The translations under genes and the position numbers were made by a program. Positions 1 to 36,023 of a DNA stretch of 36,023 bases are shown piece by piece. The stretch lies in NCBI GenBank assembly GCA_020352555.1, contig CP070680.1:1081389-1117411 (forward strand). Reading direction: 5' to 3'. Every line of letters begins with the position of its first letter. Within the stretch, counting starts at the first letter, position 1. The notes beneath the pieces are model-generated. The model was given only the letters and a program-made list of their open reading frames with translations. It was not told the origin of the DNA and searched no databases. This DNA comes from Caldifarciminota bacterium. GTDB taxonomy: Bacteria; Hydrothermota; Tepidihabitantia; Tepidihabitantales; Tepidihabitantaceae.

Positions 1-14
1 AGGCAGGAGCTGAC

Positions 15-1730
15 ATGAAACCCAACCCTGAGTACAAACCCATCAAGGCCCCGAAAGGCGCCGAACTGTCGTGCAAGGGCTGGCACCAGGAAGCCGCCCT
101 GCGCATGCTGATGAACAACCTCGACGAGGATGTCGGCGAGAACCCGCGCGAGCTCATCGTCTACGGCGGCACTGGCCGCGCTGCCAGGAACTGGGACTGC
201 TACAAGGCCATTGTCCGCAGCCTGAGAGAGCTGGAGAACGACGAGACTCTGCTGGTACAGTCCGGCAAGCCGGTGGGCGTGTTCAAGACCTGGGCCCATG
301 CACCGCGCGTGCTCATCGCCAACACCAACCTCGTCCCGCACTGGGCCACCAAGCCCTATTTCGACGAACTGGAACAGGCCGGGCTGATGATGTACGGCCA
401 GATGACCGCAGGGTCCTGGATATACATCGGGACCCAGGGCATCCTGCAAGGGACATATGAGACATTCGTCGCTGCGGGCAGGAAGACCTTCGGCACCGGC
501 GACCTCGCGGGTAGATTGATCGTGTCCGGCGGGCTCGGCGGGATGTCCGGCGCCCAGCCTTTGGCAGCGACAATGGCAGGCGGCAGCTATCTCGGCGCAG
601 AAGTGGACCCGGCCCGGATCGAGAAGCGGATGAAGTCAGCAAAGCCGCGCTTTCTCGACGAGCGTATCGATGACCTGGACAAGGCCATCGAACGCGCGCT
701 CGAAGCCAGAGACAAGAAACAGGCACTGTCCATCGGCTGGTGCGGCAACATCGTTGACCTGCTCAAGCGGCTGATCAACCGGGATATCACCCCTGACCTC
801 CTGACCGACCAGACCTCTGCCCATGACGAGCTTCACGGCTATGTGCCGGTCGGCATGTCGTTCCCTGACGCGCTCGAACTTCGCCAGGCTGACCCTGAGG
901 GCTATCGCAAGGCCGCGTACAGCACCATGGCCGAGCACGTTCGCCTGATGCTCAAACTCCAGGAGCGCGGGGCCACGACATTTGACTACGGCAACAACCT
1001 GCGCGGCAAGGCAATAGAAGGCGGGTTCCTGCGCGAGGACGAGATAATGACTCCCGGCGTCATCGGGTCCTGGAAATATCCCGGGTTCGTGCCCGCATAT
1101 ATCAGGCCTCTGTTTTGCGAAGGCAAAGGCCCATTCCGCTGGGCAGCGCTCTCGGGCGACCCCAAGGACATCGCAGAGACCGACAGCATCATCCTCGAGC
1201 TGTTCCCTGACGACGAGCCGCTCTGCAACTGGATACGCAAAGCCGGGGACCAGATACCGTTCCAGGGCGTGCCCTGCCGCATCTGCTGGCTTGGGTACGA
1301 AGCCAGGGACAAGGCCGGTCTCGCGTTCAACAAGGCGGTGCGCGAAGCACGGGTCAAAGGCCCGATCGTCATCGGCCGCGACCACCTGGACTGCGGCTCG
1401 GTCGCCTCGCCCAACCGGGAGACCGAGGCGATGAAAGACGGGTCTGACGCGATAGCCGACTGGCCTCTGCTCAATGCCATGCTCAACGTTGCCTCAGGCT
1501 CGTCCTGGGTCTCGATCCACCACGGCGGCGGAGTCGGCATCGGTTACTCGATTCACGCCGGACAGGTAATCGTCTGCGACGGCACCGAGGAGATGGACGA
1601 GAGGCTGAGCCGTGTGCTCGTCAACGACCCGGGAACCGGCATCTGCCGCCACGCTGACGCCGGATACCAGCAGGCTATCGACATCGCCCGGGCCAGGGGC
1701 GTCAAGATACCGATGATGCCCGGAGACTGA
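15..1730 (+). CDS. hutU: urocanate hydratase
   Basis: 571 aa, close to the usual length of the family. Urocanate hydratase is a cytoplasmic NAD+-dependent enzyme converting urocanate to imidazolonepropionate in histidine degradation. Visible hallmarks: the N-terminal segment ending in [11 protein letters not shown] (about 51-61), the NAD-binding glycine-rich stretch [13 protein letters not shown] (about 172-184), the motif RICWLGY with Cys424, which aligns with the active-site cysteine of the family, and the signature [16 protein letters not shown] followed by a GGGVGIGYS stretch. The ATG is preceded by AGGAG at 5-9. No other hut gene is in the window; the upstream side is cut off by the window edge. 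The next gene starts immediately after its TGA, so the two are probably co-transcribed. Identification is secure from motifs. Confidence 0.97.
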
Positions 1731-3080
1731 TTGGCAAGGTTCGGACTCCTGGCCCTGGTTCTGCTGGCTTCGTGCAGCCAGGTAAAACGCCTGCACCGCG
1801 CCGATTTCCTGACCCCTGAAGACCGGCTCGACTATGCGGTCCTGGCCTCTTTGTCTGCCGAACACGCTGCCCAGTACCTGGCCCAGGGCTCAGGCCCGGC
1901 CCGTGCCGAGTACCTGGACTGGTTCTGGGACCAGTCGCCGTTCGCAGCAGGCCTGCCTGAGGAGAACGCGCGCCAGACCTATCACGAACGCGCGGTCAAA
2001 GCCCGCGAGTTCTTCGGCCAGACCGACCTGCTCGGCGACGACCGGGTCAAGACCTATATCCGCTACGGCCCGCCGCAGCGCGAGACCTTTGAACCAGAGC
2101 CGGTCCGTGACGAAACCCTTGTCATCATCGTCAACCCGGCAGAAATATGGACCTACGAGGAACTCGGCCGGCAGATAGACTTCGTCAAGACCGGGGTCGC
2201 CTACAAGCAGGTGGGAGAGACACGCTTCGGACCTGACTTCATGCCTCCCTTCTTTGCCCAGGTCGACCTGGGCAGGCCCAGACCTTCGCTGCGCGAAGAT
2301 GCGCTGCCCCTTGACCTCGAAGTCGTGCTCGGCCGCTACCAGCTCCGCGGCGACACGGTCGAGACCGAAGTCCACTTCGGCATCCCGATGCGCCGGCTCG
2401 CACCGATTGCCAAGGACAACCGGCTGCCAGAGCTGTTCTTCCGACTCGATTTCAGGCCCAGGGGCAACAGCCCGGAATACAGCCGAAGGTTCTGGGCGAC
2501 CCCGAGCCAGATGCCGGACACCACCCGACAGGAGCTGGTGGTCGGAAGGGAAGTGTTCCAGCTTGTCGCTGACGTATACGAAGTGACGATCCTGGCCTTG
2601 GCTTCCGGCGGCTCGGCAAGTGGGGAGAAGAAGATGACCCTGAACCTGGTCGACTATGTCCGCCGCGCCCAGCCCGGTTCTGACATCATGCTCTACCAGG
2701 TCGCAGACTCGACCTTCCAGACCCCTGAGTTCTCAAGGGGCAACTGGCAACGGCTCGTGCCCATGGTCAGACCTGAAGTGACATCAGGCCAGAGCTTCTA
2801 CGTGATGTATGAGCTGTACAACCTCGGACAGGACGAGGAAGGCAGCCATCGTGTCGAAGCCGACTACGAGATGTACGAACAGGCCAGCCGCCACCTTGCG
2901 GTTGTCCCCAGCCCGCCGCGCTTCATTTTGGGCCAGGGCCCGACAGCGACCGTGGTCGAGCGGGTCCACACCATGGACCTGCGACCCTCCAACTACGTGC
3001 TGGTGTGCCGGGTCAAAGACCGGGAAAGAGGACGCGACATCTCGCTGACCAGCCGGTTCCGCATCCTACCCAGGCCCTAG
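1731..3080 (+). CDS. GWxTD domain-containing lipoprotein
   Basis: 449 aa starting at TTG directly after the hutU TGA, with GGAG inside the hutU end as a plausible ribosome site. The N-terminus is a short lipoprotein signal with lipobox LLAS-Cys15, so export and lipid anchoring are expected. Residues about 55-120 match the GWxTD region: a W-D-Q-S-P-F segment, then an F-x-x-T-D-...-G-D-D-R-V-K-T-Y-I-R-Y-G-P-P core, as in this family of unknown function common in FCB-type and WOR-3-like bacteria. The rest is beta-rich without a motif I recognise. Zero spacing to hutU suggests an operon, but I see no metabolic link. The stop codon shares the bases CTAG (3077-3080) with the convergent minus gene. 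Function unknown. Confidence 0.85.
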   Translation: MARFGLLALVLLASCSQVKRLHRADFLTPEDRLDYAVLASLSAEHAAQYLAQGSGPARAEYLDWFWDQSPFAAGLPEENARQTYHERAVKAREFFGQTDLLGDDRVKTYIRYGPPQRETFEPEPVRDETLVIIVNPAEIWTYEELGRQIDFVKTGVAYKQVGETRFGPDFMPPFFAQVDLGRPRPSLREDALPLDLEVVLGRYQLRGDTVETEVHFGIPMRRLAPIAKDNRLPELFFRLDFRPRGNSPEYSRRFWATPSQMPDTTRQELVVGREVFQLVADVYEVTILALASGGSASGEKKMTLNLVDYVRRAQPGSDIMLYQVADSTFQTPEFSRGNWQRLVPMVRPEVTSGQSFYVMYELYNLGQDEEGSHRVEADYEMYEQASRHLAVVPSPPRFILGQGPTATVVERVHTMDLRPSNYVLVCRVKDRERGRDISLTSRFRILPRP

Positions 3081-3634
3081 CCGCCCCAGGACGATAGCGC
3101 CCGGCCGAGTGGAAAACCCCATGCTGCGGCAGTGACGACCCACGTACGCCACTCAACCAGCGCCCTGTGCAGATCGAAGCCGGTGCCGTCCTTCACCAGC
3201 TCGTGCCTCCTGCGCGCCAGGTACGCCTCCTCAACACTCGCCATCAGCCCGTATTCGACGCAGAACAGGACGATGACCGCCAGCCCGAGCAGGACATGAG
3301 GATTCAAGGCAACCAGGATGCCGGCGGTGAGCAGCAAGTTGCCGACGTACAGCGGATGCCCGGCAGCAGACTTGCGCCTGAGCTTGAACCAGCGGAAAGG
3401 CCCTGCCGCAACCAGCCGGACCGGCTCAACCTCACTTGACCGTGCCCCAGAGCCGATGTACCCCGTTGCCCAGAACCTGAGTCCCAGGCCCAAGGCCAGC
3501 ACAGGCAGCGCAGCCAGGCAGGTCTGGATATTGGGCTTCGACATCCAGAAGACAACCAGGTATGCCCCGAACCCGATCAGCCCCCGGTACTTGAACACCC
3601 TGCGGGCCAGGTTCTCGGCCGCTTTCGAAGCCAT
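3077..3634 (-). CDS. isoprenylcysteine carboxyl methyltransferase / phospholipid methyltransferase-like membrane protein
   Basis: 185 aa, ATG start at 3634. Several hydrophobic helices (about 18-35, 38-55, 95-130, 160-175) frame the motif AAGPFRWFKLRRKSAAGHPLYVGN (about 76-99), which resembles the RHPxYxG signature of the ICMT/PEMT superfamily with the usual Arg replaced by Gly. These integral membrane enzymes methylate lipids or prenylated ends using S-adenosylmethionine; the real substrate here cannot be told. Convergent with the GWxTD gene, their stop codons overlapping in a single CTAG. A promoter (3640-3668) places its -10 box 5 nt before the ATG, predicting a leaderless transcript, consistent with the absence of a clear Shine-Dalgarno sequence. 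Confidence 0.75.
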   Translation of the reverse strand: MASKAAENLARRVFKYRGLIGFGAYLVVFWMSKPNIQTCLAALPVLALGLGLRFWATGYIGSGARSSEVEPVRLVAAGPFRWFKLRRKSAAGHPLYVGNLLLTAGILVALNPHVLLGLAVIVLFCVEYGLMASVEEAYLARRRHELVKDGTGFDLHRALVEWRTWVVTAAAWGFPLGRALSSWGG

Positions 3635-3639
3635 GACGC

Positions 3640-3668
3640 ACTCTATGCACCGAATCTCGGCCAGTCAA
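3640..3668 (-). promoter_or_regulatory. sigma70-like promoter of the ICMT-like gene, leaderless
   Basis: On the minus strand TTGACT (3663-3668), a 17-nt spacer and TAGAGT (3640-3645). The -10 box ends 5 nt before the ATG at 3634, so the transcript would begin at or next to the start codon. Confidence 0.5.
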
Positions 3669-3718
3669 ACAGGCGTCCAACAGGCTCAGATGTCGACCCC
3701 GCTCCGACAAGTTTCTGA

Positions 3719-3746
3719 TTGACAAGGGTTTCGGGGTCACTACCAT
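3719..3746 (+). promoter_or_regulatory. predicted promoter of the RRM protein gene with a ~180-nt leader
   Basis: TTGACA (3719-3724), 16-nt spacer, TACCAT (3741-3746). Transcription would start near 3753, leaving a leader of about 180 nt before the ATG at 3933. Long leaders are common on cold-inducible RNA-binding protein genes. I could not settle a leader fold by eye. Confidence 0.4.
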
Positions 3747-3932
3747 CGTCTGTCTGTTGGCCAGTGGACCTGCCAGCCGACGCAACATCAGTAAAAGGTC
3801 CAAGACTGCTTGGTTCGGTAGGGTCGGGACAGGAATCCGGCCCACTGCGTTAGGGGTCTATGAGTCCGGCCAGACGACCGTGTCCGTAGTACCTTGGCGA
3901 TTCCCAAGCAAGAACCCATCGGAGGTAGTAGA

Positions 3933-4232
3933 ATGGGAAAGCGCGTGTTTGTGGGGAATCTCCCCTTCAGCGCCACAGAGGAGCAGCTCCGCGAGCTGTT
4001 CGGACAGCACGGTGAAGTTGCCACGGCTGAAATAGTCAAGGACAAGTACACCGAGCGTTCCAGGGGCTTCGGGTTCGTCGAAATGGCGACCGACGAGGCC
4101 GCCGCCGCTGCCATCTCCGCGCTCAGCGGATACGAGATGGAAGGCAGGCAGCTGACCGTTAACGAAGCCAGGCCGCGGACCGAGCGCCGCGGTGGCGGAC
4201 AGGGCGGGTACTCCGGCGGCAACCGCTGGTAG
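3933..4232 (+). CDS. RRM-domain RNA-binding protein, glycine-rich tail
   Basis: 99 aa. A single RNA recognition motif fills the protein: RNP2 is VFVGNL (about 4-9) and RNP1 is RGFGFVEM (about 43-50), with Met in place of the usual final aromatic residue. The beta-alpha-beta pattern (EEQLRELF, AAAAISALSGYEMEGR) is intact, and the C-terminus is short, basic and Gly-rich (RRGGGQGGYSGG). This is the architecture of small bacterial and cyanobacterial Rbp proteins that bind single-stranded RNA and act in cold response or mRNA handling. The start at 3933 is chosen over an in-frame ATG at 3894 because GGAGG (3921-3925) sits 7 nt upstream of it and the RRM begins right there. Monocistronic, ended by a strong terminator. 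Confidence 0.93.
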   Translation: MGKRVFVGNLPFSATEEQLRELFGQHGEVATAEIVKDKYTERSRGFGFVEMATDEAAAAAISALSGYEMEGRQLTVNEARPRTERRGGGQGGYSGGNRW

Positions 4233-4250
4233 GACTGCCTTAGTTTCCTG

Positions 4251-4279
4251 AGGGCGGGCTCTTGCCCGCCCTTTCTGTT
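4251..4279 (+). terminator. intrinsic terminator after the RRM gene
   Basis: Perfect stem AGGGCGGGC (4251-4259) / GCCCGCCCT (4264-4272) with loop TCTT, followed by TTCTGTT. It lies 18 nt after the RRM stop codon. Confidence 0.9.
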
Positions 4280-4301
4280 GCCCGGCATCCGCTCATCTGA
4301 C

Positions 4302-4329
4302 TTGACCGCAGGCTGACGGTCGATATGTT
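4302..4329 (+). promoter_or_regulatory. promoter of the large secreted protein, placing the start at 4337
   Basis: TTGACC (4302-4307), 16-nt spacer, TATGTT (4324-4329). The ATG at 4325 lies inside this -10 box, so if the promoter is right translation starts at the ATG at 4337, 7 nt after the box, on a leaderless mRNA. Confidence 0.45.
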
Positions 4330-4336
4330 ACGTCCG

Positions 4337-7009
4337 ATGAGTCGCAGTGTCCTGGCCGCTGCCTTGCTCTGTGCGATGGCGCTGCCCGCGCTCGCGGCCC
4401 GAGAGTGGTCGGCAGATGAGCTCGACCGTTTCGAAAGTAGGCGCTGGCCCCCTGATTTCGCTCGCCCTGAAAGCCTGATTTACGGCCCGCGACGGTACAA
4501 CTACCTGCAACGGATCAAGATGATGTGCGACTTCGTCGCCTCGTACCAGGTCTCGGATTCGGCCGACCCCGAATTCGGCGGAATCATCGAGTCCGAGCAT
4601 CAGCCCAACATCGTCGAGACCGACAACACCCAGGAGGCGATCTGGGTCTGGTCCCGCTGGTACGAACTCACCGGCCGCAATGACTACTCGGTCAACATCC
4701 GCCGGGCCTGGCGCTATGTCATGAACTACCCGGCCTTTTGGGAGCACAACGGCAACCCCTCCTCGATCTGGTACGCGGTCTGGAACTGCGGCCTCGCTTT
4801 CATGGCTGAATCCCGGTACCGGGCCGCATACGGCGACACGACCTATCGCCAGTACGCGGACTCCTGCCGCGGCTTCTACATTCGCAACCCGCTCGGCCCG
4901 GGCACCGTGCTCCACAACTTCGTGACTTCCCAGTCTTCGGGCATGGCCTATCCGTACGCGCTCGAAACCGAAGACCAGGAACTCAGGGATACTGCGCTCG
5001 CCCGCGGCGCCAGGGTCCAGGCCTGGATTGAGCAGGATGCCCGGCAGCGACTCGGCAGCGCCAACTGGGCGATGTCGGGCGGTACAGCGATGTGGGGTGT
5101 CTGCAACACCGTATGCCGGGAAGACACGGCTGCAGGAAGGCGGTGGTTGGAAACCTATGCCGAATCCCTGCCCGGGTTCTACCCTACCGGGACCTGGAAC
5201 TGCTCGCACAACATCTGGCTCGCCAACGCCTATCGGTCAGCAGCAGAAGTACTGACCGGCTTCACGCTCGACGCTCCGGGCCCGACACCGGTTGAGTCCG
5301 GCGTATTGCGTACTGCGTCTGCCTGCTGGCTGATGCACCACTACCTTGTCGATACCCTGCTGACCAAGGACACCGACCTTGACGGCGGCATCCCTGCCAC
5401 CTGGACCGACCCTGACTACCAGGACCAGACCTGGATCTCGACCTACATGGACTTCATGGGCATGGACGTGTTCGTCACCCCGACATACGACATCGACGCA
5501 TCGGTCCTGGCCTTCGTATCCCCTGACCCGCGCAGGCCCAACATGGTCGGAGACACGCTCCAGATCCGGGTAGGTGTCGCGAATGTCGGCCTGAACCCGA
5601 CCCAGGGATGGAACCTCGGCCTGTTCATCGGCGGCAGGGGCGAGAGCATCCCGATTCCTTCGCTCGGATTCCTCGCGATTGATACGATTGCGGGTTCGCC
5701 CTTTGTTCCTGAGGTCCCGGGCATCTGCCAGGCCATTGCCATCGGCCGTCCGGACGGCGACCAGAACCCTCTCAACGATTCGTCGCATCTCGAGTTCAAG
5801 GTCTACGGCCTGCGCACCATCAGCGGCGTGCTCACCGACTCTGCAACCGGCGATCCCATCCACGCCTGGCTCAAGGCCTCCATCACCGGCGACCCCGTGG
5901 TCTGGGATTCGGCCGAAACCGACCAATCGGGCAACTTCACACTGCGCATCATCGATACCACGGTCACCATTTCCCTTGTCAGCTTCCCGCCGTACTACGA
6001 CCGGTCGTGGGATTTCACCATCACCGGCGACACCAGCATCGCGCTCTTGACCCAGCCTGCCCACATCATGATCGTCAACAACGACACTCTCGAGCAGTAC
6101 GCCGGGTACTACACCTCGACCCTCGACACCCTTGAGCTCACCTGTTTTGTCTGGCCCAGGCGGTCCCAGGGCCTGCCGCCGTGGAACCTTTTCGACCGGC
6201 TCAGGACTCCGACCGTCATCTACTTTTCCGGCGACGCGACCGTCAATACCGTACCGACCGAGGACCAGGACAGCCTGCAATCGCTTGCCGCGCACGGCCT
6301 CAACCTGCTCATCACCGGCCAGAACATCGCCGAAGAGCTGGCCGGCACCGACTTCCTCGAAGACTTCTGCGGATGCCGGTTCGACTCATCGGGCTGGCCG
6401 CGTTTCTTCGCGTTCGGCGACCGGTCCGACTCGCTCGGACGCACCATCTACGGCACCGCAACCGCGGGCGGCAACGGTGCCGGGAATCAGAACTCGCGCG
6501 ACGTTCTCACCCCGCTGGGCAACGCGCACTCCCTGCTCGTCTACGACACGACCAGCAACCCGTGCGCAGCCACCCGGCGGTTGATAGGCGGAAACAACAC
6601 CAAGGTCATCTTCATGGGATTCGGGTTTGAAGCTGTCAATCGGCCAATGGCCATCCCAACCATGCTTACGCGTGTCCAGCTCATGGACAAGTTTCTCAAC
6701 TGGTTCGAGGTCCTGCTCGGCGTATCAGGGCCCGAAGACCTCGAGCCCAGGCAACCGGCGGTCTTCGCCTGGCCCAACCCGTTCCATGACCGGGTTGTCA
6801 TCAAGCTTGGGACAAACGGGGACTGTACCGCTCGGGGGACTGTCCCCGCTTGTCCCCTGACCGTTTTCGACATTCAAGGCCGCCGCGTTGCCCGGCTGCC
6901 GGTCAAAGGCCCCTCGATTGTGTGGACGCCGACCCGGCTCGCATCTGGGGTCTACTTCGTACAAACACCCGGCCAATGCCCCGCGCTTCGCGTCCTCAAG
7001 GCCGACTAG
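4337..7009 (+). CDS. large secreted multidomain protein with C-terminal sorting-type domain
   Basis: 890 aa from the ATG at 4337 (894 from 4325). Signal peptide: S-R-S, then a hydrophobic run ending ALPALAA. Residues about 40-370 are helical and Trp/Tyr-rich with repeated aromatic motifs, resembling an alpha/alpha toroid of glycan-acting or cyclase-fold proteins; I cannot name an enzyme. Then come a CARDB-like beta domain (about 390-490), a carboxypeptidase-regulatory-like domain starting TISGVLTDSATGDPI (about 493-560), a Rossmann-like segment containing PTVIYFSGDATVNT and LLITGQNIAEEL, and a C-terminal FlgD/Por-type sandwich (WPNPFHDRVVIKL ... FDIQGRRVARL ... LASGVYFVQ). The C-terminal domain carries an in-frame palindromic insertion (6809-6856) encoding extra residues between LGTNG and LTVFD. 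Probably extracellular or surface-attached. Confidence 0.8.
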   Translation: MSRSVLAAALLCAMALPALAAREWSADELDRFESRRWPPDFARPESLIYGPRRYNYLQRIKMMCDFVASYQVSDSADPEFGGIIESEHQPNIVETDNTQEAIWVWSRWYELTGRNDYSVNIRRAWRYVMNYPAFWEHNGNPSSIWYAVWNCGLAFMAESRYRAAYGDTTYRQYADSCRGFYIRNPLGPGTVLHNFVTSQSSGMAYPYALETEDQELRDTALARGARVQAWIEQDARQRLGSANWAMSGGTAMWGVCNTVCREDTAAGRRWLETYAESLPGFYPTGTWNCSHNIWLANAYRSAAEVLTGFTLDAPGPTPVESGVLRTASACWLMHHYLVDTLLTKDTDLDGGIPATWTDPDYQDQTWISTYMDFMGMDVFVTPTYDIDASVLAFVSPDPRRPNMVGDTLQIRVGVANVGLNPTQGWNLGLFIGGRGESIPIPSLGFLAIDTIAGSPFVPEVPGICQAIAIGRPDGDQNPLNDSSHLEFKVYGLRTISGVLTDSATGDPIHAWLKASITGDPVVWDSAETDQSGNFTLRIIDTTVTISLVSFPPYYDRSWDFTITGDTSIALLTQPAHIMIVNNDTLEQYAGYYTSTLDTLELTCFVWPRRSQGLPPWNLFDRLRTPTVIYFSGDATVNTVPTEDQDSLQSLAAHGLNLLITGQNIAEELAGTDFLEDFCGCRFDSSGWPRFFAFGDRSDSLGRTIYGTATAGGNGAGNQNSRDVLTPLGNAHSLLVYDTTSNPCAATRRLIGGNNTKVIFMGFGFEAVNRPMAIPTMLTRVQLMDKFLNWFEVLLGVSGPEDLEPRQPAVFAWPNPFHDRVVIKLGTNGDCTARGTVPACPLTVFDIQGRRVARLPVKGPSIVWTPTRLASGVYFVQTPGQCPALRVLKAD
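6809..6856. repeat. REP-like palindrome inserted in frame in a coding region
   Basis: Left arm 6809-6825 (GGGACAAACGGGGACTG) and right arm 6840-6856 pair at 15 of 17 positions around a 14-nt loop. The GGGGACTG/CTGTCCCC core resembles palindromic REP elements mobilised by IS200-like RAYT transposases in other phyla. It keeps the reading frame of the host gene and encodes roughly the residues DCTARGTVPACP. No RAYT gene is in the window. Confidence 0.65.
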
Positions 7010-7080
7010 CCGGGCCCTGAGCCGGTTCCCCGGGTTTCAAGTACCGATGTTGTTGACTCTGAAACAGATAGCCACGGTTC

Positions 7081-7089
7081 TGGTCTAAT
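7081..7089 (+). promoter_or_regulatory. possible extended -10 element before the yyaL-like gene
   Basis: TGG followed by TCTAAT (7084-7089) matches an extended -10 (TGnTATAAT). No good -35 lies 16-18 nt upstream; a TTGACT at 7053-7058 is too far. The box ends 4 nt before the GTG start, close to the leaderless arrangement of other genes here. Confidence 0.3.
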
Positions 7090-7093
7090 ACTT

Positions 7094-9175
<2,082 letters not shown>

Positions 9176-9188
9176 ACTGGAAATAGCC

Positions 9189-11617
<2,429 letters not shown>

Positions 11618-11621
<4 letters not shown>

Positions 11622-13888
11622 CGGCGCTGCTCCTGTCCCTGTCCCTGCTGGCACAAACCGCATCCGGTCCCGAAACCCCAACCCCCTCCGCCCCGCCCAG
11701 GCTGGTGGTCTTGAGCGTCGAAGCCGAAACCCGCACAGTCGACCCCACGCTGGTGCTGCGCACCGCCGGTATTTCACAGGGCCAGCTGATGTCTGCCCCC
11801 GCTTTCCGCGCCGAGCTGGCCGACGCCGTCGCCCGGCTATACAACCTCGGGCTCTTCTCTCAAGTCACAGCCGATACCACGGTGATTTCCGACGGAGTCC
11901 GGATCGTGTTCCGCACCAGCGAGTACAACAAGCTGAGAAAGGCGGTGTTCGAAGGTTATCGCCGGCTCAAGCTCAAGGACCTTGAGTCCCGGACCAAAAT
12001 GGCGCCCGGTGTCATCGTGTCGGACAAGAGGGTCTTCGACTGGAAGCAGGAAATAGTAAAGCTCTACAAGGAGAAGGGCTACCTGCTGGTCCAGGTCGAG
12101 CACGAGCTGTCCCCGCCCGACTCGCAGAACCAGGTTGTGCTGACACTCAAGATCGACGAAGGCGACCCGGTCAAGATCCGCGACATCGAGCTCGTCGGCA
12201 ACGAGAGCTTCGCCGACCCCCAGATCGAAATCAGGCTGGTCAACCGCCAGAAAGAGTGGTATCGGAAAGGCTGGCTCAAAGAGGACGAGTTCATCAAGGA
12301 CCTGGACCGGATCGTCGACTTCTACAAGGAACGCGGCTTCCTCGACGCCAAGGTTCTCGACTACGACATGACTTTCGATCAGGGCTGGGCCGAAATCGCG
12401 ATCTCCGTCGAGGAGGGAACCCGCTACTACTTCGGCAGGGTCAGCTTCGTGGGCTGCAGCACGCTGACCGCCGAGCGGCTCCAGAAGCTCAATCGGTGCC
12501 TGGAACACCAGATCTACAACGCGAAGCTCGCCCAGGCCACACTCGCCGACATCCACGGCGCCTACTCGGAAGAGGGTTACATCTATGCCCAGGTTGTCCC
12601 GGTCGAGGAGATGCGGAACGACACCGTCGACATCACCTATACGATAACCGAAGGCAGCCCCGCCCTTGTCCGTCTGGTCCTGATTGAGGGCAACGAGCAG
12701 ACCCACGACAAGGTCATCCGCCGGGAAATCAGCTCACTGCCCGGATACGTATTCAAACGTTCCGAAGTCATCCGCAGTCAGCGTGACATCTTCAATCTGG
12801 GCTTCTTCGAAGACATCGGCCTCGACTACCGCCGCGCCGACACGCTCGGTTCCATCGACCTCATCTATCGTGTCAAAGAGAAAAGTTTCTTCGGGACCAT
12901 CGGTGCCGGCGTATCCTACTCCAGCCCTGACGGCATCACCGGCTACATCGAGCTTCAGCAGCCCAACCTGTTCGGACGCGGCCAGCGTGCCACGGTCAAG
13001 CTCGAAAAAGGAGGGACCAAGACCAATATCCAGCTCGGGTTCACCGAGCCGTGGCTGTTCGATACGCCGACGTCGGCCGGTGCCGACATCACCTACCTTA
13101 CCCGCGAGTACGACTACTACAGCAAGCGGGAAATCAGCGGAGGCGTCTCGGTGTCCCGCCCGCTGCCCCTGGACTATTCCCGCGCCTATCTGGGATTGCG
13201 GCTGACCGATTCATACGTGCCGCCCTCCTCGATCGGCGACGACTACGACCCGGAAGCGGGGAGCCCGTTCGACGTCCGTGACGACACCACCCACAAGACC
13301 GCATTCGTGCCGAGTCTGACCCTGACCCGCGACTCGCGCGACTACATCTTCAACGCTACCTCCGGTTCTGCCGTGACCTACACCCTGACGACCTCAATCG
13401 GCGACATTCGCTACCACCGTCACGTGCTTGACGCCAGCCACTACTTCCCGTTGTTCTGGAGATTCGCCCTGATGGGCAGGACGAGGCTGGGCTACATCGA
13501 CGGATTCACGGCGAGCGACGAAGTCCCCATCTACGACCGCTTCATGCCCGGCGGCACAGGGCCGGACGGCATCCGCGGCTATCCTGACCGCAGCATCGGG
13601 CCCTACGACGGCAGATACTACGTCGGCGGCAAGGCGCTCGCGCTGTTCTCTTTGGAATACAAGCTCCGCATCAGCCCGCAGCTCTCCTTCCTTGCCTTCG
13701 CCGATGCCGGCAATACCTGGAACTCGTTCGGCGAACTGAATCTCAGCGACCTCAAACGTGGTGCTGGTGTCGGAGTCCGGCTCGAGATTCCGATGCTGGG
13801 ACTGCTCGGATTCGACTTCGGGTACGGGTTCGATCGGACCGACGGCGGAGGCTGGGAACCACACTTCCAGATCGGCCGCACCTTCTAG
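11618..13888 (+). CDS. bamA: outer membrane protein assembly factor BamA (Omp85)
   Basis: 756 aa. A short hydrophobic N-terminus (TALLLSLSLLAQTASG) acts as signal peptide though it lacks the usual basic residue. Five POTRA domains can be read (about 28-105, 107-185, 187-270, 271-350, 351-425), followed by a 16-strand-type barrel starting FFGTIGAGVSYSS. The loop-6 motif appears as GPDGIRGYPD and the protein ends in Phe, as expected of an Omp85 barrel. It inserts beta-barrel proteins into the outer membrane, which shows the cell is diderm. GTG start overlaps the clpC stop (GTGA). The pairing with a cytoplasmic protease ATPase is unusual. Followed by a convergent gene 27 nt downstream, with no obvious terminator. 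Confidence 0.95.
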
Positions 13889-13915
13889 CTGACATAGACC
13901 AGGCTGCTGCGGACC

Positions 13916-14509
13916 TCAGCGCTTGGCTGAGACCACGTGCCGGTAGAAGTTGCCCACCACCCGCCTGCCGTTCTCGCCGGACCGCTCAGGGTGGAACTGG
14001 ACGCCGTAGAGAGGGCGCTCAAGATGCCGCATTGCCTCGACCGGGCACGACCCTGAGTCTGCCAGGACCTGCCATCCGGCTGCGGCGACCGAGTCCGCGG
14101 ACAGGAACTCCCGGTGGCTCTCGAGGACCCGGACCTTGCTGCCCATTCCTTCGAACAGACCGGCCGGCCGCAGTATCCTGACGGTTTCCCAGTCATCGAG
14201 CATGGCCCTCGTCCCGACCCGAGCCCCGGTGACCGCACCCAGCAGCTGGTGTCCGAAGCATATGCCCAGAGTGGGCACTTCCAGCCCCCGGACGAACTCG
14301 GACAGCTGCTTGGGCGGCTCCCTGTCGGTCAACATCATCGGTGAACCGGTCACCACGACACTGTCGAAGCCGGCCGCACTCGACTCCGGGCCGAGTTTCC
14401 GCTGGTCAATGGCGTCGATGTGCGAGAACTCGCTCAGCAAGTCCAGATAGAACCTCAGCTTGTCCTTCCAGTCGTCAGGGTAGCAGTCGACCAGCAGCGT
14501 CCTCGTCAC
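13916..14509 (-). CDS. class I glutamine amidotransferase
   Basis: 197 aa. Free-standing GATase1 domain with nucleophile Cys84 in LGICFGHQLLG and the His173/Glu175 pair in GVQFHPERS, so the catalytic triad is complete. Such domains hydrolyse glutamine to supply ammonia to a partner synthase, or act as stand-alone gamma-glutamyl hydrolases. No synthase is fused or adjacent, so the partner is unknown; similarity is to GuaA/TrpG/PabA-type domains in general. The GTG start lies 9 nt after the folE2 stop, implying an operon, and there is no clear Shine-Dalgarno sequence. With folE2 upstream a role in folate chemistry (PabA-like) is conceivable but not shown. Confidence 0.85.
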   Translation of the reverse strand: MTRTLLVDCYPDDWKDKLRFYLDLLSEFSHIDAIDQRKLGPESSAAGFDSVVVTGSPMMLTDREPPKQLSEFVRGLEVPTLGICFGHQLLGAVTGARVGTRAMLDDWETVRILRPAGLFEGMGSKVRVLESHREFLSADSVAAAGWQVLADSGSCPVEAMRHLERPLYGVQFHPERSGENGRRVVGNFYRHVVSAKR

Positions 14510-14518
14510 GCCGTGACG

Positions 14519-15286
14519 CTACCGGAAGCGGCTGATGAAAGCGTAGGCGTCGTGGTGGTGGATTGACTCGAAACTCTCGACCGCCACCTTGAACCTGGCG
14601 ACGTTCTGGTGCTTCTCCAGTCTGGCCGCCACATTGCGCACCACGTCCTCAACGAACGCCGGGTTCTCGTAAGCATGGCTGGTCACGTGTTTCTCGTCCT
14701 CGCGCTTGAGCAATGAGTATACTTCACTCGAGCCGCAGTCCTCGACCAGTTCGATGAGGTCCTCGAGCCACAGGAACCCTTCCGGCTCGACCACGACCCG
14801 TATCTCGGCCCGCTGGTTGTGCCCGCCGACCTCAACCATGTCCTTCGAGCAGGGACACAGAGTGGTCACCGGCACCGCCACCCCTAGCCGCAGCCGGAAG
14901 TGCCTGGCCAGGTCCGCCGCAATCGTGCACTGGTAGTCCATCAGCCCCTTGGCACCGGTTACCGGTGCTTCCTTCTCGATGAAGTACGGGAACTCCATCT
15001 CAAGATGCGCGGATTCGGCTTCCAGCCTCCGTTTCACGTCACGCAGGATCTCGCCCAGCTTGTGAATGTCGATCTCCAGGTGGTAGCGGTTGAGGATTTC
15101 GACGAACCTGCTCATGTAGGTGCCCCGGAAGTTGTGGGGCAGGCTGACGTACATGTTGATGCTCGCGGTGGTATGCTGCCTGTTGTGGGCTTTGTCAAGC
15201 AGCACTACCGGGTAGCGCAGGTTCTTCACCCCGACCTTGTCGATAGGAATCTTCCGACTGTCGCCGTTCTCTCTGATGTCGCTCAA
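14519..15286 (-). CDS. folE2: GTP cyclohydrolase FolE2 (type IB)
   Basis: 255 aa. Converts GTP to 7,8-dihydroneopterin triphosphate, the first step towards folate (and queuosine precursors). Motifs of the type IB enzyme are clear: IPIDKVGVKNLRYPV near the N-terminus, the cysteine motif TTLCPCSKDM (Cys144, Cys146), GGHNQRAEI with His156, and the C-terminal ESFESIHHHDAYA. It is unrelated in sequence to zinc-only FolE and can use other metals. Start is TTG at 15286, supported by the conserved N-terminus and by a promoter whose -10 box ends 6 nt upstream; the next in-frame ATG is at residue 45, inside the conserved region. First gene of an operon with the amidotransferase. Confidence 0.93.
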   Translation of the reverse strand: MSDIRENGDSRKIPIDKVGVKNLRYPVVLLDKAHNRQHTTASINMYVSLPHNFRGTYMSRFVEILNRYHLEIDIHKLGEILRDVKRRLEAESAHLEMEFPYFIEKEAPVTGAKGLMDYQCTIAADLARHFRLRLGVAVPVTTLCPCSKDMVEVGGHNQRAEIRVVVEPEGFLWLEDLIELVEDCGSSEVYSLLKREDEKHVTSHAYENPAFVEDVVRNVAARLEKHQNVARFKVAVESFESIHHHDAYAFISRFR

Positions 15287-15292
15287 GACCGT

Positions 15293-15321
15293 AGCCTAGG
15301 ACCGGGAGGCACCGAAGTCAA
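15293..15321 (-). promoter_or_regulatory. promoter of folE2, leaderless
   Basis: Minus-strand TTGACT (15316-15321), 17-nt spacer, TAGGCT (15293-15298). The -10 box ends 6 nt before the TTG start codon. The -10 match is weak (3 of 6), the geometry good. Confidence 0.35.
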
Positions 15322-15333
15322 CCGGCGTTCGGC

Positions 15334-15996
15334 TCAGAGCAGACACCGGGCCCGGAAGCTATACATGTGCTTTCCTGCTACGATGATGTGGTCCTGCAGC
15401 GGTATGCCCATGATCTTGCCCGCCTCGGCCAGCCGCCGGGTCAGCCGGATGTCGTCGTCCGACGGCTGCGGGTCCCCGGAAGGGTGGTTGTGGACCACGA
15501 TGACCCCTGAGGCCTTGGCCCGGATCGCCTTCTCGAACACCTCGCGCGGATGGGCCAGCGTGCTGTTCAGGCATCCGACCGACACGTCGTCCCTGAACAC
15601 CAGCCGGTTGCGGGAGTCAACCGCCAGCACGAAGAAACACTCCCGCTTCTCGTCCGCGACCTCTGCCCTCATCAGGTCGAACACCGCCTGAGCGCTGCTC
15701 AGGTCAGTCCCTTCGTCCGGGTCTCTGGGCTCCTCAAGCCTGCGGGCGAGTTCGAGTGCAGCCTTTATCTGGCACGCCTTGGCCTTGCCGATTCCCTTGA
15801 CCCGCATCAGCTCCGCAACCGGTGCGTCGGCGATTGCCGGTATCGTCTTGAACTCCCGGACAAGGTCCCGAGCGATATCGAGCACCGAGCGCCCGCTCGT
15901 TCCCCGGGAGATGATGACCGCCAGCACCTCCTCCCGGGTCAGCGCCTTCGGTCCTTCACGCATCAGCCGCTCGCGCGGCCTCTCCCTGGCCGGCAT
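15334..15996 (-). CDS. radC: RadC family protein (JAB1/MPN domain)
   Basis: 220 aa, normal length for RadC. N-terminal RERPRERLMREGPKALTREEVLAV, then a helix-hairpin-helix (LMRVKGIGKAKACQIKAALELARR, about 63-86), then the JAB-type metal motif HNHPSGDPQPSDDD with His169, His171 and Asp182. RadC proteins were long called DNA repair factors; their real role is uncertain. Start is the ATG at 15996; the open frame continues upstream through repeat sequence with no family similarity. It lies 52 nt downstream of the DUF6125-like gene on the same strand and is probably co-transcribed with it. No Shine-Dalgarno sequence is obvious. Confidence 0.92.
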   Translation of the reverse strand: MPARERPRERLMREGPKALTREEVLAVIISRGTSGRSVLDIARDLVREFKTIPAIADAPVAELMRVKGIGKAKACQIKAALELARRLEEPRDPDEGTDLSSAQAVFDLMRAEVADEKRECFFVLAVDSRNRLVFRDDVSVGCLNSTLAHPREVFEKAIRAKASGVIVVHNHPSGDPQPSDDDIRLTRRLAEAGKIMGIPLQDHIIVAGKHMYSFRARCLL

Positions 15997-16045
15997 GTCG
16001 CTGACGGTGAACCCCTTCTTGCCCGTCGTCGCCCCCTCGGTCAGC

Positions 16046-16071
16046 CCGTCACTCTGTCTCTTTGTCACTTT
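16046..16071. repeat. short 8-nt-period array (CACTCTGT type) at a gene end
   Basis: Units CACTCTGT, CTCTTTGT, CACTTTCC on the plus strand. On the minus strand the array encodes the last residues (SDKETE) and the TGA stop of the DUF6125-like gene. Confidence 0.55.
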
Positions 16072-16600
16072 CCTCGACTGTGAACTCCCATGCGCACCAC
16101 ACGTCATCAGGATGCCCGTCCGGCGGGCAGTAGATACAGCTCGTCCTGAGGCGCGGGTCGATCGTCTTCGCGAACTCCCCGTACTCGACCAGGCCCACTG
16201 ACTTGCACGGAAAGTCAGGCAGGTTTCCGCGTTTGCGGGCCGACTGGACCCGGCAGTGCAGCATCCTGAACACCACCCGGGTGTCGGTCTGCGCCACCAC
16301 GTCCTGGACATTGATGTACGCGTACAATCGGTACGGCAGCGCCTTGACCAGCGCCGGGATTCCGCCGCCCGGCTCGATCCCGTGCCGCCTCATGATGCGC
16401 TTCGCCTCGACCACCGTGAACCTGCGCCAGGCCTCGGTGTCGGCCCTTATGGCATCTTCCATTCCGTGCATCTGCTCGACCGCCTGAAACCAGATGCCGT
16501 CGTGCGCCAGCCAGTTCTTGGCCGCATCCTGCAGCAGGCCGACGATCTCTTCCCTGCTAAGGTCTTCGAGTTGTGGAAACCGACCGCCGTCTTCTCTCAA
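16049..16600 (-). CDS. DUF6125 family-like protein
   Basis: 183 aa from TTG at 16600, chosen because GGAGG (16606-16610) stands 5 nt upstream. The body (LSREEIVGLLQDAAKNWLAHDG, FTVVEAKRIMRRHGIEPGGG, VFRMLHCRVQSARKRGNLPD, DFPCKSVGLVEY, RTSCIYCPPDGHPDD) matches what I recall of DUF6125 proteins; cysteines in HCRVQ, FPCKS, CIYC and WCAW could bind a metal. No enzyme activity is known to me. The final residues EESDKETE are encoded by an 8-nt intergenic repeat that also supplies the stop, so the native C-terminus has been altered. Read as one very long frame to 18349 it would include antisense of other genes, which is not real. Confidence 0.75.
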   Translation of the reverse strand: MREDGGRFPQLEDLSREEIVGLLQDAAKNWLAHDGIWFQAVEQMHGMEDAIRADTEAWRRFTVVEAKRIMRRHGIEPGGGIPALVKALPYRLYAYINVQDVVAQTDTRVVFRMLHCRVQSARKRGNLPDFPCKSVGLVEYGEFAKTIDPRLRTSCIYCPPDGHPDDVWCAWEFTVEESDKETE

Positions 16601-16626
16601 ATGAACCTCCGATTCGGGTGGCGCCG

Positions 16627-16654
16627 ATGATAGGTTTTCGCCGACACCTGTCAA
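16627..16654 (-). promoter_or_regulatory. promoter of the DUF6125-like/radC pair
   Basis: Minus-strand TTGACA (16649-16654), 16-nt spacer, TATCAT (16627-16632). Transcription would begin near 16620, giving a 20-nt leader with the GGAGG site. The -35 box overlaps the stop codon of the EamA gene. Confidence 0.6.
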
Positions 16655-17556
16655 CCCGCCGCTCGCTCCGGGGTGGGTGTCCCGCGGAGCCCTTCGCTCA
16701 CCGCGAGGTAGATGGCGGCCAGAATGATGACCCCGCCGATGACCTCGAACACCGCCGGTGCTTCGCTCAGAATCCACCACGCCAGGAGCGACGCGCCCAC
16801 CGGCTCGAACAGAATCGCCATCGCCACCGACGGTGCCGACATGTAGCGGAGCGCCCAGTTGAAGCTCGTGTGTCCCACGATCTGAGGCCCGAGCGCGAGC
16901 AGCACGATGAACAGGTACGACACCGGGCTGAGCCCGGCCAGGGTGTTGCCGCTCGCGTACACCGCGCCGACGAGGAGCACCGCGGCCACCGAGTACATGA
17001 CGTAGATGTAGGCCAGAAGCTCGACCTGCTGACGCACCTTCCTGCCCACCATCAGGTATCCGGCCGCACATGCTGCTCCGCCCAGCGCAAGCAGGTTGCC
17101 CCTGGTCGACAGCGCTGACCCGAACGACGGCCCGGCGATCACCAGGGTCCCGACCAGCCCGAGCGCAACCGCCAGCCCGGTCCGGAAAGACAGCCTCTCG
17201 CGCAGAATGACAGGCGACGCGACGGCGACGAAGATCGGGTCCATTGCCACCAGCACCACCGAGCTGGCGACCGACGTATGCTTCAGCGATTCTATCCACA
17301 GCGCGAAATGTGCAGCCAGGAACATCCCGGCCAGGCATATCAGCATCCAGTTCCTGCCCGCCAGCTCCCGCCTCATCCTCGGAAAGCGCGACCAGAAGAA
17401 GGGCGACAGCACCAGCGACGCGGCAAGCAGCCGCCCCCCCGCGATCACTATGCTGGGCGCTTCGGTGAGCCGGATGAGAATCGCGGCGAACGACAGTGCG
17501 ATCGCGCCTGCGCCCAGAGCCAGCCCGGCTCTCAGCTTCGGCACTCTGTACCGCAC
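16651..17556 (-). CDS. EamA/DMT superfamily transporter
   Basis: 301 aa with about ten hydrophobic helices in two EamA repeats (about 8-140 and 150-290). Typical features: GAGAIALSFAAILIRL at the start, ESLKHTSVASSVVLVAMDPIFVAVAS near the end of repeat 1, and APSVAMAILFEPVGASLLAWWILSEAP in repeat 2. Members export or import small metabolites across the inner membrane; the substrate cannot be predicted. Start is GTG at 17556: the -10 box of a predicted promoter ends 6 nt before it, so the mRNA would be leaderless. Divergent from the PQQ-propeller lipoprotein. Confidence 0.88.
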   Translation of the reverse strand: MRYRVPKLRAGLALGAGAIALSFAAILIRLTEAPSIVIAGGRLLAASLVLSPFFWSRFPRMRRELAGRNWMLICLAGMFLAAHFALWIESLKHTSVASSVVLVAMDPIFVAVASPVILRERLSFRTGLAVALGLVGTLVIAGPSFGSALSTRGNLLALGGAACAAGYLMVGRKVRQQVELLAYIYVMYSVAAVLLVGAVYASGNTLAGLSPVSYLFIVLLALGPQIVGHTSFNWALRYMSAPSVAMAILFEPVGASLLAWWILSEAPAVFEVIGGVIILAAIYLAVSEGLRGTPTPERAAG

Positions 17557-17562
17557 CTGCCC

Positions 17563-17590
17563 TTTCTACCCTTGCCGCTTCCTGAGTCAA
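17563..17590 (-). promoter_or_regulatory. promoter of the EamA gene, leaderless
   Basis: Minus-strand TTGACT (17585-17590), 16-nt spacer, TAGAAA (17563-17568), then GGGCAG and the GTG start. Confidence 0.45.
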
Positions 17591-17620
17591 GCCCGACGTG
17601 CGAGCGCTGTCTATGCCCGA

Positions 17621-17649
17621 TTGACACCGGCCTGGCCTGCTGGCATACT
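17621..17649 (+). promoter_or_regulatory. promoter of the PQQ-propeller lipoprotein
   Basis: TTGACA (17621-17626), 17-nt spacer, CATACT (17644-17649). Start of transcription near 17656 gives a ~19-nt leader that holds the GGAAAG ribosome site. Confidence 0.6.
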
Positions 17650-17674
17650 TTCTACTCTGGCAGAACGGAAAGCA

Positions 17675-19366
17675 ATGACACTGGAGATACTGAAGCCCAT
17701 TGCCGGCTTCTTCTTTTTCGCAGCCCTGCTCGGTGCGGGCTGCATCCCGGGCCGGCCCGACCCGCCCGCGGTCCCGTCCGGCCCGACCCAGGGCAGGACC
17801 CGCGTCGACTATCAATTCACCGCCGTGACCACCAGCCCGACCGGCGACAGCCTTTCCTACCAGTTCGACTGGGACGACAAGGACAGCTCGGCCTGGACCG
17901 GCTTCGTACCCAGCGGGTCCCCGGCTTCTGCCACGAAACACTGGACCGAAGCCCAGCTCTTCTTCGTCCGCGCCCGCGCCCGCAGCGCCGCCGGCGTCAT
18001 GTCCCACTGGTCTGACCCGCTCGAAGTCGACATCACTGTCAACAGCCCGCCCTACACACCGTCCACGCCCCAGGGCCCGGACCGCGGCAACCCATTCGTG
18101 CCCTACGTGTTCTCCTGCAACGCCGGAGACCCTGACGGCGACAGCGTCCGCGTCCGATTCGCCTGGGGCGACGATGACACCTCGGGCTGGTCCGTGCTCG
18201 TACCCAACCGCGGCACCGTCAGCCTCGTCTGGTACTACTCCTACATGCGGGAGTACCAAGTCCGCGCTCAGGCCATGGACGTGCACGGCGCCAGGTCCGG
18301 CTGGTCCGAGCCGCTCGAAATCGACATCTCCCGGCTCAAGTGGCGCCACCGCACCGGCAACCGCATCAGCTCCTCGCCCGCCATCGCTGCCGACGGCACA
18401 GTCTACGTCGGGTCCTGGGACGACCGCCTCTATGCCTTCAACCCTGACGGTACCGTCAAGTGGCGGTACAAGACCGACGGCAACGTCGAATCCTCACCCG
18501 CCATCGCTGCCGACGGCACAGTCTACGTCGGGTCTGCCGACAGCGCACTCCATGCCGTCAGTCCGGACGGAGAGCTCAAATGGAAGTATGTGACCGGCGG
18601 ACCGGTCCGCTCCTCTCCCCGCGTCGCGGCCGACGGCACCGTCTATGTCGGGTCGGACGACAACCTTCTCCACGCCGTCAACCCTGACGGCACCGGCAAG
18701 TGGACATTCGAGACCGGGCACGACGTCTTCTCCTCACCCGCGATCGCCCCGGACGCCACCGTCTACTTCGGGTCCAACGACGGCAATTTCTACGCCCTCA
18801 ACCCTGACGGCACCCTCAAATGGAAGTACGAAGGCAACACCGGGTACTGGATCGTATCCTCGCCCGCCATCGGCGCCGACGGCACAATCTACTACGGGTC
18901 CAAGGACAACCACGTCTACGCCCTCAACCCTGACGGTACCCTGAAATGGAAGTTCCATACCTATTGGGTCAGAGTCGAAGGCTCGCCCGCTATCGGTGCC
19001 GACGGCACCATCTACATCGGGTCCCATGACACTAACCTCTACGCACTCAATCCTGACGGTACGGTCAAGTGGAAGTATGACGTCCGCTGGGCCATAGTCG
19101 GCAGCCCTGCTGTCGCGGCCAACGGCCTCATTTACTTCGGGTCCGAAGACCGCTACCTCTACGCTCTCAGGCCGGACGGCACCCTGCGGTGGCAGCAGCG
19201 CACCGGCTGGCGTGTCATATCATCGCCCGCCATCGCTCCGGACGGCACCATCTACGTTGGTTCCTGGGACTACCGCCTGTACGCGCTTGTCGGCACCGCC
19301 CCACTCGGCAACACCCCCTGGCCGATGTTCGGCCAGAATCCCCGCCACACCGGCCGCCAGGACTGA
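17675..19366 (+). CDS. PQQ-like beta-propeller repeat lipoprotein
   Basis: 563 aa from the ATG at 17675 (GGAAAG just upstream); the open frame extends further up but that part is antisense to the EamA gene. Signal peptide with Cys23 after AALLGAG suggests a lipoprotein. Two PKD/fibronectin-like domains follow (about 35-125 and 126-220), each holding a D-G-D-S motif and ending W-S-[DE]-P-L-E-[VI]-D-I. Then eight PQQ-like blades (about 222-540), each of the form KWxxxTxxxxxSSPAIxADGTVYVGSxDxxLYALNPDGT. The C-terminus reads NTPWPMFGQNPRHTGR, a common end of such propellers. Presumably faces the periplasm or surface; ligand unknown. It lacks the RKVVIQR tag of other secreted proteins here. Confidence 0.88.
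   Translation: MTLEILKPIAGFFFFAALLGAGCIPGRPDPPAVPSGPTQGRTRVDYQFTAVTTSPTGDSLSYQFDWDDKDSSAWTGFVPSGSPASATKHWTEAQLFFVRARARSAAGVMSHWSDPLEVDITVNSPPYTPSTPQGPDRGNPFVPYVFSCNAGDPDGDSVRVRFAWGDDDTSGWSVLVPNRGTVSLVWYYSYMREYQVRAQAMDVHGARSGWSEPLEIDISRLKWRHRTGNRISSSPAIAADGTVYVGSWDDRLYAFNPDGTVKWRYKTDGNVESSPAIAADGTVYVGSADSALHAVSPDGELKWKYVTGGPVRSSPRVAADGTVYVGSDDNLLHAVNPDGTGKWTFETGHDVFSSPAIAPDATVYFGSNDGNFYALNPDGTLKWKYEGNTGYWIVSSPAIGADGTIYYGSKDNHVYALNPDGTLKWKFHTYWVRVEGSPAIGADGTIYIGSHDTNLYALNPDGTVKWKYDVRWAIVGSPAVAANGLIYFGSEDRYLYALRPDGTLRWQQRTGWRVISSPAIAPDGTIYVGSWDYRLYALVGTAPLGNTPWPMFGQNPRHTGRQD
18338..19290 (+). repeat. eight tandem ~120-bp coding repeats (PQQ-like blades)
   Basis: Each unit carries a nearly fixed block around CTCGCCCGCCATCG and GACGGCACC, ending with CCTGACGGTACC. 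The similarity at DNA level implies recent unit duplication or gene conversion between blades. Confidence 0.8.
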
Positions 19367-19500
19367 CCCGGCATCAGCCCACGGCTGTCAGCAGACCGCC
19401 GTCATCCCGTGCCCTGTCGACTTGGACGAAAAGCCTCTGCAACAGGCAGTTTCAGACCGATTGCGCAAGGGTTCTCCGCCTTCCGCCCGCAGCGGCAGCT

Positions 19501-19558
19501 CTCCTCTGCCCCTTTCCCCTTGATGGGGCTTGGCAGAGCCGAACCCAGCGCCCGAGGC
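19501..19558 (-). repeat. intergenic repeat, inverted copy of 28113-28187
   Basis: The reverse complement reads GCCTCGGGCGCTGGG, GGCTCTGCCAAGCCCC and AAGGGG in order, matching CCTCGGGCGAGGCGC, GGCTTCGCCAAGCCCC and TTGAGCCGG at 28125-28175. Such elements resemble widespread palindromic intergenic repeats of bacteria. Confidence 0.55.
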
Positions 19559-19600
19559 ACAGGGTACGGGGATGACAGGCCCGCCATCCGGGGCTGCACA

Positions 19601-19634
19601 CTGTGAGCTGAGAGCTGTTCGCTGTGAGCTGCTG
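19601..19634 (+). repeat. 34-bp repeat CTGTGAGCTGAGAGCTGT, copy 1
   Basis: Nearly identical to 34119-34152; only a few bases differ in the second half. A weaker relative lies near 31227-31250. Confidence 0.6.
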
Positions 19635-19741
19635 TTTGTCCGGTATCTGCTGCCCGCACTCCTCCTGCCGCTGCCTGACGTCAATCCTGGCGAAGTCGGA
19701 GTACCTCGCCTCTCCGTCTGTCTTTCTGCCACTCCTACCCC

Positions 19742-19771
19742 TTGACAACCCGGCACAGTCGACCGCATAAT
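19742..19771 (+). promoter_or_regulatory. strong sigma70-like promoter
   Basis: TTGACA (19742-19747), 18-nt spacer, CATAAT (19766-19771). Transcription from about 19778 would give a ~220-nt leader before the membrane protein gene at 19998, starting with a palindrome. Confidence 0.6.
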
Positions 19772-19777
19772 GTCCTC

Positions 19778-19842
19778 GTGACAGGGATGTTCTCGTTCTT
19801 CTCACCAAGTCAGTCCCTGCACCCACTGCGGGTGCCTGTCAC
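19778..19842 (+). repeat. nested palindrome at the 5' end of the predicted transcript
   Basis: Outer arms GTGACAGG (19778-19785) and CCTGTCAC (19835-19842); inner hairpin CACCC (19820-19824) / GGGTG (19830-19834). GGGTGCCTGTCAC is typical of REP-like palindromes in other bacteria; here the left arm is split by about 34 nt. Confidence 0.5.
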
Positions 19843-19997
19843 ATTCCGACCCGACTGCCGCGGCAGAAATCCTGAGCCGGGCACGTACCGGGCCGCATCC
19901 GGGTTCAGAGTCAGCACCTGCCAGACCGGGAGCTCCTTGTGACCATCAGGGCCGGATGTGATCCTGCCGGCTTGACGGAATCAGGAAGAACAGCAGG

Positions 19998-20369
19998 ATG
20001 AAGAACATCCTCCGCTGGTCTCCCCGGATTCTAGGTCTGCTGATTGCCGGTCTGCTGACGTTGCTCGCCTTCGACGTGTTTGCCGAGAACCAGGGTTTCT
20101 GGACAACGGTGCTTGCACTGGTTGCGCATCTGGTCCCGACCGGCCTGGTCCTGCTCGTGCTCGCCTTCTCCTGGCGCTGGCCGCTGGTCGGCACTGTCAT
20201 GTTCTTCGGCCTTGCAGTGCTGTACCCGCTCCTGACTCTGGGTCGGCTCAATTGGACCGCGACGCTGTTCATCTCCGGTCCGCTCCTGCTCGCCAGCGCT
20301 CTGTTCCTGGGCGACTGGCTGGCGACTCGAAGACGTCATCATCGTCACCGCCTCGCGACCGGCCGGTAG
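19998..20369 (+). CDS. small integral membrane protein, DUF7670-like
   Basis: 123 aa with four hydrophobic helices (about 8-28, 35-58, 62-84, 88-110) and a basic, His/Arg-rich C-terminus (RRRHHRHR). The start KNILRWSPRILGLLIAGLL and the FWTTVLALVAHLVPT and LFISGPLLLASALF segments recall a family of four-helix membrane proteins of unknown function (DUF7670 as I remember it). AGGAAGAA (19983-19990) precedes the ATG by 7 nt. Monocistronic with a promoter about 220 nt upstream. Confidence 0.75.
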   Translation: MKNILRWSPRILGLLIAGLLTLLAFDVFAENQGFWTTVLALVAHLVPTGLVLLVLAFSWRWPLVGTVMFFGLAVLYPLLTLGRLNWTATLFISGPLLLASALFLGDWLATRRRHHRHRLATGR

Positions 20370-20414
20370 CGCAACGCCTGTTTCCTGATGCCGGTTCGCC
20401 CGCCGAGTCGTCAT

Positions 20415-20452
20415 ACGCCGACCACCGACGCTCACTCGGCCGCTGGGCTACT
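20415..20452 (+). repeat. short CCGC/CACT composite array
   Basis: Units CCGACCA, CCGACG, then CTCACTCGGC and CGCTGGGC, the same order as in the longer arrays. It lies just downstream of the FG-GAP protein on the minus strand. Confidence 0.45.
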
Positions 20453-20492
20453 GCAGCGCGACCACTTCGTCCTGCCGGCTGGAGGCTGGCCG

Positions 20493-22073
20493 CTACCTTT
20501 GCACGACCACCTTGCGGACAGCCACCTCCTTTCCGCTCGCGGGAGATGACTGAGGTGATGGGGTAACGAAATAGATTCCCGCCCCGACCTGCCCCAGGTC
20601 GTTGTCCCCTGGCTGCAGGTCTACAACTCTCCTGCCGGTGACATCGAGCAATCCCGCCTCCTGCTCGCACTGCAGGAACAGGGTGCTGCCCGCAAGAATA
20701 GTGGGCCCTGCCTGAGTCGCAGCGACTGTGGTGCCAGGCGTCTCGTCCTGGAGCGCAACCGTGCCCAGCGGCAGTCGTCCGGTGTGGCGGGCGTCGTGGT
20801 GGAACATCGGCCATGGCGTCAAGTCCGCGACGAAGCGGCTGCCCAGGTCCCAGACATAAAGGCTGTCGTACCGTGCGCCGACCGCCAGTTCAACGTTGCC
20901 GTCCCGGTCGATATCGCCCACAGCAGGCGAAGACGAGACGTCCGAACCGACGTCGATCGGAAAGCCGGCGACTGTCGAGCCGTCGTGGTGCAGTCCGTAG
21001 ACCCGCCCGTCGGCGCAGCCCACGACAATCTCGAGGTCACCGTCATCGTCAACATCGGTCAGAGCCGGAGACGACACAACCGCTCCGGCCGGCATCTCGA
21101 CAGGAAAACCCGGCAGAGTCTCGCCCGATGCCCTGAACGCGAACACCGCTCCGAGATTCCCAGTCAGCAGGCCTCGGCCGGTCACGACTTCGAGCATGCT
21201 GTCCTGGTCCAGGTCCCCGACCGCTGGAGACGAAACCAGCCCCTCGTATATCGAGCCGCTGCCGCACGGATTGGGCCATCCCGGCAGGTCCTGTCCCGAG
21301 GCGTCCAAGCCGTAGAGCATGTTGTCCAGCGAGCCGACGAACACCTCGTAACGGCCGTCGTGGTCGATGTCGGCTAGGGCCGGGCCCGGGTCCACGTGGT
21401 GGCCGCAGACACGCGGCCATCCGGCGACAGGAGTTCCGTCGTGATGCCAAGCATAGATGCAGTACTGTCCGGAAACCCCGTCATCGCCGACAAAGATTTC
21501 GATGTCGCCATCGAGGTCGATGTCTCCGGTGGCCGGAGTCGAGTGAATCCGTGCAGCGGTCGTGCAGCTCCAGACCAGCGTGCCGTCATGGCGAAACACG
21601 AAGAACCGGAATTGCGCATTCCCGGTCCCGACCAGTATCTCGAGCGAGTCGTCCTGGTCGATGTCCTCCAGGGTCACCGCGAGCCGGATCACGTTGTCGC
21701 CAAGGTCGACCGGGAAGCCCGGCACCAAGGACGAATCCACGTGCCATGCATACAGCCTCCCGCCTGCCGAGGCGTAGACTACTTCCTGCAGCCCGTCCTG
21801 GTTGATGTCGCCCAGCGCAGGCGATGAAGTCTCGTCGAAAGGCGCGCTGACGACCGGCCTGGGCCAGCCGGGGAACAGCTCGCCGCGGTGGTTCCATAGA
21901 TAGACATAGTGCCCCTGGGCGGCCACCAGCACGTCCAGTGTGTCGTCGCCGTCCGCGTCAGCGAGCAAAGGAGACGAGAAATCCACACCGCCGGCGACGT
22001 ACTGCGGCCAACCCTGTTCATGCTCAAACGCCGCCAGTGCGCCGACACCCAGCAGCAGTGCGAGGAACTTCAC
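20493..22073 (-). CDS. secreted FG-GAP/VCBS-type propeller with RKVVVQR sorting-type tag
   Basis: 526 aa, GTG start at 22073 preceded by AAGGA. Signal peptide KFLALLLGVGALAAF. Eight calcium-type loops of the D-x-D-x-D-G kind can be read (DADGDDTLD, DINQDGLQE, DIDQDDSLE, DIDLDGDIE, DIDHDGRYE, DLDQDSMLE, DVDDDGDLE, DIDRDGNVE), spaced about 50 residues, as in FG-GAP propellers of surface adhesins. After TPWPMFHHDARHTGR comes a linker and a truncated sorting-type tag: LLDVTGRRVVDLQPGDND ... GAGIYFV ... VRKVVVQR. The segment between YFV and RKVV (SPQSSPASGKEVA) looks derived from an intergenic repeat. Likely cell-surface or released. Confidence 0.85.
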   Translation of the reverse strand: MKFLALLLGVGALAAFEHEQGWPQYVAGGVDFSSPLLADADGDDTLDVLVAAQGHYVYLWNHRGELFPGWPRPVVSAPFDETSSPALGDINQDGLQEVVYASAGGRLYAWHVDSSLVPGFPVDLGDNVIRLAVTLEDIDQDDSLEILVGTGNAQFRFFVFRHDGTLVWSCTTAARIHSTPATGDIDLDGDIEIFVGDDGVSGQYCIYAWHHDGTPVAGWPRVCGHHVDPGPALADIDHDGRYEVFVGSLDNMLYGLDASGQDLPGWPNPCGSGSIYEGLVSSPAVGDLDQDSMLEVVTGRGLLTGNLGAVFAFRASGETLPGFPVEMPAGAVVSSPALTDVDDDGDLEIVVGCADGRVYGLHHDGSTVAGFPIDVGSDVSSSPAVGDIDRDGNVELAVGARYDSLYVWDLGSRFVADLTPWPMFHHDARHTGRLPLGTVALQDETPGTTVAATQAGPTILAGSTLFLQCEQEAGLLDVTGRRVVDLQPGDNDLGQVGAGIYFVTPSPQSSPASGKEVAVRKVVVQR

Positions 22074-22092
22074 TCGGCGTCCTTCATGGTCG

Positions 22093-22122
22093 ACGATGCG
22101 CCCGACTCCGACCGGTTGTCAA
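22093..22122 (-). promoter_or_regulatory. possible promoter of the FG-GAP gene, with a 5-codon upstream frame
   Basis: Minus-strand TTGACA (22117-22122), 18-nt spacer, CATCGT (22093-22098, weak). An ATG at 22087 starts a 5-codon frame (MKDAE) whose TGA overlaps the GTG start of the gene as GTGA. Confidence 0.35.
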
Positions 22123-22128
22123 CCTGCA

Positions 22129-22250
22129 TCCGCTGTCCGCAAACCGCTCTCCGCCTTCCGCTGTCCGCTCTCCGCCCACCTGGCCGCTTTCCGCCTGTCA
22201 TGCTGTCTCTTTGTCTCTCGGTCACATCTGCCTGCCACTTGGCCACTCCG
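22129..22250 (+). repeat. composite array: CCGCYNT (7 nt) then CACTCTGT-like (8 nt)
   Basis: About seven 7-nt units (CCGCTCT, CCGCCTT, CCGCTGT and variants, 22138-22196) followed by 8-nt units CTCTTTGT, CTCTCGGT, CACTTGGC. The rest of the gap up to 22376 shows no gene. Confidence 0.7.
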
Positions 22251-22376
22251 CGCCTTTCCCTGGTTGTCTGCATGCCCACGCTCTGCGATGTCAGCTGAGT
22301 GTGCTGAGAGACGCGTTAGGCTCTGCTCAGGGCTGGACGCACCAGCCATACGGGGCCTGCGCCCCGCCCAGACTAC

Positions 22377-22589
22377 TCACTTGCCCTGAGCTTCGATCCT
22401 AGTCGGTTGTCGGGTATCGTTCTTTAGGCCCAGGACCTCTGACTTCGTGAACAGCCCTACCACCTTGTCGCCAACCCAGAACGTGATGTGGTCCGTGTCC
22501 ACCTTGTATTTCTCCGCTTCAACCGACACAGGCTGGACGCCTGAAGGATGCCTGAGAAAAACGATGTAGCTCTCTCTTTCCACTGTCAT
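22377..22589 (-). CDS. small hypothetical protein
   Basis: 70 aa, starting at the ATG at 22589 with GGAGG (22596-22600) 6 nt upstream. Sequence begins TVERESYIVFLRHPSG and includes YKVDTDHITFWVGDKVVGLFTKSEV, an alternating pattern suggesting a small all-beta fold; no cysteines, no signal peptide. I do not recognise the family. It has its own promoter and an unusually structured ~113-nt leader, so expression is likely controlled. Longer versions starting upstream read through the leader hairpins and are unlikely. Confidence 0.75.
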   Translation of the reverse strand: MTVERESYIVFLRHPSGVQPVSVEAEKYKVDTDHITFWVGDKVVGLFTKSEVLGLKNDTRQPTRIEAQGK

Positions 22590-22595
22590 TGTTGA

Positions 22596-22702
22596 CCTCC
22601 CGGGTCTGGCCAGGCCTTGTGCGGACCAGGCCTCCTCCATCGCCTGGTCCTGATCAATCAAGGGCGCTTCTCATAGCGCCGAGCAGCGCGCTCGTCCGCC
22701 CT
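22596..22702 (-). promoter_or_regulatory. structured 5' leader of the small hypothetical gene
   Basis: The predicted transcript forms a perfect 9-bp stem, arms 22642-22650 and 22623-22631 (GGACCAGGC/GCCTGGTCC on RNA) with a 10-nt loop, preceded by a perfect 6-bp hairpin (GGCGCT/AGCGCC, 22663-22680) and a smaller GAGC/GCTC hairpin. The loop of the big stem contains GGAGGAG. Could be a riboswitch, a protein-binding leader or a former repeat; no known class is recognised. Confidence 0.45.
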
Positions 22703-22708
22703 CTGCCC

Positions 22709-22735
22709 ATTATAGCTAGACATCCCCCGCGTCAA
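22709..22735 (-). promoter_or_regulatory. promoter of the small hypothetical gene
   Basis: Minus-strand TTGACG (22730-22735), 15-nt spacer, TATAAT (22709-22714, perfect). G-rich spacer like those of the small-RNA units. Confidence 0.6.
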
Positions 22736-22748
22736 GAGCAGCGACTGC

Positions 22749-22820
22749 AAAAAGGCCGCGCTAGGGTGCGGCTCGAGGTTGTGATGCTCTGTCTGACAAG
22801 GGACCGGTCCACGCCCTGCT
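22749..22820 (-). ncRNA. small-RNA family unit E, promoterless remnant / terminator
   Basis: On the minus strand the sequence shares GGGCGTGG...TCCCTTGTCAGACA with unit B (32451-32526), then a C-rich linker (ACAACCTC) and the hairpin GCCGC/GCGGC (22755-22772) followed by CTTTTT. Unlike other units it has no recognisable -35 or -10. It lies downstream of the Ycf48-like gene and may now serve as its terminator. Confidence 0.45.
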
Positions 22821-22861
22821 CAGAGTCCCGGACTCTCACGACGCCGGCGGCAGCGACGGGT

Positions 22862-22930
22862 CTCCGTCTACCGCCGACCGCTCACCGCTTGCGCTGCCCG
22901 CTCACTCGGCCGCTGGGCCGCTTGCTCGTG
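22862..22930 (+). repeat. composite CCGC/CACT array
   Basis: CCGTCTA, CCGCCGA, CCGCTCA, CCGCTTGCGCTGCCCG, then CTCACTCGGC, CGCTGGGC, CGCTTGCT. It lies just past the stop of the Ycf48-like gene. Confidence 0.6.
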
Positions 22931-22948
22931 CCGGCCACAGGTTGGCCA

Positions 22949-24136
22949 CTACTGATTGATGACCACCTTGCGGACATTGCTCGGTTTCCTGTCCCCGGTC
23001 TTCGGTCCGCCGACAAAGTACACACCGGCCGCGACATGCCGGACGTCATTGGGCCCGGGCCTCAGGTCCATCACATTCCGCCCGGCGATATCGAGCAGCT
23101 CCTCGCAGTCTGCCGTCTCCCGACTTCCGTCCACCGCGTCTATCTCAATCACCCCGCGCATCACCGTTGTCCGGGCCGGCGTTCCCCCTTCGAACCTCGG
23201 CGTCTCCTCGGTTCCTCCCCCGCTCGTGTACTTGAGGAACGTGCCGTTGTCACCGACCGCGTAGACCTCGTCCGGCCCGGTCGAGAACACGCCGCGCAGC
23301 GCCTCGCTCGACAGACCAGGGGCCCGAATCCGCCACCAACGACCGCCGTCAATGCTCAGCAGAATGAGCCCGCTGTCGCCGACGATCCACCCGTAGTTGG
23401 CGTCCGTGTGGAAGAAGACGTCGTGCTGGGCACGCTCAAGACTGTCAGGGTTGTACATCTCCCGCCAGCTGTCACCAAACGATGTCCTTATCATCAGTCC
23501 CTGCTCCCCGACCGCCCAGCCCAGCCGGTTGTTGAACATGCAGAGCGAATTGTAGTTGCCGGCAGGAAACACTTGGTCGGCGCGCCACTCGCCGCCGCTG
23601 AAATGGAGGATGGTATTCGTGCCGCAGACCCAGCCTTCCGCTGCGGTGACCGGGAACCAGACCGAGCTCAGGTCCTCGCTTGTCCCGCTCGTCATCCGCA
23701 CAACGCCTTCCGGAACCACCAAACAGATCTCGCCTCCAAGCCCGCAGCAGTACCCGGTGTCGCTGCTCGGCGGGAAGTGTATCGATGTCGCAGTCTGGCC
23801 GGCCGAACCGTGGTATGTCCAGTCGCTTCCACCGTCAGTGGTCCGGTACACTAGCCCGGACGTGCCGCAAGTGTAGCCCTGCAGCCCGTCGAGCATAAAC
23901 AGCGAATTGCACCCCGTTCCCACGTAAGTGGTCGTGAACGTCGCCCCGCCGTCGGTCGTGTGGAAGATGGCGCCCGAGTCCTGGGACCGGCACGCCGATA
24001 TCCAGCCTTGCTGGCCGACGAAGTGGACGTCAGTCAGCGCCGCGCCGGAATCGGCCGGTACGTTGTCGCTGAGGTCCACCCAACCGGAGAAGGCCGGGAC
24101 GGTCAGCAGGACGGCGGCGAGAATGACGGCTCTCAG
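22949..24136 (-). CDS. secreted Ycf48-like/BNR propeller with RKVVINQ sorting-type tag, CTG start proposed
   Basis: 395 aa if it starts at the CTG at 24136; the first standard start codon is GTG at 24079 (376 aa). The 19 extra residues (RAVILAAVLLTVPAFSGW) form an evident signal peptide, and GGAGGAG stands just before the CTG, while no ATG, GTG or TTG exists in frame between the upstream stop and the signal sequence. The body has Asp-box-like repeats (IFHTTDGGATF, VYRTTDGGSDW, LLSIDGGRWW) as in Ycf48/Hcf136 and sialidase-like propellers. The C-terminus is the short tag LLDIAGRNVMDLRPGPNDV ... GVYFV ... VRKVVINQ. Probably exported; ligand unknown. Confidence 0.8.
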   Translation of the reverse strand: MRAVILAAVLLTVPAFSGWVDLSDNVPADSGAALTDVHFVGQQGWISACRSQDSGAIFHTTDGGATFTTTYVGTGCNSLFMLDGLQGYTCGTSGLVYRTTDGGSDWTYHGSAGQTATSIHFPPSSDTGYCCGLGGEICLVVPEGVVRMTSGTSEDLSSVWFPVTAAEGWVCGTNTILHFSGGEWRADQVFPAGNYNSLCMFNNRLGWAVGEQGLMIRTSFGDSWREMYNPDSLERAQHDVFFHTDANYGWIVGDSGLILLSIDGGRWWRIRAPGLSSEALRGVFSTGPDEVYAVGDNGTFLKYTSGGGTEETPRFEGGTPARTTVMRGVIEIDAVDGSRETADCEELLDIAGRNVMDLRPGPNDVRHVAAGVYFVGGPKTGDRKPSNVRKVVINQ

Positions 24137-24168
24137 TGCTCCTCCAGCTGCGCAATCACGACTCTGGA

Positions 24169-24253
24169 GACCGCAGTCCGCCTACCGCTAACGCTTGCCC
24201 GCTTGGTCACTGGGTCACTTGATCACTCGGTCACTTCCGCCTGCCCGCTGTCC
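24169..24253 (+). repeat. composite CCGC/CACT array
   Basis: CCGCAGT, CCGCCTA, CCGCTAACGCTTGCCCG, then CTTGGT, CACTGGGT, CACTTGAT, CACTCGGT, CACTTCCG. It fills the gap between the lipoprotein stop and the next minus-strand gene. Confidence 0.7.
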
Positions 24254-24877
24254 TCACGGTGCTCGGCCGAATTCGAGCTCGAGGGGCCCCTGGCTCGACT
24301 CGAACACCGCCTGTGCGGCCAGCTCGTGGATGGTGCTGCGCAACTGCGCGTAGTCGAAGAGCGCCTGCTCAGGAATCCAGGCGGTCATCCGTTCGGAGTG
24401 CCCGTGCAGCCGCAGGCGGCCGGTGAGGAACACGGCCGCGCTCCAGTCGAGCGCCAGAGCCGCGCCCACAATCCGCTCGTGCCCGAACACCTCAGGGTAA
24501 GAAGACAGGATCCTGGCAACCGGCATCAGTGTCGAAGAAAAGGCACGGGCAGCCCTGGACCGAAAGCTCGTCCCGCAGGTGTTGTACACCTCGCGGCACT
24601 TCAGATCCAGCAGGACGTGGAGAGCCGAATCGCTTCCACCGGGTGTCCGGTAAGCCAGCATCAGGCCGCCGCGCTTCAGTGAGGCAATGTCCGGCTCGGG
24701 CGACTCCTGTATCTCCTCAATGACCTTCTCAAAGGAGCTCCTCAGTTCCTCCTTCACCTGACGGCCCACCTCGGTGCGCGGCTTCCACATGACTTCCTCT
24801 GCTCGGTACTTGCCCGAGCAGGAGGAAAGACAGCCGACCGCAAGCGACACCAGACAAACAGCGAACACGGTCCTCAT
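24254..24877 (-). CDS. hypothetical lipoprotein
   Basis: 207 aa from the ATG at 24877, which has GGAGG 5 nt upstream; an in-frame ATG at 24889 directly after the -10 box is a second possibility (211 aa). Signal peptide RTVFAVCLVSLAVGCLSSCSGKY with two candidate lipid cysteines (Cys16 after AVG, Cys20 after LSS). The mature part is about 185 residues with charged helices (VGRQVKEELRSSFEKVIEEIQES) and a mixed region I do not recognise. Followed at a 117-nt distance by the Ycf48-like gene on the same strand. Function unknown. Confidence 0.75.
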   Translation of the reverse strand: MRTVFAVCLVSLAVGCLSSCSGKYRAEEVMWKPRTEVGRQVKEELRSSFEKVIEEIQESPEPDIASLKRGGLMLAYRTPGGSDSALHVLLDLKCREVYNTCGTSFRSRAARAFSSTLMPVARILSSYPEVFGHERIVGAALALDWSAAVFLTGRLRLHGHSERMTAWIPEQALFDYAQLRSTIHELAAQAVFESSQGPLELEFGRAP

Positions 24878-24894
24878 GGGAACCTCCATGCCTG

Positions 24895-24921
24895 ATTATA
24901 CCATTTCCACCCGTACGTCAA
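24895..24921 (-). promoter_or_regulatory. promoter with perfect extended -10
   Basis: Minus-strand TTGACG (24916-24921), 15-nt spacer, TATAAT (24895-24900) preceded by TGG. An ATG lies 5 nt after the box and a second ATG with GGAGG 12 nt later. Confidence 0.65.
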
Positions 24922-25278
24922 TAGCCCGCTGTGCCCGCCGCGGTTGAAGAACCGGCTGAAGCCCAGGAGCCCGAACTGGTCCGCCAGCCCACAGGCGCGA
25001 TCCAGCCGAGCGCCCAGCCCGACACAAATGCCACGGTTGCCGCAAAGGAGCGAAGAGTGCCTCTCACCGACGACGAGCACAAGAGGCTGCCCGTGCCGCT
25101 GCTGCAAGGAATTCCCCACGCCTGACCGACAGGTCCGAAGCGGACACTCACCGGGAGCAGAACAGGAACCGGGTCGAGCGCGCGGTCGGCATCATCAAGA
25201 GGTCAAGGCCGTGCGCGGCGTCTCCGGCTGGTAGACAGCGCCGCCAACCGGCGTGCGCCCAGCCCTGACCGCCGGCCG
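24922..25278. other. intergenic region, possible decayed gene, no supported CDS
   Basis: Short frames exist on both strands (plus 24931-25125, minus 24874-25119), neither with a convincing ribosome site or family. The minus frame is Gly/Leu/Phe-rich and lies over the lipoprotein promoter, which suggests it is the fossil end of an older gene. No terminator is evident. Confidence 0.4.
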
Positions 25279-27825
25279 CTATCTCTGAATGACCACCTTG
25301 CGTACTGCGGTCCGCGGCTTCCCGTCTTCGGTCTGCGGTCCCCTCACGAAATACACCCCTGGCGCGACATGCCGGACCTCGTTTGGCCCGGGCTTCATGT
25401 CCATCACCTTCCGCCCTGCGATATCAAGAAGCTCTGCGCCGGCTCCCGGATTCCGCCTTCCGTCAGCTGCGCCCAGCCGCAGCGCGCCCCGGACAATGGT
25501 CGGCACCCGTGGCTCATCATTCGTCCCTGCACACTCATCTCCCTTCTCGACCCCGGTGCTCGGGTCCATCTTGCCCCAGATGCGCTCCGCGTTGTAGGTC
25601 TTGCCGTTCACGGTTGCGGCCCAGCTCTGGTACGCCAGGAACACCCGGTTCCCCGGCCCTCGAGCGAGCACCGGCGCCCACTGGTTCCCTTGCTGCCGGA
25701 CGACCGGCCCGGTGTCAAGTACGACGCCGGCCGGCGAAACGCGCGCACCATAGACATCCTGCTCGCCGCTGCGCTGGTCCTGCCAGACAAGGAAGAAGCC
25801 GGCGCCGTCGTATTCGACCGCGGGAGCGCTCTGCTGACCGGCTCCCGGATAGACGAGGATGCCGGCGGTATCCAGCACCGCTCCGGCTCCGGTCACCCGC
25901 GCCGCGTAGACGTTGCAGTCGACGCTCCGCGCGTCTGACCACACGACCATGAAGTTCGCGCCATCCGTCGCCGCTGCCGGGTCTAGCTGGCCACCGGCCG
26001 CGGCCGAGACTACGAAGCCGTCGGGATCGAGAACCACTCCCTCGCTGCTGACCCGCGCCCCGTACAGGTCATAGCCGCCTCCGGTCTGACTCTGCCACAG
26101 CACCAGATAGCTCGTGCCGCCGTAGGCCACTGCCGGCGAGATCTGCCACCCGTCCCACGTGCACACCCCGATTCCCGCGGTGTCGAGCAGGACGCCCGAG
26201 CGTGAAACGCGGGCGCAGTAGATGTCGTAGCCGCCGCTGCGCCAGTCCTGCCATGCGACGAGGTAGTCGTTGCCGTCACTCGCCACCGCCGGGGCGAACT
26301 GCTCCATCGTCCTGCCCGAAATCAGTATGCTGACAGAATCAAGAACCACACCGGCAGGAGTCACCCTCGCCGCGCGGACGTCTCGGTTGCGGTTCCGTCC
26401 TTGCTCCCAAACGACCAGGTAGTCATTCCTGCCGTATGCCACGGCCGGAGCAGACTGCGTGCCACCGCCAAGCGACACCCGGATGCCGAGGCTGTCTAGA
26501 ACCACGCCCTCCGGCGTCAACCGAACCCCGCGGATGTCACGGCCAACGTCGCAGTTCTCGTCCCATACGGCCAGGAAGTTTGTCCCGTCGAAAGCCGTCT
26601 CCGGTCGCCTCTGCGAAACCGCGGCGCTGGATACCACTATGTTCTGCGGATCGAGCACGACTCCGTCTCCGTTCACCCGCGCTGCATAGATGTTGTAGTC
26701 TGCGGCGCCAGGGTGCTGGTCGAACCACACCACAGCATTGTGCGTACCGTCGAACGTAACCGCCGGGCTGGCCTCGTATTCGCCGCTGGAGATCGGAAAC
26801 CCGTGCGGGTCGAGCAAGCGGCCGTCAGTCCCGACCCGCCCGCCGAAGATGTTACAGTGGGCGGCCGCGTCGACCCATGCAACCAGGTAGTTCGTTCCGT
26901 CAAACGCGACCTGCGGAAACCACTGGTTGTTGGCGATGGCCGAAATCGCGATCCCCGAAGGTTCCAGCACTTCGCCTGCCCTGGTTATCCGAGAACCGTA
27001 GACATCCACGTCGTTGCCGACGCGCCTGTCGTGCCATACCACCAGCGCCTCATCCCGGCCCGGGGCAATCCCCGGGCTTCCCTGCCAGTTTGTCTCGGCG
27101 GATATCACGAAACCTGCAGAGTCCAGCACGATGCCCTCGGATGTGACCCGCGCACCGTAGATGTCCCCGAGTATGTCGTCGCGCGTGTCCGCCCAGGCAA
27201 GCAGGACGTTCGCGCCGTCAAAGACCACCGCCGGGTCCGCCTGCTCGGCATCAGTCGCCACCAGGGCGAGCCCGGCCGTATCGACCACCGCTCCGTCGGG
27301 CGTGACCCGTGCGCCGTAGATGTCAGCGCCACCGCTGCGCATGTCGGTCCACACGACAAGGTAGTTGGCGCCGTCGAAGGTGACCGCTGGGTAGCCCTGG
27401 AAACCGGCTGCGGTTGAAACCGCGAACCCGTTCGGGTCGAGCAAGCGGCCCGCCGAAGTTATCCTGGCAGCAAAGATATCTGAAGTGTCGGTCCCGCGTC
27501 GGTCGGCCCACACCGCAAGGTAGTTGGTGCCGTCATATGCGACGGCAGGACGGGTCTGCGGGCCGGGCGCTACGGATATCGCGATGCTGGCCTGGTCGAG
27601 CACAGTGCCGTCAGGTGTGAATCGGGCACCGTAGATGTCCGATTCCCCGCTGCGCATGTCGCTCCAGACCACGAGCGAGTTTCTGCCGTCGGACGCGGCC
27701 GCCGGCGACAACTGCTCGTACTCGGCGGCTGCATAGGCTACTTCGAGGTCAATGAGGAATTCCCCAATATCGGCGCCGGCCAACGCAGTCGCGGCCAGCC
27801 CAACTGCCAGAACGTCACGCAGCAT
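25279..27825 (-). CDS. large secreted ~52-residue-repeat protein with RKVVIQR sorting-type tag
   Basis: 848 aa, ATG at 27825 with GGGAGG 5 nt upstream. Signal peptide LRDVLAVGLAATALAGA. About 13 tandem repeats of some 52 residues follow (about 49-720), consensus YLVVWxDxRSGxxDIYGARVTPxGVVLDxxGIxISxxxxxQxxPAVAYDGTN, most likely one or two stacked beta-propellers. After a short linker comes the tag ELLDIAGRKVMDMKPGPNEV ... APGVYFV ... AVRKVVIQR, almost identical in DNA as well as protein to that of the Ycf48-like gene. Such repeat proteins are seen in several uncultured lineages; ligand unknown. Probably extracellular. Confidence 0.88.
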   Translation of the reverse strand: MLRDVLAVGLAATALAGADIGEFLIDLEVAYAAAEYEQLSPAAASDGRNSLVVWSDMRSGESDIYGARFTPDGTVLDQASIAISVAPGPQTRPAVAYDGTNYLAVWADRRGTDTSDIFAARITSAGRLLDPNGFAVSTAAGFQGYPAVTFDGANYLVVWTDMRSGGADIYGARVTPDGAVVDTAGLALVATDAEQADPAVVFDGANVLLAWADTRDDILGDIYGARVTSEGIVLDSAGFVISAETNWQGSPGIAPGRDEALVVWHDRRVGNDVDVYGSRITRAGEVLEPSGIAISAIANNQWFPQVAFDGTNYLVAWVDAAAHCNIFGGRVGTDGRLLDPHGFPISSGEYEASPAVTFDGTHNAVVWFDQHPGAADYNIYAARVNGDGVVLDPQNIVVSSAAVSQRRPETAFDGTNFLAVWDENCDVGRDIRGVRLTPEGVVLDSLGIRVSLGGGTQSAPAVAYGRNDYLVVWEQGRNRNRDVRAARVTPAGVVLDSVSILISGRTMEQFAPAVASDGNDYLVAWQDWRSGGYDIYCARVSRSGVLLDTAGIGVCTWDGWQISPAVAYGGTSYLVLWQSQTGGGYDLYGARVSSEGVVLDPDGFVVSAAAGGQLDPAAATDGANFMVVWSDARSVDCNVYAARVTGAGAVLDTAGILVYPGAGQQSAPAVEYDGAGFFLVWQDQRSGEQDVYGARVSPAGVVLDTGPVVRQQGNQWAPVLARGPGNRVFLAYQSWAATVNGKTYNAERIWGKMDPSTGVEKGDECAGTNDEPRVPTIVRGALRLGAADGRRNPGAGAELLDIAGRKVMDMKPGPNEVRHVAPGVYFVRGPQTEDGKPRTAVRKVVIQR

Positions 27826-28112
27826 GCTTACCTCCCGGTTTGTGCAGCCAATGGCCGCTAGCCTTGCGGCCGAAATGCGACTCTGTCAGGACGTGAACCC
27901 CGGACTGTCGCCGAAACAAACCGGCCACGCAGTTGGGTCCTTTAGTGTTCGACGGTCCCGGTCAGGAGATTGTTGCACGGCCGGGCACACTGGGCCCGAT
28001 TGCCGGACGATGGCACGCTCATGCTGGATGGCCCCCTGTCCGGCATCGAGACCCGGCGCCAGGTCACGAGTCTGCCCGCCGCCAGCCGAGGACCGCTATC
28101 CGCCAACTGCAC

Positions 28113-28187
28113 GCTCTCACCCCATCCCTCGGGCGAGGCGCCCGGCTTCGCCAAGCCCCCTTGAGCCGGAGAGGAAGAAGGAGAGGG
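28113..28187 (+). repeat. intergenic repeat, inverted copy of 19501-19558
   Basis: CTCACCCCATCCCTCGGGCG, then GGCTTCGCCAAGCCCC, TTGAGCCGGAGAGG and GGAGAGGGG. It has the CTCACCCC...GGAGAGGGG frame common to intergenic palindromic elements in many bacteria. Confidence 0.55.
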
Positions 28188-28196
28188 GTGTCGCAT

Positions 28197-28280
28197 CCGT
28201 TCTCCGCCTTCCACTGACCGCCCTCCGCCAACTTGGTCACTGGGCCACTTGTTCGCTCGGTCGCTTCCGCCTGCCGCTCT
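28197..28280 (+). repeat. composite CCGC/CACT array
   Basis: CCGTTCT, CCGCCTT, CCACTGA, CCGCCCT, CCGCCAA, then CTTGGT, CACTGGGC, CACTTGTT, CGCTCGGT, CGCTTCCG. Confidence 0.7.
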
Positions 28281-28491
28281 CCCCCAGCCTGACACCTGTC
28301 CCAGACATCTCTCAGCTCGATGCCCGCGTCCACCACTCAGACCGGTCCGGACATCAGCCGTTTCGCGGTGACCGATTGGGAGAGAATTCCTGCCCGAGCT
28401 GACGCAGCTCATCTCACAGCAGCAACAGGTGGGGCGCGACGCGCCCTCGCCAGCCTGTGCACTGTTGAACCGGAGCCAAGGTCCATCGGTG

Positions 28492-28513
28492 GCCGGCCCG
28501 GGTCCGGGCCGGC
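28492..28513 (-). terminator. 10-bp perfect hairpin abutting the FAD gene stop, no U tract
   Basis: GCCGGCCCGG (28492-28501) and CCGGGCCGGC (28504-28513) with a 2-nt loop, touching the stop codon at 28514. It lacks a T run on the minus strand, so it may act as a U-less terminator or 3'-end protector. Confidence 0.45.
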
Positions 28514-30013
28514 TCAAGACGCAGCCCTGAATCGCCTGTTGTGCCTGCGGCAGACCAGCTCCACGACCTGGCGGCCGGTGAGCGCGGCCAGTACCGTGCC
28601 GGTGAACGGCGCGGTCCACTGGCCCGCCAACCACAGCCCCTCGAGCCCGGGCAGGTTCCTTAGAGGCTCGGCCCGCATGTTCTCCGGCGTCATGTACCAG
28701 CCGTCCGGCGAGCCCAGCCAGTTGCCGGTGTAGCGGACATAGGTCGCGGGCGTCGCCACATCCAAAACCTCAACCTGCTTGCGGAACCCGGGCCAGCGCT
28801 GGTCCAGCTCGGCGATTGTCAGGTCCGCGATGCGCTGCTTCTCGGCATCGTACCGCGGCCGGTCCTGCTCGAGCGCCTGCCAGTACCCGTACCGGCAGGG
28901 AAACCAGACCTCGACCGCGGACTTGCCCTCGGGCGCCATGGTCGGGTCGAACGAATGGTGGATGACCGACAGCCACTTGCGGGTCTCACCCGCAACCGTG
29001 ACCGGCTGGGTCAGCTCGAACGCGAGCCGCGCCGGCTCCTTCGACATGTCACGGTTGACCCCGAGGCACACCTGGACAATCGGCCGGACCGGAACCCACT
29101 CCGAGTACATCCGCCGAATCCGCTCGTCGATGTACCTGCTGTCCAGGATGTCGAAGATGAGCTTGTGCCCGTCCGCGGCCCAGATGACGGTGTCGGCTCG
29201 TACCTCGCTTCCATCCGCGAGCTTCACTCCGGCGGCCCGGTTGTTCTCGACCAGAATTCCTGTGACCAGGCAGTTGTAGCGTGCCTCACCGCCCAGCTGC
29301 TTGAACCGCTCGGCAATCGTGAACGCGACCTGCTGGGATCCGCCGATCGGCACCCCGCCTTCCGCGACCGAGCTCCTCATCGCCCCGGCCATCCCGACCA
29401 GAGGGAAACGGAGCATGCGCCAGCCCGGCGCGTCGATGGCCATCCTGACCGCCTCGCGCAGGAACGGGTCGGTGAAACGAGCCGCGAACCCCTGAACCGT
29501 CTGCTTTCCGCATTTCCGGAGAACACCGACTAGCGGCAGCGCCCTGAACATCATCCCGATGCGGTCGAACAACCCGGACGTTTCCGGCGGCTTGAGGCTG
29601 GCCAGGCCCATGAATCCGGGCCCGGTCAGCAGGCGGACGAAGTCGCGCGACAGCTTCTCGTCCGCAGGCGAAAGCTCGAGCATCTGCGCGAGAAGCCGCT
29701 CCGGGTCGATGCAGAACGACAGCGTGCGTCTGCCGCTCTCGATTCGGTACATCTCGTCGTGGTAGTGGAACCTGCGGTTCTCGATCACGCCCAGCTCCTG
29801 CCACATCTGATACAAGGCCCCGCTCTTGGACCCGGCCAGCCAGTGCATCGAGATGTCAAAAGTGTAGCCCTTCCGCTTCCAGGCAGCACACAGCCCGCCC
29901 GGGATGCGGTGCATCTCCAGGATCAGAGCCTTGAATCCGTTCATCCGGGCATAGCACCCGGCCGACAGGCCGGCCATGCCCGCGCCGACAATCACAACCG
30001 ACTTCTCGCTCAT
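28514..30013 (-). CDS. NAD(P)/FAD-dependent oxidoreductase, phytoene desaturase/CrtI-like
   Basis: 499 aa. The N-terminal dinucleotide-binding fold is clear: VVIVGAGMAGLSAG with GxGxxG at 10-15, then LILEMHRIPGGLCAAWKRKGYTFD, as in CrtI/retinol saturase-like enzymes. A second conserved block near the end reads LPGLEGLWLAGQWTAPFTGTVLAALTGRQVVE, which contacts FAD. In between is a substrate domain with an Arg/Trp-rich segment (YGYWQALEQDRPRY). It probably oxidises or saturates a hydrophobic polyene, but no carotenoid or quinone genes are adjacent. Start is ATG at 30013 (a TTG precedes it in frame). No clear Shine-Dalgarno sequence. Monocistronic. Confidence 0.87.
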   Translation of the reverse strand: MSEKSVVIVGAGMAGLSAGCYARMNGFKALILEMHRIPGGLCAAWKRKGYTFDISMHWLAGSKSGALYQMWQELGVIENRRFHYHDEMYRIESGRRTLSFCIDPERLLAQMLELSPADEKLSRDFVRLLTGPGFMGLASLKPPETSGLFDRIGMMFRALPLVGVLRKCGKQTVQGFAARFTDPFLREAVRMAIDAPGWRMLRFPLVGMAGAMRSSVAEGGVPIGGSQQVAFTIAERFKQLGGEARYNCLVTGILVENNRAAGVKLADGSEVRADTVIWAADGHKLIFDILDSRYIDERIRRMYSEWVPVRPIVQVCLGVNRDMSKEPARLAFELTQPVTVAGETRKWLSVIHHSFDPTMAPEGKSAVEVWFPCRYGYWQALEQDRPRYDAEKQRIADLTIAELDQRWPGFRKQVEVLDVATPATYVRYTGNWLGSPDGWYMTPENMRAEPLRNLPGLEGLWLAGQWTAPFTGTVLAALTGRQVVELVCRRHNRRFRAAS

Positions 30014-30034
30014 CAAACGGTGCCGTTCGAGACA

Positions 30035-30062
30035 ATCCTACACTCTGGCCCGGACGTGTAAA
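30035..30062 (-). promoter_or_regulatory. predicted promoter of the FAD oxidoreductase
   Basis: Minus-strand TTTACA (30057-30062), 16-nt spacer, TAGGAT (30035-30040), leaving a leader of about 15 nt. Confidence 0.4.
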
Positions 30063-30116
30063 GGCCCCGCACGACTGAACTGCAACCGGGCAGCCGGCGT
30101 TGCTGCAGCCCCTCAA

Positions 30117-30184
30117 TCCGCCCACCGCTTGCGCTCGCCCACTGGGTCACTCTGTCTCTCGGTCACTCTGTCACTCCTCTCAGG
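30117..30184 (+). repeat. composite CCGC/CACT array
   Basis: CCGCCCA, CCGCTTGCGCTCGCC, then CACTGGGT, CACTCTGT, CTCTCGGT, CACTCTGT, CACTCCTCTCAGG. The CACTCCTCTCAGG end recurs at 34200-34212. Confidence 0.7.
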
Positions 30185-30218
30185 CTTTCCACTCACTGGA
30201 CCTCGTGTCCGATTTGGC

Positions 30219-30247
30219 TTGCCAAACTCCGGATTTTGCCCTATCCT
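30219..30247 (+). promoter_or_regulatory. promoter, twin of 34307-34335, leaderless
   Basis: TTGCCA (30219-30224), 17-nt spacer starting AACTCCGG, TATCCT (30242-30247), ATG 8 nt later at 30256. TTGGC/GCCAA form a small dyad over the -35. Confidence 0.6.
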
Positions 30248-30255
30248 TAACCGCG

Positions 30256-30990
30256 ATGCGTCAAAGACGATACACAATGGCTTTCCTGACCTTGCTGGGC
30301 AATATCTGCCTGGTCATCATCCTCCCGGCCAACGTCTGGACCGCACCGAAGGACCTGTGGGACGGCCTGGCACCCATCCAGGAGGAGGCCGAGGCCCACG
30401 GCGTGCCGAAAGCACTGAGACTTGTTCGCGGCATGCCCAAGCAGTGGTGGGCGTGGATGATGTTGCGGGACGGACTCCCGGACAGTAGCCGGATAGAGCG
30501 CAGCTACGCGGGCGGGAGCTCAACCGCCGAGCGCCCGGCAGAGCGCTTTGACCTGCAGATAGTCCAGCGTGACACGGCTGTCAGAGTATCCTACGGTCTT
30601 CGGACCGAAAGCCGCGCCGACGCGGACGCGCTGCTGCCCTTGCCTGCAGGCAGGGTTTCAGCGGCCGCCTACCGCGACTTCCTGGCCCCGCTTGCGCACG
30701 GGTGGTTCTTCGCGTCAGACACAGCCTACTCTCCTGGCAAGCCTGGCCGCGGCACGGTGAGGATTGCCGTGACCTGCTGGAAAGGAAGGCGCACGGTCAG
30801 CCACTCGGTAGTCGCAGGAGTCGACCACACCCCCAGGAGGGTCGCCAAGGTCCTGGCCGGCGTCAAGTCGCTCGAGATGGCGGGCGTAGGCCCTGTCGGT
30901 GACGAAGACCCGCTCGGAGAAAAGGCGCGGCGGAGCAGGACAGCGGGTACAACGCCCGCTGACGAGCATCAGGCTGCGCGTAGCCTCTGA
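30256..30990 (+). CDS. hypothetical exported protein
   Basis: 244 aa from the ATG at 30256, which lies 8 nt behind the -10 box; the ATG at 30277 is an alternative giving 237 aa. N-terminus: RQRRYTMAFLTLLGNICLVIILPANVWT, a signal peptide or single membrane anchor. The rest has patches such as ALRLVRGMPKQWWAWMML and FDLQIVQRDTAVRVSYGLR but no family I know. The Arg/Thr-rich last 25 residues look unlike the rest and may come from drift of the stop position. Function unknown. Confidence 0.65.
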   Translation: MRQRRYTMAFLTLLGNICLVIILPANVWTAPKDLWDGLAPIQEEAEAHGVPKALRLVRGMPKQWWAWMMLRDGLPDSSRIERSYAGGSSTAERPAERFDLQIVQRDTAVRVSYGLRTESRADADALLPLPAGRVSAAAYRDFLAPLAHGWFFASDTAYSPGKPGRGTVRIAVTCWKGRRTVSHSVVAGVDHTPRRVAKVLAGVKSLEMAGVGPVGDEDPLGEKARRSRTAGTTPADEHQAARSL

Positions 30991-31448
30991 GCGCCAGACA
31001 GAAGCAGTTGCGGGGAGTGTCGAAGGAAGACGCCGGGCGGGTGGACCGTGCCTCCGACTTCGCCGTCCTGGACAGTCCGGTCTGAGAAGCGCGGAGGGAC
31101 GTCCGGAGGCTGAGAAGGTCTGGACGCTATGACGGCAGGGCGCTTGAGCTGAAGGCGCTCACCGCGCTGCCGCCGGAAAGCAGGGTCAGACTCGACTCGG
31201 CCCGCTGCCAGCCCGACGCCGCAACACCGCAGGCTGTAGGCTGAAGTGTCGGCTGAGGGCTGACTTCGCCCGGTCGTCAACAGGACCCGGGCCTGCGTCC
31301 GGACTCGGCGAAACGACCGAAGAACAGCGGGTCCCTGCAACGCTCGCTCCCCTCCCTTGAGAGGAGTGGAGTGAAGTGGGAAGTGACATTTCACCAGGCC
31401 GGTTCCCAGCAGCCTAGCTGAGGGCGTCAGGCTCCCGTGGGAGCGCTC
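30991..31448. other. 458-nt intergenic region, repeat debris only
   Basis: No supported gene. It holds a relative of the CTGTGAGCTGAGAG repeat near 31227-31250 and a CTCCCCTCCC-TTGA-GAGGAG palindrome-like element at 31347-31366 of the kind often found in intergenic repeats. Confidence 0.5.
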
Positions 31449-31757
31449 CTAGGGCATCTGTTTGATGACCTCCATCGTCACCTTTTCGGCCTCATCCATC
31501 GAGGTCAGCGGCCAGACATCCCAGCTGACGAACGGCCACATCGGATTCTCGGTGGCGATCTTCAGCAACTCCTCGTGCGAGTCCACTTCGAAAATGCCGC
31601 ATCCGCCCTTCTCAGCAGCGAAGGCGTAGATCGACTCTATCTTGCCCTGCTCCTTGAGCTTCTTGAAGTAGGCCATCTGCGCGGGCATCGCGGTATTCAT
31701 CACTTCCGGGGGAACCGGGCCTTCTGGTGCTGACTGCACTACCAGGAACTTCGCCAT
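31449..31757 (-). CDS. muconolactone-isomerase-like small protein (ferredoxin-like fold)
   Basis: 102 aa from the ATG at 31757, with AAGGAG 7-8 nt upstream. AKFLVVQSAPEGPVPPEVM, AYFKKLKEQGKIESIYAFAAEKGGCGIFEVDSHEELLKI and NPMWPFVSWDVWPL give the beta-alpha-beta pattern of the dimeric alpha/beta-barrel superfamily, close to muconolactone delta-isomerase and the DUF3303-like proteins. The true substrate is unknown; no aromatic degradation genes are nearby. Its promoter (31969-31996) leaves a ~200-nt leader rich in GGCC hairpins and a GGAGGATGT direct repeat (plus strand 31799-31807 and 31913-31921). Confidence 0.8.
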   Translation of the reverse strand: MAKFLVVQSAPEGPVPPEVMNTAMPAQMAYFKKLKEQGKIESIYAFAAEKGGCGIFEVDSHEELLKIATENPMWPFVSWDVWPLTSMDEAEKVTMEVIKQMP

Positions 31758-31944
31758 GGCGTGTCTCCTTTGCGTTTGCTGCTTTCGGGCCTGCCCGCCG
31801 GAGGATGTTGACCTCGCTCCGGGGCCGCGGAAACCACGCACCTGCGGTGCGACGCCTCCGGGAACGCCCCGGTCGAAGTTTCTACGGCCCTCCGTCGGCC
31901 GGCTTCGGCCTGGAGGATGTACGCCCTGTGAAGTGGTTATGGTA

Positions 31945-31966
31945 TTCCGGTATCCGAATGCCGGAA
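31945..31966. promoter_or_regulatory. operator-like palindrome at the transcription start
   Basis: TTCCGG (31945-31950), 10 nt, CCGGAA (31961-31966), directly downstream of the -10 box and covering the likely start point. Could bind a repressor or form an RNA hairpin. Confidence 0.4.
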
Positions 31967-31968
31967 AG

Positions 31969-31996
31969 AGTATAGGAGACCCTCCCGCCCTGTCAA
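31969..31996 (-). promoter_or_regulatory. promoter of the muconolactone-isomerase-like gene
   Basis: Minus-strand TTGACA (31991-31996, perfect), 16-nt G-rich spacer, TATACT (31969-31974). Same promoter style as the small-RNA units. Confidence 0.7.
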
Positions 31997-32021
31997 GCGC
32001 CTGTTTTCGACACACCTGCCC

Positions 32022-32102
32022 CTCCGCCCAATCTGTCTCTTGATCACTCCGTCACCTCCGCCCACTCTGTCTCTCTGTCACTTGGCCACACTGTCACTCT
32101 GA
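32022..32102 (+). repeat. 8-nt-period CACTCTGT-type array
   Basis: CCGCCCAATCTGT, CTCTTGAT, CACTCCGT, CACCTCCG, CC, CACTCTGT, CTCTCTGT, CACTTGGC, CACACTGT, CACTCTGA. Confidence 0.7.
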
Positions 32103-32122
32103 GTCTACACCATCCACACCAG

Positions 32123-32189
32123 TGAGCCGCGCGAAAGCGGGGCTCAGAAGAAGACGGACAATTTCGCCCAGGAACCCTCCGGGGTTCCG
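32123..32189 (-). ncRNA. small-RNA family unit F
   Basis: Minus-strand promoter TTGACA (32217-32222), 17-nt spacer, CACATT (32194-32199, weak). The predicted ~67-nt RNA starts with a perfect 7-bp hairpin GGAACCC-CGGA-GGGTTCC (32171-32188), then a pyrimidine-rich linker (GTCTTCTTCT) and the shared 3' hairpin GAGCCCCGC-TTTC-GCGCGGCTC (32124-32145). No U run follows, so termination may need help. Its -35 begins 2 nt after unit A ends. Confidence 0.45.
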
Positions 32190-32224
32190 ACCGAATGTGG
32201 TCCGCTCGCGTCCGGGTGTCAACA

Positions 32225-32294
32225 TCAAGAAAGAGCCGCGTAGTTGCGGCTCTATAGGGTTAGATTGTAGCTTTCTCGGGACTGACCTAAGTCC
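32225..32294 (-). ncRNA. small-RNA family unit A
   Basis: Minus-strand promoter TTGACA (32325-32330, perfect), 18-nt G-rich spacer, TATACT (32301-32306). The ~70-nt RNA opens with a 7-bp hairpin CGGGACT/AGTCCCG, continues with an A/C-rich linker ending TAACCCTAT, and closes with the 8-bp hairpin AGAGCCGC/GCGGCTCT (32232-32253) followed by TTCTTG, a good intrinsic terminator. No coding frame of note. Best-formed member of the family. Confidence 0.6.
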
Positions 32295-32450
32295 CGGGCC
32301 AGTATACTTCTCCCCCTGCCCCCATGTCAATAGCCGACCGCAGTCCGCTTGCCGCCCGCCCGGCCGCCGGGCCACAGGTGCGGTTTCTGCCCGTCACTCG
32401 GGCGCTCCCGCTCACCCTTGTCCCTGCCCTGCTGTCTGCAGCATTCCGAC

Positions 32451-32526
32451 GGCAAAGGAGCCGCGCATGCGCGCCGCGCGGCTCCGGGGTGACAAACCAT
32501 GTCTGACAAGGGACGATCCCACGCCC
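32451..32526 (-). ncRNA. small-RNA family unit B
   Basis: Minus-strand promoter TTGACG (32556-32561), 17-nt G-rich spacer, TATACT (32533-32538). The ~76-nt RNA contains GGGATCGTCCC, the CTTGTCAGACA segment shared with unit E, a linker ending TCACCCC, and a 10-bp terminator hairpin GGAGCCGCGC/GCGCGGCTCC (32457-32485) followed by TTTGCC. Lies 10 nt after unit C. Confidence 0.6.
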
Positions 32527-32571
32527 CGCATAAGTATACCCTAGACCCCTCCTGTCGTCAACCTCATCGAC

Positions 32572-32649
32572 AGCAAAGGAGCCGCGCATGCGCGCAGCGC
32601 GGCCCCTGAGGTGCGATGTCAATACTCACAGAGGACCAGCCACCAGTCC
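32572..32649 (-). ncRNA. small-RNA family unit C
   Basis: Minus-strand promoter TTGACG (32680-32685), 18-nt G-rich spacer, TATACT (32656-32661). The ~78-nt RNA starts GGGACTGG, has a GGAC/GTCC hairpin, a linker containing GCACCTCA and the terminator hairpin GGGGCCGCGC/GCGCGGCTCC (32578-32606, 9 of 10 pairs) followed by TTTGCTG. It sits just downstream of the CARDB-type tagged protein, before unit B. Confidence 0.6.
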
Positions 32650-32723
32650 CCACAAAGTATACTCCGACCCCTGCCCGGACGTCAAAAGGCCTTGGCAGAC
32701 CGCTTGCCGCCTTCCGCCGGACC

Positions 32724-33743
32724 CTATCGCTGAATGACCACCTTGCGGATTGCCGGCCTCTCTTCGCGGTCCGCTGGCCCGTAGGATGCGTAGCCTGCCG
32801 TCGGACGGCAGAAGTAGACTCCCGGCGCGAGGTGCCGGATGTCATTCTCCCCCGGCTCCAGGTCTGAGACCTTGCGACCCATGATGTCGTGTAGTTCTGC
32901 ACAATACCTGCCCGGTAGCGTCAGCGTGCCCCGACACACGCTCACTTGCGGTCGAGGAGCCTCGGTCCTCGGTGCGCCCTCCACAATCGCGGACGAGGGC
33001 TCGACATAGAACGAGTCTCTCACAACGGAATCCTGCCGCCCACTGATGTAGGCGAGCGAACACTGGCAGGCATGCCAGCCAATGGTGCAGAACGCGACCG
33101 GCCGAAAGGTGAACCCACGGTTCCACATCGGTCGGTGCAGCACAGTCCCCGTCGACTCCCGGAAGATGCCGGTACCGCCCGGGTCCCACATCTCGAAGTA
33201 CAGGCGGTACACCAGAGTGTCGTGGCTGCAGTTCCACGTCTGGACAGATGGTCGAATCGAGTCCCCGAGTACCACGGTGCCACGTGGTGCCCGAATCTCG
33301 ACCTGGAGCGTACGCGGGAACCTCACGACCACGAAGTCCTTGTGGCAGGTGTCGTTCGATCGGTTCTCGTCACCTCGCAGGTTGTGAGAGGCACGGGCGT
33401 AGTATGACCCGAACGGGCTTGCGATCCAGTAGACAGGGTACTCCAGCTCGACCCTTTCCCCCGGCTCGAGGTCCACGCCGTCAATGGTAGCGAAGACCAT
33501 CCTGCTGGTGTCGTAGATGTAGAACGCAACGTACACCAGCTCAGCGTGCCTGCCCAGGTTCCTGACCCTCACGACCGAATGGACTGTGTCGTCCTCCAAG
33601 GTCGTATCCTCCGGGCAGATGATGGTTTCAACAGCGACATCGTGCTCGTACAGGGATCGAAGCCCGGCGTGATTCGCCGGCAGACTGACGGCCAGCCTGG
33701 CCCCAGCCAGGACTGCAAACAGGACGATGAGAGTCATTCTCAT
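32724..33743 (-). CDS. secreted beta-domain (CARDB-like) protein with RKVVIQR sorting-type tag
   Basis: 339 aa from the ATG at 33743 (GGAGG at 33748-33752). Upstream frame to 33983 is repeat-encoded and not part of the protein. Signal peptide RMTLIVLFAVLAGARLAVS. Two Ig-like domains follow (about 30-125, with VAVETIICPEDTTLEDDTVHSVVRVRN and a DENRSNDTCHKDFVVV end, and about 130-250), in the style of CARDB domains. The C-terminus is the short tag ELHDIMGRKVSDLEPGEND ... APGVYF ... AIRKVVIQR, whose linker is longer than in the relatives. Own promoter; small-RNA units lie both upstream and downstream of it. Confidence 0.82.
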   Translation of the reverse strand: MRMTLIVLFAVLAGARLAVSLPANHAGLRSLYEHDVAVETIICPEDTTLEDDTVHSVVRVRNLGRHAELVYVAFYIYDTSRMVFATIDGVDLEPGERVELEYPVYWIASPFGSYYARASHNLRGDENRSNDTCHKDFVVVRFPRTLQVEIRAPRGTVVLGDSIRPSVQTWNCSHDTLVYRLYFEMWDPGGTGIFRESTGTVLHRPMWNRGFTFRPVAFCTIGWHACQCSLAYISGRQDSVVRDSFYVEPSSAIVEGAPRTEAPRPQVSVCRGTLTLPGRYCAELHDIMGRKVSDLEPGENDIRHLAPGVYFCRPTAGYASYGPADREERPAIRKVVIQR

Positions 33744-33765
33744 ACGACCTCCTCTGTTATGCCCC

Positions 33766-33794
33766 AGTGTAACCGTCCTCCCACAATCTGTCAA
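33766..33794 (-). promoter_or_regulatory. promoter of the CARDB-like tagged protein
   Basis: Minus-strand TTGACA (33789-33794, perfect), 17-nt G-rich spacer, TACACT (33766-33771). The ~17-nt leader holds AGGAGG. Confidence 0.65.
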
Positions 33795-33800
33795 CCCCGT

Positions 33801-33891
33801 TTCCGCTGACCGCAATCCGCTTCCCGCCCACTCTGTCTCTTGGTCACTTTGTCTCTCTGTCACTTCTGTCTGTCTCTCGGTCGCTCTGCAG
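33801..33891 (+). repeat. composite CCGC/CACT array
   Basis: CCGCTGA, CCGCAAT, CCGCTTC, CCGCC, then CACTCTGT, CTCTTGGT, CACTTTGT, CTCTCTGT, CACTTCTGT, CTGT, CTCTCGGT, CGCTCTGC. The clearest example of the two-part structure. Confidence 0.75.
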
Positions 33892-33902
33892 CTACCCCTT
33901 CG

Positions 33903-33976
33903 ACAACAAGAGAGCCGCGCTTGCGCGCGGCTCAGGAGGAGTAACATCATACCCGAGCGGTACCGGGCATGAGTTA
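33903..33976 (-). ncRNA. small-RNA family unit D
   Basis: Minus-strand promoter TTGCCG (34006-34011), 17-nt spacer, TATAAT (33983-33988, perfect) preceded by TGG. A 6-bp dyad GGGCAT/ATGCCC (33965-33981) spans the likely start point. The ~74-nt RNA has a CCCG/CGGG hairpin, then the linker TTACTCCTCCT, and a perfect 9-bp terminator hairpin GAGCCGCGC-GCAA-GCGCGGCTC (33912-33933) with TCTTGTTG after it. The linker contains CTCCTCC, complementary to ribosome-binding sites. Confidence 0.58.
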
Positions 33977-34019
33977 TGCCCAATTATACCACAAAATCCG
34001 AAATCCGGCAATGGGCCAT

Positions 34020-34240
34020 CCGCTGGCCCCTTGCCGCTATCCGCCGTCCGCCTTCAGCCCACTCTGTCTCTAGGCCACTCTGCCTCGGTCACTTCCGCTT
34101 TCCGCCATCCGCTTCCTGCTGTGAGCTGAGAGCTGTCGGCTGTGGGCTGCTGCTACTCCGCTTCGCCCACTCTGTCACTCTGTCTCTCTGTCACTTGGTC
34201 ACTCCTCTCAGGCCTTCCGCCCGCTCGGCCGCTCGACCAC
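34020..34240 (+). repeat. double composite array with an inserted 34-bp repeat
   Basis: First part: CCGCTAT, CCGCCGT, CCGCCTT, then CACTCTGT, CTCTAGGC, CACTCTGC. Second part: CCGCTTT, CCGCCAT, CCGCTTC, the CTGTGAGCTGAGAG repeat (34119-34152, copy of 19601-19634), then CACTCTGT, CACTCTGT, CTCTCTGT, CACTTGGT, CACTCCTCTCAGG. Confidence 0.7.
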
Positions 34241-34306
34241 GTGCTCTGCGACACAGGAGCAGGTGCCATCAGATGGCTCACCACTCGGCCGCTTGTCCAA
34301 TTGGGC

Positions 34307-34335
34307 TTGCCAAACTCCGGGTTCCGGCGTATCAT
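34307..34335 (+). promoter_or_regulatory. promoter, twin of 30219-30247, leaderless
   Basis: TTGCCA (34307-34312), 17-nt spacer starting AACTCCGG, TATCAT (34330-34335), ATG 6 nt later. It shares GGCTTGCCAAACTCCGG with the promoter at 30219. Confidence 0.65.
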
Positions 34336-34341
34336 GGTGCG

Positions 34342-34746
34342 ATGAGAAGGTGGATACTGCCGGCCCTGCTGCTCCTCGCTTCGGTCGGGGTCACCGAAGC
34401 CGGGTCTTGCGACGTGTCAATCTTGCGTGTCATCTCCCCCCGGACTTTCGAGCCCCCTGGTTCCATCGTGGCTCCGCTCCTGCAGGTCACGAATGCAGGA
34501 CCGGACACGGCGCTTTTCAGGAGCTGGGTCTCCATCACCAATCCTGTCACAAACGAGGTCTACCGGGAATCGCTGGACGTGGTTTCCCTGGGGCCCGGGG
34601 CCGACACGACTGTCGAGTTCCCGGAATTCGATGTCGGCCCCAAACAGGGTTACTGGCTGGCTGTCTGCTCGCTCCATGCACCCGGAGACACACGGCCGGA
34701 GAATGACACCGTCAGCAAGACGTTCACGGTGATGGCGAGTATCTGA
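34342..34746 (+). CDS. secreted CARDB-like protein, N-terminal part of a split gene
   Basis: 134 aa. Signal peptide RRWILPALLLLASVGVTEAG, then a CARDB-like domain (about 22-134): DVSILRVISPRTFEPPGSIVAPLLQVTNAG ... RPENDTVSKTFTVMAS, the form usually found ahead of a propeller and sorting tag. It ends at a TGA (34744-34746) after which the same frame stays open for 422 more codons (TGGWREVSRGVPL...) into the Kelch-like part. The first Kelch blade begins directly after the TGA, so the ancestral protein was almost certainly one of about 557 residues. The present state may be nonsense mutation, readthrough or sequence error. Start chosen from the leaderless promoter and signal peptide. Confidence 0.75.
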   Translation: MRRWILPALLLLASVGVTEAGSCDVSILRVISPRTFEPPGSIVAPLLQVTNAGPDTALFRSWVSITNPVTNEVYRESLDVVSLGPGADTTVEFPEFDVGPKQGYWLAVCSLHAPGDTRPENDTVSKTFTVMASI

Positions 34747-34776
34747 ACCGGCGGATGGCGCGAGGTCTCGCGCGGC

Positions 34777-36015
34777 GTGCCTTTGGCTCCTTCTGGCAAG
34801 CCTGTCAGACGCGGAGGGTGGCTCACGATGGACCGGAGTTCCAGGATGCTCTACGCAGCCAAGGGGTACAAGACCACCGACTTCTACGCCTTCAATACGT
34901 GGACCGGCTGGTGGGACACCCTGTCGCCAATGCCCTACCAGAGCCACCCGACATGGTTCAAGAAGGTGCCGGGCAAGGGGTCAAGAGGGTGCTGTGACAA
35001 CGACAACACCATCTACGTCACTCAGGGAAACAACTCGCTCGGTTTCTGGAAGTACCACATAGCCGAAGACTCGTGGTCCCGGCTCCCTGACGTGCCGCTC
35101 GGTCCGAAACGCAAGAAGGTCAAAGGCGGGACTGACATGGCCTACGTGGTCCGGGACAGCGTCGGCTACGTCTACCTGCTCAAGGGATACAGGTGCGAGT
35201 TCTACCGGTTCAACACGGTCACAGAGGTCTGGCAGACCCTTCCGCACGCCCCGACGGGTGCTCGCGACAAATGGCCAGCAGGGTCGTGGCTGGTGTACGA
35301 CGACTCGACGCTCCTGTACGCCCACAAGGCCAAACACCACGAGCTCTGGGTCTACGATCTGGAATCCGCGGCCTGGGATACGGCTCAGCGGGCCGGCATG
35401 CCGCTCATCGGCTTCACGGGCAGGAGGAAAAAGTCCAAGGCCGGCGGCTGTGCGGACTGGGGAGCAGGCAACAACATCTACGCGATGAAGGGCGGCAACA
35501 CCCAGGAGTACTGGTGCTACCGTCCGGCGGAGGACGCCTGGTTCGAGCGCGAAACGATACCTTCACACGGGTCGACCGGCAAAAAGAAGAGGGTCAAGCA
35601 CGGAGCCGACATCGTCCACTGGGGAAATGGCACATGCTTCACCCTGAAAGGCAACAAGACCCTGGAGATGTGGCTCTACCAAGCGGGCTACATCTCTTCA
35701 GGCGGATGCCAGACCCCGCAGCGCACTGGTGCATGCGCATCTCAGGCTCCATGGGAGCACATCAAGCTCCGCCTCGGACCGAACCCCCTGAAGGGCCGCT
35801 CCGCAGTCGTCCGCTACACGCTGCCAGGCCGCCAGTCGGTCGCCGTCCGTGTCTTCGACGCCGCGGGAAGGGCTGTGTTCTCCACCCGGTCATCCGGTCT
35901 TTCTGTCACCGGGTCTTTCAGCCTGGACCTCTCCGGGCTCAGCGCCGGCGTCTACCTCGTCCGCCTCGACACCGCCACCCACACCGCCACCCGGAAACTG
36001 GTAGTCCAGCGCTAG
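34777..36015 (+). CDS. Kelch-like propeller with RKLVVQR sorting domain, C-terminal part of a split gene
   Basis: 412 aa from GTG at 34777; a start at the ATG at 34828 with GGAGG 10 nt upstream would give 395 aa. No signal peptide, although a secreted-type C-terminal domain is present, which fits loss of the front part by the TGA at 34744. Five Kelch-like blades can be read, each with a pattern W-x-P-x(4)-G-K-K-x-K-x-G-G ... YxLKGxxxxEFYRFN (for example VPLGPKRKKVKGGTDMAYVV, and IYAMKGGNTQEYWCY). The C-terminal domain is full-length: RLGPNPLKGRSAVVRYTLP ... VFDAAGRAVFS ... LSAGVYLVRLD ... RKLVVQR, as in Por/T9SS-type domains. Ends 8 nt before the window edge. Confidence 0.8.
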   Translation: MPLAPSGKPVRRGGWLTMDRSSRMLYAAKGYKTTDFYAFNTWTGWWDTLSPMPYQSHPTWFKKVPGKGSRGCCDNDNTIYVTQGNNSLGFWKYHIAEDSWSRLPDVPLGPKRKKVKGGTDMAYVVRDSVGYVYLLKGYRCEFYRFNTVTEVWQTLPHAPTGARDKWPAGSWLVYDDSTLLYAHKAKHHELWVYDLESAAWDTAQRAGMPLIGFTGRRKKSKAGGCADWGAGNNIYAMKGGNTQEYWCYRPAEDAWFERETIPSHGSTGKKKRVKHGADIVHWGNGTCFTLKGNKTLEMWLYQAGYISSGGCQTPQRTGACASQAPWEHIKLRLGPNPLKGRSAVVRYTLPGRQSVAVRVFDAAGRAVFSTRSSGLSVTGSFSLDLSGLSAGVYLVRLDTATHTATRKLVVQR

Positions 36016-36023
36016 CCGCAGAC

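Follow-up and report, generated by a model that had tools for sequence, protein, structure and literature searches.

A multicopy family of predicted, intrinsically terminated small RNAs in two gene clusters of a Caldifarciminota bacterium

The recurrence of short promoter-hairpin-terminator units on one strand of a Caldifarciminota genome raises a question: are these units a duplicated family of regulatory small RNAs (sRNAs), as an earlier note on this DNA had proposed, or do they repeat a promoter and a terminator for some other reason? We addressed this question in the window (the whole stretch of DNA analysed, 36,023 nt, G000:C1:1081389-1117411) and in the genome that contains it, a single 3.26-Mb scaffold that is approximately 89% complete. 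On direct reading of the sequence, all five minus-strand units named earlier (C, B, A, F and D) were present, and the predicted RNA starts and ends agreed with the earlier ones to within about 1-5 nt. The layout of a unit is TTGACR (TTGCCG in D), a 17- or 18-nt spacer, TATACT or TATAAT (CACATT in F), 5 nt and the RNA body. The features are as follows.

32656-32685, minus strand: promoter C, TTGACG-18-TATACT
32573-32650, minus strand: predicted sRNA C, ~78 nt, from the fold and a covariance-model match (7e-15); 5' hairpin 32632-32650, linker end CACCUCA, terminator 32578-32606
32533-32561, minus strand: promoter B, TTGACG-17-TATACT
32452-32527, minus strand: predicted sRNA B, ~76 nt, from the fold and a covariance-model match (2e-10); 5' hairpin 32510-32527 (6 bp, 6-nt loop), linker end UCACCCC, terminator 32457-32485
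32301-32330, minus strand: promoter A, TTGACA-18-TATACT
32227-32295, minus strand: predicted sRNA A, ~69 nt, from the fold and a covariance-model match (2e-9); 5' hairpin 32278-32295 (6 bp, 6-nt loop), terminator 32232-32253
32194-32222, minus strand: promoter F, TTGACA-17-CACATT, weak -10, directly behind unit A
32118-32188, minus strand: predicted sRNA F, ~71 nt, from the fold and a covariance-model match (7e-17); 5' hairpin 32171-32188, linker UCUUCUUCU, terminator 32123-32146 with a poor T tail
33983-34011, minus strand: promoter D, TTGCCG-17-TATAAT, extended TG
33907-33977, minus strand: predicted sRNA D, ~71 nt, from the fold (z -5.5) and a covariance-model match (1e-19); long 5' hairpin 33942-33976, unpaired linker ACUCCUCCU, terminator 33912-33933
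22755-22819, minus strand: unit E, a promoterless relative of B, sharing GGGCGUGG..GGUCCCUUGUCAGACA and the terminator, its stem partly broken

Unit E had already been described as a promoterless relative, and its kinship with B is borne out by the alignment of the 5' parts (z 6.0). A good promoter follows E and leads to the next gene rather than to a further unit. The units in the window lie beside genes for a secreted-looking protein without a Pfam match, an MIase-family protein and a Kelch/Por_Secre_tail protein. The MIase-family gene (31449-31757, minus strand) has its own arrangement: a consensus promoter, TTGACA-16-TATACT, at 31969-31996 on the minus strand is followed by a leader of ~210 nt (31758-31968) with an early hairpin, CCGGCATTCGGATACCGG.

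We examined how unusual the promoters are. The earlier reading of them as TTGACR-like with 17-18-nt spacers, weak at the -10 of F, was upheld: a consensus scan of 31800-34300 found six sigma70-like promoters, where shuffled sequences had 0.4 ± 0.5. The whole genome has ten TTGAC-18-TATAMT sites, eight of which drive units of the family; the other two (1516496 and 1607999) lead into genes and were set aside. Consensus promoters with shorter spacers number 77 (58 with 16 nt and 19 with 17 nt, counted by eye; one is that of unit B). A pattern running from promoter to GCCGCG had 13 matches, eight of them in the two clusters of the family, compared to none in a reversed control. Three promoter-plus-GCCGCG units (1271092, 1583472 and 2287708) have other 5' parts and were excluded from the family. 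Two of these loci, G000:1271092-1271207 (L035) and G000:1583472-1583588 (L036), consist of a promoter, ~50 nt and a GCCGCGC terminator with unrelated 5' parts; they are possible further sRNA genes.

The size of the family was determined with a covariance model (R1), a search proposed in the earlier note. The model was built from seven full units and applied to the whole genome, where it returned exactly 11 full-length units (E 1.8e-22 to 2.4e-9); U1, A, B and C had been left out of the model and were still recovered. After these, the next best match had an E of only ~0.001, and such matches were mostly to the terminator alone. The units thought to make up a family of six are real, but the family is larger and falls into two clusters: A, B, C, D and F in the window, and U1-U6 at G000:976640-977827, 136 kb away. 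The second cluster came to light through a pattern search for the hairpin and reading of the matches. Its neighbours, judged by eye, are a peptidase-like and a metallo-hydrolase-like ORF; at neither cluster do the neighbouring genes suggest a cis role or offer a functional hint. All of U1-U6 lie on the minus strand, like the units of the window. Because U1 adjoins a run of ~100 Ns, a scaffold gap (L031 2043-2142), the second cluster may be incompletely assembled and may hold more copies.

The arrangement of the copies bears on how they arose. Paired units are common, with a second promoter close behind the first terminator (U5-U4, U3-U2, C-B and A-F), and U1 and U5 are near-identical, recent duplicates. 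The intergenic DNA flanking the units (window 32000-34250; L031 2240-3440) is filled with degenerate repeats (CACTCTGTCTCTCTGTCACTTGGTCAC, CCGCTTGCCGCC/TTCCGCC and GACGAAGGAACGGGTGCCATCGGATGGCTCACC). Could the units themselves be a degenerating selfish repeat, such as a small palindromic element, that carries a promoter and a terminator by accident of origin? The copy number, the U1/U5 duplicates, the decayed copy E and the degenerate repeats round about would fit such an origin. All 11 copies, however, sit in two clusters on the same strand with promoters and terminators mostly intact, and neither transposase-like dispersal nor flanking target duplications were seen; we consider this explanation very unlikely.

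The earlier note had described the final hairpin as shared and conserved. It is indeed common to the units: GAGCCGCG..CGCGGCTC followed by a T-rich tail, which is poor in F. Yet the genome also uses it as an ordinary terminator at other places, where GAGCCGCG hairpins either act simply as terminators or immediately precede gene promoters (620348, 1000383 and 1524710), and near-identical hairpins adjoin ordinary genes in unrelated bacteria. The hairpin alone therefore does not define the family. We also observed a second putative type of RNA in two copies (L037 ~990-1080 and L040 ~1030-1100, minus strand), which share GGTCGATARCCCSCTCAGTGGTCGRYAAGGACC and a GCCGCG hairpin and are followed by a gene promoter.

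The placement of such hairpins ahead of gene promoters, and beside ordinary genes in other bacteria, invites another reading, in which each unit is an insulator: a strong promoter with an immediate terminator, making an RNA without trans function that shields genes or just fills intergenic space, the repeated hairpin being simply the genome's usual terminator. This reading leaves unexplained the family-specific promoter with its 18-nt spacer in most units, the 5' hairpin at a fixed distance and the tandem amplification to 11 copies, and we regard it as rather unlikely.

A conserved tail, TGNNGTCGA, lies 3' of the terminator in most units; GTCG occupies the same position of it in U2-U6, B, C, D and E, with GTTGA in A, GTGGA in F and U1 masked by N. 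In U2-U6, B, C, D and E the tail reads TGNNGTCG(A). That the conservation extends beyond the expected end of the transcript is an argument that the units descend from one another by duplication. With promoter and terminator set aside, some similarity remains between the 5' parts (55 pairs, mean z 1.5), and in the case of A and U4 it reaches across the clusters (z 5.8); the family is therefore real, and its architecture and kinship are established at the level of the DNA. The earlier proposal, that small RNAs were duplicated and their 5' parts diverged, gains support from the promoter type, the terminator, the tail, the homology between clusters, the U1/U5 pair and the fact that the minus-strand RNAs contain no unit-wide or common ORF. 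Divergence is greatest in the presumed recognition part, in agreement with the earlier note.

We then folded the initial 21 nt of each of the ten distinct RNAs, with +1 set at the sixth nucleotide after the -10. The minimum free energies summed to -80.4 kcal/mol, against -20.2 ± 5.9 after full shuffling and -25.0 ± 6.0 when the first four nucleotides were kept, and folding of the 5' parts was strongest exactly at position 1. A 5'-terminal hairpin forms in eight of the ten distinct units; D and U5 form longer hairpins instead. The hairpin had been called weak in B, C and D. This does not apply to B (GGGGCG-UGGGAU-CGUCCC, 6 bp) or to C (8 bp, including some G-U pairs), and D has its longer hairpin (5'-part fold z -4.3). 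A 6-bp stem with a 6-nt loop is common to A, F, U2 and B; U4 and C have hairpins with one additional base. Across the six units, the five outer stem pairs are 100% paired, clearly more than in slid controls (at most 73%), and pair 3 has undergone a compensatory change from G-C to A-U in F and U2. Covariation in this alignable stem is positive, but modest relative to shuffles (32/500).

The exposed hexaloops occur in multiple copies, and those of B, F and U4 contain GGA, which calls to mind decoys of the CsrB/RsmY type, in which the 5' loop would be the binding site for CsrA or another RNA-binding protein. A profile search of the genome (89% complete) detected no CsrA, however; GGA is found in only those three loops, and no motif is common to the loops across units. 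A decoy function thus appears quite unlikely.

Attention turned to the linker between the two hairpins. Immediately ahead of the terminator, its final ~10 nt are rich in C and U (CCCUCCA, CUCCUCCU, CACCUCA, UUUCCCA, CUUCCCA and UCUUCUUCU), with the exception of U6. The 16S rRNA ends in GGATCACCTCCTTT, a canonical anti-Shine-Dalgarno (SD) sequence, and GGAG-type sites are present at some window genes at least. When the last 12 nt were paired with AAGGAGGU, the sum was -61, whereas shuffled 5' parts gave -31 ± 7 (p 0.0005, the lowest value that the test could return), and the pairing was strongest in the segment directly before the terminator. U2, U4 and D pair best, C and U5 do so moderately, and U6 shows no such pairing; in the predicted folds of B and U5, the linker is largely paired. 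The exact SD ranked only 24th among 280 permuted probes; pairing with it is not unique, and the linker motif is therefore better described as CCCUCC-like.

On the opposite strand, the linker reads as an SD sequence, and in U2, U3, B and C this SD-like GGAGG is followed a few nucleotides on by ATG. The units could accordingly be read in the opposite sense, as small ORFs on the plus strand, or as cis-antisense or type I antitoxin RNAs. No plus-strand promoter was seen near the window units, the minus-strand RNAs share no ORF, and A, D, F and U6 have no suitable start codon. In addition, a genome search at BLAST sensitivity for loci complementary to the 5' parts yielded the units themselves, E and chance-level matches, and thus no second complementary locus. 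We judge these readings highly improbable.

Does the family occur elsewhere? Nothing convincing was found with R1 in 40 relatives (best E 0.03), and the 146 other phylum genomes searched, none of the same genus, had no match at E ≤ 0.001; among the genomes searched, there was no orthologue in another species. The pattern of terminator plus tail had no match in viral contigs and three single matches in GTDB contigs (an alphaproteobacterium, Geobacter and Kushneria), all of which proved to be unrelated terminators. The plasmids and phages searched gave no match. In the collections covered, the family is restricted to this genome. At the gathering score, neither the window scan nor permissive scans of Rfam matched the units; SorY, BjrC1505 and RsmY appeared in the permissive scans as weak matches far below that score and were rejected as identities. 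A search of the literature on candidate division WOR-3, a guess at the phylum, found no report of an sRNA.

Taken together, these results make it probable that the units encode sibling sRNAs that act by base-pairing, do not depend on Hfq and form a family specific to this lineage, with target sets that diverge between siblings. A cassette of promoter, RNA and terminator would have been duplicated in tandem, frequently producing neighbouring pairs, to give paralogous, intrinsically terminated RNAs of ~66-78 nt in two clusters. Each RNA would begin with a hairpin of its own (6-8 bp, variable loop) at the very 5' end; a linker of ~25 nt would come next, its C/U-rich end adjoining the shared terminator hairpin. 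That C/U-rich stretch would pair with the ribosome-binding region of mRNAs and block translation without Hfq; the variable linker and loop would aid specificity, and the 5' and 3' hairpins would protect the RNA. Changes in loop and linker after duplication would then have given each sibling its own set of targets. Transcription, SD pairing and targets are what we infer from sequence, and trans-acting antisense regulation is the most likely mechanism. Unit F, with its weak -10 and poor T tail, fits this account less well. A profile search of the genome detected no Hfq; because the assembly is only ~89% complete, the gene could be missing by chance. More tentatively, and on balance doubtfully, an apparently Hfq-less bacterium may be expanding a set of mutually orthogonal antisense regulators, under a dedicated promoter type with an 18-nt spacer, by repeatedly duplicating a cassette in which only loop and linker are rewritten. 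If the units are transcribed, a kept promoter and terminator scaffold with a changing presumed recognition part would permit direct study of sRNA birth by duplication and of action without Hfq.

Hfq-independent repression in trans is favoured because short RNAs elsewhere that combine a protected 5' end, a terminator and an accessible C/U-rich stretch pair with SD regions, LhrC without Hfq and NmsR from a tandem locus. Listeria monocytogenes has five copies of LhrC, lhrC1-4 at one locus and lhrC5 elsewhere; their CU-rich motifs bind the SD of target mRNAs, and Hfq is dispensable for that regulation (PMC4132741). The present family resembles LhrC1-5 in its multiple copies at separate loci and its C/U-rich stretch. 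Whereas the LhrC copies are virtually identical and carry three redundant UCCC motifs, the hairpins and linkers here differ, with one C/U-rich stretch before the terminator. NmsRA and NmsRB of Neisseria are likewise tandem siblings with their own promoters, and they carry anti-SD motifs (PMC5362039). They are two copies, 70% identical, whereas the 11 copies here have 5' parts that diverged strongly; we found no sequence relation between them and the family. Among the csRNAs of Streptococcus, AbcR and OmrA/OmrB, some siblings use Hfq. These groups comprise 2-6 paralogous sRNAs, in tandem or distal (PMC4211561), and OmrA/OmrB likewise keep their ends and vary the middle. Compared with them, the present family has more copies, its presumed recognition part is the most variable and Hfq was not detected; if transcribed, its 11 copies, against 2-6 in that review, would place it among the larger sibling-sRNA families, in a lineage without a match to any described RNA family. 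The Pxr paralogues of Cystobacter are also tandem, structurally diverging, recent and lineage-restricted (PMC5568312), but they have sigma54 promoters and 2-3 stem-loops, unlike the units here, and no sequence relation was seen. Among multicopy sibling sRNAs, the predicted RNAs described here are a new, lineage-restricted family, distinguished by copy number, by the spacing within its promoters and by the way in which the 5' hairpin has diversified.
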